Shown here in pieces: positions 1 through 64,000 of a stretch of 64,000 nucleotides of DNA. The stretch's first letter is position 1, and each line of letters begins with the position of its first letter. A model generated the notes under the pieces. That model did no database searches. It was not told the DNA's origin and saw only the letters and a list, made by a program, of their open reading frames with translations. The position numbers and the translations under genes were made by a program. The DNA is taken from positions 3,162,001-3,226,000 of the forward strand of contig NZ_CP046535.1 in NCBI RefSeq assembly GCF_009739515.1, written 5' to 3'. This DNA comes from Sphingomonas profundi. Lineage in GTDB: Bacteria > Pseudomonadota > Alphaproteobacteria > Sphingomonadales > Sphingomonadaceae.

Positions 1-1814
1 ATCGGCCATCGCCCGCAGGCGCCACATCAGGTCGCCCCAGGCCGCGCGCGGGCCGATGGGATCGCCCATCGCGATCCAGCTGTGCCCCTGCACCTGATAG
101 CAGAGGAAGGCGTCGCCCGCCTCCGCCACCAGGAAGCGCTTGTCGCCGGTGAAGGCCAGCATCGCGTCGCTGTGCCCGGCCGCCGCCAGCGCGGCGCCGG
201 CCGTCGCCACCGTCAGCGTCGCCGACGGGCGCGACGCGGCCGGCGCCCCCAGCCGGCGCAGCAGCACCACCACGGCCGCCACCGCCGCCGCCAGGCTGGC
301 GCGCAGGAAGCGGGAGGCGTCGCCCGACCACGCGAACTCCCACCACAGGCTGCTGCGATACTCGACATGCTTGAAGGCGAAGAAGCCGATCCACGTCGCG
401 ATCAGGATGGCGGTGCCCGATGCCGCGATCCAGCCGGGCGAGAGCAGATCGGCGGTGAAGGCGGTGCGGCGGTAGAAGGCCGGCCGCGCCCATTGCAGCA
501 GCGCCAGCAGGCCCAGCAGGATCGCCGCCTCCTCATAGTCGATGCCCTTCACCAGCGAGAATATCGCCCCGGCCGCCAGCAGCGCGCGCGTGGCGATGAA
601 CGCCCCGTCCAGCCGCCGGTAGAGGCCGGGCGCCAGGAACAGCAGCAGCGTGCCGACCAGGCTGGCGGCGATGTGCGACGCCTCGATGAACGGCAGCGGC
701 ACCACCGTGGCGAGATCGCGCAGCCGCCCGGGGATCGCCGGCAGCGCGCCGGACACGAGCAGCATCGCCCCGCCGGTGAACACCAGCGCGCCGATCAGCG
801 GCGGCGCCACCGCCTGCCCCACCGCCCGCGCGTCGGCGGCGAGGCGGTCGATCGGCGCGCGCAGCCGCCGCCCTCCCGCCAGGCCATGATCGTCGCCGCC
901 AGCAGCAGCGGCAGCAGATAGTAGCACAGGCGGTAAAGCAGCAGCGCCGCCGCCAGCGCCGCCCGGTCAACCTGCGGCAGGGCGAGCAGGATCACCGCCT
1001 CGAACACGCCGATGCCGCCCGGCGCGTGGCTCAGCGCGGCGATCACGATCGCCAGGGCATAGCCGGTGAAGAAGGCGGGAAAGCCGCTCCACTCCAGCCC
1101 CGGCACCAGCACGAACAGGGCCGCGCTCGCCAGCCCGACGTCGCACATGGAGACCAGGATCATCGCCAGCGCCGTGCGCCGCCCCGGCAGCGGCAGCGTC
1201 CAGCCGAGCAGCGACAGGCGCCGCCACCGCCCCGCCGCCAGCACCACGCCGGCGATGGCCAGCAGCAGCGCGACGCCCAGCGCGCGCTGCGGCCCCGCGC
1301 CGATCGTCAGCCAGCCCAGCGTCAGCGGCATCGGCATCGCGACCATGCCGATGCCGGCCAGGGTCGCGATGCCGAACCAGAAGGTCAGCGTGGCATTGGC
1401 GATGATCCGCCCGACGTCGCCGCCGCTCAGGCCCGCCGCGGTGTAGACGCGATAGCGCGCCGATCCCCCGGTCAGCAGCGACAGCCCCAGATTGTGGCTG
1501 AGCGTGTAGCTGGTGAACGAGGCGAGCGCCGCCACCCGGTAGGGCAGCCGCCGGCCGATCACGCGCAGCGCCAGCACGTCGTAGCAGGTCAAAGCGGCGT
1601 AGCTGCCGGCGGTCAGCATCAGCGCGCCCGCGATCCGGCCGCGCGGAAAGCCGGCGAGCGCCACGCGGACATGGTGGAGCCCCACCTCCGCCAGCAGCCG
1701 GTGCACCGCCTCCAGCGCCAGCGCCGTCACGATCAGCAACGCCGCCGCCGTCAGCACCGCGCGGTGGCGGGCGGCGAAGCGGGTCAGCCGCTGGATCGGG
1801 GTCGGCGCCTCCAT
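1..1814 (-). pseudogene. mprF: MprF/LpiA-like lysylphosphatidylglycerol synthase, frameshifted and cut by window start
   Basis: The N-terminal part is a multi-pass membrane protein of the MprF flippase type (UPF0104-like). The reading then changes frame within about 862-880. In the new frame it continues through further hydrophobic segments into a DUF2156-like C-terminal region (for example VKGIDYEEA near 543, and FLCYQVQGHSWIAMGDP running to the window edge). About 600 codons are inside the window; family members are about 850 residues. The family transfers lysine from Lys-tRNA to phosphatidylglycerol and flips the product, lowering surface charge. The ATG at 1814 follows the stop of the AcvB/VirJ-like gene by one base, so the two form an operon. 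One base appears to be missing in a GGC-rich run, which could be a true mutation or an assembly error. Confidence 0.85.
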
Positions 1815-1815
1815 G

Positions 1816-2562
1816 TCAGCGGCGATGATGCCGGATCGCGTCGTAGGAAGCGGCGAACAGCGCGGCGCCGTCCCGGTTCAGCGTGTGGCCGCCGGGCAGC
1901 ACCACCTGCCGCACGTTCGGGTTGCGCAGCAGCGGGCAGAGGCTCGTTCGCTCCGCCGCGCCGCGGATGCACGTCACCGGCACCCAGTCCAGCCGGCTGG
2001 CGGACGCGAGCGCGACCACGTCCGGCGGGCCGAGCTCGAAATATTCGCGGAAGCCGGCCGTCAGATACACCTTGTCGGTCGGCACCTCCAGGATCACCGC
2101 CGCCACCCGCGCGCGATCGGCCGGCGCCAGGCCGACCAGGCCGACATGCAGCAGGTCCGCGCCGAACGAGTGGCCGATCAGCACCACGCGGCGCACGCCG
2201 GGTGTGGCCAGCAGGCGGTGGATCGTCGTCGACAGCAGTGCACTTATCTCGTCCGGCGACCGCCCGTCGGCGGCGAACACCAGCGCGTTGATGGCGGCCA
2301 CCGGATAGCCGGCCGCCACCAGCCGCTGCTTCATCTGGCCCGACAGCCCAGCGGTGAAGCCCATGTCGCCGGACAGCAGCACGACGCCCAGCCCGTCGCG
2401 CGGCGGCGTCTGCGGCCGCAGCAGCGTCATCACCGGCCCGCCGAAGAAGACGAAGCGATCGAGATGGTCGAACATCGCCGCCGCGACCGCCAACAGACCC
2501 AGCAGCGCGAATGCGATCGCCGGCAGTCGCGATCGCCGGGATGGTCGGGGGGCGGAAGACAT
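1816..2562 (-). CDS. AcvB/VirJ-family alpha/beta hydrolase, likely lysyl-phosphatidylglycerol hydrolase
   Basis: A 248-residue protein with one N-terminal membrane segment (about residues 14-31) followed by a periplasmic alpha/beta-hydrolase domain. The nucleophile elbow GHSFGAD and a C-terminal GGHTLN supply the likely Ser and His. The length matches the single-domain VirJ form rather than the double-length AcvB. In rhizobia and Agrobacterium, AcvB hydrolyses lysyl-phosphatidylglycerol and is cotranscribed with lpiA (mprF). The same order is seen here, with a one-base gap to the mprF-like gene, which supports the same role. The function is inferred from family and context. Confidence 0.85.
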   Translation of the reverse strand: MSSAPRPSRRSRLPAIAFALLGLLAVAAAMFDHLDRFVFFGGPVMTLLRPQTPPRDGLGVVLLSGDMGFTAGLSGQMKQRLVAAGYPVAAINALVFAADGRSPDEISALLSTTIHRLLATPGVRRVVLIGHSFGADLLHVGLVGLAPADRARVAAVILEVPTDKVYLTAGFREYFELGPPDVVALASASRLDWVPVTCIRGAAERTSLCPLLRNPNVRQVVLPGGHTLNRDGAALFAASYDAIRHHRR

Positions 2563-2720
2563 GGCTGCGTGGCTCGATCCGCTGGCACGCCGCGCGTCAC
2601 AGGCGGAGCGCCTCGCACGGGGCGCTCCGCTTAGACGCGGGGCAGACGGCGTGACAGTTAAACAGCGTCCATCTTGCTGTCATCCGCCAACGGCACGCAG
2701 ACCTGCCGATCCGGGCGTTG
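2563..2720. other. Upstream region of the virJ-mprF operon
   Basis: This is the non-coding stretch between the hydrolase start and the repeat at 2721. It presumably holds the promoter of the virJ-mprF operon. I saw no convincing promoter boxes or RNA gene. It is less GC-rich than the flanking genes around 2650-2700. Confidence 0.4.
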
Positions 2721-2907
2721 TAGGCGGGATCGACATTCAGCGGATCAAGCCAGTTTGACTTGCATCGATTCAAACCGCGCATCCTGAGGAGCCATCGAGC
2801 CTGTCGAACTGGCGTCTCGAAGGATCCTTCGAGACGGGCCTTTGCCTCCGCTCAGCCCCTCCTCAGGATGAGCGGACATGCAAAAAGCCGAATGTCGATC
2901 CGGCCTA
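2721..2907. repeat. MITE-like nested inverted repeat, copy 1
   Basis: A 187-bp element with imperfect 18-bp terminal inverted repeats (2721-2738 against 2890-2907, 17 of 18 matching, beginning TAGGC). Inside them are a perfect 12-bp inverted pair (CATCCTGAGGAG at 2780-2791, its complement at 2859-2870) and a central perfect 22-bp palindrome at 2814-2835. A diverged copy lies inverted at about 11715-11872. There is no coding capacity. The structure suggests a non-autonomous mobile element or a large REP/BIME-type repeat. Confidence 0.75.
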
Positions 2908-2955
2908 GACGCCGGCCGACGAAGCTCCGGGCGGAGCGGCTGCGCCGCTCACACC

Positions 2956-3243
2956 TTAACGGCTGCCGTGGCTCGATGCGTCTGCGCCGGTGTCGGGCTT
3001 GGCGGGATCGGCCGAGAAGCTCGGCATGTCGCCGCTGCCGCTCTGCGGATCGTCGTCCGGTTCCGCCGGCGCGTCGGCCGGGGCGATGCCGGCGAGCGCC
3101 GCGTCGGCCGGGCTGTTCGGGCGGATCGGCTCGGGCGCGGGGTCCGGCGTCCAGATCTTGGCCGGGTCGGCGGTGGCGACCCCGGCGCTGGTCGGCGCCT
3201 CGCCATATTCGCCGCGCTTCGGCTCATGCTCGGCCATCGTCAT
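2956..3243 (-). CDS. Small Pro/Ala/Asp-rich protein of unknown function
   Basis: A 95-residue (or 93-residue) acidic, proline- and alanine-rich, probably disordered protein with no signal peptide or membrane segment. I do not recognise it. Two starts are possible. The ATG at 3243 overlaps the upstream stop as ATGA. The ATG at 3237 has a GGAG seven bases upstream and is the better ribosome site. It is translationally coupled to the small gene ending at 3240. Codon use is GC-rich like its neighbours. It is too short and low in complexity for family assignment. Confidence 0.55.
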   Translation of the reverse strand: MTMAEHEPKRGEYGEAPTSAGVATADPAKIWTPDPAPEPIRPNSPADAALAGIAPADAPAEPDDDPQSGSGDMPSFSADPAKPDTGADASSHGSR

Positions 3244-3404
3244 TCTCCATTGGTGGCGAAGCCCGGATCGGGCGCACCGTCCTTCGGCCGCGCACCGGCT
3301 TCGGCGTCGTCCGGCTTGCGGTCCCGGTCAAGCGTGTCGCCCGGTCGCTTGGCGTCGCCGGGCGGCTGGTGCTCGGTGGACAGATTGTAGTCGGGTGCGC
3401 CCAT
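3240..3404 (-). CDS. 54-residue hydrophilic protein, unknown function
   Basis: A short open frame encoding a very hydrophilic 54-residue protein rich in Asp, Lys, Arg, Pro and Gly, starting MGAPDYNLST. A clear AAGGAGA ribosome site precedes the ATG at 3404. The stop overlaps the next gene by ATGA. The ribosome site and the coupling are the main evidence that it is real. The composition suggests a disordered peptide. Function unknown. Confidence 0.5.
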   Translation of the reverse strand: MGAPDYNLSTEHQPPGDAKRPGDTLDRDRKPDDAEAGARPKDGAPDPGFATNGE

Positions 3405-3458
3405 GCCGCATCTCCTTCAGGCTGGCCGGGAGAACGGACGAGCGGGCGGGCGGTTGCG

Positions 3459-4241
3459 TCACGCGGCGGGCGGCGGCGATCCCGTCGCGATCGTCCAGCG
3501 CGCGTCCGCCTCCAGCCCCAGGGCGGTCAGCACGCCGGTGCGATAGGCGCCGGTATCGATGCCGATGCGGTTGGCGCGGAACTGCGGGGCCTCGCTGATC
3601 GTGTGGCCGTGGACGACTGTGAAGCCGTGCGACCGCCGGTGATCGAGGAAGTCGTCGCGGATCCAGCGCATGTCGCGCGGCGACTGCGCCGCCAGCGGCA
3701 CGCCGGGGCGGATGCCGGCATGGACGAACACATAGTCGCCGATCGCCACATGATCCTCGAACCCGCGCAGGAACTGCAGGTGGGCGCGGGGCACATAATG
3801 GTGCAGCGCCGCCACCAGCGCCGGGCCGGGCAGCGCGAGCAGCCGCTCCGGCATGCCGTAGCTGAGCAGGGTCTCCGTACCGCCGAAGCCCAGCCAGCCG
3901 GTCAGGTGCGGATCGCCGCCGTCATCGTCGAGCGAGGCGAGCATCGCCTCCTCGTGATTGCCCATGACGAAGCGGAAGCGGGCGAAGGCGGGGCGGAAGG
4001 CGCGCAGATATTCGACGAGCCCGGCCGATTGCGCGCCGCGATCGACGATGTCGCCCAGCAGCACCACCTGGGTGTCGGCGGCGGTGCGGCGGGCATCGTC
4101 CGCCTCGATCCGGCCGAGCAGGTCGCAGAGCAGGTCCAGCCGGCCGTGCACGTCGCCGATCGCGTAGGCGCGCACGCCCTCCGGCAGCCGCGCCGGCGGC
4201 TCCGCCTCCCTGCCCGTCAGGCGCTGCAGCATGCGGATCAT
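3459..4241 (-). CDS. Metallophosphoesterase, bacterial PPP-type serine/threonine phosphatase
   Basis: Calcineurin-like phosphoesterase with the PPP signature in order: GDVHGR, GDIVDRG, GNHEE, then the downstream metal-binding histidines (VHAG, VHGHT). These ligate two metal ions in phosphoprotein phosphatases and ApaH-like enzymes. From the ATG at 4241 (MIRMLQRL) the protein is about 260 residues, usual for the PrpA/ApaH-like family. An in-frame start at 4325 would add an Arg/Gly-rich tail that looks non-coding, so I rejected it. It is cytosolic; the substrate (phosphoprotein or dinucleoside polyphosphate) cannot be decided from sequence. It stands divergent from the GGDEF/EAL gene. Confidence 0.85.
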   Translation of the reverse strand: MIRMLQRLTGREAEPPARLPEGVRAYAIGDVHGRLDLLCDLLGRIEADDARRTAADTQVVLLGDIVDRGAQSAGLVEYLRAFRPAFARFRFVMGNHEEAMLASLDDDGGDPHLTGWLGFGGTETLLSYGMPERLLALPGPALVAALHHYVPRAHLQFLRGFEDHVAIGDYVFVHAGIRPGVPLAAQSPRDMRWIRDDFLDHRRSHGFTVVHGHTISEAPQFRANRIGIDTGAYRTGVLTALGLEADARWTIATGSPPPAA

Positions 4242-4374
4242 CGCCCGGTAATCCCGCCTCTTTCCCGCCCCTTGGCCACCGCCACGCCGGCCGCTGCGGC
4301 CGGCCCGCCAGCCGCGATAAGGCATTTTCTTAAGCTGTGCCGGTTAATTGGCGATGAGCGAGAACGGAGACGGA

Positions 4375-6519
4375 ATGTTCCAGGCACTGGGCGGCGCGCT
4401 GCGGCGGCATCTGCCGATGCAGTATGTGCTGCCGATCATCCTCCTGCTGGGCAGCAGCTTCGGGTGTCTGCTGGCGCTGCTGATCCACACCACGATCGTG
4501 CAGGACCGCATGGAGCGGGTGCGCGAGCTGGATCTCGTGCGCAACGCCTTCGCCGGCTCGGCGGAACTGATGATGCACGATCTGCAGGATTACGCCCGCT
4601 GGGACGATGCCGTCCGCCACCTCGTCCAGCGGCTGGACGCCGGCTGGGCGGACGACAATATCAGCATCTATCTCGGCACCGTGCAGGGCTATTCGCACGT
4701 GCTGGTGCTCGACGAGTCCGGCCGGGTGATCTACGCCTTCGAAGGCAGCAGGCGCGGCCGTCCCGGCTTCGATGCGACGCGCCTGCTGGGCGGCGGCTTC
4801 GTCGCGGCGGTGCAGCGGCTGCGCGCGATCGGCCCGTCGCGCGATCCGATCGTCAGCGGCTACACCCGCTCCGGCAGGACCATCTACGCCTTCTCCGCCG
4901 CCTCGATCATCCCGCTGACCGACAAGGTGACGCTGCCGGCCGGGCCGACGCGCACGCTGGTGGTCGCCCGCCGGCTCGATCAGGCCATGCTCGACACGCT
5001 GGCGCAGGGCGATCATTCGCCGCGGCTCAGCCTGGTGGAGCGGCCGGGCGCGGGCGTTTCCCTGGCCCTCGCCGGCTTCGACGGCAGCCATCTCGGCTGG
5101 ATCACCTGGCAGGCGGTGGCGCCGGGTACGGAGCTGCGGCACAACGTGCTGCCCGGCTTCGCCGTCGTCGCGCTGATCGCCCTCGCCGCGGCCGCCGTTA
5201 TCCTGCTGCGTGCGCGTCGCGGGCTGGAGGCGCTGCGCCAGAGCGAGGCGAACGCGCTGCGCGCCGCCATCCACGATCCCCTCACGGCGCTGGGCAACCG
5301 CCGCGCGATGGTCGAGCGGCTGGAGGCGATCACCGGCCCGGCGGTGCTGCTCTACATGGATCTGGACGGCTTCAAGGAGACCAACGACGTCTACGGCCAC
5401 GCCGCCGGCGATGCGCTGCTGGTGGAGGCCGCGCGGCGGATCGCCGCCGCCGCGCCGGAGGCCGATCTGGTCGCCCGATCCGGCGGCGACGAGTTCGCCG
5501 TGGTGCTCGCCACGCCGGGGCCTGACGGCCTGACCGACGTCACCGAGGCGATCCGCGCCGCCTTCAGCACGCCGTTCGCCATCGGCGGCTACAGCGTGTC
5601 GGCCGGCATCAGCGTCGGCTCGGCCGAGACGGACGGCGGGTGCGCCGCCGCCGAGCTGATCCGCCGCGCCGATGTCGCGATGTACGCGGCCAAGGCCAGC
5701 GGCAAGAATTGCTGGTGCGCCTACGATCCGGCGATGGACGAGGAGCATCACGAGCGTCGCCGGCTGGAGAGCGATCTGCGCGTCGCCATCGAGCGCGGCC
5801 AGATCGGCGTCGAGTTCCAGCCGATCGTCGACGCGGCGGGCGACGTCGTCTGCGTCGAGGCGCTGGCGCGCTGGTCGCACCCGCGCCACGGCGCGATCTC
5901 GCCGGACATCTTCGTGCGCGTGGCGGAGCGGAGCGGCCTGATCAACGGTCTCGGCCGCAGCGTGCTGACCACCGCCTGCCGCGCGGCGCTGCACTGGGGC
6001 GTCGATCTGGCGGTCAACCTCTCGCCGGCGCAATTCTGGGATCGCACCCTCGTCGCCCGCATCGCCGCCGTCCTCGCCGAAACCGGCTATCCGGCCGGCC
6101 GGCTGGAGCTGGAGATCACCGAGAGCTATCTGCTGCGCCGGCCCGACGCGGCCGAGCTGATCCTGCGCCAGCTGCGCGATCTCGGCATCGGCATCGCGCT
6201 CGACGATTTCGGCACCGGCTTCGCCAGCATCGGCTATCTGCGGCGGCTGAGCTTCGATCGGATCAAGATCGACCGCTCCTTCGTCACCCACGTCGCCGAG
6301 GATGCGCGATCGGCCGACATGGCCCGCGCGATCGTCGCCCTGGCCGAGGCGCTCGATCTCTCCGTCACGGCCGAGGGCATCGAGACGGAGGCGCAGGCGG
6401 CGATCATGCGGGTGATCGGCTGCACCCGCCTGCAGGGCTGGCTGTTCGGCCGGCCGATGCCCGCGCGGACGATGGCCGACTGGCTCGAGGAGGCGCGGCA
6501 GGTCGGCATCCGAGGCTGA
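4375..6519 (+). CDS. Membrane-bound GGDEF/EAL cyclic-di-GMP protein with CHASE4-like sensor
   Basis: Domain order is an N-terminal membrane helix, a periplasmic CHASE4-like sensor (contains [11 protein letters not shown]), a second helix near residue 265, GGDEF, then EAL. The cyclase motif is intact (SGGDEF). The phosphodiesterase motifs are also present: EAL within [19 protein letters not shown] and AEGIET. The protein may therefore make or break cyclic-di-GMP, with net activity unknown. The start at 4375 is chosen because GGAGA lies just upstream; earlier in-frame TTG and ATG codons lack a ribosome site. A motility or biofilm role fits the flagellar genes elsewhere in the window, but that link is inference. 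Confidence 0.93.
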
Positions 6520-6598
6520 TTTCGCGGCTCCCTTCCCCCGGTCGCGCCCCCTTGCTATGGCCCGGCGGAGTCTCGCATCCATCAAGGGGGAAGCCGCC

Positions 6599-9283
<2,685 letters not shown>

Positions 9284-9297
9284 TCCCGGCGCGGCGC

Positions 9298-9744
9298 GTG
9301 GCGGGCTCGGCCGAGGCGATCATCGCCAGGCTGGGTCTGGCGCCGCACCCGGAAGGCGGCTGGTATCGCGAGACATGGCGGGCGCCGCCGCGCGCCGGAT
9401 CGGATGCCGCACCGGGCGGCCGATCCGCCGGCACCGCCATCCTGTTCCTGCTGGAGGCGGGTGGCCGATCGCACTGGCACCGGGTGGATGCGGACGAGCA
9501 TTGGCTGTGGCACGCCGGCGCGCCGCTGGCGGTGCGGATCGCCGCCGCCGACGGCGGTCCGTCGCGAACGGTGCGTCTCGGCGGCGACGTGCTGGCCGGC
9601 GAGACGCCGCAGGCGCTGGTGCCGGCGGGCGCCTGGCAGGCGGCCGAGGCGGATGGCGGCTGGGCGCTGGTCAGCTGCGTGGTGGTGCCCGGCTTCGACT
9701 TCGCCGGGTTCGAGCTGGCGCCGCCCGGCGCGGATTTCGCCTGA
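9298..9744 (+). CDS. Cupin (DUF985-type) family protein
   Basis: A 148-residue single-domain cupin starting at a GTG. The N-terminal PHPEGGWYRETW, the SHWHRVDADEHW strand pair and the C-terminal VVPGFDF are hallmarks of the DUF985 cupin group. The His and Glu residues in SHWHRVDADE are the likely metal ligands. The biochemical role of this group is not settled. It follows aconitase by 14 bp on the same strand and may be cotranscribed. Its stop faces the convergent DUF885 gene 16 bp away. Confidence 0.85.
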   Translation: MAGSAEAIIARLGLAPHPEGGWYRETWRAPPRAGSDAAPGGRSAGTAILFLLEAGGRSHWHRVDADEHWLWHAGAPLAVRIAAADGGPSRTVRLGGDVLAGETPQALVPAGAWQAAEADGGWALVSCVVVPGFDFAGFELAPPGADFA

Positions 9745-9759
9745 CGACCGGGCCGGCGC

Positions 9760-11586
9760 CTATCCCTTCTGCGCCGCCGTCCGCTCCGCCACCAGCCGCT
9801 CCAGCACCGTCAGCGGCATCGCCCCGCTCGCCAGCACCTCGTGGAAACGCTTGATGTCGAACCTTGCGCCCAGCGCCGTCTCCGCGTCCGCCCGTGCCCT
9901 GGTCCACGCCATGTGGCCCACCTTGTACGAACAGGCCTGGCCCGGCTGGGTGCAGTATCGCTCCACCTCGCGCTGCGCCCGCGCGCGCGGGAAGCCGGCC
10001 GTCTCGACCAGATAGTCGGTCGCCTGCTCGCGCGTCCACCGCTTGGCGTGGATGCCGGTATCCACCACCAGCCGCGCCGCGCGGAACAGGAAGGATTGCA
10101 GGTAGCCGGCCCGCTCCAGCGGCGTCGCATAGCCGCGCAGCTCGTCGGCCAGCTGCTCGGCATAGAGCGCCCAGCCTTCCGTATAGGCACCGAAGAAGCC
10201 GATCTTGCGCACCAGCGGAATGTCCCTGGATTCCTGCGCCAGGCTGATCTGCAGATGATGCCCCGGCAGCCCTTCGTGGAAGGTGAGCGCCGGCAGGCTG
10301 TATTTCGGCCAGTCCGCCACCTCCTTCAGGTTGATGAAGTAGATGGCCGGGCGCGATCCATCCAGCGCGGCCCGCTTATAGTAGCCGTTGGATGCGCCGT
10401 CCTGGATCTCGGCCGGCACCGCGCGGATCTCCAGCGGCGCGGTCGGCACGTGGGAGAAGGCGGCCGGCAGCTTCGTCACGATGTCCCGCACGCCGGCGTT
10501 CAGCGATGCGATCAGCGCCGCCTTGCCCTCCGCCGTATCGGGGTAGAGCTGCGCCGGATCCTTGTTGAGCGCGCCGAGCCGCTGACCGATCGACCCTTTC
10601 GCCATCCCCTCGGCCTTCAGGATGCGATCGAGTTCGGCGGAGATTTCGGCCACCTGCGCCAGCCCCATCCGGTGCACCTCGTCCGGCGTCAGGATGGTCG
10701 TGGTCGCCTGGCCGAGTGCCGCCGTGTAGAGCGCCTCGCCCTGCGGCAGCCGCCACACGCCGGCGCCGGCCTTCGTCTGCCCGCGCAACTGCCGCAGCAG
10801 GGCGATCTGCCGCTCGATCGCCGGATAGACCCCGGTCTGCACGATGCGCGCGGCGGGCGTGGCATAGTCGCCCGCAATCCCCCGGGCCTGCGCCCGCCTC
10901 ACCAGCGATTGCACGAGGTTGCTCTGCGCCGCCGGCGTCGCGATCAGCCGCTGCATCTGCGCCAGGGTCAGGTCGATCGCGAAATCGGGCGCGATGATGC
11001 CGCGCGTCGCCTGGGCCTGCTGCACCGCCAGATCCTGGTCCAGCACCGTCGCGAACGCCCGCAACCGCGCGAGATAGGCGTCGGCATCCGCCTTGGTGGC
11101 GATCACGTGCGTGTCGTTGAGGAAATCCGGCACGCTGAAATAGGCGCCTCCCTGCTGGAAGATGCGATAGGGCCGGATCACCGAGTCGAGCCTGAACGTA
11201 TCGGGCGGCACGATCTGCTGGTTGAGCGAGTAGAGCACGATCTCCCGGTTCAGCGCCGCCGGGGCGGAGAGCGTGGCCGCCGGCACCCGCTCCAGCTCCG
11301 CCAGCCAGCCCTTATTCTGTGCCAGCTCGCGCGCGGTCTGCGCTTCGGACGCGTCGTCCAGCCGACTCTTGACGCCGGCCCGCGCACCCTTGTCGAGGCC
11401 GAGCTGGGTGGCCATTTCCGGTGATCGATCGACCATGCCGTTGAAGATGCGGTCGAACAGCGCGTTCAGCGCGGCATCGCCCGATCCGGCGGCGGCCCTT
11501 GGCGGCGCGGCGCGCAGCGGCGCGGGCAGGGTGGCGACCGCGGCGGCCGCGCTCGTGGCCGTGATGAAGGCGCGACGATCCATCAT
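9760..11586 (-). CDS. DUF885 family metallopeptidase-like protein, Tat-exported
   Basis: A 608-residue protein with a twin-arginine signal (MDRRAFITATSAAAA) ending near residue 27, so it is probably exported folded. The DUF885 domain carries HEGLPGHH at about residue 435, an HExxH-like zinc site, and a downstream E within AYTEGWALYAE as the likely third ligand. The family is annotated as zinc-dependent carboxypeptidase- or hydrolase-like. Substrate unknown, presumably periplasmic peptides. It is transcribed alone, with a repeat element upstream. Confidence 0.9.
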   Translation of the reverse strand: MMDRRAFITATSAAAAVATLPAPLRAAPPRAAAGSGDAALNALFDRIFNGMVDRSPEMATQLGLDKGARAGVKSRLDDASEAQTARELAQNKGWLAELERVPAATLSAPAALNREIVLYSLNQQIVPPDTFRLDSVIRPYRIFQQGGAYFSVPDFLNDTHVIATKADADAYLARLRAFATVLDQDLAVQQAQATRGIIAPDFAIDLTLAQMQRLIATPAAQSNLVQSLVRRAQARGIAGDYATPAARIVQTGVYPAIERQIALLRQLRGQTKAGAGVWRLPQGEALYTAALGQATTTILTPDEVHRMGLAQVAEISAELDRILKAEGMAKGSIGQRLGALNKDPAQLYPDTAEGKAALIASLNAGVRDIVTKLPAAFSHVPTAPLEIRAVPAEIQDGASNGYYKRAALDGSRPAIYFINLKEVADWPKYSLPALTFHEGLPGHHLQISLAQESRDIPLVRKIGFFGAYTEGWALYAEQLADELRGYATPLERAGYLQSFLFRAARLVVDTGIHAKRWTREQATDYLVETAGFPRARAQREVERYCTQPGQACSYKVGHMAWTRARADAETALGARFDIKRFHEVLASGAMPLTVLERLVAERTAAQKG

Positions 11587-11714
11587 TCTTCTCCCTGATC
11601 GGATCGCCCGTTTCTGGCGCAGAGCGCCGCGCGATGCCAGCGCCGTTCGTCAGACCCCACCCGCCCTAAGCCGCTGCCCGGCGGGAGCGGTTCGGCGGGT
11701 GCGGACCAAACCCA

Positions 11715-11872
11715 GAGCGTCTCGACATCCAGCTTTTGCATGTCCGCTCATTTTGAGGAGGGGCTGAGCGGCGGCGGAGACCCGTCTCGACAATCTCGAT
11801 GGCTCCTCGGGATAAGCGCTTTGCCTAAGGCAAGTGCAACTGGCTTGATCCGCTCAATGTCGATCCGGCCTA
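11715..11872. repeat. MITE-like nested inverted repeat, copy 2 (inverted relative to copy 1)
   Basis: The reverse complement aligns with 2721-2907: the TAGGCCGGATCGACATT end (plus-strand 11855-11872), CGGATCAAGCCAGTT, GAGGAGCCATCGAG, and CTCAGCCCCTCCTCA leading into GAGCGGACATGCAAAA. The outer end near 11715-11730 and the central palindrome are eroded, so it looks older than copy 1. The last three bases of the intact end form the TAG stop of the lipoyl-domain gene. It fills most of the 283-bp gap between two minus-strand genes. Confidence 0.7.
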
Positions 11873-12166
11873 GCCGATCCGGAAGTCCGCCGGCAGCATC
11901 GCGCCGTCGCCGTCCAGCGGCTCGTCGGCCGCGTCGCTCAGCAGCGCCAGGCCGCCGCCCAGCGGGCACCACTCGCCCTCGGCGCAGTCGATCCGGCGGA
12001 TCACGCCGGCCTGCTCGGCGCGCACCTCGATCAGCGCCTTGTGGGTCTCCAGCTCGACGATCATCGCGCCCGGCGCCACCGCCGTGCCCGCCGCGCCGTG
12101 CCATTCCAGCACGCGCACCGATGTCACGTCCTCCAGCGTATCGGGCACGGCGAGGCGGTAGATCAT
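11870..12166 (-). CDS. Free-standing biotin/lipoyl-domain protein
   Basis: A 98-residue protein made almost entirely of one biotinyl/lipoyl carrier domain. The hairpin lysine is in ETHKALIEV (Lys43), in the position of the modified lysine of E2 or BCCP domains (usual form E-T/S-D/H-K-A). The ATG at 12166 has AGGAGG upstream and overlaps the preceding gene as ATGA. No E1, E3, carboxylase or ligase gene is adjacent, so the acyl or carboxyl partner is unknown. The TAG stop is contributed by the end of the repeat at 11715-11872. It is the last gene of a four-gene coupled operon. Confidence 0.75.
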   Translation of the reverse strand: MIYRLAVPDTLEDVTSVRVLEWHGAAGTAVAPGAMIVELETHKALIEVRAEQAGVIRRIDCAEGEWCPLGGGLALLSDAADEPLDGDGAMLPADFRIG

Positions 12167-12801
12167 CGCCCTCCTCTCGCGCCGGCCGCCTTCGCGCGCA
12201 AGCGGCGATCGACGATGCCGGCGATCGCGTGGAGGTCGCCATGCCGCGCCAGCGCCCGCTCCTGCCGGTCGGCCGGCACCATCGCGTCCAGCCCGCCGGC
12301 GAGCAGGGCCGAGACGATCACGTGCGCCGCCACCTCGTCCGCCGCCGGCCCGCCGAGCCGATAGTCGGTCTGCAAGCGCGCCGCGCCGAACAGCGAGAGC
12401 ACGCGATCCACGTCGATCACCGCCAGCCCCAGCGCGTGCGAGAGCTCGACGGCGCGCAGGTTCAGCGCGCGGATACGCGGCATCAGCGCCGGCCGCGCGG
12501 CGCGATCGGCGACGACGCGCAGCAGCGTGCAGAGCAGCACGGCCGCCCCGGCCTCCGTTAGTCGCGCCAGCCCGGCGGCCAGCGCCGCCGCATCCTCGCC
12601 GCCGTCCAGCGCCGCCCGCATCGTCGCGATCACGATCGAGGGTGGGGGCGTCGGCGGCGCCTCGTCGCCCACCGCCCGCAGCGTCACGGGCCAGGGCGGC
12701 TCGCCGGGGTCGGCCAGCGCCTCGCCCAGCTGCTCGGCCGCGGCGATCAGCAGCGGCCGGTCGGCGGCCGCGATGCGGATGCCCAGCAGCAGCGGCGTCA
12801 C
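12163..12801 (-). CDS. SGNH-like protein lacking the catalytic His
   Basis: 212 residues from a GTG at 12801 that overlaps the upstream glycosyltransferase stop as GTGA. The C-terminal half resembles the second SGNH-like protein of this cluster: RALNLRAVELSHALG followed by VIDVDRVL parallels RRFNLGLIDLSRDTG and VDVDAIV. In the block V position, where the sister protein has DPLHL, this one has DYRLG, so the Asp is kept but the catalytic His is lost. It may be a non-catalytic paralogue or partner. The function is unknown; it is placed by similarity within the cluster and gene coupling. Confidence 0.6.
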   Translation of the reverse strand: MTPLLLGIRIAAADRPLLIAAAEQLGEALADPGEPPWPVTLRAVGDEAPPTPPPSIVIATMRAALDGGEDAAALAAGLARLTEAGAAVLLCTLLRVVADRAARPALMPRIRALNLRAVELSHALGLAVIDVDRVLSLFGAARLQTDYRLGGPAADEVAAHVIVSALLAGGLDAMVPADRQERALARHGDLHAIAGIVDRRLRAKAAGARGGR

Positions 12802-13712
12802 GCGCGGTCCGCCAGATCGGCCAGCGATGCGGGGCCGGTGCCGTCCGCCAGCCCGCGCCAGAACGCCATGAGCGGCGCCAGCGGGGCCGCCGGGTGGCGC
12901 CGGCGGAACGCCGCCTCCCAGCCACGCTCCACCAGCGGATCGCGCCAGCCGCTGCGATGCGTCATGTGGTAGGTCCGCGCGCCCTCCGCCGGCAGCAGGC
13001 GCAGGCCGCGCTGCATCAGCCGCAGCGCCAGCTCGCGATGCTCGTTGATGTCCAGCGCGGGATCGAAGCCGCCCGCCGCGAGGAAGTCGCCGCGGGGCAC
13101 GGAGAAGTTGCTGCCGCTCGCCGCCGCCCACAGCAGCGGGCAGTCCGGCGTGTGGCGCAGCGCCGCCAGCTCCGCCTCGTGCAGCCGGCGCGGCGCGGCG
13201 CCGGGATAGATGCCGGGCGCCGCGCGCCGCGCGATCGCGGCGAAATCATGCCGCACCTGCGCCTCCGTCACCCCCATCCGCGCCACCTCCTCGGCCGGCA
13301 TGGCGGCGATGCGGCCGACCTGATCGGGCCACGGCACCAGCCGTTCGGGATCGGCCAGGAAGCGCGTGCAGCGCAGGTGCCACGTCTCGCCGCGCGCCAT
13401 CGCCGCCGGCCGGCCGGCGTGCGCCGCCCGATGCGCCCCGGCCAGGCCCGGCCCCGCCAGCGTATCGCCATCCAGGAACAGCAGCACGTCGCCGCGCGCC
13501 GCCGCCGCCCCCGCATTCGCCGCCGCCGACCGGCCCAGCGCCGCCGCGTGGCGCACCGATCGCACGCCCGCCGCCGCGATCACCGCGGCCGTCGCGTCGA
13601 CGGACCCGTCGTCCACCACCACCACCTCGTCCGCCTGCCCCGCCAGCGAGGCGAGCGTCAGCCGCAGCCGCGGCGCCTCGTCGCGCGAGCGGACGACGAC
13701 GCTCAGCCGCAA
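12798..13712 (-). CDS. Family 2 glycosyltransferase
   Basis: About 304 residues with a GT-A fold: LRLSVVVRSRDEAPRL at the N terminus, EVVVVDDGSVDAT for nucleotide-sugar binding, and LFLDGDT as the DXD metal site. A C-terminal acceptor region contains DINEHRELALRL. The start is probably the TTG at 13712, which overlaps the upstream SGNH stop by 10 bases; no in-frame ATG lies near the conserved N terminus. It is cytosolic, with no membrane segments. Donor and acceptor are unknown. The surrounding SGNH, lipoyl-domain and transglutaminase-like genes suggest a surface or secreted glycoconjugate, which is inference. Confidence 0.8.
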   Translation of the reverse strand: MRLSVVVRSRDEAPRLRLTLASLAGQADEVVVVDDGSVDATAAVIAAAGVRSVRHAAALGRSAAANAGAAAARGDVLLFLDGDTLAGPGLAGAHRAAHAGRPAAMARGETWHLRCTRFLADPERLVPWPDQVGRIAAMPAEEVARMGVTEAQVRHDFAAIARRAAPGIYPGAAPRRLHEAELAALRHTPDCPLLWAAASGSNFSVPRGDFLAAGGFDPALDINEHRELALRLMQRGLRLLPAEGARTYHMTHRSGWRDPLVERGWEAAFRRRHPAAPLAPLMAFWRGLADGTGPASLADLADRA

Positions 13713-14494
13713 GCCGCATCCCCCAGGCAGCCGAGATCGTCCAGCACGCGCACCACCTCCTCGGCCACCAGCCGGCAGCCCTCCGCTGTCAGGTGCAGCG
13801 GATCGAGCGTCATCCGCCCCGCGCCCTCCCGCGCCACGATCGCATCGACGTCCACGATCGATAGGCCGGTGTCGCGCGAAAGATCGATCAGGCCAAGGTT
13901 GAACCGGCGGATGCGCGTCGCCAGGGTCTCGGCCAAGCCGGAATGATCGTGGATCCACTCGCCCGCCACCGCCGCCGGCACGGTGTAGACCAAGATGGGC
14001 GCCGCCGACATGCGCCGCAGCCGCGCCACCACCGCCGCCAGATGCCACATCGCCTGCTCGGCCGACAGCGGATCCTCGGCGATGAAATGCTCCGCCAGCC
14101 AGCGCCGCCGCTCCGCCGGCCAACGCTCGTAGCCGTCGGGATAAAAGAGGTAGCCATCGGCGCGGTGCCGCGCGAGGACCGTCATCAGATCGGGCTGGAG
14201 CGACAGGATCACGGCATCGTGCGCGGCATCGAACAAAGCGGCGGAGAACTGGCTGGACAGCGGATAGGCGGATGGCGGCAGGTCCACCGCCGCCAGCGCC
14301 GCCGGCACCGCGCCGTCCGCTGCCCGCAGCGCGTCCGATCGCGTCGCCGTCTCGTGCCGCACATGGGCGCTGATGCCGCGTGGGCGCAGCAGCTGGTTGA
14401 TCCCGTTCCAGCGCAGCACGCCATCCTCGCGGCAGGCCACCAGCGTGTCGCGCAGGTCCAGATTGCCCTTGGCGAACAGCCTCAGCCGGCGCAT
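13703..14494 (-). CDS. SGNH/GDSL hydrolase-like protein
   Basis: A 263-residue cytosolic-looking protein. The N-terminal MRRLRLFAKGNLDLRDTL occupies the block I position, though the usual GDS is replaced by GNLD. The C-terminal DPLHLTAEG gives the block V Asp/His pair (about residues 231-234). The ATG at 14494 has GGGAGG eight bases upstream. It is the first gene of the minus-strand operon and lies only 26 bp from the divergent glycosyltransferase. Such proteins often act as acetyl-esterases or transferases on sugars, but the altered block I makes activity uncertain. Confidence 0.7.
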   Translation of the reverse strand: MRRLRLFAKGNLDLRDTLVACREDGVLRWNGINQLLRPRGISAHVRHETATRSDALRAADGAVPAALAAVDLPPSAYPLSSQFSAALFDAAHDAVILSLQPDLMTVLARHRADGYLFYPDGYERWPAERRRWLAEHFIAEDPLSAEQAMWHLAAVVARLRRMSAAPILVYTVPAAVAGEWIHDHSGLAETLATRIRRFNLGLIDLSRDTGLSIVDVDAIVAREGAGRMTLDPLHLTAEGCRLVAEEVVRVLDDLGCLGDAACG

Positions 14495-14520
14495 CGGCAG
14501 CACCTCCCCCGGATCGCCCG

Positions 14521-15312
14521 ATGAGCCAGCCGACCGTCACCTGCCTCACCGTCACCCGCGCCACGGCGGAGCGGCTGCCGCGCCTGCGCGCCAGCATCGC
14601 CGCGTTCGACCGGCAGAGCTGGCCGCTGCGCCGGCTGGTGATCGTGGTGGATGGCGCCGCAGGCGGCGATGCGGCGGCGGTGCGGGCGATGATCGCCGGG
14701 CGCGCCGACGCCACCCTGCTGCTGCCGCCGGCCGGACTGCCGCTGGGCGCGCTGCGCAACCTCGCCTGGGACGCGGCGACCGGCGACCACGTCTGCCAGT
14801 GGGACGATGACGACCTGCACCACCCCGGTCGCATCGCCGCGCAGCTGGTCGCGCTCGGCGATGCCGACGCCGTCGCCCTGGCGGAGGTGCTGCACCTGTT
14901 CGAGGACGAGGCGAGCCTCTACTGGACGCAGTGGGCGGCGACGCCGGTCGGCGCCCATCCCGGCACCCTGCTGTGCCGCCGCACCGCCGCTGTGCGCTAT
15001 CCCGAGAGCGGCGCGGCGTCGCATATCGGCGAGGACACCGCCGTCGCGCTGGTGCTGCGCGCGCGCGGGGCGCTCGCCACGCTCGCCGGCGCGCCGCATC
15101 TCTATGTCTATGTCGCGCACGGCGCGAATGTCAGCGCGATGGCCCATCACCGGATGCTCGCCCAGACGCTCGGCCTTTCGCAAGGGCTGATGCGCCGGCG
15201 CGAGCGGGCGATCCGCGCGATGCTGGCGGATACGGATCTCGGCCCCGGACCGATCGTGGCGCGCGGGCCGAACGGCGCGGCCTTCACGCTGGCGCCCGAT
15301 CCGGCGCGGTGA
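14521..15312 (+). CDS. Family 2 glycosyltransferase, divergent from the SGNH operon
   Basis: A 263-residue GT-A protein: TVTCLTVTRATAERLPRL, RRLVIVVDGA, LGALRNLAW, and QWDDDDLHHP as the DXD metal and nucleotide-sugar site. A catalytic-base candidate lies in HIGEDTAVAL. It is soluble. It is the only plus-strand gene of the cluster, with just 26 bp to the divergent SGNH gene. Its last 29 bases overlap the 3' end of the convergent transglutaminase-like gene. Different in sequence from the minus-strand glycosyltransferase. Substrates unknown. Confidence 0.82.
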   Translation: MSQPTVTCLTVTRATAERLPRLRASIAAFDRQSWPLRRLVIVVDGAAGGDAAAVRAMIAGRADATLLLPPAGLPLGALRNLAWDAATGDHVCQWDDDDLHHPGRIAAQLVALGDADAVALAEVLHLFEDEASLYWTQWAATPVGAHPGTLLCRRTAAVRYPESGAASHIGEDTAVALVLRARGALATLAGAPHLYVYVAHGANVSAMAHHRMLAQTLGLSQGLMRRRERAIRAMLADTDLGPGPIVARGPNGAAFTLAPDPAR

Positions 15313-16414
15313 CGCTGATGCGGTCGCGATAGATCGAATCGCCGTCGAGCCCGCAATGATCGATCTCCACGCCGCCGTCCGCCACCGCCCGCGCGATGCG
15401 GTGATGCGCGGCCGGCAGGGCGAGGCTCATCGGCCCGGTGAAGATGTCCGGCAGCACCTCCGTCCGCAGCCGGTGGTCGACGGTGCCGGCGAAGATGTCG
15501 CGCCAGCCGGCATCGCTGCCGCCGGCGGAGAGATCCCACGCCAGCAGGTCGAACGGCCGCCACCCGTCCAGCCAGACCTCGCACCACATATGCCGGCTTG
15601 GGCGCGACCAGAGCAGATAGCCGCCCACCAGCCGCGCCGGCACGCCCCGCGCGCGGCACAGGGCGACGAGCAGGGCCGCGCCGAGCTGGCAATCGTACCA
15701 GCCGCAGGCGAGGACATGGTCGGTCGCGGGGCCGGCGATCGCTTCATAGGCCAGGATGCCGCAGGCGAAGCGATCGATCAGATGCGCGCGGAACGCCGCG
15801 ACCGCCGCACGATCGTCGGCGATCGTGCCGGCCAGCGCCGCCGCCAGCGCTCGGACCGGCGGCGTCACCTGCACCAGCCCCTCAACGGGGGCGAGCCAGC
15901 GGGCGCGATCCTGCGCGGAGAGCGGGGTGGCGTCGATCGCCGCCGGATCGCTGGCTATATCCGCCGTCCAGCCGGCCTCCAGCCAAGGTGGCGCACCGCC
16001 CGCCGGGCGCAGCTCGATCCGCCCCGGCGCCTGCGTCACCGTGCAGCCCGGCGCCGATAGGGCGAGGATCATGTCCGCCGCGATCGGGCGGGGCAGGCGC
16101 AGCCGCACGCCGGCGCGGCCGGCCAGCGGCGACAGCGCGAACCGGCGCGTGAAGCGTATGCGGAACCGCCGGGGCGTGGATGCGGGCCAGCCGGCCAGCG
16201 CCCGGCCGGTCGCGACGAAGCGGTCGCGCCACGCCGGCTCCCGCCCAGCCAGCCCCTCGGCAATCACCCGGTTGACCGTCTCGGCCGGATCGAACCGGGG
16301 CCCGTCCGCCGCCTGCGCGAAGGGCAGGCCGCGAGAAGCCAGCCGATCCAGCAGCGCCGCCGGCGCGCCGCCGCCAAGGTCCGCCTTCAGCCCCCAGCCG
16401 TACAGCGCCAGCAT
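15284..16414 (-). CDS. Transglutaminase-like cysteine protease-fold protein
   Basis: About 376 residues from the ATG at 16414. A GTG at 16423 is possible; a longer frame to 16600 would run into the preceding gene. The C-terminal half carries the transglutaminase-like triad: Cys in WYDCQLGAALL (about residue 238), His in SRHMWCEVW (about 273) and Asp in FDLLAWDL (about 290). The N-terminal part is of unknown fold. No signal peptide was seen. Members of this fold act as proteases, amidases or cross-linking enzymes. Its place beside two glycosyltransferases and SGNH proteins suggests peptide or glycan-peptide processing, which is inference. Confidence 0.75.
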   Translation of the reverse strand: MLALYGWGLKADLGGGAPAALLDRLASRGLPFAQAADGPRFDPAETVNRVIAEGLAGREPAWRDRFVATGRALAGWPASTPRRFRIRFTRRFALSPLAGRAGVRLRLPRPIAADMILALSAPGCTVTQAPGRIELRPAGGAPPWLEAGWTADIASDPAAIDATPLSAQDRARWLAPVEGLVQVTPPVRALAAALAGTIADDRAAVAAFRAHLIDRFACGILAYEAIAGPATDHVLACGWYDCQLGAALLVALCRARGVPARLVGGYLLWSRPSRHMWCEVWLDGWRPFDLLAWDLSAGGSDAGWRDIFAGTVDHRLRTEVLPDIFTGPMSLALPAAHHRIARAVADGGVEIDHCGLDGDSIYRDRISVTAPDRAPA

Positions 16415-16517
16415 CTCCGCCACGCGGGCGGCCGGGATCGTGCGGCGGCGGGGATCGCCGGGTGGTGGTGGCGCCCTGCTCAGCGGCCGCCCTTCGGCAT
16501 CGGCGGGGCCCGGCGGC

Positions 16518-17519
16518 TCAGAAACCGTAGACCAGGGTGGCGCGGGTGATCGTGTCGGTGCTCTGGTTCGATGCCAGCGCACCCCGCTCGTAGGTGACAT
16601 TATAGGAGAGCCGCGCCTTCAGCGTGCCGATCAGCTTGGTGTCGATCGCGCTGGTGGCGGTGGCGTTGTGATTGCCCTCCTCCACATAGGCGGCGGCATC
16701 CTGGGTGAAGTTCAGGGTCGGCAGGATCGCCCAGCGCACGCCGAGAGAGGCGCGCCCAGCCAGCCGCGTCACCGCACCCTGCTCGACGAAGTCGGTGTGG
16801 CGCACCGCCGGTCCACCCTCGAAATCCACCTTCAGGGTCGGGGTGGAGATCACGCGGTAGCCGATGCCGCCGCCGCCGGTGTAGCGATCGGTGTAGCCGA
16901 GGAAGCGGTCATGCTCGTACTGGACGAGGCCGTAGGCGTAGAGCCGATCGTCCACCTTGTAGTTCGGCTGCCAGGCGGCGATGCCCCGCTCCGTCACCGT
17001 CTCCCCGTTGGTGCGCTGATAGTCCGCCCGCGCGGTAAGGGTGTTGCGCCAGCGCAGCCCCTCGCGGGAGAGCTTCAGCGATCCGTAGAGGCCGAAGCCG
17101 GTGGTGTTGCCGGTCAGCCGCGATCCGCCGGCTTCCACCTCGCCCTTCCACAGATCGAGGAAGGCGGCGTTGGCCAGCGCATCCGCCCGCTGGCGCGCGG
17201 CGATCGCCTTCTTCTCGGCCACCTTGGCGGCGAACTCGGCGTCCAGCGCGTCGATCTGCCCCACCGTCTCCGGATTGGTCTGGCGGGCAAAGCGCATGAT
17301 CGTGGCGACGGCCGCCTCGTCGCCGCTCTCGGTGGCGGCGTCGATCAGCGCACGCACCGAATCGGGCAGCCTGGCCGGCGGTGGCGGCGGCGCGGGCGGC
17401 GCCTCGATCAGCGGCACCACGTCGGGCGCGGGCGCGATGACGATGATCTGCTGCGTCGGGGCGGACGGCGCCGGCGGCGTCACCGCGGCATTGGCGATCA
17501 GCGCGAGCGCGGGCAGCAT
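16518..17519 (-). CDS. DUF481 (YdiY-like) outer-membrane beta-barrel protein
   Basis: 333 residues: a signal-like hydrophobic start (MLPALALIANAA), a Pro-rich linker, an alpha-helical segment, then a salt-inducible DUF481 barrel with alternating aromatic strands ending in LVYGF, a terminal Phe typical of outer-membrane insertion. The n-region of the signal is short. An AGGAG lies 12 to 17 bases upstream, and an earlier CTG start (LTLAPMLPALAL) would give a better signal peptide, so the true start may be 15 bases upstream. Function in this family is unknown. It lies 103 bp upstream of the transglutaminase-like gene. Confidence 0.8.
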   Translation of the reverse strand: MLPALALIANAAVTPPAPSAPTQQIIVIAPAPDVVPLIEAPPAPPPPPARLPDSVRALIDAATESGDEAAVATIMRFARQTNPETVGQIDALDAEFAAKVAEKKAIAARQRADALANAAFLDLWKGEVEAGGSRLTGNTTGFGLYGSLKLSREGLRWRNTLTARADYQRTNGETVTERGIAAWQPNYKVDDRLYAYGLVQYEHDRFLGYTDRYTGGGGIGYRVISTPTLKVDFEGGPAVRHTDFVEQGAVTRLAGRASLGVRWAILPTLNFTQDAAAYVEEGNHNATATSAIDTKLIGTLKARLSYNVTYERGALASNQSTDTITRATLVYGF

Positions 17520-17631
17520 CGGGGCCAGCGTCAGTCTCCTGCGAAAAGACGGTGAGGATGGACCGTCCGTCGCTCCGGCGCCACCGCGCGTCGCCGGACT
17601 GCACCCGAATCGCGGTCAGAACCGCGCACTC

Positions 17632-17955
17632 TCAGCCCTCGGGCGGGGCGAGCAGCAGCTTGGCGCCCTTGCGCGAGACGGCGTCGGCGATCGTGCCCGA
17701 GAAGAAGGAGAGCATCGGCGGCAGCCGCAGGGTCACGCGGATGGCCGCATCCTGCACGTCCAGCATGGCGGAGACGGACTGGCCGAGCGCCTTCACGTCC
17801 ACCGCCATGCGGTCCTCCGCCGGCCACGCCGCCTGCACCTCGGCGACGCCGCCCGGTATGTGGCCGGGCAGCTCGCCGATCCGCGCGCCGATGCGCCGCT
17901 TCGCCTCCTCCCGGCCCAGGCTGTGGGGAATGTCGATGATCGTCGGGTTGGCCAT
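17632..17955 (-). CDS. Polyhydroxyalkanoic acid system family protein
   Basis: A 107-residue protein matching the small PHA-system family (TIGR02610-like): NPTIIDIPHSLGREEAKRRI at the start, a central MAVDVKALGQSVSAMLDV strand pair, and LPPMLSFFSGTIADAVSRKG near the end. Proteins of this type are encoded near PHA synthesis genes in some bacteria. Here none is adjacent, so a granule role is only a family-level suggestion. It lies 24 bp downstream of pdeM on the same strand. Confidence 0.8.
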   Translation of the reverse strand: MANPTIIDIPHSLGREEAKRRIGARIGELPGHIPGGVAEVQAAWPAEDRMAVDVKALGQSVSAMLDVQDAAIRVTLRLPPMLSFFSGTIADAVSRKGAKLLLAPPEG

Positions 17956-17979
17956 GAGGGTCTCCGTAGCAAGCGGCGC

Positions 17980-18663
17980 TCAGGCCGCCAGCGGAAAGCG
18001 CAGCATCCGGTCCGCCACGGGCACCAGCGCCTGCGCCGGCCGCCCGGCCGCGCGCACGATCGCCGGGTGGGCCGCGTCGAGCCCGCCGGTCAGCGCGCCG
18101 AACGCCGGCAGGATCAGCTTGGTCGCGCTCGTCACGAAGCAGCGCCGGGCGATCCGCCGCCCGCGCAGGGTGACATGCAGCTTCGGGTGGAAGTGGCCGG
18201 AGAGTTCGGGCCGCGCATCGCCGGGATCGGCCTCGTGCCGCAGCACCAGCCCGTCCACCGTCGCCTCCTCCACGATCTCGCCGCCGCAATGATCGGCGAG
18301 CCGCGTCTCGGGCGCGGTGAGGCCGGCATCGTGGTTGCCGGTGATCCACGTCCAGCGCGTGCCCGCGGTCAGGTCGCACAGCAGCGCCTGCGCGCGCGCA
18401 GGCAACCGCTCGCACCCGTCGCGATCGTGGAAGCTGTCGCCCAGGCACCAGACCTCGCGCGCGCCGCACGCGGCGACCAGCGCCGTCAAATCGCTAAGCG
18501 TCGCGATGGAATCATAGGGGGGCAGCATCTGGCCGAAGCGGGCGTACCAACTCGCTTTTTCGAAATGCAGGTCTGCCACCAGCAGGGCACGGCGCGATGG
18601 CCAGAACAACGCGCCCTGGCCAATCGCCATCAGCTCGACACCACAGAACGAAAAGCGAACCAT
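17980..18663 (-). CDS. pdeM: Ligase-associated DNA damage response endonuclease PdeM
   Basis: A 227-residue calcineurin-type phosphoesterase with ADLHFEK, GDSFHD, GNHD and SGHFHPK metal-binding motifs in order. This is the PdeM subtype found with the Lhr-like helicase, an MBL-fold exonuclease and an ATP-dependent ligase in a bacterial DNA-damage set. Helicase and exonuclease are nearby here, which supports the subtype. Cytosolic. A 125-codon gene separates it from the helicase gene. Confidence 0.9.
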   Translation of the reverse strand: MVRFSFCGVELMAIGQGALFWPSRRALLVADLHFEKASWYARFGQMLPPYDSIATLSDLTALVAACGAREVWCLGDSFHDRDGCERLPARAQALLCDLTAGTRWTWITGNHDAGLTAPETRLADHCGGEIVEEATVDGLVLRHEADPGDARPELSGHFHPKLHVTLRGRRIARRCFVTSATKLILPAFGALTGGLDAAHPAIVRAAGRPAQALVPVADRMLRFPLAA

Positions 18664-18720
18664 CCCCGCGCTATGCCGCGCCGGCGCCCGCTTATCAATG
18701 CCGCGATATCGTCGGCCGGT

Positions 18721-19098
18721 TCAGTCCTGCTGCTGGGTGCCGTGCAGCCCGGCGACGCGCGACGGGCCGCGACGCAGACGCTGGCGGTTCTCGAAGCTGG
18801 CGATCATCTCGGCGCGATTGTCGCGATCGAATTGGTCAAACTTCTGGTTCGCCACGGCCGGGGAAGCACCGGCGACGCCCTGCCCGATCATCGAGGCGAC
18901 CGCCATGCGGCGATAGGTCGCCGTCTCCTCCTGGCACACGCGCTGCGCGCCGTCGGCGAAGCTGGCACTATCCACCTGACGGGTGACGGCTACCTCCACC
19001 TCGGTCGAGAGGCAGCGCATATATTCGGTTTGCGCACGGTCCGCGCCGCTGCCGAGCGACGCTGCAGCGAAGACGATCGTAAGAAGCGGGCCGGCCAT
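18721..19098 (-). CDS. Small exported protein of unknown function
   Basis: 125 residues with an N-terminal signal-like segment (MAGPLLTIVFAAASLG) and a mature region containing two cysteines (YMRCLSTE and RVCQEE), which could form a disulphide. The C-terminal tail is Arg/Gln-rich. I do not recognise the family. It lies between pdeM and the helicase gene on the same strand, but an exported product would not share their DNA-repair role. Confidence 0.6.
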   Translation of the reverse strand: MAGPLLTIVFAAASLGSGADRAQTEYMRCLSTEVEVAVTRQVDSASFADGAQRVCQEETATYRRMAVASMIGQGVAGASPAVANQKFDQFDRDNRAEMIASFENRQRLRRGPSRVAGLHGTQQQD

Positions 19099-19185
19099 GT
19101 CGCGATCCTTTCGCTGCGTGCCGTGATTAGCTGAAGACTCCCTACCAAGGGCTAAAGTTCCGCAGGATGAACGGTTGCCGCCCTG

Positions 19186-21633
19186 TCAATCCTCTTTCAT
19201 CGCTTCCGCCGCCAGGGCTTCCGCCTCGATCAGCAGCGCATCCTCGGCCCCGCCATGCGTCACCCGCTCGCGCCCGATCAGCACCAGCACCGGCACCGCC
19301 AGCGGCGATACGCGCGGCAGATCGACGTGGATCATCGTGCCCGCCGCGCGATCCAGCAGGCCCGCGAGGCGACCGACATCCGTCATCCTGGCGCGCGCAT
19401 CGTCCCACGCGGCGCGCAGCAGCAGATGGTCGGGCTCGTAGCGGCGCAGCACGTCGTAGATCAGGTCGGTCGAGAACGTCACCTGCTTGCCCGTCTTGCG
19501 CTTGCCGGGATGCTGCCGCTCGACGAGGCCGCCGATCACCGCCACCTCGCGGAAGGCGCGCTTCAGCAGGTTCGATCCCTGCACCCACTCGACGAACTCG
19601 TCCTCCAATATGTCGTTCGAGAACAAGGAGGCCGGATCGGTGACGGGCTTCAGCGAGAAGGTGGCGACGGCATAGTCGCTGGCGACGAAGCCGATCGGCT
19701 GCAGCCCCTGCGTCTCCATCCGCCGCGTGACGAGCATGCCGAGCGACTGCTGCGCGTTCCACCCCTCGAAGCTGTACGCGACCATATAATGCCGCCCTTC
19801 GCGCGGGAACGTCTCCACGAGCAGCTGGCCGGGCTTCGGCAGCACCGACCGGCGATCCTGCATCTCCAGCCACTCGCGCACGTCGTCCGGAAAGCGCGGC
19901 CACTGCGCGCGATCGTGCAGGAACATCCGCACCCGATCGGCCAGGCTGGTGGAAAGCGGCATGCGCGATCCGCCATAGGTGGGGATGCGCGCCGGCTTGG
20001 TGGAGGCGCGGACGATCAGGTCTTCCGTGTCGATCTTCTCCACCTCGCAGGTGATGCCGGCGAAGAAGAAGGTGTCGCCGGTGGAGAGCGAGGCGGCGAA
20101 CCCCTCCTCCACCTTGCCCAGGGTGCGGCCGTTGCGGAAGCGCACGTTCAGCATCGTCGCCTCCACGATGATGCCGGCGTTCAGCCGGTGCTGCGCCACG
20201 AAGCGCGGGTGGCTGACCCGCCACAGCCCGTCCGGCCCGTGCGTCAGCCGCTTGAAGCGATCATAGGCCTTCAGCGCGTAGCCGCCCGATTCGATGAACC
20301 CCAGCACCGATCCGAATATCTCGTCGGACAGCGCCGCATAGGGTGCGCTCGTGCGGATCTCGGCCAGCAGATCCTCGGCGCGGAACGGCCCGGCGCAGGC
20401 CACCGCCATGATGTGCTGGGCCAGCACGTCCAGCGCGCCGGGGCGGAAGATGTCGGGGTCCAGCTCGCCCGCCTCCACCGCGTCCAGCGCGGCCCGCGCC
20501 TCCAGATATTCGAAGCGGTTGCCGGGCACCAGCAGCGCCCGGCTCGCCTCGTCCAGCCGGTGGTTGGCCCGCCCGATGCGCTGAAGCAGCCGCGACGATC
20601 CCTTCGGCGCGCCCATCTGGATGACAAGATCGACATCGCCCCAGTCCACCCCCAGGTCCAGGCTGGCGGTGGCGACCACCGCGCGCAGCCGCCCGCCCGC
20701 CATCGCCTCCTCCACCTTGCGCCGCGCCTCGCGGCTCAGCGATCCGTGGTGGATGCCGATCGGCAGCTGGGCGTCATTCTCCCGCCACAGATCCTGGAAG
20801 ATCAGCTCGGCCAGGCTGCGCGTGTTGCAGAAGACGAGCGTGGTGCGATGGCCCTCGATCTCGCGCATCACCTGCGGCGCGGCGTAGCGGCCGGAATGGC
20901 CGGACCATGGCACCCGTCCCTGCGGCAGCACGATCGCGATCTCGGCCGTGGCCCCCGCCTCCCCCTCCACCAGCGCCACCGCGTCGATGTCGCCATCGCC
21001 GGAGAGCCAGCCGCGATAGCCGTCCACGTCCGCCACCGTGGCCGAGAGGGCGACGCGGCGCATGTGCGGCGCCAGGGTGGCGAGCCTGGCGAGGCACAGG
21101 CTCAGCAGGTCGCCGCGCTTGCCGGTGGCGAAGGCGTGCACCTCGTCCACCACGATCGTGCGCAGCCCGGCGAACAATGTGGCGGCATCCGGATAGGAGA
21201 GCAGCAGGCTCAGCGATTCCGGCGTGGTGAGCAGCACGTGCGGCGGCTTCAAACGCTGCCGCGCCTTGCGGTCGGACGGCGTGTCGCCGGTGCGGGTCTC
21301 CACCCGGATATCCAGCCCCATCTCGGCGATCGGGGTCAGCAGGTTGCGCTGCACGTCGATCGCCAACGCCTTCAGCGGCGATACGTAGAGCGTATGCAGC
21401 CCCTCGCCGGGCCGCTCGATCAGGTCGACGAGGGTGGGAAGGAAGCCGGCGAGCGTCTTGCCGGCCCCGGTGGGCGCCACGAGTAGCGCGTCGCGCCCGC
21501 TCCGCCCGGCCGCCAGCATCTCCAGCTGGTGGCGGCGCGGGGCCCAGCCCTTTGCCGCGAACCAGCCGGCGAGCGCCGGCGGCAGCGCGCCGTCAGTGGC
21601 GCTGGCCGGAATCGGGTCCGTCCGGCGCCTCAT
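19186..21633 (-). CDS. Ligase-associated DNA damage response DEXH-box helicase (Lhr-like)
   Basis: An 815-residue superfamily 2 helicase. Walker A is VAPTGAGKT, followed by the DEVH box (VVDEVHAF), SAT (LSATVADVDG), then the second RecA domain with FCNTRSLAE and motif VI QRIGRANHR. An Lhr winged-helix and C-terminal region follows. The length fits the short Lhr-like type named for its link to the ATP-dependent ligase module. It unwinds DNA or DNA-RNA hybrids with ATP. The start overlaps the small membrane protein gene by 41 bases. PdeM and an exonuclease lie on either side, consistent with the repair module. Confidence 0.93.
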   Translation of the reverse strand: MRRRTDPIPASATDGALPPALAGWFAAKGWAPRRHQLEMLAAGRSGRDALLVAPTGAGKTLAGFLPTLVDLIERPGEGLHTLYVSPLKALAIDVQRNLLTPIAEMGLDIRVETRTGDTPSDRKARQRLKPPHVLLTTPESLSLLLSYPDAATLFAGLRTIVVDEVHAFATGKRGDLLSLCLARLATLAPHMRRVALSATVADVDGYRGWLSGDGDIDAVALVEGEAGATAEIAIVLPQGRVPWSGHSGRYAAPQVMREIEGHRTTLVFCNTRSLAELIFQDLWRENDAQLPIGIHHGSLSREARRKVEEAMAGGRLRAVVATASLDLGVDWGDVDLVIQMGAPKGSSRLLQRIGRANHRLDEASRALLVPGNRFEYLEARAALDAVEAGELDPDIFRPGALDVLAQHIMAVACAGPFRAEDLLAEIRTSAPYAALSDEIFGSVLGFIESGGYALKAYDRFKRLTHGPDGLWRVSHPRFVAQHRLNAGIIVEATMLNVRFRNGRTLGKVEEGFAASLSTGDTFFFAGITCEVEKIDTEDLIVRASTKPARIPTYGGSRMPLSTSLADRVRMFLHDRAQWPRFPDDVREWLEMQDRRSVLPKPGQLLVETFPREGRHYMVAYSFEGWNAQQSLGMLVTRRMETQGLQPIGFVASDYAVATFSLKPVTDPASLFSNDILEDEFVEWVQGSNLLKRAFREVAVIGGLVERQHPGKRKTGKQVTFSTDLIYDVLRRYEPDHLLLRAAWDDARARMTDVGRLAGLLDRAAGTMIHVDLPRVSPLAVPVLVLIGRERVTHGGAEDALLIEAEALAAEAMKED

Positions 21634-21769
21634 ATTGCCGGCGGGTGGCCTCTTCCGTCCGCTCCACCTGCGCGCGCGTGCGCCTGCGGTTCGTCACCAG
21701 CGCATAGATCAGCACCGCCGCCAGCAGGATCGGTCCGACGATAGTGATGAGGCTCCACAAACCTTCCAT
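21593..21769 (-). CDS. Small single-pass membrane protein
   Basis: 58 residues: one membrane helix (about residues 5-25, LITIVGPILLAAVLIYALV) followed by a basic, highly charged cytosolic tail (NRRRTRAQVERTEEATRRQYE). The start at 21769 is set by GGAG seven bases upstream. It overlaps the helicase start by 41 bp and is probably cotranscribed with it. I do not recognise a family. The overlap makes the helicase start a little uncertain. Confidence 0.65.
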   Translation of the reverse strand: MEGLWSLITIVGPILLAAVLIYALVTNRRRTRAQVERTEEATRRQYEAPDGPDSGQRH

Positions 21770-21869
21770 AATCCGGCTCCTCGCTGCTTGCCATGGCGGC
21801 TGAACGCAAGGCGGGCGCCAAGCGATCCGCCGGGTGGAACTTAGCGGCCACGCCGACCATATCATCGCC

Positions 21870-22868
21870 ATGCAGCGCCTCGGCTCCTGGATCGAACCCC
21901 ATCCCGAGGGCATCTACGTGCCCGCCGCCGACGCCTGGATCGATCCGTCCAGCCCCAAGGCCCGCGCGCTCGTCACCCACGGCCATGCCGATCATGCGCG
22001 CGGCGGCCACGGCAGCGTGCTGGCGACGCCCGGCACGCTGGCGATCATGGAGACGCGCTACGGCCCGCAGAACGGCCAGGCGATCGGCTATGGCGAGACG
22101 CTCGCGCTCGGCGACGTCTCGGTGCGCTTCGTGCCGGCCGGCCATGTGCTCGGCTCGGCCCAGATCGTGCTGGAGCGGGGGGCGGAACGGATCGTCGTCT
22201 CCGGCGACTATAAGCGCCGCCCCGATCCCACCTGCGATCCGTTCGAGCCGGTGCCGTGCGACATCTTCGTCACCGAGGCGACGTTCGGCCTGCCCGTGTT
22301 CCGCCACCCGGATACCGGCGCCGAGATCGACCGGCTGCTGGCCGCGCTCCACGCCAATCCCGATCGCTGCGTGCTGGTCGGCGCCTATGCGCTCGGCAAG
22401 GCGCAGCGCGTGATCGCGGAGCTGCGCGGGCGCGGCCACCACGATCCGATCCACATTCACGGCGCGATGGAGCGGCTGTGCGACCTCTATGTCGATCACG
22501 GCGTCGAGCTGGGCGAGCTGCGCCCGGCCACCGGGCTGAAGGCGGCGGAGCTGCGCGGCCGCATCGTGGTGGCGCCGCCCTCCGCGCTGAACGATCGCTG
22601 GTCCCGCCGGCTGCCCGATCCGATCACGGCGATGGCCTCCGGCTGGATGCGGGTGCGCCAGCGCGCGCGGCAGAAGAATGTCGAGCTGCCCCTCGTCATC
22701 TCCGACCACGCCGACTGGGACGAGCTGACCGACACCCTCACCGAACTGGCACCCAGCGAGGTGTGGGTGACGCACGGCCGCGAAGAGGCGCTGGTCCACT
22801 GGTGCATGACCCGCCAGATGCGCGCACGGGCGCTGGACCTGGGGGGACGGGAGGACGAGGATGATTGA
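21870..22868 (+). CDS. Ligase-associated DNA damage response exonuclease (MBL fold)
   Basis: A 332-residue metallo-beta-lactamase/beta-CASP-type nuclease: THGHADHARGG is the HxHxDH metal site, with GHVLGSAQ, SGDYKRRPDP and the C-terminal SDHADWDEL and VWVTHGRE motifs. This is the exonuclease of the ligase-associated set. The ATG at 21870 is preferred; an in-frame GTG at 21834 is also possible. It is divergent from the helicase. In many genomes the next gene is the cisplatin-damage ATP-dependent DNA ligase, but here the next genes are a Fic pair. Confidence 0.92.
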   Translation: MQRLGSWIEPHPEGIYVPAADAWIDPSSPKARALVTHGHADHARGGHGSVLATPGTLAIMETRYGPQNGQAIGYGETLALGDVSVRFVPAGHVLGSAQIVLERGAERIVVSGDYKRRPDPTCDPFEPVPCDIFVTEATFGLPVFRHPDTGAEIDRLLAALHANPDRCVLVGAYALGKAQRVIAELRGRGHHDPIHIHGAMERLCDLYVDHGVELGELRPATGLKAAELRGRIVVAPPSALNDRWSRRLPDPITAMASGWMRVRQRARQKNVELPLVISDHADWDELTDTLTELAPSEVWVTHGREEALVHWCMTRQMRARALDLGGREDEDD

Positions 22869-22946
22869 TCGACGGTCGCGCACGCTCGGACTATCATCGT
22901 TTGACGCTGGCCGGAGAGCGATCCAATGGAAAGATGGGAGACGCGT

Positions 22947-23117
22947 ATGACTGACAAATTGAACGACCTGATCAAAAAGGCCGCGAAAATCCGTATGTCG
23001 GATGACGATAAGGAAGCACAGCGTCAGAGTTTTGCGTATGGCAACGCTCATATTGAGAATGACCGGGTCACCCGTGACATGATCGAAGCTGCGGCGAAGC
23101 GTATCTCGCGCGGATGA
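22947..23117 (+). CDS. Predicted Fic inhibitor/antitoxin (VbhA-like)
   Basis: 56 residues, helical and charged, with SFAYGNAHIENDRVTRDMI in the second half. The HIEN segment resembles the (S/T)xxxE(G/N) inhibitory helix of Fic antitoxins, although Asn stands where Ser or Thr is usual. The start at 22947 has GGGAGA six bases upstream; 22926 is an alternative with its own GGAG. It overlaps the Fic gene as ATGA, so the two are coupled. The antitoxin role is inferred from position and motif. AT-richer than the surroundings. Confidence 0.7.
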   Translation: MTDKLNDLIKKAAKIRMSDDDKEAQRQSFAYGNAHIENDRVTRDMIEAAAKRISRG

Positions 23118-23797
23118 GCGAGGAACAACGCCACAGCGAAGCTGAGGAGCCGGCGCTTGTCGCGGATGAGGACGAACGCGCTCGCCTCGAAGCGGAGAAC
23201 GCAGTCCGTCAGTTTGACCGCGTCTTGGACCTTATAGATGAGGTAGAACGTGACGGGCGGCCATTCCGCCTTAAAGTCTCAACGATCCAAGGCTTGCATC
23301 GGCTCGCTCTCGACGGCCTATCGCGATACGCAGGCAATTGGCGACCTGGCGGAGTGACGATCGGTCTAAGTAAGCATCTGCCGCCCGCTCAGCATCTTGT
23401 GCCCGGTTTGATGGAGGAACTCTGCGACTGGATCAACGATCGCTGGGAACTTGAAAACGCCCTGACGCTATGCGCGTATTCCATGTGGCGGCTCAATTGG
23501 ATTCATCCCTTCGACGACGGAAACGGCAGAACTTCTCGAGCAGTGGCGTACTTAGTTCTATGCGCTAAGATGAAGTCCCGTTTGCCAGGAAGGCTAACTA
23601 TCCCAGAGATCATATCGAACAGTAAGGCCCCATACTACAGCGCACTTGAAAGTATAGATGAGAGCTGCAAGGGTTCGCTTGATCTTTCCCCGCTTTCTGA
23701 TTTACTTAGCGATTGTTTGGCCAAGCAACTCTCCGATGCATGGGAGGCTGCGACGCACAAAACGACGGAGTCGGATAACTCTCGCAAGTTTCACTAA
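23114..23797 (+). CDS. Fic-domain AMPylase-type toxin
   Basis: A 227-residue Fic protein with the complete catalytic motif HPFDDGNGRT (residues 131-140), whose His and Arg bind and activate ATP. An upstream flap region carries a SKHLPP segment. Fic enzymes transfer AMP or other phosphate-containing groups to protein hydroxyls. Here the intact motif and the preceding inhibitor gene suggest a type II toxin-antitoxin pair. GC content is clearly lower than the neighbours and codon use differs, indicating transfer. The target is unknown. Confidence 0.9.
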   Translation: MSEEQRHSEAEEPALVADEDERARLEAENAVRQFDRVLDLIDEVERDGRPFRLKVSTIQGLHRLALDGLSRYAGNWRPGGVTIGLSKHLPPAQHLVPGLMEELCDWINDRWELENALTLCAYSMWRLNWIHPFDDGNGRTSRAVAYLVLCAKMKSRLPGRLTIPEIISNSKAPYYSALESIDESCKGSLDLSPLSDLLSDCLAKQLSDAWEAATHKTTESDNSRKFH

Positions 23798-23805
23798 TTA
23801 GCGGA

Positions 23806-23824
23806 CAGCTAAGGCTGCGTTTTT
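23806..23824 (+). terminator. Possible weak terminator after fic
   Basis: A short stem CAGC-TAAG-GCTG at 23806-23817 is followed within three bases by a run of five T. The stem is only four pairs, so it is weak, but the T-run is unusual in this GC-rich sequence and lies 9 bases after the fic stop, before the convergent phosphohexomutase gene. Confidence 0.3.
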
Positions 23825-23834
23825 ACCTGTAGTC

Positions 23835-25241
23835 TCAGTGCCCCGCCGCCAGCACCGGCGCCACCCCGCTCAGCGCCAGCTGATCGTTGATCGCCGCCAT
23901 CAGCCGGTCGAGCCCCGCCTGGTCCTTCGCCTCGGCGCGCGCGACCAGCACGTCCTGCGTGTTCGAGGCGCGGAGCAGCCACCAGCCGTCCGGCGTCGTC
24001 ACCCGTGCGCCGTCGGTGCGGTTCACCTCCGTGCCATCGGCCTCCAAGCGGGCGAGCACCTCGTCCACCACCGCGAATTTGCGGTCCTCGCTCGACTGGA
24101 AGCGCAGCTCCGGCGTGTTGACCATCGCGGGCATCGCATCCTTCAGCGCCGTCAGCGATCCGCCGAGCACGCGCACCGCGCGGATCAGGCGGACGGCGGC
24201 ATATTGGGCGTCGTCGAAGCCGTAATAATCGTGCGCGAAGAAGATGTGGCCGCTCATCTCACCGGCCAGCGGCGCATTCGTCTCCTTCATCTTGGTCTTG
24301 ATGAGGGAGTGGCCGGTCTTCCACATCAGCGGCGTGCCGCCCAGCTCGGCGATGCGATCGAACAGCGCCTGGCTCGCCTTCACGTCGGCGATGATCGTGG
24401 CGCCCGGCTCCGCGCGCAGCACCGGCTCGGCCAGGATGGCCAGCAGCTGGTCGCCCCACACCACCCGCCCCTGCCCGTCCACGGCGCCCAGCCGATCGCC
24501 GTCGCCATCGAAGGCAAGGCCGAAATCGAGCCCCTTCTCCACCACCAGCCGCTTCAGGTCGGCGAGGTTCCTCTCCTCGGTCGGGTCGGGATGGTGGTTC
24601 GGGAAGGTGCCGTCGATCTCGGTGTAGAGCGTGTGGTGCTCGCCCGGCAGCAGCTTGACGAGCTTCTCGATCACCTCGCCGGCGGCGCCGTTGCCGGCAT
24701 CCCAGCCGATGCGGAACGCGCCGCCGGCATAGCCCTGCATCAGCCGGTCGACATAGAGGTCGATCACCTCGGCGGACGAGACGGCGCCCTCGCCGTCCTC
24801 CCAGTCGCCTTCCTCCGCCATGCGGGCGAGCGACTGGATGTCGGCGCCGAAGAACGGCCGATGCTGGAGGACCATCTTGAAGCCATTATACTCGGCCGGA
24901 TTGTGGCTGCCGGTGATCTGGATGCCGCCATCCACCTCCAGCGTCGCCTCGGCATGGTAGAGCATCGGCGTGGGGCCGAGGCCGATGCGCACCACGTCCA
25001 CCCCGCTCCGCGTCAGCCCCTCGATCAGCGCCGCTTCCAGCACCGGCGAGGAGACGCGGCCATCATAGCCCACCGCCACCCGCGTGCCGCCGGCCCGCCG
25101 CACATGGGTGGCGAAGCCGCGCCCGATCGCATGCGCATCCGCCGGCCCCAGGCTTTTGCCGACGATGCCGCGAACGTCATATTCGCGCAGCGAGGTCGGA
25201 TCGAAGCGATGGGACATGTGGGGGGACGCGTCGATGGACAT
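23835..25241 (-). CDS. Phosphomannomutase/phosphoglucomutase
   Basis: A 468-residue alpha-D-phosphohexomutase (AlgC/ManB type) that interconverts hexose 6- and 1-phosphates for nucleotide-sugar synthesis. Active phosphoserine loop TGSHNP at residues 110-115, metal loop DGDGDR near 245, sugar-binding GEMSGH, and C-terminal phosphate-binding RASNT are all present. The ATG at 25241 has AGGAG upstream. It is cytosolic. It would supply precursors for the glycosyltransferases in this window, though no direct link is shown. Confidence 0.94.
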
Positions 25242-25281
25242 GCGGGCTCCTGTGTGGCTGGTGCCGAAACGAACTCGGCGC

Positions 25282-25713
25282 TCAAGACGCGCGGGGGCGG
25301 CTTCGGTTCAACTCGGCGAGCAGCACGTCGCGCGCGCCGTTCACCCGCCGGGCGAGCTCGGCCGAGCCGCCGGCATCGGGGTGGACGCGCTGGATCAGGC
25401 GGCGGTGGGCGGCGCGGATCATCGCGGCATCCGCCGCCGCCGGCAGCCCCAGCAGGCCGCGCGCCTCCTCGATCGGCATCGCCGCGGCGAAGGCGGGCCG
25501 GCGGCGCAGCCACTCGCGGCGGCCGAACCACAGCCAGCCGGCCGACCAGCCGGCGCCGACCAGCGCCGGCAGCCACTCGCCGCGCGTCATCAGCCTGATC
25601 GCGAGCAGGCCGGCGACGATCGCGGCGATATCGCCCCAGCCGAAGCGGCGCCAACGCCCCGTCCGCCAGGCCCAGATGCCGATCGACGCCGCGGCCAGCA
25701 GCAGCAGGCTCAT
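25282..25713 (-). CDS. Membrane-anchored J-domain protein
   Basis: 143 residues: N-terminal hydrophobic segments (about 1-16 and 28-42), a possible third near 50-65, then a C-terminal J domain with the HPD motif in [10 protein letters not shown], needed to stimulate DnaK ATPase. The layout resembles TIM14/DjlC-like co-chaperones with a short J domain at the C terminus. It lies between mipZ and the phosphohexomutase gene on the same strand. Partner chaperone inferred. Confidence 0.8.
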
Positions 25714-25740
25714 CGGCGCGCCCCCGTCACCGGCCCGGCT

Positions 25741-26538
25741 TCATCCGGCGGCGGCGATCCGCTTGGCCGGCCAGTCGGGCAGCGCGAAGCTGGAGATCAT
25801 CTCGCGCAACTCCTGCCGCGCGGCGACATGGGCGATGCCCGGCTCGCCGATGGCGGCGAGATCCAGCAGGGTCAGCCCCTTCGGGAACAGCTCGCGGAAG
25901 ATCACGCGCTCGGACAGGCCCGGCACCACGCGGAAGCCGACGCGCTTGGAAAGCTCGCCCATCGCCTGCGCCACGCGCTTCATGTTGCGCGCCTCGATAT
26001 GCTGCAGGCGGTTGCGCAGCACCACCCAGTCCACCGTGGCGCCGTCGCGCTTGCCGCGCTGCTTGCGCGCTTCCCACACGAGCTCGGCGTAGAAGCTCGG
26101 GCGGCGCACCTTGTACGTCTCGGCATCCACCTGGCCGATCAGGTCCAGGTCGATGAAGCTGTCGTTGATCGGGGTGACGAGCGTGTCGGCGCGGATGATC
26201 GCGGCACGCGCGTCGACATCGTCGCGGCCCGGCGTATCGACCACCACGATCTCCGCATCGGCCGCCATCGCGTCCAGCCGCACGTCGATCGGGATGCCCT
26301 TGGCGGGATCGAACGTGTCGAAGGCGGGCATCGGCAGATCGATGCCCAGGCGGCGCACCGTGGCCTGCCGGTTCTCCAGATAGCGGGCCAGCGTACGCTG
26401 CCGCGTGTCCATGTCCAGCGCCGCCACCCGGCGCCCGGCGGCGGCCAGCGCCACGGCGGTGTGAACGGCGCTCGTCGACTTGCCCGACCCGCCTTTTTCG
26501 TTGGCGAAAACAATGAAGTGCGGTGTTCCGGCGGTCAT
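25741..26538 (-). CDS. mipZ: Division-plane positioning ATPase MipZ
   Basis: A 265-residue ParA/MinD-type ATPase with the deviant Walker A KGGSGKST, switch region VVDTPGRDD, and a long C-terminal MipZ-specific region. In alphaproteobacteria MipZ binds ParB at the origin, forms a bipolar gradient and blocks FtsZ assembly away from midcell. The length and the position beside panC are typical for the order. Cytosolic, nucleoid-associated. It is divergently oriented to panC with 106 bp between. Confidence 0.93.
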   Translation of the reverse strand: MTAGTPHFIVFANEKGGSGKSTSAVHTAVALAAAGRRVAALDMDTRQRTLARYLENRQATVRRLGIDLPMPAFDTFDPAKGIPIDVRLDAMAADAEIVVVDTPGRDDVDARAAIIRADTLVTPINDSFIDLDLIGQVDAETYKVRRPSFYAELVWEARKQRGKRDGATVDWVVLRNRLQHIEARNMKRVAQAMGELSKRVGFRVVPGLSERVIFRELFPKGLTLLDLAAIGEPGIAHVAARQELREMISSFALPDWPAKRIAAAG

Positions 26539-26644
26539 CTGGCCCTGCGCTTCGCCCCGTGGATCGAACGGTGATTCCGGCCTTGATTCCGGCCTCCGCG
26601 CCCCTCAAAGAACGCCTCCAGCGTCTATCGGAGGTGCCGCTCTC

Positions 26645-27490
26645 GTGCAAATCATTCGTGACCGGGCGGCCTTGCGCGCGGCCGTCCGGGGCTTGCGCGG
26701 GGACGGCGGAACCATCGCCCTGGTGCCCACGATGGGGGCGCTGCACGCCGGCCACATGGCCCTGATCGCGGAGGCGCGGCGGCGCACGCGGCACGTGGTC
26801 GCCTCGATCTTCGTCAATCCGATCCAGTTCGGCCCGAACGAGGATCTCGCCGCCTATCCGCGCCGCGAGGCGAGCGACGCGAAGATGCTGGACGAGGCCG
26901 GCTGCGACATGGTGTGGGCGCCCGACGTGGCCGAGATGTATCCGCCGGGCTTCGCCACCGCCATAACGGTGCGCGGCGTGAGCGACGGGCTGGACGGCGC
27001 CGCCCGCCCCGGCCATTTCGACGGGGTCGCGACCGTCGTCGGCAAGCTCCTCAACCAGGTCGCGCCCGATGTCGCGCTGTTCGGTGAGAAGGACTATCAG
27101 CAGCTCGCCGTCATCCGCCGGATGGTCGCCGATCTCGACATAGCGGTGGAGATCGTCGGCGTGCCGACGGAGCGCGACGACGATGGCCTCGCCCTCTCCT
27201 CGCGCAACGCCTATTTCGACCCGGCCCAGCGAATCGCCGCCCGCGCCATGCCCCGCGCGCTCGGCGAAGCGGCCGAATCGATCGCGCGCGGCGACTCGGT
27301 TTCCGCTGCTCTCGCGCTTGCCCGCAGGCGGCTGACGGAGGCCGGCTTCGCGCCCATCGACTATGTAACGGTGTGCGACGCCAAGACTTTAGTCGAAGTC
27401 GACGAGGTACGCGACGAGGCGAGACTTTTGGTGGCCGCACGGCTTGGCCCGGTTAGACTAATAGATAATCTGCGTCTGCTTCCGCGTTAA
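26645..27490 (+). CDS. panC: Pantothenate synthetase
   Basis: A 281-residue ligase that joins pantoate and beta-alanine with ATP in the CoA pathway. Motifs: PTMGALHAGHMALI (HIGH-like ATP site), NPIQFGPNEDL, FGEKDYQQL, and LALSSRNAYF as the KMSKS-like region. The start is the GTG at 26645, with GGAGG about ten bases upstream. Upstream in-frame ATGs would add an unrelated tail. Cytosolic. Confidence 0.95.
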   Translation: MQIIRDRAALRAAVRGLRGDGGTIALVPTMGALHAGHMALIAEARRRTRHVVASIFVNPIQFGPNEDLAAYPRREASDAKMLDEAGCDMVWAPDVAEMYPPGFATAITVRGVSDGLDGAARPGHFDGVATVVGKLLNQVAPDVALFGEKDYQQLAVIRRMVADLDIAVEIVGVPTERDDDGLALSSRNAYFDPAQRIAARAMPRALGEAAESIARGDSVSAALALARRRLTEAGFAPIDYVTVCDAKTLVEVDEVRDEARLLVAARLGPVRLIDNLRLLPR

Positions 27491-27566
27491 CCACTTATAA
27501 CCTGTTTCCCCGCGAAAATCGGGTCCGACACAACAGTCGAACACCGAAGTCGAATATCGATGCAAC

Positions 27567-27878
27567 ATGTGGGGCAAGCAGATGGCACACAGCCTTGAAG
27601 CCGCGGCATATCTGATCGAGAGCCGCCTCGCCGATGCGGTGCGCGGCGATATCGATGCCTATTACGATCTGGGCATCGCCTATTCGTCGGGCAGCGAGGG
27701 GATCGACGTCGATCTCGTCGAGGCGCACAAATGGTTCAATCTCGCGGCGGTCGGCGGCAACGTCGCCGGGCAGGCCTGCCGGGCCGAGATCGCGAGCGAG
27801 ATGAGCGCGCGCGAGATCGCCCTTGCGCAACGTCAGGCGCGGGCGTGGCTCAGCATGGGCGTGCGCGGCGAAGCCTGA
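27567..27878 (+). CDS. Sel1-repeat-like small protein
   Basis: 103 residues, predicted all-helical, with a Sel1/TPR-like repeat: YDLGIAYSSGSEGIDVDLVEAHKWFNLAAVGG. Sel1 repeats are protein-protein interaction modules. The start is 27567 or the ATG at 27582; ribosome sites for both are weak. No signal peptide. It follows panC by 76 bp. No function can be assigned. Confidence 0.75.
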   Translation: MWGKQMAHSLEAAAYLIESRLADAVRGDIDAYYDLGIAYSSGSEGIDVDLVEAHKWFNLAAVGGNVAGQACRAEIASEMSAREIALAQRQARAWLSMGVRGEA

Positions 27879-27908
27879 TCTTCGCCGGCGATACCCGCGA
27901 ACGCCGGC

Positions 27909-29039
27909 TCAGTCGCGCTTGAACGGGGCCATCTCGGCCAGCGCCTCGATGTCGCGCTCGATCGCGCGGCGCTCGGCGGCGAGATAGTCGGCCACCGCCT
28001 GGCGGAAGCCCGGATCCGGGATGAAGTGCGCCGACCATGTCGGCACCGGCACATAGCCGCGCGCCAGCTTGTGATCGCCCTGCGCGCCCGCCTCCACCCG
28101 GCCCAGCCCGCGCGCGATCGCCGCATCGATCGCCTGATAGTAGCAGAGCTCGAAGTGGAGGAACGGCACCTCCTCCGTCGCGCCCCAGTAGCGGCCGTAG
28201 AGCGTGTCCGCGCCGATCAGGTTCAGCGCGCCCGCGATCGGCCTGCCGCCGCGCAGCGCCAGCATCAGCAGCACCTTGTCCGCCATCCGCTCGCCCAGCA
28301 GCGAGAAGAAGGGGCGCGTCAGATAGGGCCGGCCCCATTTGCGCGCGCCGGTATCCTGATAGAAGGCCCAGAAGGCGTCCCAGTGCGCCTCGGTCAGGTC
28401 GCCGCCGGTCAGGTGGACGATCTCCAGCCCCTGCACCGCCGCCGCCCGCTCCTTGCGGATGGCCTTGCGCTTGCGCGAGGCGAGCGCGCCGAGAAAGTCA
28501 TCGAACGTCGCATAGCCGTCATTCGCCCAGTGGAACTGGCGATCCTCGCGGATCAGCCAGCCCGCCGCCTCGAACAGCGGCACCTGCGCCGGCGCGACGA
28601 AGGTCGCGTGGGCGGAGGAGAGGTTGTGCTGCCGCACCACCGCCTCCGCGGCGCCGATCAGCGCCGGCGCCACCGCCGGATCGCGCGCCAGCAGGCGCGG
28701 ACCGGGCACGGGGCTGAACGGCACCGCGATCTGCAGCTTCGGATAATATTGTCCGCCGGCCCGCGTCCACGCGTCCGCCCAGCCGTGATCGAACACATAT
28801 TCGCCCTGGCTGTGGCTCTTGGCGTAGGCCGGCACCACGCCGGCCAGCTGGCCGCAGGCATCGTCGATCGCGATCGGCACCGGCTGCCAGCCGCGCCGCG
28901 CGGTGGCGCTGCCGGACTCCTCCAGCGCGGAGAGGAAGGCGTGGCTGACGAACGGATTGTCGCTGCCGGCGCACGCATCCCACTCGGCCGCATCGAACGA
29001 CGCGATCCCGTCCACCATGCGGGCGACGATCCCGCTCAC
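27909..29039 (-). CDS. GNAT-fold N-acetyltransferase family protein (DUF482/FemAB-like)
   Basis: 376 residues from the GTG at 29039, which overlaps the preceding gene as GTGA. It matches the DUF482 (now GNAT superfamily) group: DNPFVSHAFLSALEESG at the start, ASRKRKAIRKER, a central WAFYQDTGARKWGRPYL, and GRYWGATEEVPFLHFELCYYQ with the Y-rich acceptor region. Related in fold to FemAB-like aminoacyltransferases. The substrate is not known. It is in an operon with a glycerophosphodiester phosphodiesterase and a RidA protein. Confidence 0.85.
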   Translation of the reverse strand: MSGIVARMVDGIASFDAAEWDACAGSDNPFVSHAFLSALEESGSATARRGWQPVPIAIDDACGQLAGVVPAYAKSHSQGEYVFDHGWADAWTRAGGQYYPKLQIAVPFSPVPGPRLLARDPAVAPALIGAAEAVVRQHNLSSAHATFVAPAQVPLFEAAGWLIREDRQFHWANDGYATFDDFLGALASRKRKAIRKERAAAVQGLEIVHLTGGDLTEAHWDAFWAFYQDTGARKWGRPYLTRPFFSLLGERMADKVLLMLALRGGRPIAGALNLIGADTLYGRYWGATEEVPFLHFELCYYQAIDAAIARGLGRVEAGAQGDHKLARGYVPVPTWSAHFIPDPGFRQAVADYLAAERRAIERDIEALAEMAPFKRD

Positions 29040-29797
29040 GTCCGCTCGTAGATCATCGCGTCGGCATGAGCGGCGGCGGTCGCCTCGGCGGCGGCGCCGC
29101 GCACCGTCCACGTCAGCACCGGCAGGCCGCGCCGCCGCGCCGTGGCGGCGAAGCGGCAGGGCAGATCGCGCACGTCATAGGCAAGGAAGTCCGGCCGCGC
29201 CCGCCAGAGCGCCAGCCGCCGCTCGATCCGCCCGCGCAGGCGCGGCTTGCCCTGCCCGCTCACCACCAGGCCGCGCGTTACGTGCGGGCCGTGGCGGGCG
29301 AACCAGCGCCCCACCTCCGGGTTGAACGACATCACCGCCACCGCCCCGCGATACCCCTCCAGCGACCGCCGCACGCTCATGCACAGCGGATGGGCCGCGC
29401 GGTGGCGGGCCTTAATCTCGATCAGGAGGGGAACGCGCCCGGCGACCAGCGTGAGCATCTCGCTGAGACGCGGCAGCGTCTCGCCGGTTCCCTCAAGCAT
29501 GATCCGGTCCAGCGCCGCCGCCGTCCGGTCGGCCACGGCGCCGCTCTCGCCGGTGAGCCGATCGAGCCCGTCGTCGTGGAAGACGAAGGCCTCGCCGCCG
29601 CGCGCCGCCTGCACGTCGCACTCGATGCCGTGGCCCAGCGCGATCGCCGCGCGGAAGGCGGCGCGGCTGTTCTCGACGATCCCCGGCCCGTGCAGCCCGC
29701 GATGGGCGAAGGGCTGGCGGGAGAGGAAGGCGATCCGCCTGGGCGCGGGCGCCGGCGCGATCAGCCCGTCAAGCAGGGCGGACGGCGACGATCGCAT
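29036..29797 (-). CDS. Glycerophosphodiester phosphodiesterase family protein
   Basis: 253 residues from the ATG at 29797. GDPD TIM-barrel motifs: FAHRGLHG (catalytic HRG), ENSRAAF, IECDVQ and [11 protein letters not shown] (the second catalytic His), with LLIEIK later. It hydrolyses glycerophosphodiesters to glycerol 3-phosphate and an alcohol. No signal peptide is evident, so it is probably cytosolic. The start overlaps the 3' end of the RidA gene by 29 bases and the stop overlaps the GNAT gene. A longer frame to 29866 would be Arg/Cys-rich and antisense-like. Confidence 0.9.
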
Positions 29798-30242
29798 CGA
29801 CCTCGACCGCGGCGCCCAGCGGCAGCACCGGCACGCCGACGGCGCTGCGCGCGTGCCGCCCGGCATCGCCGAACACCGCGACCATCAGCTCCGACGCGCC
29901 GTTCGCCACCTTGGGCTGATCGGTGAAATGCGGATCGGAGGCGACGAACGCGCCCAGCTTCACGATGCGCTCGACCCGGTCGAGGCTGCCGCCCAGCGCC
30001 GCCCTGATCTGCGCGATCAGCATCACGCCGCACCGCTCCGCCGCCTGCCGGCCATGCTCCACATCGAAGTCCGCGCCGAGCCGCCCGGCGATCAGCGATC
30101 CGTCCTCGCGGAACGGCAGCTGGCCGGAGATATGCAGCATCCCGTTCACCTCCACCGCCGGCACGTAGGCGGCGACGGGCGCGGCGGGCGCGGGCAGCGT
30201 GATGCCGAGTTCGGCGAGGCGGGTTTCAGGCGCGTCGGTCAT
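29769..30242 (-). CDS. RidA family protein (YjgF/YER057c/UK114)
   Basis: 157 residues of the longer RidA subfamily: [18 protein letters not shown] at the start, LHISGQLPF, and the C-terminal [17 protein letters not shown]. RidA enzymes deaminate reactive enamine/imine intermediates released by PLP enzymes. The catalytic Arg of archetypal RidA (in CVEARLP) is not seen in the aligned stretch [10 protein letters not shown], so this belongs to a subgroup whose deaminase activity is uncertain. It is the first gene of the RidA-GDPD-GNAT operon. Confidence 0.88.
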
Positions 30243-30311
30243 GCGCTCCTCTTCGGTCGGTAGAGGTGGGGCGTCAACCCGCCGCGTCCGTAGTGGCAGC
30301 GCCGGGCCGTC

Positions 30312-31550
30312 CTACCGCCCGTCGCGCCGCCCCAGCAACCGGAGGCGCAGGGCGTTCAGCTTGATGAAGCCCTCCGCGTCGCGCTGGTCGTAGGCGCCGG
30401 CATCGTCCTCGAAGGTGACGACCTTCTCCGAATAGAGGCTGTGCGGGCTTCGCCGGCCGATGATGTGGGCCGCGCCCTTGTACAGCTTCAGCCGCACCGT
30501 GCCCGTCACCTTGGCCTGGCTGTGGTCGATCGCCGCCTGCAGCATCTCGCGCTCGGGCGAGAACCAGAAGCCGTTGTAGATCAGCTCGGCATAGCGCGGC
30601 GCCAGCTCGTCCTTCAGGTGGGCGGCGCCGCGATCGAGCGTGATCTGCTCGATGCCGCGATGGGCGAGGTGCAGGATCGTGCCGCCCGGCGTCTCGTACA
30701 TCCCGCGCGACTTCATGCCGACATAGCGGTTCTCGACGAGGTCGAGCCGGCCGATGCCGTGGGTGCGGCCGAGATCGTTGAGCCGTGCCAGCAGCGCCGC
30801 CGGCCCCAGCCCCTCGCCGTTCACCGCCACCGCGTCGCCGCGCTCGAAATCCACGGTGATGATCTCGGGCGTGTCCGGCGCATCCTCCGGGTTCAGCGTG
30901 CGCGAGTAGACATAGTCCGGCACCTCCTCCCACGGATCCTCCAGCACCTTGCCCTCGGACGAGGTGTGGAGGAGGTTCGCGTCGGTGGAGAAGGGCGATT
31001 CGCCGCGCTTGTCCTTGGGCACCGGGATCTGGTGCTTCTCGGCATATTCGATCAGCTTGGTGCGGCTGGCGAGATCCCACTCACGCCACGGCGCGATCAC
31101 CTTGATGTCGGGCGCCAGCGCGTAATAGCCGAGCTCGAAGCGCACCTGGTCGTTTCCCTTGCCGGTCGCGCCGTGGCTCACCGCGTCGGCGCCCACCGCC
31201 CGCGCGATCTCGATCTGGCGCTTGGCGATCAGCGGCCGGGCGATCGACGTGCCGAGCAGGTACAGCCCCTCGTACAGCGCGTTCGCGCGCATCATCGGGA
31301 ACACATAGTCGCGGACGAACTCGTCGCGCAGGTCGTCGATGAAGATATGCTCCGGCCTGATCCCCATCATCAGCGCCTTGGCGCGCGCCGGCTCCAGCTC
31401 CTCGCCCTGGCCCAGGTCGGCGGTGAAGGTCACGACCTCGCAGGCATAGGTCTCCTTCAGCCACTTCAGGATCACGCTGGTATCGAGCCCGCCCGAATAA
31501 GCGAGGACGACGCGATTGATCGATGGCGACGCGGTCTTCGGTTGCGACAC
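30312..31550 (-). CDS. argG: Argininosuccinate synthase
   Basis: A 412-residue enzyme that joins citrulline and aspartate with ATP in arginine synthesis. The N-terminal ATP pyrophosphatase loop [10 protein letters not shown] and the [13 protein letters not shown] motif are intact; the length is typical of bacterial ArgG. The start is the GTG at 31550. Upstream in-frame ATGs would add antisense-like sequence. Cytosolic, apparently monocistronic, divergent from the EF-hand gene. Confidence 0.96.
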
Positions 31551-31731
31551 GGGGCTGCTCCGGGCTGGGAAAGGCGGGGCGGCGATAGCGGCGGCGGCCC
31601 CGGCGGGCAAGCACGCCCCGCGCGACGGACGCCGCCCGATACATTTCAGCGGCGAAATCCCGCCGAAGCATCCGCCCGCCACATGCGGCGTCAAGCCCGG
31701 GATGCGGGCGTGTATCAGCAGGAGTGATCTT

Positions 31732-32379
31732 ATGAGGACGTTCATCGTCGCCGCCGGCCTTGCCGCCACCCTCGCCGCGGCGCTGCCGGCGCTGGCCCAG
31801 CCCACCGCCGCGCCCGCCCCGCCCTCCGCCGGCGCGGACCATCGCGCCCGGCCGATGACGCGCGCGGACGTGCAGGCCAGGGTGCAGCAGCGCTTCGCCA
31901 TGGTCGACGCCAACCGCGACGGCGTCGTCACCAGGGCGGAGTTCGACGCCGCCCGCACGAAGATGCAGGCAGAGCGCGAGGCCAAGCGCGGCCAGCGCCG
32001 GGCCGAGACGTTCGCCCGGCTCGACGCCAACAAGGACGGCCAGCTCTCCCAGACCGAGTTCGCCACGCGGCCCGATCGCGACGGGATGCGCGGGCAGCGC
32101 GGTCATGGCGGCGGCATGGGCATGCATCGCGGCGGCGGCCGGGGCGGCATGGGCGGTTGGGGCGGCTTCGGCGGCCCGAACGGAGACAGGCGCGCGGAAG
32201 GCTTCTTCGCCGCGATGGACGCGAACCGCGACGGCAAGGTGACTCTCGCCGAGGCGACCGCCAAGCCGCTCGCGATGTTCGACAAGGCCGACGCCAATCA
32301 CGACGGCACCGTCACGCCGGAAGAGCGCCGCGCCGCATGGCAGGCGATGCGCGCAGAGTGGAAGGGCAAGCGCGGCTGA
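31732..32379 (+). CDS. Exported EF-hand calcium-binding protein
   Basis: 215 residues with a signal peptide ([23 protein letters not shown]). There are four EF-hand loops of the form D-A-N-x-D-G ([51 protein letters not shown]). A Gly/His/Met-rich linker lies between the second and third. AGGAG precedes the ATG at 31732. The product is periplasmic or secreted and probably binds calcium. The His/Met linker could also bind a transition metal, which is inference. A long in-frame upstream extension to 31516 was rejected. Confidence 0.88.
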
Positions 32380-32444
32380 CCCGGTCCTCGCCGGAGCGGA
32401 GGAACGGACGGCGAGCGATGGGCCATTCCGGCCTGCCCCAGCCC

Positions 32445-32514
32445 CATCCTGCGGATGGTTGAGGCGGGCGGCCCATTCCTCCCCGGCACGGGGAGGGGGA
32501 CCATCCGCAGGATG
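32445..32514. terminator. Bidirectional hairpin repeat between convergent genes
   Basis: A perfect 15-bp inverted repeat (CATCCTGCGGATGGT at 32445-32459, its complement at 32500-32514) encloses a smaller GC-rich stem of CCTCCCC and GGGGAGG with a GGCAC loop. It lies between the convergent EF-hand and cyclopropane synthase genes, so it could end transcription from both sides. The nested arrangement looks like a dispersed intergenic repeat. No U-run was seen. Confidence 0.5.
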
Positions 32515-32607
32515 GTGGAGGGGCGGGCGGCACGCGATCCCGTTTCGCCCGGCCGCCCATCCCTCCGCCACCCCTTCGCGGCGGTCCCCTCCCGATGCCG
32601 GGCAGGA

Positions 32608-33846
32608 TTATCCTCTCGCGTGGAGCGCCCGTTCCGCGTCGGCCAGATAGTCCCGCGTGATCGGCAGGGTGCGGCGATCGCGGATATATTGGATCTGGTA
32701 GTTGCACATGCCGCCGTGCAGGAAGGCCGCGCGCGCGCCCGCCAGGTAGAAGGTCCACATGCGGTAGAAACGCTCGTCGTACAGCGCGACGATCGCCGCC
32801 CGCGCCGCCACCGTGCGATCATACCAGTGTTTCAGCGTGTAGGCGTAGTGCAGCCGCAGCGTCTCGATGTCGGCGGCGATCAGCTTCACGCTCTCGCTGG
32901 CGGCGACGATCTCGGACAGAGCGGGATTGTAGCCGCCGGGGAAGATATATTTGCTGGTGAAGGCGTCGGTCGTGCCCGGCCCGCCCATGCGGCCGATCGT
33001 GTGCAGCAGCATCACCCCGTCGTCCGCCAGCAGCGATCGGCATTTCAGGAAGAAGCGGCGATAATGCGGCGGGCCGACATGCTCGAACATGCCGACGGAG
33101 ACGATCCGGTCGAACACGCCGGTCACGTCGCGATAGTCGATCAGCTCGAACCGGACGCGGTCGGAGACCCCGGCCTCCTCCGCCCGCCGCCGGGCCGTGC
33201 GCAGCTGCTCCTCGGACAGGGTGATGCCGAGCACGTCGACGTCCGCCACGCGGTTCAGGTACAGCGCCATGCCGCCCCAGCCGCAGCCGATATCCAGCAC
33301 GCGCTGGCCGGGCTTCAGGGCCAGCTTGGCGGCGATGTGCGCCTTCTTGTCGGCCTGCGCCTGCTCCAGCGTGTTGGCCGGATCGGTGAAGTAGGCGCAG
33401 CTATACTGCCGGTCGGCATCGAGGAAGAGATCGTAGAGCCGGTCGCCGATATCATAGTGGTGGGCCACGTTGCGGCGGGATTTCGCGCCCCAGTTGAAGC
33501 GATCGAGCCGCGCCCGCGCATTGCCCCAGTGGCGCCGCAGCGGGTTGGGCGCGGCCAGGCTCGGCCCCGGCTTCTCCCACGCGCCGTTCGCCCGGATCAG
33601 ATCGATCAGCCCGGCGATGTCGCCTTCCTCGATGATCAGTCGGCCGTCGATGAACGCCTCGGCCGCGCCCAGCCGGGGATGGCGGACGATGTCCAGCCCC
33701 ACTCGCCGGTCCGCCAGCCGGATCGTCACCCGCGGTCGGCCCGGATCTGGCGTGCCGACATCATGCAACCTGCCCGCAGCGTCGATCACGCGCAGCTCGC
33801 CGCGCCGCACCAGCCTGCCCAGCATCCGGTCAATCGTCGCCATCAC
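32608..33846 (-). CDS. cfa: Cyclopropane-fatty-acyl-phospholipid synthase family methyltransferase
   Basis: 412 residues: an N-terminal domain, then a Rossmann methyltransferase with the SAM site LDIGCGWGG and Cfa hallmarks YDIGDRLYDLFLD, YSCAYF and FPGGY. It adds a methylene from S-adenosylmethionine to unsaturated acyl chains of membrane phospholipids. It acts at the membrane face. The start at 33846 is the first ATG-type start after the divergent gap. With mprF this is a second lipid-modifying gene in the window. Confidence 0.92.
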   Translation of the reverse strand: MMATIDRMLGRLVRRGELRVIDAAGRLHDVGTPDPGRPRVTIRLADRRVGLDIVRHPRLGAAEAFIDGRLIIEEGDIAGLIDLIRANGAWEKPGPSLAAPNPLRRHWGNARARLDRFNWGAKSRRNVAHHYDIGDRLYDLFLDADRQYSCAYFTDPANTLEQAQADKKAHIAAKLALKPGQRVLDIGCGWGGMALYLNRVADVDVLGITLSEEQLRTARRRAEEAGVSDRVRFELIDYRDVTGVFDRIVSVGMFEHVGPPHYRRFFLKCRSLLADDGVMLLHTIGRMGGPGTTDAFTSKYIFPGGYNPALSEIVAASESVKLIAADIETLRLHYAYTLKHWYDRTVAARAAIVALYDERFYRMWTFYLAGARAAFLHGGMCNYQIQYIRDRRTLPITRDYLADAERALHARG

Positions 33847-33894
33847 CCCCTCATCCGATCCTCTCGTCCCTCCGGTTCATAGCGCCTCGCGCGC

Positions 33895-34653
33895 CTACGA
33901 ATAGGCCCGCGCGAAGAACATGGTCGTCGTGACCACGCTCACCGCCAGCGTGCCGAGCCGCACCGCTGGCGCCGGCAGCCGCTTGCCGACTATCGCGCCC
34001 AGCCAGCCGCCGATCAGCGCGCCCGCCAGCATCGGCAGGCAGGCCGCCCAGTCGACCAGCCCGCTCGCGACGAACAGGCCGGTCGCCGCGAGGTTCGCCA
34101 CCGCCAGCATCAGCGTGCGCGGCGCCATCATCGCCTGCGGGCCGATGCCGGCGAGCAGCCCGTAGGCGGCCGTCATCATCAGCCCGACACCGCCGCCGAA
34201 ATAGCCGCCATAGATGCCGAGCGCGACCTGCACGACGACCAGCGTGCGCGGGCCGATCGTCGCCCGCGCGTGCAGCCAGCGCGCCGCGCGCGGGCCGAAG
34301 GCGAGCAGCACGGTGGCGTAGAGCAGCAGCCACGGGATGACGACGTCGAAGGTGCGCGTGGGCGTCAGGATCAGCAGCAGGCTGCCGATCAGCCCGCCGG
34401 CGAAGGTGATCGCCGCCAGCCGCGCCACGGAGATCCCGCCGAGCGGCGCCAGCCCGGCGCGATAGGACCATGCGCTGGCGCCCGCCCCCGGCAGCAGCGC
34501 CACGTTGGAGGTCGCGTTGGCGGCGGTGCCCGGCAGGCCGATCGCGATCAGCGCCGGCAGGGTGGCGAAGGTGCCGCCGCCGGCCAGCGCGTTCATCGCC
34601 CCGCCGAGCAACCCCGCGCCGGCCGCCAGCGCCAGCGCGACGGCATCAGCCAA
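33895..34653 (-). CDS. TauE/SafE family sulfite/organosulfonate exporter-like permease
   Basis: 252 residues with about eight membrane segments and two symmetric TauE repeats: an N-terminal [30 protein letters not shown] and a C-terminal [13 protein letters not shown]. The family exports sulfite, sulfonates or related anions; the substrate here is unknown. The start is a TTG at 34653 inside the rlmN 3' end (8-bp overlap), so the two genes are coupled. Confidence 0.88.
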
Positions 34654-35875
34654 GCGCCGCCTGCTTCGCCTCGGCGCGCCGGTCCAGCTCCGCCCGGCTG
34701 ACCTTTTCGGCGGCGGACTTCAGCTGGCCGCACGCCGCCATGATGTCCCGCCCGCGCGGGGTGCGCACCGGCGCCGAGATGCCGGCCTTGAAGATGATGT
34801 CGGAGAAGCGGGCGATCCGCTCCGGCGTCGAACATTCGTAGGCCACGCCGGGCCACGGGTTGAACGGGATCAGGTTCACCTTGGCCGGCAGATCGTACCT
34901 GCGGATCAGGCGCACCAGCTCGCGCGCATCCTCGTCGCTGTCGTTCTTGTCGCGCAGCATGACATATTCGAAGGTGATGCGCCGCGCATTGTTGGCGCCC
35001 GGATAGTCGGCGCACGCCTGCAGCAGCTCCTCAATGCCGTATTTGCGGTTGATCGGCACGATCTCGTCGCGGATCTCCTTGGTCACGGCGTGGAGCGACA
35101 CGGCGAGGTTCACGCCGATCTCCGCCCCCGCCCGCGCCATCATCGGCACCACGCCGGAGGTGGAGAGCGTGATGCGCCGCTTGGAGAGGGCGAGGCCGTC
35201 GCCATCCATCACCAGCTTCAATGCATCGCGCACATTGTCGAAATTATAGAGCGGCTCGCCCATGCCCATCATCACGATGTTGGTGAGCATCCGCCCCTCG
35301 GGCGTGGACGGCCACTCGCCCAGCGCGTCGCGCGCCAGCATCACCTGGCCCACGATCTCGCCGGCCGTCAGGTTGCGCACCAGCTTCATCGTGCCGGTGT
35401 GGCAGAAGCGGCAGTTCAGCGTGCAGCCCACCTGGCTGGAGACGCAGAGCGTGCCCCGGTCCGCATCGGGGATGAACACCATCTCGTAATCCTGCCCCCC
35501 CTGCCCGTCATTGGCGTCGGAGCGGAGCAGCCACTTGCGCGTGCCGTCGGTGGAGACCTGCGCTTCCACCACTTCCGGCCGCCCGACGACGAAGCGTTCG
35601 GCCAGCCACGGGTGCATGGCCTTGGCGATGTCGGTCATCAGCGCGAAGTCGGTCGTGCCGCGATTGTAGATCCAGTGCCACAGCTGCTTGGCGCGCAGCT
35701 TGGCCTGCTTCGCCTCCAGCCCCGCCGCCGCCAGCGCCTCGCGCAGCTGATCCCTGGTCAGGCCGAGCAGGTCGACGCGGCCGTCGGCGCGCGGCGGCAG
35801 GGCGCGCGGCACGGGTACGGGATCGATCCCGCCGGGTATCTGCATGGGGGCCTGGATGGGCGTGGGCGCGTTCAT
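34646..35875 (-). CDS. rlmN: 23S rRNA/tRNA (adenine-C2)-methyltransferase RlmN
   Basis: A 409-residue radical-SAM methyltransferase with the iron-sulphur triad CTLNCRFC (CxxxCxxC) near residue 130, then GMGEPLYN and LSTSGVVP, and the C-terminal [14 protein letters not shown] that holds the methyl-carrying cysteine. It methylates A2503 of 23S rRNA and A37 of some tRNAs. The ATG at 35875 starts a Pro/Ile-rich N-terminal tail. The open frame continues upstream, antisense to dnaN, but that part is not coding. Confidence 0.96.
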
Positions 35876-35907
35876 CGCGCGCACATAGTGGCAAACGCCC
35901 GATTCCG

Positions 35908-36417
35908 CTATCCCGCCCGTAGGCAGCCCAGCGCCGCCGCGTCGATCGCGCTCGCCGCGCCGCGCAGGCGGTAGGTGTCGGCGAAGGGGCGGCCGGCCAG
36001 GTCGATCGCCTCCAGGCTCATGCTGGACGCGCCGCGCATCGCCGCCACGATCGCGGCATCGCCGGGCGCGTCCGGCGCCCAGGCCTCCGCCTTGCCGGAG
36101 GCGAGCAGGAAGCGCCGCTCGCCGATGGTGAGATATACGGGCGTGCCGGCACGCTTGGCGGCGCTCAGCCGCACGTGCAGCTGCCCGCGCACCCGCAGCG
36201 TCGGCCAGGCGGAGACGGCGGCGAACGGCCGCCAGTCGCCCCGGCGGCCGCGACGCGCCGGCTCGGCGATGGCGAAGCAGCGCAGCGGCCGCGCATCGCG
36301 GAACGCCCCCCACCCCTCGAACACGCCGAGCGGATCGCGCGCCGCCGCCACCGCCGGCAGCGTGCAGAGCATGGCGGCGAGCAGCACCGGCGGCAGGATG
36401 CGGACAGGGCGGCGCAT
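35908..36417 (-). CDS. Invasion-associated locus B (IalB)-like exported protein
   Basis: 169 residues with a signal peptide (ending VAAA near residue 26). A mature region contains [26 protein letters not shown] and a final ALGCL. The two cysteines are placed as in IalB-like proteins, where they form a disulphide. Likely periplasmic. IalB is linked to invasion in Bartonella, but in environmental alphaproteobacteria the role is unknown. It lies 33 bp upstream of rlmN on the same strand and is divergent from dnaN. Confidence 0.75.
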
Positions 36418-36541
36418 CCGCGCTCCATCGCGGCATCGCGGCGCGGATGCAACGGCCGCAAGCCAGCATTAACGTCTGGCACCACGCCCGCGCCGCGCTA
36501 TAACGCCTGACCGCGCCCACGCGGGGGAAGCCGGGGACGAC

Positions 36542-37654
36542 ATGAAGGCGACGATCGAACGCGCGACACTCCTGAAAAGCCTCAGCCACGTGCAGTCCGT
36601 GGTCGAGCGGCGCAACACGATCCCGATCCTGTCCAACGTGCTGATCGAGGCATCGGCCGACGGCGCGCTGAAGCTGATGGCGACGGACCTCGACCTGCAG
36701 GTCGTCGATACCGTGGCGGCCGCGGTCGATCAGGCCGGCGCCACCACCGTCTCGGCCCACACCCTGTTCGATATCGCCCGCAAGCTGCCGGAAGGCAGCC
36801 AGGTGCAGATCAGCGCCGCAGACGGCAAGATGCAGATCGTCGCCGGCCGCGCGCGCTTCAATCTCTCCACTTTGCCGCGCGACGACTTCCCCGTGATCGC
36901 CGAGGGCGAGCTGCCGACCCGGTTCGAGCTGCCGGCCACCACCCTGAAGCAGATCATCGACAAGACCCGCTTCGCCATCTCCACGGAGGAGACGCGCTAC
37001 TATCTGAACGGCATCTTCCTCCACGTCTCGGACGATGCGACGCCGGTGCTGAAGGCGGCCGCCACCGACGGCCACCGCCTCGCCCGCGTTACCGTGGCGC
37101 GGCCCGATGGCGCCGAGGGTATGCCGGACGTGATTGTGCCGCGCAAATGCGTGGGCGAGCTGCGCAAGCTGCTGGACGAGGTGGACGGCACGATCGAGGT
37201 GTCGCTCTCCTCCACCAAGATCCGCTTCGGCATGGGTGCGGCGATCCTCACCTCCAAGCTGATCGACGGCACCTTTCCCGATTATTCGCGCGTCATCCCC
37301 ACGGGCAACGACAAGCTGCTGACGCTGGATCCGCGCAGCTTCATGCAGGGCGTCGACCGCGTCGCGACGATCGCCAGCGAGAAGACGCGCGCGGTGAAGA
37401 TGGCGCTGGAGCGGGATCGCATCACCCTCTCCGTCACCAGCCCGGAGAACGGCACGGCTGCCGAGGAGGTGCCCGGCGCCTACACCGCCCAGCAGTTCGA
37501 AATCGGCTTCAACGCCCGCTACCTGATGGACATATTGGGCCAGATCGAGGGCGATCAGGTCGAGGTCCACCTTGCCGACGCGGCCGCGCCCACCCTGATC
37601 CGCGAGAATGACAAGGCGGCGGCACTCTACGTGCTGATGCCGATGCGGGTCTGA
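36542..37654 (+). CDS. dnaN: DNA polymerase III subunit beta (sliding clamp)
   Basis: 370 residues in three clamp repeats. [18 protein letters not shown], the central [18 protein letters not shown] and the C-terminal [10 protein letters not shown] are standard beta-clamp landmarks. The protein forms a ring on DNA and tethers polymerase III. The length is typical. GGGGAAG precedes the ATG. A VOC protein gene follows within 12 bp; recF and gyrB are about 2 and 4 kb downstream, on the same strand. Confidence 0.97.
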
Positions 37655-37666
37655 GGAGGAGAGACC

Positions 37667-38044
37667 ATGGCCGCGCTGACCTACGCCACCGTCGGATCGA
37701 ACCGGCTCGATGAGGCGAAGACCTTCTACGATGCGCTGCTCGGCCCGATCGGCATGACGGCGCTGTTCGAGCATCCGTCCGGCGGGCGGGTCTATGCGCA
37801 GGGCGGCACAATCGCCTTCGCGGTACTCGGCCCCTATGACGGCCAGCCCGCCACCGTGGGCAATGGTGGCATGGCCGGCTTCAGCTTCGACACGCCGGCC
37901 GAGGTGGACGCCTTCCACGCCCGCGCGCTCGAACTCGGCGGCACTGACGAGGGCGCGCCCGGCGAGCGCGGGCCCGGCTATTATTTCTCCTATTTCCGCG
38001 ATCTGGACGGCAACAAGCTCTGCGCGTTCAAACTGGGGCGCTGA
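37667..38044 (+). CDS. VOC family (glyoxalase/bleomycin-resistance fold) protein
   Basis: 125 residues forming one vicinal-oxygen-chelate domain: [42 protein letters not shown] and the final [20 protein letters not shown]. It has AGGAG upstream and starts 12 bp after dnaN, so it is probably cotranscribed with the clamp. Metal ligands are hard to place, and the substrate is unknown. Confidence 0.9.
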
Positions 38045-38076
38045 GGTCCATGGTGAGCAAATGCGCGTGCAATTGC

Positions 38077-38613
38077 TTACCGTTTTTGAGGGCGCTTTCC
38101 GCTTTTGCCTGATTGAGGCTCCGGTTCCAGTTCCGGCTCTCCTGCGTCGATTTGCTTAGCTTTGGTGAAGGCGTAAACCAAACCAACCAACGTCGCCGTT
38201 CCCAACACGGTGGCAGACTTGGTATCTCCGAGATAGGCAATGAAGCCGACCGCACACAGCAGACATATGACCGCCGTTATTGCAAGCCACTGACCACGGC
38301 CGCGAAAGACGAACTCTCTATCGATTATCGCCTTCTCACACTCGTGCCTGTGTGCCTGCTCCTTTTCCGCCATCGTGAAACATCTGTCAGCAGAGCCCGG
38401 GTGGACCCGTTCAAGATGCTCCATCTCCTCAGCCGATGGGATTGGCCCCGAATGAACTTTGCTCATCGTCCGGGTTAAAACCAAACGTGCATCACCCAAT
38501 TTATCGGGCTTTAGCAGAGGTTTAAGTTTTTCGAGCGCAGCCTCCGTCGCTGCCGCTTCTGCTACAGCTACTTCGCGCCGTCCATTTAGATGATCAGGAG
38601 GTCTCGAGCTCAT
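38077..38613 (-). CDS. DUF2335 predicted membrane protein in an AT-richer island
   Basis: 178 residues: a charged cytosolic N-terminal half with [23 protein letters not shown] and [14 protein letters not shown] (the DUF2335 signature). Two closely spaced membrane helices follow (about residues 108-125 and 132-150), then a charged C-terminal tail. Function unknown. GC content is well below the neighbours, indicating recent transfer. The start at 38613 overlaps the small upstream gene by 20 bp, so the two form a module. Confidence 0.8.
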
Positions 38614-38800
38614 GCTTCATATCTCGAACTGACCGACGCACGTCGCCAGCCACTGCCCGCCAATCTGCAGCGATTGATCCACCACTACATTTCCGACGCG
38701 ACAATGTCATCCGTTGTCCAATGTTTATACTGGCCGCGCCCTCCGCATAGAGGCGCAACTCAGAACGAGAGGTCCTGCCCATCTTGCGCATTATGCTCAT
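38594..38800 (-). CDS. Small basic protein coupled to the DUF2335 gene
   Basis: 68 residues, basic and cytosolic (MSIMRKMGRTSRSELRLYAEG). GAGGG lies about eight bases before the ATG at 38800, and the 3' end overlaps the DUF2335 gene by 20 bp. The coupling and the ribosome site support a real gene. I recognise no characterised family. A regulator or partner of the membrane protein is possible. Same AT-richer composition as the DUF2335 gene. Confidence 0.6.
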   Translation of the reverse strand: MSIMRKMGRTSRSELRLYAEGAASINIGQRMTLSRRKCSGGSIAADWRAVAGDVRRSVRDMKHELETS

Positions 38801-38983
38801 TTGAATACCCTCAAGATAACGTGATGTGTGCCTTTGGCGAATGCCTGTGTCAACGAGCCGCCAGTACCAACGGTTGCTCCGGTTGTCCCAACCCTAGCGC
38901 AGTCCGCTCGTCAGATCATACAAACCTCTCGTGAAGCTGGGATTAAAGTTCAGCTTACGGTACGAGCAACGAGTAGGACAACC
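38801..38983. other. AT-richer intergenic edge of the DUF2335 island
   Basis: This 183-bp stretch has no convincing gene. It presumably carries the promoter of the two-gene island. An 8-bp inverted pair (GGTTGTCC at 38881-38888, GGACAACC at 38976-38983) brackets its right part. The second arm ends exactly where GC-rich coding sequence resumes at 38984, so it may mark the island boundary. Confidence 0.4.
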
Positions 38984-39718
38984 TCACCGGCCCGCCCCCG
39001 GCACCAGCGCCCGCATCTTCGTCGCCAGCGTCTCATAGGTGCTCGGCGCGTCCGGCAGGGTCACGCGGGCGGGCGGGATCGCCGCCGTCTCCACCGATCG
39101 CAGGGTGAAGCTGCCCTCGGACGAGAGCGGCGTGCCCAGGGCGAAGATCACCCGCGTCTCGGCGATCAGTTCGGCCGCGCCCGATCCCAGCAGCGGCGCG
39201 CCGGGGATCAGCGCCGCGTTCATGAACGCCTCCAGCGCGCGGCCGACCGGGCGGAGTGCCGGATCGTCGCTCGCCACCACCTCGATCGCGGCGTCGGGCT
39301 TCTCGTGGTCCAGCCCCGTCACGGCGTAGACGGTGCCCTGGCGGCCGGCGATCGCCCGGCTGCCGGTCGCCCGCGTCACGATCTTCGCCCTGGGCGCGCC
39401 CGGGCCGCCGCGGCCGAACGCGTCGCCGAAGATCGGGCCGCTCTGGGTCGCCCCCAGGGTCGTGTCGATGGCGCGGGCGAGATCCTCGGTGCGTGCCACC
39501 GTCTCCTCGCCGGGCCGGCCGCCGACCATGTAGAATTGCCCGCCTACCAGCAGGCCGTAATCCTCGGCCCCCGCCTCGCCGATGCGGGCGTCGCCGTTGT
39601 CGGCCACCTCCACCACCAACGGCGCCTCCTGCGCCCTGGCCACATAGGTGGCGCGCACGCCGGCCTGCGCCGGCACGGCGGCGATCGTGGCGAGGAGGAT
39701 GGGCAGAATGCGGCGCAT
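38984..39718 (-). CDS. Exported protein of unknown function
   Basis: 244 residues from the ATG at 39718, with a signal peptide (MRRILPILLATIAAVPAQAG). The mature region has VRATYVARAQEAPLVVEVADNGDARIG and a Gly-rich central part, resembling soluble periplasmic proteins with repeated beta strands. I recognise no family. The stop abuts the AT-richer island; the start is divergent from recF. An upstream in-frame start at 39805 was rejected because the signal peptide begins at 39718. Confidence 0.7.
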   Translation of the reverse strand: MRRILPILLATIAAVPAQAGVRATYVARAQEAPLVVEVADNGDARIGEAGAEDYGLLVGGQFYMVGGRPGEETVARTEDLARAIDTTLGATQSGPIFGDAFGRGGPGAPRAKIVTRATGSRAIAGRQGTVYAVTGLDHEKPDAAIEVVASDDPALRPVGRALEAFMNAALIPGAPLLGSGAAELIAETRVIFALGTPLSSEGSFTLRSVETAAIPPARVTLPDAPSTYETLATKMRALVPGAGR

Positions 39719-39831
39719 GGTCGTCTCCGGCAGGTCGCCGCCATCCTTAGGCGGCCCCGCGCCGGCGGCAAGTGTCGGCCGGGGCCGTCGCCGGGGCTGG
39801 CGCATCGCACCGGCGGCGCTAGACGCGGGGG

Positions 39832-40923
39832 ATGGCCGTCACCCGCCTCGCCCTCACCGATTTCCGCTCCTACCCCACGGCCACGATCGAAGCCGCGCCC
39901 GGCCTGGTGGTGCTCACCGGCGAGAATGGCGCGGGCAAGACGAACGTGCTGGAGGCGCTCTCGCTGCTCGCGCCCGGCCGCGGCCTGCGCCAGGCGACCC
40001 TCGGCGAGATGGCGCGGGGCGGCGGGCCGGGCGGCTTCGCCGTCGCCGCCCGGCTCGCCTTGCCGGCCGGCGCGGTGGAGATCGGCACCGGCACGCTCGC
40101 CACCGCGCCCGAGCGGCGGCAGGTGCGGATCAACGGCGCGGCCAGCAGCGGCGGCGCGCTTGGCGAGTGGCTCTCGCTGCTGTGGCTCACGCCCGCGATG
40201 GACCGGCTGTTCGGCGAGGGAGCCAGCGGCCGGCGGCGCTTCCTCGACCGGCTCGTGCTGGCGCTGGAGCCGGGCCACGGCGTCCACGCCGCCCGCTACG
40301 AGGCGGCGATGCGCGCGCGCAACAAGCTGCTGGCCGAGCCGGAGGGGGCGGACGCCGCCTGGCTGGCGGCCTTGGAGGCGGGCATGGCCGAGCATGGCGC
40401 GGCGCTGGCCGGCGCGCGCGGCCGCACCGTCACGGCGCTCGCAACGCGATCGGCGGCGCAGCCGGCCGGGCCGTTCGCGCGCGCCGGCCTGTCGCTGGAC
40501 GGCTGGCAGCCGGCGGCGGAGGCCGCGCCCGCCCTCGCGGCGGAGCTGCGCGGCGGCCGCGGGCGCGATGCCGCCGCCGGGCGCGCGCTCGCCGGGCCGC
40601 ATCGCACGGACCTGCGCGTCACGCATCTGGACAAGGCGCAGCCGGCCGATCGCTGCTCCACCGGCGAGCAGAAGGCGCTGCTGCTGGGCCTGGTGCTCGC
40701 CCATGCCGATCTGGTGGCGGAGGGCGTCGGCCGGCGGCCGGTGCTGCTGCTGGACGAGGTCGCCGCCCATCTCGATCCGCACCGCCGCGCCGCGCTGTTC
40801 GATCGGCTGGCGGCGGCGGGCGGGCAGGTGTGGATGACGGGCACCGAGCCCGGCCTGTTCGCCGGCATCGGCGCGGGCGCCACCCGGCTTGCCGTGCGGA
40901 ACGGCGTGGTCTCGGCCGCCTGA
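39832..40923 (+). CDS. recF: DNA replication and repair protein RecF
   Basis: A 363-residue SMC-like ATPase. Walker A is GENGAGKTN, the ABC signature is [11 protein letters not shown] and Walker B is [12 protein letters not shown]. RecF with RecO and RecR loads RecA at gaps. The length is usual. It lies between dnaN and gyrB on the same strand, the conserved origin-linked order, although two exported-protein genes and an AT-richer island are interposed. Confidence 0.95.
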
Positions 40924-40935
40924 CGCGCAGGCGGC
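40915..40935. terminator. Hairpin overlapping the recF stop
   Basis: A perfect 8-bp stem (GCCGCCTG at 40915-40922, CAGGCGGC at 40928-40935) with a five-base loop spans the recF stop codon and lies between convergent genes. It may act as a terminator for either gene. No T-run follows. Confidence 0.4.
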
Positions 40936-40947
40936 CGAGCGGGGTCG

Positions 40948-41580
40948 TCAGGCGAAGGCGGGCGCCCGGCGGCTGCGGCGACGGATCACGCCGCCGATCA
41001 TGCCCATGCCGCCGATCATCATCGCCCAGGTCGTCGGTTCCGGCACCACCGAGGTCAGGCTCACGCCGTCCAGCGCCGGGCCGTAGCCGGTGGCGTCGCT
41101 GGTGGCGAAGGTCAGCGTGGTGCTGCCCGTCCGGTCCGCGACGAAATTGTAGCTGCGCATCGACCAGCCCATCGCGGCGGTGGATGTCGTGCTGACGTCG
41201 AACGTCTCCGTCTTGGCGGTGTTGCCGCTGGCGCTCACGCTCAGCGTCTTCACCGCCGGGCTGCCGACGGGATTGCCGGCCAGCAGGTAGCTGACCGTAT
41301 AGGCCTTGCCCGGCGTCGTATCGAACGTCTGGGAGAGGCTGCCGACCGAGCTGCCCGAGAGATCGATGCTGTAGCTGCCCGATCCGGGCTGCCAGTACCT
41401 GTGGATATAGTCCACGGTGCCGCCCACCGTCCAACCCGCGATGGCCGTCGATCCGCTGCCGAGCTCGGTGAACTGATCGGTCGTCGGCCCCACCTCGAAG
41501 TCGCCATTGCTGAACGTGGCGGCTTCGGCCATGCCGGGCACCGCCAGCAGCGCGACCGCGATCAATATCTTGCGCATCAT
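40948..41580 (-). CDS. PEPxxWA-CTERM sorted extracellular protein (DUF642-like)
   Basis: 210 residues: signal peptide to about residue 21 (GMAEA), then a beta-rich choice-of-anchor/DUF642-like domain (FSNGDFEVGP, IAGWTVGGTVDYI, SYSIDLSG). It ends with VPEPTTWAMMIGGMGMIGG and an Arg-rich tail, the PEPxxWA-CTERM sorting signal read by exosortase systems. Expected to be anchored or released at the cell surface, often linked to exopolysaccharide. The start at 41580 or 41577 is preceded by GGGAGAGA. Confidence 0.9.
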   Translation of the reverse strand: MMRKILIAVALLAVPGMAEAATFSNGDFEVGPTTDQFTELGSGSTAIAGWTVGGTVDYIHRYWQPGSGSYSIDLSGSSVGSLSQTFDTTPGKAYTVSYLLAGNPVGSPAVKTLSVSASGNTAKTETFDVSTTSTAAMGWSMRSYNFVADRTGSTTLTFATSDATGYGPALDGVSLTSVVPEPTTWAMMIGGMGMIGGVIRRRSRRAPAFA

Positions 41581-41670
41581 TCTCTCCCCCACAAGGCCGT
41601 CGCGGCCGTCTGTCGACCGGCACGACTTATCCCGCCCGGGCCGCACGCGTAAAGGTGAAGCTGCGGTTAA

Positions 41671-44208
<2,538 letters not shown>

Positions 44209-44226
44209 CGCGCCGCGCCGATGATA

Positions 44227-44262
44227 CGATCGTCATGCCGGACGGGTCCGGCATGACGATCG
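44227..44262 (+). terminator. Strong hairpin after gyrB
   Basis: A perfect 16-bp inverted repeat (44227-44242 against 44247-44262, arms CGATCGTCATGCCGGA and its complement) with a CGGG loop lies 18 bp after the gyrB stop. There is no T-run, but stem strength and position suggest a transcription end, also usable for the convergent small gene. Confidence 0.65.
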
Positions 44263-44314
44263 CGGGTCGGCCCCACCGCCGTGCAGTCAGGGCCACTACA
44301 TCAGTGTGGTGACG

Positions 44315-44524
44315 TCAGTGTCCCAGGGCGGCGATGACGGCCCGCTGCTGCGGCGCGTCCAGCCGCGTCGCCAGCGCGCGGATCGCGCCGATGGCGCCCT
44401 TCTCGATCGCTGCGGGGGAGAGTTCGGGGGCGGGATCGCCGCCGTGGATGGCGATCCACAGCTGGATGATCCACGCGGGATCGTTGGCGTGGATGGCGGT
44501 GATCGGCTTCGGTCGGGTGGCCAT
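44315..44524 (-). CDS. 69-residue protein of unknown function, downstream of fliS
   Basis: Starts at the ATG at 44524 with GGAGACC upstream. The small helical protein contains PITAIHANDPAWIIQLWIAIHGGDP and a C-terminal ALATRLDAPQQRAVIAAL. No membrane segment or signal peptide. It follows fliS by 95 bp on the same strand, so it may belong to the late flagellar operon. I recognise no family. Confidence 0.6.
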   Translation of the reverse strand: MATRPKPITAIHANDPAWIIQLWIAIHGGDPAPELSPAAIEKGAIGAIRALATRLDAPQQRAVIAALGH

Positions 44525-44619
44525 GACGGGTCTCCGGTAGGTGCGCGACGCGCTCTCCGGATGGCCCGATTCGGGGCTGCGCGCTGTGCCCCCGATCACT
44601 CGCCCGCCAGGCGACGGCG

Positions 44620-45012
44620 TCAGGCGATCGCGTTCCAGGCGGTCGCGATCTCGCCCACCAGCTTGCGCGCCGCGTCGGACGCATCCTGGGCGTCCTCGCG
44701 CGCGGCGCGGATCAGCAGGCGCTTCACCTCGGCGTAGATCGTCACCAGCATGCGGGCGATGTCGCCGCCCTTCTCGAAATCGAGGCCAGCCTCCAGCCCG
44801 CCCACGATCGCCAGCGCCTTCGACTGGCTCTCGCCCCGCCGCACGATGTCGCCCACGCGGATCGCCTGTCCCATCGTCGCGATCGCGCCGAGCAGTTCCT
44901 CGTACAGGATCGCCACCAGCCGGTGCGGCGAGGCGCCTTCCACGCGCGTGGTGACGTCGATCTGGCGATACTGCGCACCGGCGCGGCCGTAGGTTCCGAA
45001 TGGCTTGTACAT
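44620..45012 (-). CDS. fliS: Flagellar export chaperone FliS
   Basis: 130 residues, all helical. The N-terminal GRAGAQYRQIDVTTRVEGASPHRLVAILYEELL is the FliS signature. It binds flagellin in the cytosol and prevents early polymerisation. Located after fliD on the same strand, the usual fliD-fliS order; AAGGGGG lies upstream. Usual length. Confidence 0.93.
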   Translation of the reverse strand: MYKPFGTYGRAGAQYRQIDVTTRVEGASPHRLVAILYEELLGAIATMGQAIRVGDIVRRGESQSKALAIVGGLEAGLDFEKGGDIARMLVTIYAEVKRLLIRAAREDAQDASDAARKLVGEIATAWNAIA

Positions 45013-45111
45013 GCGACCCCCTTCATGGCCGCGCCTGTCCGCGCCGCCATGATGTTTTCTGACTGATTGCTGTCTGCTACACCGATGATTACGGCGCGGC
45101 GGCCGCGCCCT

Positions 45112-46713
45112 TTAGTCGGCGTTGGTCCAGATCGCGATCTGCTGCTCGAGATAGCTCTGGGTCGCCTTGTAGGCGGCGACGCGCGTGTCCATCGTCCCGA
45201 AGGCGCTGGTCAGGCGCGTGCTGTAGGCCGTCACCCGCTCTTCCATCTTCACGCGATCGTCGGCGATCTGGCCGGTCTCCTTCTTCACCGCCGCCTGCGC
45301 GGTGGCGAGCGGGCCGTCGCTGCCGCGCAGCGCGTCGCGGATCGCCTTCAGCGCGCCGCCGATGCCGGCATCCACCGTGATCGTGGCGGCGGAGACGCTG
45401 CCGTCCACCCGCAGCACCAGCCCCGCCGCCGGCGACTTGGCCGATGCGATCAGGCTGTTGCCGGAGACGAGCGCCGGGAAGCCGGCGATCGTCGCGCCCA
45501 GCGGCGATGTCGTGATGTCCGTGACGGCATAGGTGCCGGGCGCCGTCTTGCCCGACAGGCTGGTGATGGCCACCAGCGGGCTGCTGCTCTTCTGCGCCGG
45601 GTTGAACAGCGCCTCGACGCCATCCGGATCGCGCGCCAGCATCGTTTCCAGCTTGGTCGTATCCAGGCTCAGCGTGCCGTCGCGATTGGTGCTGACGCCG
45701 ATCTCGGCCAGCGTCTTCGGCCCGCCGTCGATCCCGCCCAGCGTGGTGGAGGTGAGCTTGGAGAGCTGGCGCTGCATCTCGCGGATGCTGAAATTGCCGC
45801 GCAGCGGGCCGCCGCCGGTGCCGTCCGCCGCCTTGGCCGCCGTCGCCTCGTCCAGGATCGACTTCAGCGAATTATAGGCGGTGACGAAATCGGTCACGGC
45901 GCCGGTGATGGCCGTGCCCGGCCGGCTCGCGCCCAGGGTCACGGTGGTGCCCTCGGCCGCCTTCTTCAGGTCCAGCTTCACGCCGGGCACCAGATCGGAC
46001 ACGCTGTTGGTGGGCCGCGTCACGGATACGCCGTCATAGACGATGATCGCGTCCTGCGGCGCCTGCGCCTGCGTCATCGCGTTCGTCGTCGCGTCCGCAT
46101 CATAGGCGAAGCGACCGAGGCCGTCGGCCGGCGCAGTGGTCGTCATGCTGAACGCCTTGGCGGCGCCGGTCGCGCTCTTCACCACCAGCCGGCCGCCATT
46201 GCTGTCCTTCACCACGCTGGCGGCAAGGCCGGCGCCCGCCTCGTTGATCGCCTTGACCAGCCCGTCGAGCGAATCGTTACCGCTGCCGATGACGACGTCG
46301 AACGTGCCGCTCGCGGTGGTCAGCGTCAGCGTGCCCTGCCCGATCGCGCCGGCGGTGTCGGCGATGTTGGCGGAGACCAGCGTCTGCGCCTGCGCCAGCT
46401 GCCTGATCTCCAGCGTGGCGGAGAGCGCGCCCAGCCGCGCGCCGGGGATCGCGCTCGCCGCGACGATGCCCTCGTCGGACGAGCTCGGCTGGGTGAACAG
46501 GCTGCCGCCCGCCACGAGCGTGGCCAGCGAGGAGGAGAAGGCGTCTATGCCGCTCACCGCGTTGGCCAGCGCCGAGATCTTGGCGGTGTTGACCGTCTCG
46601 CGCTTGGCGATCGCCGCTTCCTTGGGATCCTTGACGGCGGCCGTCAGCTTCTCGACCAGAGCGGCCGTGTCCAGTCCCGAGCCGACGCCCAGCGATGATG
46701 CGATCGAGGTCAT
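45112..46713 (-). CDS. fliD: Flagellar filament capping protein FliD
   Basis: 533 residues. The N-terminal MTSIASSLGVGSGLDTAALVE and the C-terminal helical region (RVKMEERVTAYSTRLTSAFGTMDTRVAAYKATQSYL) are FliD hallmarks, flanking surface-exposed D2/D3 domains. It caps the filament tip and guides flagellin assembly; exported by the flagellar secretion system. A sigma-28-like promoter sits 24 bp upstream, matching late-class control, and fliS follows. Confidence 0.94.
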   Translation of the reverse strand: MTSIASSLGVGSGLDTAALVEKLTAAVKDPKEAAIAKRETVNTAKISALANAVSGIDAFSSSLATLVAGGSLFTQPSSSDEGIVAASAIPGARLGALSATLEIRQLAQAQTLVSANIADTAGAIGQGTLTLTTASGTFDVVIGSGNDSLDGLVKAINEAGAGLAASVVKDSNGGRLVVKSATGAAKAFSMTTTAPADGLGRFAYDADATTNAMTQAQAPQDAIIVYDGVSVTRPTNSVSDLVPGVKLDLKKAAEGTTVTLGASRPGTAITGAVTDFVTAYNSLKSILDEATAAKAADGTGGGPLRGNFSIREMQRQLSKLTSTTLGGIDGGPKTLAEIGVSTNRDGTLSLDTTKLETMLARDPDGVEALFNPAQKSSSPLVAITSLSGKTAPGTYAVTDITTSPLGATIAGFPALVSGNSLIASAKSPAAGLVLRVDGSVSAATITVDAGIGGALKAIRDALRGSDGPLATAQAAVKKETGQIADDRVKMEERVTAYSTRLTSAFGTMDTRVAAYKATQSYLEQQIAIWTNAD

Positions 46714-46736
46714 ATATCCACCCTATCTTTCCAGGG

Positions 46737-46763
46737 TTAACGACCCGTCGCCGCAGGCCTTTA
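46737..46763 (-). promoter_or_regulatory. Sigma-28 (FliA)-like promoter for fliD
   Basis: Read on the minus strand, TAAAGGCC, an 11-nt spacer, then GTCGTTAA. The FliA consensus is TAAAGTTT, 11 nt, GCCGATAA. The match is 5 of 8 and 6 of 8 with exact spacing. It lies in the 58-bp gap between flhB and fliD, about 24 bp before the fliD start. Confidence 0.55.
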
Positions 46764-46771
46764 GCGCACCC

Positions 46772-47917
46772 TCATTCCACCTTGTGCCCGTCCTCGTCGA
46801 AGCGGGCGCCCTGCGGCACCTCCACGTCGGGCCGCTGCGGCATCGGCGCGCCCTCGGCCATGGCGTTGTCCAGGTTGAACACGAAGGCGATCACCGTCGC
46901 CACCGCCAGGTACAGGTCGTCGCGGATCACCTGGCCGGTGCGCGTCGTGAAGTAGAGCGCGCGGGCGAGCTGTGGGTAGCCGAGCATCGGCACGGCATGC
47001 TCGTCCGCCAGTTCGCGGATGGCGTCGGCCGTGGCGCCGCGGCCGCGCGCCACCACGATCGGCGCGGCATCGATGCCCACGCGGTAGCGCAGCGCCACGG
47101 CGAAGTGGGTCGGGTTGGTCAGCACTACCGTCGCCTCGGCCACGGCGCCGCGGGTGGAGTTCTTCAGCACCTCATGCTGGCGGCGGCGGATCTGCGCCTT
47201 CAGCTCGGGGCTGCCCTCGCTCTGCTTGTGCTCGTCCTTCACCTCCTGCTTCGTCATCCTCAGGCGGCTGCTGCGACGCATGATCTGCGCGGGGATGTCC
47301 ACGCCGGCGATCAGCGCCAGCGCCAGCGCCATCACCAGCACCGCCAGCACGAAGGTCTGGCCCAGCTCGCCCAGCGCGGCGACCAGATCCTGCTGGCCCA
47401 AGGTCACCAGCCTGCCCGCCTCGTTCGACAGCAGCCACCAGCCGACGAGGCCGAGCAGCGCCACCTTCGCCAGCGACTTGCCCAACTCCAGCACGCCGTT
47501 GATGCCGAACATGCGGCCGAAGCCGGCGAGGGGGTTCAGCTTGGACGGCTTCGGCGCGATCGCCCCCCAGCGGAACCCCAGCGAGCCGAGGATCGCCGGC
47601 GTGCCGACCGCCGCCACCAGCGTGATCGCGAACAGCGAGGCGAGCGGGAAGGCGACGGCGGCGGCCAGCCGGTAGAACGCCTCCGCCGGATCGAACGCGC
47701 GTAGCGATGCCGCGTCGAAGCGCAGCCCGTCCGCCAGCATATTGCGCAGCGCGCCCAGCATCCACGGGCCGGCGAGCGCGATCCACGCCGCCCCGCCGAG
47801 CACCACCATCGCCGTGCCGAGCTCCTTGGACTGGAGGATGTCGCCCTTCTCGATGGCATCCCTGCGACGCTTCGGGGTCGCCTCCTCCGTCTTCTCGCCG
47901 CCCTCCCCCTCAGCCAT
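46772..47917 (-). CDS. flhB: Flagellar type III secretion protein FlhB
   Basis: 381 residues from the ATG at 47917: a charged N terminus (EGGEKTEEATPKRRRDA), four membrane segments, and a cytosolic domain with the self-cleavage motif NPTH at residues 268-271. FlhB is the export-switch protein that changes substrate class after hook completion, with FliK. The in-frame extension to 47992 is encoded by REP repeats and was rejected. Last gene of the fliE-flhB run. Confidence 0.95.
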   Translation of the reverse strand: MAEGEGGEKTEEATPKRRRDAIEKGDILQSKELGTAMVVLGGAAWIALAGPWMLGALRNMLADGLRFDAASLRAFDPAEAFYRLAAAVAFPLASLFAITLVAAVGTPAILGSLGFRWGAIAPKPSKLNPLAGFGRMFGINGVLELGKSLAKVALLGLVGWWLLSNEAGRLVTLGQQDLVAALGELGQTFVLAVLVMALALALIAGVDIPAQIMRRSSRLRMTKQEVKDEHKQSEGSPELKAQIRRRQHEVLKNSTRGAVAEATVVLTNPTHFAVALRYRVGIDAAPIVVARGRGATADAIRELADEHAVPMLGYPQLARALYFTTRTGQVIRDDLYLAVATVIAFVFNLDNAMAEGAPMPQRPDVEVPQGARFDEDGHKVE

Positions 47918-47935
47918 GAGCGGGATCCCTCCCGG

Positions 47936-48101
47936 TCCCGAGCGCAGTCGAGGGACCGACAGCCCATGTCCCGAGCGAAGTCGAGGGACCAATCACCCAT
48001 GTCCCGAGCGAAGTCGAGGGGCCGGCCGAGCGAAGCCGAGGCCCGCCGCGCCCACCCGTTCCCGGAGCGCGCCCGACAAGGCTCCTCGACTGCGCTCGGG
48101 G
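47936..48101. repeat. REP cluster: three 33-bp direct repeats plus one inverted copy
   Basis: TCCCGAGCG(C/A)AGTCGAGGG recurs at 47936, 47969 and 48002 with an exact 33-bp period. A degenerate fourth copy lies near 48025 and an inverted copy (CCTCGACTGCGCTCGGGG) at 48084-48101. It fills the flhB-fliR gap. The core is the same as in the repeats at 49981-50113, so this is a dispersed palindromic REP family. Not CRISPR: the units are short and the intervening bases are repeated too. Confidence 0.8.
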
Positions 48102-48124
48102 AAAGGAGGATAGGCAGGAGCCCA

Positions 48125-48907
48125 TCACCCGCCGCCCGCGATCGTCTGCGCGTAGTCGAGCCCGCGCTGCAGCGCCGCGGTGATCGCGTCGGCCATCGTC
48201 GGCGCGCCGATCGCCAGCAGCACGATGCCGGCCAGGATCGTCGCCGGCAGGCCAACCGCGAACAGGTTCAGCGCCGGGGCGGAGCGCGCCAGCATCCCCA
48301 TCACGATCTGGACGAGGATCATCGCGAAGCCCACCGGCAGGGCGATGGCGAGGCCGGCGGCGAACACCGTGCCGCCGAACATCGCCAGCCCGCGGATGCT
48401 CTCCGCCCCCAGCCAGCCCTGCCCCGGCGGCAGCGCCCGGTAGCTGTCGAAGATGATCGCGGCGAGCATCAGGTGCCCGCCCATCGCGAGGAACAGGAAG
48501 GTGCCGAGGATCGACAGCAACTGCCCCAGCGCCGGGCTGGAGGCGCCGCTCGCCGGATCGATCATGCCGGCGAAGCCCAAACCCATGGCGTTGCCGATCG
48601 TCTCGCCCGCCAGCAGCGCCGCGGAGAAGCCGATCTGCACGGCGAAACCGATGGCCAGGCCCGCCAGCACCTCCCCCGTCACCATCATCGCGCCGGCGAT
48701 CGTCATCAGGCCGCCGTCCGGCATGGCGAACGGCACGGCGGCGGCGGCGGGGATGCCGACGGCCAGCGACACGATCAGGCGCAGCTGCACCGGCACGTAG
48801 GGCGCGCCGAACACGGGTGCTGCGAGGAAGGCCGCGCCCGGCCGCACCATCGCCAGCAGCCAGAGCCACAATTGCGCCTCGATCCCGACGAAGCCGTTGG
48901 GGAACAT
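48125..48907 (-). CDS. fliR: Flagellar biosynthetic protein FliR
   Basis: 260 residues with about six membrane segments, starting MFPNGFVGIEAQLWLWLL and containing RPGAAFLAAPVFGAPYVPVQ, the FliR N-terminal landmark. Part of the FliPQR export-gate core in the inner membrane. The start is 48907; a TTG at 48916 has a better spaced GGAGG and may be used instead. Separated from flhB by a REP cluster. Confidence 0.92.
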   Translation of the reverse strand: MFPNGFVGIEAQLWLWLLAMVRPGAAFLAAPVFGAPYVPVQLRLIVSLAVGIPAAAAVPFAMPDGGLMTIAGAMMVTGEVLAGLAIGFAVQIGFSAALLAGETIGNAMGLGFAGMIDPASGASSPALGQLLSILGTFLFLAMGGHLMLAAIIFDSYRALPPGQGWLGAESIRGLAMFGGTVFAAGLAIALPVGFAMILVQIVMGMLARSAPALNLFAVGLPATILAGIVLLAIGAPTMADAITAALQRGLDYAQTIAGGG

Positions 48908-48957
48908 CGCGCCCAATCACCCCTCCCCGTCAGGGGAGGGGAAGGGCGAGGAACCGC

Positions 48958-49227
48958 TCACTGCATCAGATCCGGTATCCGCGCGAACATCTCGCGGGTG
49001 AAGTCGCCGATCAGCATCAGGATCGCGCCGCCGAAGATCGCCAGCGAGATGCCGACGATGATCAGCTTCGGCACGAAGCTCAGCGTCTGCTCGTTCACCG
49101 ATGTCGCCGCCTGGATCATGCCGAGGATCACGCCGGCGGCGAGCGCGGGGATCAGGATCGGCGCGGAGGCCAGCGCCAGGATCCACAGCGCCTGCTGCGC
49201 CACGCCGACGAAGTAATCGCCGCCCAT
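48958..49227 (-). CDS. fliQ: Flagellar biosynthetic protein FliQ
   Basis: 89 residues with two membrane helices: a first of ALWILALASAPILIPALAAGV, then GMIQAATSVNEQTLSFVPKL, and a second of IIVGISLAIFGGAILML. Export-gate component. Its ATG shares one base with the fliP stop (TGATG), so translation is coupled. Confidence 0.95.
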   Translation of the reverse strand: MGGDYFVGVAQQALWILALASAPILIPALAAGVILGMIQAATSVNEQTLSFVPKLIIVGISLAIFGGAILMLIGDFTREMFARIPDLMQ

Positions 49228-50003
49228 CAGGTCACGAAGCTGCCGGCGAGGGAGCCCATCGTCAACGCCCAGCCATCCACCAGCACGAACAGCAGCAGCT
49301 TGAACGGCATCGAGATGATCGCCGGTGACAGCATCACCATGCCCAGCGCCATCAGCGTGGAGGCCACCACCAGATCGATGATGAGGAACGGCAGGAAGAT
49401 CAGGAACCCGATCTGGAACGCCGTCTTCAGCTCGCTCGTCACGAAGGAGGGCAGCAGGATGGAGAAGGGAATGTCAGCCGCCCGCGCGAACGGCGGCGCT
49501 TTCGCGAGATCGGAGAAGAGCTTCAGGTCCGTCTGCCGCGTCTGCTTGACCATGAAGGTGTGCAGCACCGCACCCGATCGCTGGATCGCCTCCTCGATGC
49601 CGATCGTGCCGGCGCCGTAGGGGGTGAAGGCGGTGGCGTTGATCTGGTCCACCGCCGGCCGCATGACGAACAGCGAGAGGAACAGCGCCAGGCCCACCAG
49701 CACCTGGTTCGGCGGCGTCTGCTGCAGGCCCAGCGCCTGCCGCAGGATCGAGAGGACGATGATGATGCGCGTGAAGCTCGTCATCATCAGCACCAGCGAC
49801 GGCAGCACCGTCAGCAGGCTCATCAGCACGAGGATCTGGAGCGACAGCGACAGCGGCCGCCCGTCGCCGGAGATCGTGTTCAGCGCCTTGTCCAGCGCGC
49901 CGGTTGTCTGGGCGAGCGCCGGCTCGGCGAAGAGGAAAGCGAGAACGAGGGCGGTCACAAGAACCGCAATCCGCTTCCCCTGTGTCGAGCGCAGTCGAGA
50001 CAC
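49227..50003 (-). CDS. fliP: Flagellar biosynthetic protein FliP
   Basis: About 258 residues from the GTG at 50003. The mature part has GRPLSLSLQILVLMSLLTVLPSL, MTSFTRIIIVLSILRQALG and FLIIDLVVASTLMALGM, all FliP landmarks. The N-terminal signal (KRIAVLVTALVLAFLFAEPALA) is intact, but the start is unclear: the codons before it lie in a REP palindrome. 50003 gives VSRLRSTQGKRIAVL; a GTG at 49958 would lack the basic n-region. Core export-gate protein. Confidence 0.9.
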   Translation of the reverse strand: MSRLRSTQGKRIAVLVTALVLAFLFAEPALAQTTGALDKALNTISGDGRPLSLSLQILVLMSLLTVLPSLVLMMTSFTRIIIVLSILRQALGLQQTPPNQVLVGLALFLSLFVMRPAVDQINATAFTPYGAGTIGIEEAIQRSGAVLHTFMVKQTRQTDLKLFSDLAKAPPFARAADIPFSILLPSFVTSELKTAFQIGFLIFLPFLIIDLVVASTLMALGMVMLSPAIISMPFKLLLFVLVDGWALTMGSLAGSFVT

Positions 50004-50113
50004 AATCTCACCTTGTGTCGAGCCCGGTCGAGACACGTCCCGCAGCGCGCACGAGAGGCCGTCAGCCAGCTCGGCTACGCCCGGCCCGATCCCTCGACTG
50101 CGCTCGGGACGAG
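49981..50113. repeat. REP cluster reaching into the 5' end of fliP
   Basis: Imperfect palindromes with the core TCGA-GCGCAG-TCGA: TGTGTCGAGCGCAGTCGAGA at 49981-50000, TGTGTCGAGCCCGGTCGAGA at 50016-50035, and an inverted copy TCCCTCGACTGCGCTCGGGA at 50091-50110. Same family as the 47936-48101 cluster. It fills the fliO-fliP gap and overlaps the fliP N-terminal codons. Confidence 0.75.
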
Positions 50114-50124
50114 GGGGGCGCCTC

Positions 50125-50412
50125 TCACCCATCGATCACGTCGAGATCGTCGCTGACGAGCATGTCCACCTCGGACAGTTTCTCGATCCGCCCGCGTGAC
50201 ACGGCCAGCAGCAGCCTTTTGCCCTCGAACTCCACCACCGCCAATCGGCCGGTCGCGCCCATCGGGATCGCGTCGATCAGCCGCACCGCGCGCTCCCGCT
50301 GGCCGAGCGCCAGGCCCGGCTGCACCCGGCGCCACAGCCACAGGGCGCCGAAGGCCAGCCCCGCCACCAGCGGCAGCAGGATCACCAGCCGCAGGATGTA
50401 GGCGGTCATCAT
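50125..50412 (-). CDS. fliO: Flagellar biosynthetic protein FliO
   Basis: About 95 residues from the ATG at 50412 (a second ATG at 50409): one membrane helix (ILRLVILLPLVAGLAFGALWLW), then a cytosolic domain with IDAIPMGATGRLAVVEFEGKRLLLAVSRGRIEKL, typical of FliO. It helps assemble the FliP ring. Placed between fliN and fliP as expected. Confidence 0.85.
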   Translation of the reverse strand: MMTAYILRLVILLPLVAGLAFGALWLWRRVQPGLALGQRERAVRLIDAIPMGATGRLAVVEFEGKRLLLAVSRGRIEKLSEVDMLVSDDLDVIDG

Positions 50413-50504
50413 GCCGGCCGCCCCATCCGCCAAGCGCCCGCGGCCGGTGCACGCAGGCCCCGCGCGCTCATACCCCTCATGCCGATCGCCTCATGCCGGC
50501 TTGC

Positions 50505-50816
50505 TCATGCCCGGCGCTCCAGCCCGGCCAGCCGCGCGTCGGCTGCCACCACGTCCACCACGCGGATGCCGAAGCGGCCGTTGATCGTCACCACCTCGCC
50601 CTTCGCCACCAGCGTGCCGTTGACCAGGATGTCCAGCAGCTCGCTCGCCTGCCGGTCCAGCTCCACCACGCTCCCCTCCGACAGATCGAGCAGCTCGGAC
50701 AGGCGGAGCGAGGTGCTGCCGACCTCCACCGACAGCCGCAGCGGAATATCCGCCAGCAGCTTGTAGTTGCGCGCAGCCGGCATCTCCGGCGTGTCGCCGT
50801 CGGCATCGATCATCAT
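50505..50816 (-). CDS. fliN: Flagellar motor switch protein FliN
   Basis: 103 residues with one SpoA/surface-presentation-of-antigens domain: IPLRLSVEVGSTSLRLSELLDLSEGSVVELD and ILVNGTLVAKGEVVTINGRFGIRV. C-ring component that with FliM sets rotation. Its start overlaps the fliM stop by 4 bases (ATGA). The fliN-fliO gap of about 90 bp shows nothing notable. Confidence 0.95.
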   Translation of the reverse strand: MMIDADGDTPEMPAARNYKLLADIPLRLSVEVGSTSLRLSELLDLSEGSVVELDRQASELLDILVNGTLVAKGEVVTINGRFGIRVVDVVAADARLAGLERRA

Positions 50817-51775
50817 AGTACCCGTTCAACATGGTCGATCATCAGCGCCGCGCGCCCGTCCTGCTCGCCGATCGTGCCCGTCGCGATGCGGCGGTTGGCC
50901 ACGATCAGCGGCACCTTGGGGTTCAGCGTGATGGGGATGACGTCGCCCGGCTTCAGCGCGACCAGCTGGGAGAGCGACAGCTCCGGCCGCGCCAGCACGG
51001 AACGGACCGGCAGGCGCACGGTCTCAAGCGCCTCGGCCAGCCGCATGCGCCACTCATGATCGCCGGCGGCGCCGCCCTCGTCATGCACCTTGGCGGCCAG
51101 CAGCGCCTCATAGGGGCGCAGCGCGCCGAGCGGGTAGAGGATCGTCAGCGTGGTGGCGTGGCCCTGCGCCGGGGTGACGGTGAAGCGTTGCAGCACCACC
51201 GCCTCGTCCGCCCGCACCAGGCTGGCATAGGCCGGGTTCGTCTCACGCGAGGCGAGCGTCGGCGTCAGCACCGTCACCTCGCTCCACACCTCCACCAGCG
51301 CCTCGACCACGCCGTCCGCCAGCCGGCCGAGCAGCCGCTCCTCGCTGGGCGTGAACTCGCGCCCCTTCGTCTTCGGCGGCGCCGCGCCGCCGCCGTAGAA
51401 GGCGTCGACCAGCCAGCCGACGAAGGCCGGCTCGATCACCAGCAGCACGCCCGATTTCAGCGGCCGCAGGCGGTAGAGGCTGAGGCTGGTGAACGGCGGC
51501 AGCGCGGCGCGCCACTCTTCGAAGCGCAGGGTCTCCAGCGGCTCGGCCGCCACCTGCGTGCGCGTGCGGGCGAACGGCTCCACCACGGCGCGCACGCGCT
51601 GCGCCATGCGCTCGCCCATCCGCTCCAGCCCGGCCAGCCGCGCCGTGGGGCGGAAGGCCTCGTTGCCCAGCGCGAAGGCGCGCGGCGTGCGATCGCCGAC
51701 GGCGCCGGCGGTGCCCTCCAGCCCGGCCATCAGCGCCGATCGCTCCTCGTCCGATAGCGGTCCCTCGCCCGTCAC
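50813..51775 (-). CDS. fliM: Flagellar motor switch protein FliM
   Basis: 320 residues. The N terminus (LSDEERSALMAGL) is a CheY-binding-like segment, the middle domain contains FYGGGAAPP, and the C-terminal SpoA domain has VLARPELSLSQLVALKPGDVIPITLNPKVPL. Core C-ring protein binding phosphorylated CheY. It is followed by fliN with a 4-base overlap; 10 bp separate it from fliL. Confidence 0.95.
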   Translation of the reverse strand: MTGEGPLSDEERSALMAGLEGTAGAVGDRTPRAFALGNEAFRPTARLAGLERMGERMAQRVRAVVEPFARTRTQVAAEPLETLRFEEWRAALPPFTSLSLYRLRPLKSGVLLVIEPAFVGWLVDAFYGGGAAPPKTKGREFTPSEERLLGRLADGVVEALVEVWSEVTVLTPTLASRETNPAYASLVRADEAVVLQRFTVTPAQGHATTLTILYPLGALRPYEALLAAKVHDEGGAAGDHEWRMRLAEALETVRLPVRSVLARPELSLSQLVALKPGDVIPITLNPKVPLIVANRRIATGTIGEQDGRAALMIDHVERVL

Positions 51776-51785
51776 GCGCCGCCCG

Positions 51786-52373
51786 TCACGATATGATGAA
51801 ACTGGTGAAATACACGTCGTCGATCCCGCCGAACCCGGTCTTCTGCTTCAGCACATCGTTAATAGCGAGCTTAAGGTTTTTCTGGAGCATTTTCTTGCCC
51901 TCGGGCGTGGAAAGCGTGTCGGCCTGCTGGTCGGCGAGCGTCATCAGGATGGCCGAGCGGACCGGCATCTCATTGTCCTTCAGATTGTCGAGCACCTTCT
52001 GGTCGTAATAGGTCGATACGCCCAGGCCGATCTGGGCGAAGCCGTTGGTGTCCGTCAGGTTGGAGGTGAAGGTCTGCTCCAGCGGATAATAGGTCGCCTT
52101 GTAGATCTCGGCATCCACCGGCCCGTCGCCGTCGCCGCCATGCCCGCCCTTCACCGATGTCGGGCCATGCTCGCCCTCCTTCAGCACCAGCTTCGGCGCG
52201 TCCGGATCCTCCTTGGCCTCGTGGCCGCCCGATGCGCCCAGCTTGCCGCCGGCATACATGCCGGCCGCGCCGCCACCGCCCAGCAGCAGCAGGGCGCCGC
52301 CGCCGATCATCAGCAGCTTCTTCATCTTGCCGCCCTTCTTGGGCGGCGCGGGCGTCTTCGCGTCGTCGCTCAT
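51786..52373 (-). CDS. fliL: Flagellar basal body-associated protein FliL
   Basis: 195 residues: a short Lys/Pro-rich cytosolic start, a membrane helix (LLMIGGGALLLLGGGGAAGMYAGG), then a periplasmic domain with YYPLEQTFTSNLTDTNGFAQIGLGVSTYYD and a C-terminal KTGFGGIDDVYFTSFIIS. FliL supports motor torque. It lies 11 bp downstream of the fliK stop. Confidence 0.93.
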   Translation of the reverse strand: MSDDAKTPAPPKKGGKMKKLLMIGGGALLLLGGGGAAGMYAGGKLGASGGHEAKEDPDAPKLVLKEGEHGPTSVKGGHGGDGDGPVDAEIYKATYYPLEQTFTSNLTDTNGFAQIGLGVSTYYDQKVLDNLKDNEMPVRSAILMTLADQQADTLSTPEGKKMLQKNLKLAINDVLKQKTGFGGIDDVYFTSFIIS

Positions 52374-52384
52374 CGTTCACGTCC

Positions 52385-54413
52385 TCATGCGTAGCGCTCG
52401 GCACGGGCGGCGGAGCGATCCGCGATCCCGGCCGCAGCCGATCGTGGCGCGGCCGCTGCCGGCCGCTCGAAGAAGGAGGGCCGCTGGCCGCCGGATTGCT
52501 GCTGCTGCGCGAACGCGCCCGCGCCGCCGCCCTGGCCGAAGCTGCCCTGGCCGAAACCGCCCTGGCCGAAACCGTTCTGCCCCGCGCCGTTCTGGCCCGC
52601 CCCATTCTGGCCCGCCCCGTTCTGGCCGGAACCCGCCTGCGTCGGCTGGGCGGAAAGGTCCACGCGCGCGTCGGCGATGGTCATGCCCTGCGCCTTCGCC
52701 TCGGCGATCAGTGCCGGGCGGGCATCCGCGATCAGCGCGCGCGCCGCCTCCGTCTCGGCGGTGAAGCGCACGGTGGCCGTGTCGCCGCTGCGACCGATCT
52801 CCACCTGCAGCGCGCCGAGCCTCTCCGGATTGAGCTGGAACTTCATGCCGTGATCGCGATCGGCCGAGCGGACGATGTCGCGCGTCAGCCGATCGAGCCA
52901 CGCGCCGTCATGCGCGACATCCAGGTGCCGCTGCACCGAGGCATCGGCCGCCGCCGCGCCCGTCAGGTCGCTCGCCGCCGCGCCCGGCACGCCGCCTTGG
53001 CCGTCGCGCGGGCCGTCCGCCACGGCGGCGGCGGCGATGGGCGGCATCGCGGCGGCCGGCTGGGCGACGGCGTCGGCCGGGCGGTCGCCGTCCGTCGCCT
53101 GTCGCCGCCTGCGCCGTCCCGGCCGGCAGGTCCGTCGTCGCCGCCGGCACGGTCTGCGGCGGCGGCGCGGGCTGGGGAACCTGCGGGCGGACGAACGCCA
53201 CCGTCAGCGGCGCATCGCCGCGCAGCGGAAAGATCGCGTCGAGATCGATCCCGATCGCGGCCGAGACATCCGCCGCGGCGTCCGCCTCGCGCGGAACCGG
53301 CGCCGGGCGGGCGGCACGCCCCGCATCGGCGGCCGGGGCGGCAACCCGCGTGGTCGACGCGATCGTCGGCGCGCGATCGGCCGCGCCGGTGCCACCTGTG
53401 CGTGACGGCGCAGGTTCCACCGCGTCGGCCGGAGCGTCCGGGCGGGCATCGGAGACGATCTCCACGACCGGCGGCGGGTCAGCCGGAACCGGCGTCATCG
53501 GCGGCCGCGCGTCCATGCGAGGCACCGCCGAGACCATCGCCGCCGGCGATACCGGGGTCGGAGCCGCCTCCATCGACGCCGCCGGTCGCGCCGGCGTTAG
53601 CGACGCCGACACCGCGCCGATCGCGGACGGCGGCACGGATGCGACCGGAGCCGCCGTCTCGCCGGCGATCGGCAGCGGCGCGGCACTCTCAGGGGCGGCG
53701 AAGGCAAGCGGCGGAACGGCGCGGCCGGCGTTTGCCGGCACGGAGAGGCCCGTGACGGGGATGCCGGCTGGCGCGAAGGGGGTCAGCGCCGTCGCGGCGG
53801 CCAGGTCGGCGCGCGCGGTCGTCACGTCGGCCGCAGCCGGACGGCCGGAGGCGATGTCGCCGGGCCGCACAGGCGCCGGCGCGCGCGCGCGATCGGCGGG
53901 CGTCCGCGGCGATGGCGAACCCACCGACGGATCGGACGCGGCGACCTGCTCCGCCGGCAGCCGACCGGCGGGTGCGACGAAGCGCGTCGGCGCGGCGCGG
54001 TCCGTCCGCATCTCGACAGCGGCCGGCGCGGCGCCCGTACCTTCCGCACTGGAGCGATCCGGCAGGATTGGCGCAAGGATCGCCGGCGGCACGATCGCTA
54101 CGGAAGGCGGTGGCGCGGCCGCATCATCGGCGTCGTCCGGCACGTCCCCATCGCCTTGCGGTGCGTCCTCGGAGGCGTCGGACGGGGCGGCATCCTCCGT
54201 GTCGGCAGGCGCTTCCGGCGGAAGCGGCACGGCGATCGCCACGGGTGCGGCGGCGGGCGCAATCGTCACAGGCGCGGGGGCGGCGGGCTCGGGCGGGGCC
54301 AGCGAGGCGAGCAGCGCGTCGAACGGCGCCGCGCCGGCGGGCAGCACCACCGCCGCCGGCACGTCCAAACCGCCCGGCGCCGGCGCCAGCAACGGGGAGA
54401 GCGCGGCGATCAT
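52385..54413 (-). pseudogene. fliK: Flagellar hook-length control protein FliK, frameshifted
   Basis: The N-terminal frame (start ATG at 54413, MIAALSPLLAPAPGGLDV) is a long Ala/Pro-rich region. The C-terminal Flg_hook domain (GMKFQLNPERLGALQVEI, TATVRFTAETEAARALI) is in a different frame, with an internal ATG at 53047. The frames cross within about 53085-53115; after that point the first frame turns Arg-rich and non-coding. A one-base change explains it. After the hook domain lies a tail of GQNGA/GQGGF repeats. FliK measures the hook and signals FlhB. Either the gene is broken in this strain or the base is an assembly error. The start overlaps the fliJ stop (ATGA). Confidence 0.85.
52529..52642. 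repeat. Short in-frame tandem repeats in the fliK tail
   Basis: Approximately 15-bp units reading, on the minus strand, as GQNGA and GQGGF/GQGSF, about seven in a row. They encode a low-complexity tail after the hook domain and are a likely site of slipped-strand length variation. Confidence 0.6.
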
Positions 54414-54829
54414 GCGGGCGTTCCTCCCGCCTTGCGCCGGTGCGGCGTCGCCGTGCGCCGCTCGCGCCACTCGGCATAGGCCGCCTCGGCCCTCTCGCCC
54501 AGCTTCTCGGCGCTCTCCTGCCGCACCCGCGCCTCCAGCCGCATCGCGCCCAGCCGGTCGGCCGAGGCGCGGGCGTTGGCGATCGCGTCGGTCATGCCGT
54601 GCCGCGCCGCCTCCAGCCGCATCGAAAGCTCGCCCGCGTTGGAGAGGGCGGCGGCGAACACCGCGCCCGTCTCGGGCGTCAGGCTGCCGCGTAGCGCCAC
54701 CAGGCGGGCGGCGCTCGTCTCCAAGGTGGCGACGCGCGTCTCCGCCTGCGCCGCCGCGGCGGACGCCTGCAGATGCTGCACGTTGCGGACGCGGACCAGC
54801 CGCTCGCGGCGCTTGAGCAATTGTTTCAT
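54410..54829 (-). CDS. fliJ: Flagellar export protein FliJ
   Basis: 139 residues, almost wholly helical coiled coil: MKQLLKRRERLVRVRNVQHLQ, then long Ala/Arg/Glu helices. FliJ is a general chaperone that joins the FliI ATPase to FlhA. It overlaps the fliI stop and the fliK start by 4 bases (ATGA at both ends). FliJ sequences diverge widely, so position is part of the evidence. Confidence 0.88.
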   Translation of the reverse strand: MKQLLKRRERLVRVRNVQHLQASAAAAQAETRVATLETSAARLVALRGSLTPETGAVFAAALSNAGELSMRLEAARHGMTDAIANARASADRLGAMRLEARVRQESAEKLGERAEAAYAEWRERRTATPHRRKAGGTPA

Positions 54830-56154
54830 TGCGCGAAACCTTGCGCCAGCATGGTTGAAGAATCGGTGAAATCGATGCGATCCTTCTGGCCCTGGCGGAT
54901 GAAGTCGAGCACCTCGCCGCGCCGGCGGATCGCCTCGTCGATCACCGCATCGCTGCCCTCGCGATAGGCGCCCATCAGGATCAGGTCGCGATTCTCCTCG
55001 TAGACCGACCAGAGCCGGCGCAGCCTGGCCGCCGCGCGGGCATGCTCCGGCGTCACGATGTCCGCCATCACCCGGCTCAGCGACTTGCCCACGTCGATCG
55101 CCGGGAACACGCCCTGCTCCGCCAGCGATCGGGCGAGGATGATGTGGCCGTCCACGATCGCGCGGGCGGTGTCGACGATCGGATCGTCGGTGTCGTCGCC
55201 GTCCGCCAGCACGGTGTAGAGCGCGGTGATCGATCCGCCGGTGCGCTGGTCGGCGCCCGCCCGCTCGCACAGGCGCGGGATCAGGCCCAGCGCCGAGGGC
55301 GGATAGCCCTTCATCGTCGGCGGCTCGCCCAGCGAGAGGCCGATCTCGCGCTGGGCGTGCGCCACCCGCGTCAGGCTGTCGATCAGCAGCAGCACCTTCA
55401 GCCCCGCCTCGCGGAAATATTCGGCGATCGCCGTCGCCCGCATGGCGGCGCGCAGGCGCAGCAGCGGCGGGTGATCGGCCGGCACCGCCACCACCACGCT
55501 CTTCTGCCGCACCGGACCGGACAGCTTGGTGGCGAGGAAATCCGTCACCTCGCGGCTGCGCTCGCCGACGAGGCCGACGACGATCACGTCGGCCTCCGCG
55601 CCGGCGATCATCTGCCCCATCAGCACCGACTTGCCGACGCCCGAGCCGGCGCAGATCGCGATGCGCTGGCCGACGCCCGCCGTCAGCAGCGCGTTCACCG
55701 CGCGCACGCCCATGTCGAACGGCTCGGTCACGCGGCCGCGATCCAGCGGATTGCTCATACGGCCGGCCAGCGGCCAGCGGTGGCCGGCCGCGATCGGCCC
55801 CAGCCCGTCCAGCGGATTGCCCAGCGCGTCCATCACCCGGCCGAGCAGCTCCGGGCCGACCGTCACCGATCCGCCCGCCCCGTCCGGCTCCACGCGGGAG
55901 CCGGCGGCGTGCGGCGCGTCGTGATCCAGCGCCATCAGCAGGGTGCGCGGCCCGCGAAAGCCGACCACCTCGGCGCGCGCGCCGTGGCCGTTCGCGTCGA
56001 TCACGCGGGCGGCGCTGCCGATCGGCTCGTTGAAGCCGGTCGCTTCCAGCATCAGACCGTCGAAGGCGACGAGCCTGCCGATGCGGCGCGGCCCCTGCGC
56101 GGCGACGTCGACGCCCTTCAGCATCGCCGCCGCCTTCGCGGCCAGCCGGCTCAT
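54826..56154 (-). CDS. fliI: Flagellum-specific ATP synthase FliI
   Basis: 442 residues of the F1-beta-like export ATPase: Walker A GSGVGKSVLMG, Walker B VLLLIDSLTRVAHAQREIGL, and GEPPTMKGYPPS. It powers export at the flagellar base with FliH and FliJ. The ATG at 56154 overlaps the fliH stop (ATGA). A longer frame to 56694 is antisense-like in composition and was rejected. Confidence 0.96.
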   Translation of the reverse strand: MSRLAAKAAAMLKGVDVAAQGPRRIGRLVAFDGLMLEATGFNEPIGSAARVIDANGHGARAEVVGFRGPRTLLMALDHDAPHAAGSRVEPDGAGGSVTVGPELLGRVMDALGNPLDGLGPIAAGHRWPLAGRMSNPLDRGRVTEPFDMGVRAVNALLTAGVGQRIAICAGSGVGKSVLMGQMIAGAEADVIVVGLVGERSREVTDFLATKLSGPVRQKSVVVAVPADHPPLLRLRAAMRATAIAEYFREAGLKVLLLIDSLTRVAHAQREIGLSLGEPPTMKGYPPSALGLIPRLCERAGADQRTGGSITALYTVLADGDDTDDPIVDTARAIVDGHIILARSLAEQGVFPAIDVGKSLSRVMADIVTPEHARAAARLRRLWSVYEENRDLILMGAYREGSDAVIDEAIRRRGEVLDFIRQGQKDRIDFTDSSTMLAQGFAQ

Positions 56155-56783
56155 CGCGGCACGCCCATGCGGTCGAGCGCCTGGCGCAATTTCTCCAGCC
56201 CCACGTCGGGGCCGTCCTCGATCCAGCCCTCGCCGCTCTCCAGCAGCACGGTGCCCTGCGCCAGACCCGCATCGGCCACCATCTCCACCGGGATGGCGGC
56301 GTTGCCCAGCCGGCGATGATCGTCCGGATGCAGCCGCATCCGGCTGGGCGCCGTATCCTCGGCGATCAGCGCCGCGGCGGCGTGGGCGCGATCCGCCAGC
56401 AGCGCGCCGTCGATCGAGACCTCGCCGACGATCTGGCGCACCAGCCGGTCCACCGTCTCGGCCAGCAGCTCGCCCAGCGCCATCGGCTCCTCCGGCTGCA
56501 GCACGCCCAGCGCCTCCACCAGCCGCAGCATCTCGGCCCGCTCGCCGGCGAGTTCCAGCTCTACCGTGCGGCGGCCTTCCTCGAACCCCTGGGCGAACGC
56601 CTCGGCCTCGATCAGCGACGGATCGATGACCGCTGCCTGATCCTCCTCGACCACCAGCGGCAGGTCGTCGTTCGTCGCCGGCGCGATCGACCACGGCGTG
56701 AACGGCTGGATCTCCGACCGATGGCTGAACGCGCAGATGCGCGCGGCGGCGGCGGCGCTGGCGTGGTTCCAGAGGTCAGACAT
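56151..56783 (-). CDS. fliH: Flagellar assembly protein FliH
   Basis: 210 residues from the ATG at 56783. A helical EAEAFAQGFEEGRRTVELELAGERAEMLRL stretch and the C-terminal FliH/V-type ATPase stalk-like domain (RLHPDDHRRLG, TVLLESGEGWIEDGPDVGLEKLRQ) identify it. It regulates FliI. It overlaps fliG by 8 bases. Confidence 0.9.
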   Translation of the reverse strand: MSDLWNHASAAAAARICAFSHRSEIQPFTPWSIAPATNDDLPLVVEEDQAAVIDPSLIEAEAFAQGFEEGRRTVELELAGERAEMLRLVEALGVLQPEEPMALGELLAETVDRLVRQIVGEVSIDGALLADRAHAAAALIAEDTAPSRMRLHPDDHRRLGNAAIPVEMVADAGLAQGTVLLESGEGWIEDGPDVGLEKLRQALDRMGVPR

Positions 56784-57795
56784 AGTCGTCGCCCTTGCCG
56801 CCCAGCATGATCGTGCCTGCATCCGCCAGGCGGCGGGCCACGGCCAGCATCTCCTTCTGCGCATCCTGCACCTCGGCCAGGCGCATCGGCCCGCGCGCGG
56901 CGATATCGTCCTGGATCGACTGGGCGGCGCGGCTGGACATGCAGCCCAGCATCCGGTTGCGCAGCTTCTCCTCCGCCCCCTTCAGCGCGACGACGAGGAT
57001 GTCGTTGTCCACGGTCCGCAGCAGCATGCCGAGGCCCTTCTCGTCGAGGTCGTTGAGGTTGTCGAAGACGAACATCTCGTCCTCGATCGTGCGGGCCAGC
57101 GTCTTGTCGATCTTGTTCAGCGACTTGATGATCCGCAGCTCCGCCGTCTGGCGCGTGCTGTTGACGATCTTGGCCGCCTCGCTGGCGCCGCCACGGCTGC
57201 TGGTGGAGCCGGAAGAGGCGCGCGTCACCTGCCGCAGCAGCACGCGCTCCAGATCCTCCAGCGCCTCGGACGTGACCGGACCGAGCGTCGCGACGCGGTA
57301 GATGATGTCGGCCTGCGCCTCCTCGTCCAGCAGCTGCAGCACATCGGCGGCGATCGGCGGATCGAGGTGGGCGAGCACCAGCGCCGCGATCTGCGGATGC
57401 TCGTGCTCGATCAGGGTGGCGATCGTGCGCGGGTCCATCCACTTCAGCGCGTCCAGCGCGGCGGTGCGCGTCGGCGGGGTGATGCGGGCGAGCACATTGT
57501 CCGCCCGGTCGGGGCCGAGCGCGCGGCTCATCATGCCGCGGATATGCTTGTCGGCGCCGAAGCCGATCGTCGTGCGCGCCCTGGCGCGATCGACGAACAG
57601 GTCCAGCACGCCGTTCACCTGCCGCTCGCTCACGTCGGCCACGCCGAACATCGCGCCGCCCAGCTGCTGCACCTCCTCGGGGTCAAGGCGGCTCAGCACG
57701 TCGGCGGCCTCCTCCTCCGACAGCAGCATCAGCAGGATCGCCGCCGCCTCGCAGCCACCGGGAACGGTGGCTTCGACGGTCTCGATATCGGCCAT
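56776..57795 (-). CDS. fliG: Flagellar motor switch protein FliG
   Basis: 339 residues in three armadillo-like domains; EHEHPQIAALVLAHLDP carries the EHPQ motif that contacts FliM. The C-terminal domain (IKSLNKIDKTLARTIEDEMFVFDNLNDLDEKG) holds the charged torque residues. Binds FliF and drives rotation against MotA. Starts 2 bp after the fliF stop. Confidence 0.96.
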   Translation of the reverse strand: MADIETVEATVPGGCEAAAILLMLLSEEEAADVLSRLDPEEVQQLGGAMFGVADVSERQVNGVLDLFVDRARARTTIGFGADKHIRGMMSRALGPDRADNVLARITPPTRTAALDALKWMDPRTIATLIEHEHPQIAALVLAHLDPPIAADVLQLLDEEAQADIIYRVATLGPVTSEALEDLERVLLRQVTRASSGSTSSRGGASEAAKIVNSTRQTAELRIIKSLNKIDKTLARTIEDEMFVFDNLNDLDEKGLGMLLRTVDNDILVVALKGAEEKLRNRMLGCMSSRAAQSIQDDIAARGPMRLAEVQDAQKEMLAVARRLADAGTIMLGGKGDDYV

Positions 57796-57797
57796 GG

Positions 57798-59513
57798 TCA
57801 GGCGTCTCCTTGGCGCGCGTCCGCGCGGATCAGGTCACGCACGACCAGGGCGGCGCGGGCCGGATCCTGTCGCACGAAGTTGCGGATCAGCTCGGCGCGG
57901 GCGGTGTAGCCGGGCGCCGCCTCGATCATCTCCAGGGTCACGGCGCCGCCCTCGCGGGCCTGATCGGTGATGGCGCTCGCCATGTCCTTGCCGATCGCGG
58001 CGCGAGCCTCTGCGGCGGCCTCCACCCGGGCGGTAGCGGCGGCGGCGCGGCGCTTCAGCAGCGGCCGGCCGATGCCGAACACCAGCAGCGCGGCGATCAG
58101 CAGGGCGGAGAGGTTGCGCGCCAGCAGGCCGACCCACGGCTTGTCCCACCATTTGCCGGCGTCCTCCGGCGCCACGTCGGCGAACTTGCGGGCGGAGAGC
58201 GCCACCACGTCGCCGCGCTGCTGGTCAAAGCCCACGGCGCCCTTGATCAGCGCCTCCAGCTGCGCCAGCTCGGCCGGCGTGCGCTTGCCCTTGGCGGGAT
58301 CCTTCAGCGCCACCGCCACCGACAGGCGACGCACGGTGCCGACCGGGTTCTTGGTGACGGACACCTCGCGGCCCAGCTCGAAGGTGCGGTTATACTGCTC
58401 GGTCGTCTTCGCCGCCTCGCCGGTGGCGGCGGGCGCGCCCGGCGCGGTGGGGGTCGTCGTGCCGTTCGGCGCGGCGGCCACCTGGGCCGCCGGCGGCGCC
58501 TGGTTGCTCAGCGCGCCGGGGATGCCACCGACCGCGCCGGGGCCGTCCGGACCGCCGGTCTTGGTCCAGCCGCCGGTCTCGGCGCGCACCGCCGTGGCGT
58601 CCTTCGGATAGCTCTCGCGCGTGGCCTGCACCTCGGCGAAATCCAGGTCGGCATGCACTTCTGCGGTGAAGTTGCCCTCGCCCAGCAGCGGCGTCAGCAG
58701 CTTGCGCAGGCCCTCCTGGTAGCGCGCCTCCATCTTCGCCTGGATCGCGATCTGGCGCTCGCTGGCGTCGCTCGCCGGATCGCCGCCATCGCGCGACAGC
58801 AGCTGCCCGGTCTGGTCGACGATCGAGACGGCGTCGGGCGCCAGGCCAGGCACGGAGGATGCGACGAGGTGCTGCATCGCCGCCACCTGTGCGTCGCTCA
58901 GAGATCGGCCGCCCATCAGGGTCAGCATCACCGATGCCGCCGGCTGCGATCGATCGCGCAGGAACACGCTCGGCTGCTCCATCGCCAGGTGGACGCGCGC
59001 CTTCTGGACGGCGTCGATCTGCTCGATCGTGCGGGCGAGGTCCATCTCGCGCGCGCCGCGCAGCCGCTCGCCCTCCACCGCGCGCGAGGCGCCGAGCGGC
59101 AGGGAGGAGATCATCGCATCGCCGTCCGGCGCGCTCTTGGGCAGGCCGGCCTGGGCCAGCATCATTTTGGCCCGGTAGAAATCGTCGTCGGCCACCGTCA
59201 GCGTGCCGGTGGCGCGATCGATCGTGTACTTGATGCCCGCGCCGGTCAGCGATTCCGCCACCGCCGCCTTGTCGGCATCGGCGAGGCCGCGGAACAGATC
59301 GCGCTGCGGCGGCTGGCTGAACAGGAACCAGGCGAGCGCGGCCACGCCCAGCAGGGCGATCAGCCCCACCATCGGCAGGCTTTTGGCGACGGCCGGCTGG
59401 GCGGTGAACGCCCGCACCCGGCTGAGGATGGCGCCCGCGCCGCCGGAGGCGGGGCTGGGGATCAGCGCGCGGCCGGGGGCGGCGGCGTCGGCGGTGGCGA
59501 TCAGGTCCGCCAT
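57798..59513 (-). CDS. fliF: Flagellar MS-ring protein FliF
   Basis: 571 residues: a first membrane helix near residues 48-65, a YscJ-like periplasmic domain (YTIDRATGTLTV, RVHLAMEQPSVFLRD), a second helix near 470-490, and a C-terminal cytosolic tail that binds FliG. It forms the MS-ring. Central Gly/Pro/Thr-rich linker. Starts 1 bp after the fliE stop. Confidence 0.95.
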   Translation of the reverse strand: MADLIATADAAAPGRALIPSPASGGAGAILSRVRAFTAQPAVAKSLPMVGLIALLGVAALAWFLFSQPPQRDLFRGLADADKAAVAESLTGAGIKYTIDRATGTLTVADDDFYRAKMMLAQAGLPKSAPDGDAMISSLPLGASRAVEGERLRGAREMDLARTIEQIDAVQKARVHLAMEQPSVFLRDRSQPAASVMLTLMGGRSLSDAQVAAMQHLVASSVPGLAPDAVSIVDQTGQLLSRDGGDPASDASERQIAIQAKMEARYQEGLRKLLTPLLGEGNFTAEVHADLDFAEVQATRESYPKDATAVRAETGGWTKTGGPDGPGAVGGIPGALSNQAPPAAQVAAAPNGTTTPTAPGAPAATGEAAKTTEQYNRTFELGREVSVTKNPVGTVRRLSVAVALKDPAKGKRTPAELAQLEALIKGAVGFDQQRGDVVALSARKFADVAPEDAGKWWDKPWVGLLARNLSALLIAALLVFGIGRPLLKRRAAAATARVEAAAEARAAIGKDMASAITDQAREGGAVTLEMIEAAPGYTARAELIRNFVRQDPARAALVVRDLIRADARQGDA

Positions 59514-59514
59514 G

Positions 59515-59868
59515 TCAGACCGGCATGCTCATGATATCCTTGTACGCAGACAAGAGCTTGTTCCTCACCTGAAGCGTCGCCTGGAAGCCGACCGAGGCCT
59601 GCTCGCGCGAGAGCATCACGGCGGCGATGTCCGTCGTCTCGCCCTTCTCGTACGCCTCGGACGCGGCGCCCGCCTGCGATTGCAGCGCGTTCACCTCGCT
59701 CAAGGCGCCGCGCAGCGCCTGGGTGAAGTCGGCCTTCGGCGCGTCCGCCGGGGTCGGCGCGGCGACGGGAGCGGCGATGGCGGAGCCGGCCGCCTTCTGC
59801 AGCGCGCTGTTCTGCTGGAGGATGGCGTTGCGCATCGCCAGCAGGCTGGAAGGATTGATCGTGTTCAT
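59515..59868 (-). CDS. fliE: Flagellar hook-basal body protein FliE
   Basis: 117 residues. The C terminus (LSREQASVGFQATLQVRNKLLSAYKDIMSMPV) is the FliE signature for the MS-ring to rod junction. First structural gene of the operon, 14 bp after the regulator gene. Confidence 0.94.
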   Translation of the reverse strand: MNTINPSSLLAMRNAILQQNSALQKAAGSAIAAPVAAPTPADAPKADFTQALRGALSEVNALQSQAGAASEAYEKGETTDIAAVMLSREQASVGFQATLQVRNKLLSAYKDIMSMPV

Positions 59869-59882
59869 GCGGTGCTATCCGG

Positions 59883-61163
<1,281 letters not shown>

Positions 61164-61215
61164 GTGCGTACCCCATTGTCTCGCGGTCCGAAAACCGCTG
61201 GTTGGGCGTAAATCC

Positions 61216-61230
61216 GCAAGGGGCGTGCCA
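61216..61230 (-). promoter_or_regulatory. Sigma-54 (RpoN) -24/-12 promoter
   Basis: Read on the minus strand, TGGCACGCCCCTTGC, an exact TGGCAC-N5-TTGC match. It lies 53 bp before the regulator start at 61163, so it can drive regulator-fliE-F-G and the following genes. Confidence 0.85.
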
Positions 61231-61400
61231 GGAAAAGGCAGTGGCGGATTTCCGCGGGCAAAGCTTATCAAGCAGTTAACGCCGCGCATGCGCTACGCGC
61301 GCGCGAGCCCGCGTGGCACCCGTGCGCAACGCGCGCGTCAAGAATCCGACAGGGGATCGTCGGCAAACCGACGCGTCGGAAATGGCCGCGAAAATCCGGT

Positions 61401-61427
61401 TTAAGCTTCGGCCGCCGTCGCCGTTAC
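61401..61427 (+). promoter_or_regulatory. Sigma-28 (FliA)-like promoter for flagellin
   Basis: TTAAGCTT, an 11-nt spacer, then GCCGTTAC. Against TAAAGTTT-N11-GCCGATAA the match is 6 of 8 in each half with exact spacing. The -10 ends 66 bp before the flagellin GTG. Confidence 0.6.
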
Positions 61428-61492
61428 CTGGATCGTGGCTGCTGCGGACCGAACCCGCTGGCCCTCATTTTTCCAGCGGGAAGGAAAGACCA

Positions 61493-62404
61493 GTGACCGT
61501 CATCAACACCAACTCCGCCGCTCTCCGCGCGCAGAACGCCTCGCGCAACGCCAGCATGGACATGAGCCAGGCGATGGAGCGCCTGTCGTCGGGCAAGCGC
61601 ATCAACTCCGCCAAGGACGACGCCGCCGGCCTCGCCGTGGCGACGCGCATGACCTCCGACATCCGCGGCCTGACCGTCGCCATCCGCAACGCGAACGACG
61701 GCATCTCGCTGGCGCAGACGGCGGAGAGCGCGATGGGCGACGTGACCAACATCCTGCAGCGGATGCGCGAGCTTGGCGTGCAGTCGGCCAACGGCACCAT
61801 CTCCGACAGCGACCGCTCGAACCTGCAGATCGAGGTGGCGCAGTTGAAGGACCAGATCGGCAACATCGCGACCCGCAGCACCTTCAACAACATCTCGATC
61901 GTCGCCGGCGACTCCACCGCGACCGCCAACACCAACGGCACCACCGCCGCCAAGTCGTTCACGCTGCAGACGGGCGTGAAGGCGAGCGAGACGGTCTCCT
62001 TCTCGGTGATCTCGCTGAAGGCCGCCGATCTGGGCGCCGATCCGGCCGCCACCGCGGCGACGGTGAACGCCGGCTCCGCCACCGCGCCGACCCGCGTGAG
62101 CGACCTCGATCTCTCGACCGCCGCCAACTCCACCGCCGCGCTCGCCGTGATCGATCGCGCGCTGACGCAGGTGACGGCCGGCCGCGCGAACCTGGGCGCC
62201 GTGCAGAACCGCCTCGACGCGACGGTCGACAACCTGACCTCCACCTCGACGAACCTGACCGACGCCCGCTCGCGCATCGAGGATGCCGACTTCTCGGTCG
62301 AGACGACCGCGCTCGCCAAGTCGCAGATCCTCAGCCAGGCGGCCACCGCCATGCTGGCCCAGGCCAATCAGAGCCAGCAGGGTGTCCTGAGCTTGCTCCG
62401 CTAA
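61493..62404 (+). CDS. fliC: Flagellin
   Basis: 303 residues starting at a GTG with AAGGAAAG upstream. The N-terminal D0/D1 ([52 protein letters not shown]) and C-terminal D1/D0 ([37 protein letters not shown]) are conserved. A short, variable Thr/Ala-rich middle lies between them. Exported by the flagellar apparatus as the filament subunit. It is the only plus-strand flagellar gene in the window, with its own promoter and terminator. Confidence 0.96.
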
Positions 62405-62440
62405 CCGAACGGGACTGGTCCTCCCATAGCGGGGCATGAG

Positions 62441-62473
62441 AGCCCCCGGCGCACCACCCCCGCGCCGGGGGCT
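62441..62473 (+). terminator. Hairpin terminator after flagellin
   Basis: A perfect 12-bp stem (AGCCCCCGGCGC at 62441-62452, GCGCCGGGGGCT at 62462-62473) lies 36 bp after the flagellin stop. Very GC-rich, with only short T-containing sequence after it. Confidence 0.7.
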
Positions 62474-62530
62474 CGCCTCGTTGCCGATGCGGCGCGCGGC
62501 GCGGCGGCGACTGACTCTATAGTACCGGCT

Positions 62531-62857
62531 CTATATAAGGCGCCGCAGCACGCTCTGCTCGCCGCGCCGCCGGCGCAGCAGCCGCTCCTGCCGCCGCCAG
62601 TAGGTGAGCGCCGCCGTGAAGGACGTCGCGCCCACCGCCAGCACGATAAGCGACAGCGGCAGATAGGCGATCGGCCGCAACCACAGCGTCGCCGGCCGCC
62701 ACTCGCTCACGCTCGCCAGGGTCGGCCAGCGGCGGCGCGCGAGCCACACGATCGCCTCGCCCATCAGCACCAGCGGCGACGACAGGGCGAGGAACCCCGT
62801 CGCGATCGTCAGCCAGTTGCCGATCCGGCACCGCGCCTCGATCCGCTCCATGTCCAT
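62531..62857 (-). CDS. Small two-helix membrane protein of unknown function
   Basis: 108 residues from the ATG at 62857 (or 62851). Two membrane helices (about residues 17-40, WLTIATGFLALSSPLVLMGEAIVWL, and 65-85, LRPIAYLPLSLIVLAVGATSF) are followed by an Arg-rich tail (RRQERLLRRRRGEQ). I recognise no family. It lies between fliA and flagellin but its link to motility is not shown. The longer frame to 62923 is less likely. Confidence 0.6.
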   Translation of the reverse strand: MDMERIEARCRIGNWLTIATGFLALSSPLVLMGEAIVWLARRRWPTLASVSEWRPATLWLRPIAYLPLSLIVLAVGATSFTAALTYWRRQERLLRRRRGEQSVLRRLI

Positions 62858-63023
62858 CCGCCGCCTCGTCCGCCGTCCTGCGGGCATGCCATAGCGTCGA
62901 TCCGCCCGCGCGCAAATGCGCACGAGCGGGCGTGGGTTCGCGGCTGGCGTGGACGCGCGGTGTTGGCGCTTACCGTGTCTATCCGGTCAGCGACGCGGGG
63001 TTGGCGCGGGCCGGAGCCGGCGC

Positions 63024-63755
63024 TCAGCGCCACTCCTTTAGAGAAAGGCGCAGCTTGTCCAGCGCAGCCTTCTTGATCTGGCAGACGCGCGCCGCGCCGA
63101 CACCCAGCGTCTGGCCGATCTCCTCCAGGTTCATCTCCTCGACGAAGTAGAGCTGGAGCACCATCTTCTCGCGCTCCGGCAGGTCGCCGATGCGCTCGGC
63201 CAGGGCGGCGCTCAGCTCGCCCCGCTCGATGCTCACGTCCACCCGCTCCTCCACGTCGGCGAACCACATCGACTGGTCGGAATAGACCTCGTCGAGCGAA
63301 TCGTGGTGGACGCTCTCGGTGGTGTCGACCAGCTCGCGATAGGCGGCCGGCTCCAGCCCCATGGCCTTTGCCATCTCGCTCTCGCTCGCGGCGCGGCCCA
63401 GGCTGTTCTCCAGCTTGGCGCGGGCGGCGTTCATCGCCTTGCGCTTGCCCATCGCCGATCGGCAGATCGTCGCGTGGCGGCGCAGGTGATCGATCATCGC
63501 GCCGCGGATCCGCATCGAGGCGTAGGTGGCGAAGGCGTGGCCGCGATCCTCGTAGCCGCCGGCCGCCTCCACCAGCGCCACCATGCCGATCTGCACCAGA
63601 TCCTCGATATCGAGGGCGGTGGAGACGCGGCCGTGCACGTGCCACGCGATGCGCCGCACCAGCGGCATGTGGGCGCGGGCGAGATCCGCCGGCGACGTCC
63701 TGTCGGGCCGGCGCTTGTAGGTGGCGGGTGCCTCCTGAGCGTCAGTCAACCCCAT
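63024..63755 (-). CDS. fliA: RNA polymerase sigma factor FliA (sigma-28)
   Basis: 243 residues from the ATG at 63755 (MGLTDAQEAPATYKRRPD). Region 2: LVRRIAWHVHGRVSTALDIEDLVQIGMVALVEA and FATYASMRIRGAMIDHLRR. Region 4 with its helix-turn-helix: LPEREKMVLQLYFVEEMNLEEIGQTLGV. It directs late flagellar transcription; matching promoter boxes precede fliC and fliD here. The start overlaps the flhG 3' end by 14 bp, the usual coupled order flhG-fliA. Confidence 0.95.
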   Translation of the reverse strand: MGLTDAQEAPATYKRRPDRTSPADLARAHMPLVRRIAWHVHGRVSTALDIEDLVQIGMVALVEAAGGYEDRGHAFATYASMRIRGAMIDHLRRHATICRSAMGKRKAMNAARAKLENSLGRAASESEMAKAMGLEPAAYRELVDTTESVHHDSLDEVYSDQSMWFADVEERVDVSIERGELSAALAERIGDLPEREKMVLQLYFVEEMNLEEIGQTLGVGAARVCQIKKAALDKLRLSLKEWR

Positions 63756-64000
63756 TGCTATGCTCCAGTCCGAAGAAGCGGGAACCGCCGGGGCACGGCG
63801 GCATGTCGATGGTCTCAAACGCGTGGGCCAGCCGCAGCACGGCGGCCGACGCACGGGATTCCGGATAGGCGGCAAGGCAGGGCCGCTTGCGCATGATCGC
63901 CATGCGCATATGCTCGTCGCGCGGCAGCGAGCCCAGATAGTCGAGCTCGGACGGCAGGAAGCGCGACGCCACGTCGTGGAAGCGGCCGAACAGGTCGCGT
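63742..64000 (-). CDS. flhG: FlhG-like MinD/ParA ATPase, C-terminal part
   Basis: The last 85 residues of a protein that continues beyond the window: FGRFHDVASRFLPSELDYLGSLPRDEHMRMAIMRKRPCLAAYPESRAS, typical of the FlhG/FleN C terminus (conserved DYLG and P-D-E blocks). FlhG controls flagellar number and placement with FlhF. The ATPase motifs lie outside the window. Coupled to fliA by a 14-bp overlap. Confidence 0.8.
   Translation of the reverse strand, partial: RDLFGRFHDVASRFLPSELDYLGSLPRDEHMRMAIMRKRPCLAAYPESRASAAVLRLAHAFETIDMPPCPGGSRFFGLEHSNGVD

Follow-up and report, generated by a model that had tools for sequence, protein, structure and literature searches.

A compact cluster of six genes occupies positions 11870-16414 of the window, the whole stretch of 64,000 nucleotides of Sphingomonas profundi DNA that was analysed (Table 1). 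All six reading frames are open and tightly joined, with a 10-bp overlap between sgA and gt1, GTGA and ATGA overlaps at the gt1/sgB and sgB/lipoyl junctions, a gap of 26 bp separating sgA from gt2 and a 29-bp overlap of the 3' ends of gt2 and the transglutaminase-like gene. These junctions had been described in the first-pass annotation and all were re-derived as claimed. The GC content of the six genes (0.71-0.78) lies mostly above the window mean of 0.717 (sd 0.035), calculated over 47 gene-finder genes longer than 150 aa.

Table 1. The six genes of the cluster, with their positions in the window
Gene	Position	Strand	Length (aa)	Features
lipoyl carrier	11870-12166	-	98	K43 in ELETHKA; PF00364
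sgB	12163-12801	-	212	SGNH-like paralog; DxxH block absent
gt1	12798-13712	-	304	TTG start; GT2-family glycosyltransferase, PF00535
sgA	13703-14494	-	263	ATG start; SGNH-fold protein (by its model), D231xxH234 kept
gt2	14521-15312	+	263	second GT2-family glycosyltransferase, PF00535
transglutaminase-like	15284-16414	-	376	C242, H275, D289; PF01841

In G758 (locus L031), a genome from another family, orthologs of all six genes lie in one cluster. The same cluster holds an E1-alpha/E1-beta pair, a lipoyl-like protein and sgC, the third of the SGNH proteins. Four of the six orthologs were found in G880 (L041), of the same genus as G758, on a contig that ends within the set, and four in a Novosphingobium MAG, split over two contigs (L012 and L062). 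A UDP-sugar dehydrogenase-like end was noticed by eye beside L062 only. For three flanking proteins tested (DUF885, DUF481 and PdeM), L012, L031, L041 and L062 contain no match at E 1e-5. The first-pass annotation had taken the genes to belong together and had staked this on their co-occurrence elsewhere; with all six clustered in G758, they are a real conserved unit. The neighbourhood analysis that it had proposed across Sphingomonadales revealed how rare the cluster is. The gene set is phylogenetically scattered and was found in four genomes only, including that of the window, two of which share one genus. Besides the window's genome, sgA occurs in 0 of 198 genomes sampled from the family and 0 of 395 sampled from the order (the two samples overlap), and a search for sgC in 385 genomes of the class returned the window's genome and G758 only.

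Other candidate relatives and origins were rejected. The sgA-profile match in G734 is an FkbH protein, and those in G1033, G849 and G1113 have no partner cluster by tblastn; in G1033, a GT2 match lies about 2 kb from the sgA-profile match. A phage origin was discarded, as sgA has no match in 50,697 phage records, and two IMG/VR alignments (14 and 22 candidate stretches) confirmed no relative. A plasmid origin was likewise set aside with a single distant plasmid match; no plasmid match was obtained for gt1 (E 1e-15), nor for the transglutaminase-like protein and the L031 sgC (E 1e-3).

The lipoyl carrier scores 36.6 bits against PF00364 (cut-off 22.1) and consists of one free domain, 98 to 101 aa long across orthologs, with 53% and 56% identity to the L012 and L031 carriers. 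Lys43, within E-L-E-T-H-K-A, is invariant in all three sequences and is the predicted lipoylation site. Among solved chains, E2 lipoyl domains come nearest, and among library models those of the SucB and AcoC types, with scores well short of the cut-offs. We rejected a role of the carrier with a carboxylase or in a glycine-cleavage-type system on these best models and on the lack of any such partner in the cluster proteins scanned. No E2 catalytic family was detected in the window cluster (all six proteins), in L012 or in the 7 of 11 L031 proteins scanned with Pfam, and no E3 was seen among the cluster proteins scanned (window, L012 and L031).

The carrier had been singled out as a lipoyl domain with no E1 beside it. 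This is true of the window cluster, where all six proteins were scanned, E1 is absent and sgB adjoins the lipoyl gene, but it is not general: in both relatives whose lipoyl gene was read (L012 and L031), the carrier is preceded by its own E1 pair, in the order E1-alpha, E1-beta, lipoyl, with genes overlapping or close. Both cluster E1-alphas contain the GDG...NN pattern of the TPP site, and both carry R-S-I-G, whereas own-genome E1-alphas carry R-x-H-G (5 aligned of 6). Nothing close to this pair occurs in the window's genome: its best E1-alpha reaches 37% identity, and its six E1-beta matches range from 40 to 43%, against 68% for a close counterpart. On these E1-beta matches, an E1 ortholog elsewhere in this genome was rejected. 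In a tree of 12 of the 16 E1-beta matches (leaving out G000:2382784, G758:C83, G758:C12 and G1226:C419), the two cluster E1-betas split from the other 10 with branch support of 100/100. Since the relatives have a dedicated E1 and the window's genome is without a close counterpart, the absence of E1 is peculiar to the latter. The L031 E1-alpha has 203 matches in plasmid records, all below 60% identity; the 30 listed of these are annotated as dehydrogenase E1 or similar, or unannotated.

Against PF13472 (cut-off 32.9 bits), sgA and sgB score 23.3 and 14.3 bits, and the L031 ortholog of sgA just passes with 33.6. The model of sgA is weak (mean pLDDT 54.6), and it aligns with solved structures of SGNH proteins (best Foldseek E 6.2e-4; a single match reaches E <=0.001), with PatB and OatA among the structural matches; against VIA, this weak model gives a Z of 10.6 over 157 residues at 2.8 A. 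The SGNH-like identity first suggested for sgA thus gains support, and an SGNH fold is what its model indicates. A PDB sequence search with sgA returned 0 matches. Its orthologs in L012, L031 and L041 share 53-55% identity, and all four proteins keep DxxH and have no block I Ser; sgA itself has neither Ser nor Cys at the usual nucleophile position. The orthologs of sgB in L031 and L062 are 37% and 36% identical; TDY replaces DxxH in 3/3, in agreement with the earlier remark that the catalytic His is missing, and sgB is probably non-catalytic, to judge from this motif.

Both sgB (hhalign 96.8%) and sgC are related to sgA. In sgC, GxCE and DxxH are found in 3/3, with Cys in place of the usual Ser. 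For both sgA and sgC, block I was placed by eye and falls in low-confidence regions of the models. Judged on block I and DxxH, none of the three proteins has the canonical SGNH catalytic residue set. The sgC model is too weak to rely on (mean pLDDT 49.2, Foldseek best E 4.4e-3), and a PDB sequence search gave 10 matches, all at E 0.075 or worse. Aligned to a lipoyl profile, sgC reached 0.6% in hhalign, and we do not claim a lipoyl-like N-terminal fold for it. The set also includes a lipoyl-like protein without Lys and with an HDCPP loop. In the window's genome, the lipoyl-like and sgC genes form a pair about 200 kb from the cluster; both frames are open, that of the lipoyl-like gene with a GTG start plausible by eye. 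On a Planktothrix plasmid, two SGNH domains and a lipoyl-like protein are encoded close to the genes for an AMP-binding protein and an ACP.

The scores of gt1 and gt2 against PF00535 are 68 and 33.8 bits (cut-off 23.3). By tblastn, gt1 is 58%, 61% and 62% identical to its L012, L031 and L041 counterparts (for L041 over 195 aa, at a contig end), and gt2 has orthologs of 52% in L031 and 47% in L041. The transglutaminase-like protein reaches 47.4 bits against PF01841 (cut-off 23), with orthologs of 41% in L031 and 40% in L041; C242, H275 and D289, invariant in all three, correspond in sequence to a Cys-His-Asp triad. No ortholog was found in the Novosphingobium MAG, which gave a weak, domain-level DUF2126 match (E 3e-4).

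We tentatively read the cluster as part of a conserved pathway in which acyl groups from a 2-oxo acid serve to tailor a glycoconjugate, and put the likelihood of this reading a little short of even. The acyl groups would probably be passed onto a sugar-containing product by a route for which, as for a matching cluster, our searches of open-access papers found no description. In the full version of the set, the dedicated thiamine-diphosphate E1 (alpha and beta) would decarboxylate the 2-oxo acid and reductively acylate the predicted lipoyl-lysine of the small carrier. The three SGNH paralogs would work downstream and take the role of an E2 core. The likely acyltransferase among them is sgC, which has DxxH and a Cys at the nucleophile position; sgA and sgB would be likely carrier- or acceptor-binding partners, and the lipoyl-like protein would assist. 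The sugar acceptor would come from the GT2 enzymes, and the same thioester may be turned into an amide by the transglutaminase-like enzyme. Because a close E1 counterpart is absent, the full relay from a dedicated E1 cannot run in the window's genome, where, with E1 missing at the locus, the carrier would be charged by another E1 or some other route.

Further support for the relay comes from the resemblance of sgA to the N-terminal FkbH part of the L032 protein and from two published precedents, the SGNH-family sugar acyltransferase OctT (PMC4555173) and the E1-alpha/beta-like pair Plm8/Plm9 (PMC4802897). Against it, the best conserved of the SGNH proteins, sgA, has no nucleophile where one is usual, and the product is not revealed by any acceptor, export or regulatory gene. 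Of the acyl or sugar transfer model first put forward, the linkage of the genes stands, and acyl transfer on a carrier alongside glycosyltransferases stays the best outline; the acyl group, the direction of its transfer and the glycan acceptor are what we infer. A bolder version, which we think rather unlikely, is a new form of acyl activation for glycoconjugates that dispenses with acyl-CoA and acyl-ACP: a dedicated E1 would load acyl groups of 2-oxo acids onto the free lipoyl carrier, and the SGNH trio, one Cys-type enzyme with two non-canonical partners, would deliver them to a glycan together with the lipoyl-like protein. The SGNH/lipoyl-like pair would then be an ancient module that also works with ACP-type donors in cyanobacteria.

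Other explanations were weighed against this acyl-transfer pathway. One, unlikely in our view, is a C2-branched sugar: pyruvate would supply a two-carbon unit that the E1 pair attaches to a keto-sugar, the glycosyltransferases would transfer the resulting sugar, and the lipoyl and SGNH proteins would be accessory. Such a role is assigned to E1-alpha/beta-like pairs in paulomycin and avilamycin (PMC4802897, PMC4753412) and hypothesised for everninomicin (PMC10338323), and the cluster does contain two GT2 genes. However, a lipoyl carrier that directly follows E1, as in both relatives, speaks for oxidative acyl transfer, the word 'lipoyl' occurs 0 times in PMC4802897, and the scan of cluster proteins (window, L012 and L031) showed no NDP-sugar gene.

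A nonribosomal or hybrid secondary metabolite appears improbable. In this case the transglutaminase-like enzyme would convert a carrier thioester into an amide, which the glycosyltransferases would then decorate, and the SGNH proteins would act in thioesterase-like release or editing. AdmF of andrimid reportedly forms an amide from a carrier thioester in this way, and the conserved Cys-His-Asp residues of all three transglutaminase-like orthologs fit, as do the genes for an AMP-binding protein and an ACP that neighbour the Planktothrix SGNH domains and a ligase beside the G758 cluster, with weak PaaK-type matches below all cut-offs. Yet neither the window's genome nor the MAG has a match to that ligase, the MAG also yielded no transglutaminase-like ortholog, and NRPS, PKS and ACP genes are lacking among the cluster proteins read (L012, L031 and window). 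Equally doubtful is a decaying remnant in the window's genome, with E1 lost, the lipoyl-like and sgC genes apart and the six genes left with no current pathway or with glycosyl transfer only. The missing E1 counterpart and the distance of the lipoyl-like/sgC pair speak for such decay; the open frames of all eight genes, the tight junctions and the retention of K43 and the transglutaminase residues speak against it. That unrelated genes were packed by chance in a GC-rich genome can practically be dismissed: small overlaps are common in compact genomes and the gene GC lies around the window mean, but the six orthologs stand together in another family, where the three tested flanking genes are not shared, and the conserved G758 cluster refutes it.

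To our knowledge, the known cases of lipoyl-bound acyl groups belong to central metabolism, in which they are handed to CoA by an E2 core. If true, the acyl-transfer pathway would provide a new link from 2-oxo acid oxidation to surface or secondary glycoconjugates, through a dedicated E1 and a free carrier set among SGNH-fold proteins and glycosyltransferases, with no E2 core seen. The gene set also offers a test bed for FkbH-N-like SGNH domains, found here without HAD, as three paralogs and with lipoyl-type carriers.

Among known systems, the 2-oxo acid dehydrogenase complexes (PDH, BCDH and acetoin dehydrogenase) share with the set a lipoyl domain and, in the relatives, the E1-alpha/E1-beta pair. 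They differ in that the carrier here is a free single domain, with no E2 core in the cluster proteins scanned, that it is accompanied by SGNH proteins, by GT2 enzymes and by a transglutaminase-like protein, and that the R-S-I-G of the cluster E1-alphas departs from the R-x-H-G of five own-genome E1-alphas. The sugar-branching systems AviB1/AviB2, Plm8/Plm9 and EvdU5/EvdS3 also combine an E1-like pair with glycosyltransferases, Plm8/Plm9 being the E1-alpha/beta-like pair of paulomycin sugar tailoring (PMC4802897); the available parts of these accounts describe neither a lipoyl carrier nor an SGNH trio, and no deoxysugar genes were seen in the cluster proteins scanned here.

The FkbH-type glyceryl-ACP enzymes (FkbH_N, PF21211) come close through sgA, for which hhalign finds similarity (90%) to the FkbH_N part of the L032 protein, and the Planktothrix relative matches FkbH_N weakly (E 0.049). 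FkbH is described as loading ACPs (PMC7489565), whereas the carrier here is of the lipoyl type, and sgA, sgB and sgC have no HAD match, unlike the L032 protein. Finally, the SGNH sugar acyltransferases (OctT, PatB, OatA and AT3-SGNH proteins) have the SGNH fold in common with the set. OctT has a Ser triad, was assayed with acyl-CoA donors and works on an intracellular polysaccharide at the stage of an early intermediate (PMC4555173), whereas here sgC carries Cys instead of Ser, sgA lacks both residues and sgB has no DxxH.

The six genes of the window cluster form a real unit. Their positions and junctions are as the first-pass annotation gave them, and its claim that they belong together is borne out by orthologs of all six at locus L031 of G758, a genome of another family. 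They encode a stand-alone lipoyl carrier (lip), two SGNH-like paralogs (sgA and sgB), two GT2-family glycosyltransferases (gt1 and gt2) and a transglutaminase-like protein (tg). None of the six proteins scores above the cut-off of an NCBIfam family; with Pfam, the sgA ortholog of L031 just exceeds the PF13472 cut-off.

Genes of the window cluster, with window positions and Pfam matches
Gene	Position	Strand	Pfam match
lip	11870-12166	minus	PF00364, above cut-off
sgB	12163-12801	minus	PF13472, below cut-off
gt1	12798-13712	minus	PF00535, above cut-off
sgA	13703-14494	minus	PF13472, below cut-off
gt2	14521-15312	plus	PF00535, above cut-off
tg	15284-16414	minus	PF01841, above cut-off

The L031 cluster opens with a ligase gene (weak PaaK-type matches), lip2 (a Lys-less lipoyl-like protein) and sgC (a third SGNH-like paralog), continues on the opposite strand with lip, E1-beta, E1-alpha, sgB, gt1 and sgA, and closes with tg (plus) and gt2 (minus). 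By tblastn, the window proteins share with it 59% identity for lip, 44% for sgB (over 133 aa), 61% for gt1, 54% for sgA, 52% for gt2 and 41% for tg. Parts of the set recur at L041 of G880, from the genus of G758 (tg, gt2 and sgA, with a gt1 truncated where the contig stops), and in a Novosphingobium MAG, where contig L012 carries sgA, E1-alpha, E1-beta, lip, lip2 and gt1, and sgC adjoins sgB on contig L062. No tg ortholog was found in this MAG, and the weak match of tg in L012 (E 3e-4) is a domain-level one. It falls in the transglutaminase portion of a DUF2126 protein encoded near the MAG cluster (L012:7302-9845), a putative amidoligase with fused transglutaminase domains. The neighbour of sgA is gt2 in the window, with tg outside, and tg in L031 and L041; the convergent tg/gt2 pair is thus inverted, yet its 3' overlap is present in 3/3 (29 bp in the window, 34 bp in L031, 16 bp in L041). 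The three flanking proteins tested, DUF885, DUF481 and PdeM, had no match at E 1e-5 in L012, L031, L041 or L062, so that the extent first proposed for the cluster coincides with its conserved part. Elsewhere in the window, a 950-codon open frame at 6404-9256, antisense to a long plus-strand gene at 6557-9283 (aconitase-like by eye), is probably a GC-rich artefact.

The gene set was found in four genomes: the window's, G758, G880 and the MAG. In overlapping samples, sgA-like matches occurred in 1/199 genomes of the family and 1/396 of the order (the own genome in both), in 3/385 of the class (own, G758 and G734), in 4/398 of the phylum (own and three weak) and in 2/10 of the order of G758 (G758 and G880); the family sample also contained two further members of the window's genus, both without an sgA match. 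G734 was rejected as a carrier, its match being an FkbH protein, as were the three weak phylum matches, around which tblastn showed no partner cluster. A scan of genome contigs with sgA reduced 36 candidate stretches to one relative, L012. In G1033, which shares the phylum of the window's genome but not its class, a GT2 match and a weak SGNH match are about 2 kb apart (L042:8483-11243).

The relatives also bear on the lipoyl carrier described as lacking an E1. This description stands for the window's genome, where lip directly follows sgB with an ATGA overlap, whereas it fails in L012 and L031, where lip directly follows a dedicated, pyruvate-dehydrogenase-like E1-alpha and E1-beta. The L012 pair matches PF00676 (E1-alpha) and PF02779/PF02780 (E1-beta); that of L031 matches E1 models with Pfam for E1-beta and, below cut-offs, with NCBIfam for both. 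Against the window's genome, the L012 E1-alpha gave seven matches, six of them strong (best 37%), and the L031 E1-beta six at 40-43%, compared with 68% to the MAG cluster gene. In a midpoint-rooted tree of 12 of 16 E1-beta matches, a branch with 100/100 support parts the two cluster proteins from the other ten, five of which are from the window's genome. G880 had no E1-beta match above 42%, in a genome 78% complete whose cluster contig ends inside gt1. The puzzle of a carrier without E1 has an answer in this dedicated pair, present beside lip in relatives and absent here. From sequence comparison, we read the absence as a putative loss in the window's lineage, the alternative being a gain in the other two. 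The window's genome has an E1-alpha/E1-beta pair at L024:8460-10520 (C1 3.980-3.982 Mb) with no PF00364 match nearby; it could share a lipoyl protein encoded elsewhere and, speculatively, could in principle serve lip. Both cluster E1-alphas (L031:10939-11871, L012:1770-2726) read R-S-I-G where the five own-genome E1-alphas aligned, out of six, read R-x-H-G; the difference may reflect a changed active site.

Profile comparison relates sgB (96.8%) and sgC (98.7%) each to sgA, and sgA in turn to the FkbH-N part of the protein at L032 (90%). The DxxH block is present in sgA (D231-x-x-H234, 4/4) and sgC (D421-x-x-H424, 3/3) and absent from sgB in 3/3. In block I, read from by-eye alignment and weak models, sgA has G-N-L-D at the GDSL motif position and sgC has G-x-C-E in 3/3; none was recognised in sgB. 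An alignment of lip2 that takes in the Planktothrix protein matches the profile of lip (97.4%), and an H-D-C-P-P loop replaces the lipoyl-lysine turn in the three copies outside Planktothrix. In the window's genome, lip2 and sgC form a pair at a distance of about 200 kb from the cluster, near C1 2.97 Mb. This pair (L022:9951-11656, C1 about 2.972-2.974 Mb) lies beside propionyl-CoA carboxylase-, methylmalonyl-CoA epimerase- and mutase-like genes (by eye, protein starts).

A single plasmid record matched sgA at E 1e-3, Planktothrix agardhii p3 (E 3e-17, 29% over 67% of the query). Three consecutive genes there encode an SGNH domain fused to a methyltransferase, a lipoyl-like protein (hhalign 86% to lip; PF00364 only below cut-off, at E 0.0031) and another SGNH-like domain, this one joined to TPRs. 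On this one record, the pairing of SGNH and lipoyl-like proteins is not confined to the window's class. In the same row (L026:12226-17241) are genes for an AMP-binding protein, an ACP and a flavin halogenase-like fragment, and from this neighbourhood the thioester source looks like an ACP. At L032:7956-13575, a methyltransferase, a small ACP-like protein and an FkbH protein lie beside genes resembling an MBOAT acylation pair (ACP and MBOAT by eye).

In the mechanism we propose, E1 would use a 2-oxo acid for reductive acylation of lip, both lipoylation and donor being predicted; sgC, with sgA and sgB, would move the acyl group on to a putative acceptor built by gt1 and gt2. Amide formation by tg would be possible, and its Cys-His-Asp is present in 3/3. 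We infer the order of steps from E1 through lip and sgC to the acceptor. Published work offers precedents: in the making of an intracellular polysaccharide, an early intermediate is acylated by OctT, an SGNH-family enzyme (PMC4555173), and a role in sugar tailoring is assigned to E1-alpha/beta-like pairs (PMC4802897, PMC4753412) or hypothesised for them (PMC10338323). FkbH enzymes load ACPs with glyceryl groups (PMC7489565). Our search of open-access papers found no description of the arrangement. Superfamily-level folds apart, at least one defining feature is missing for each known kind decisively tested, and the arrangement is a rare one.
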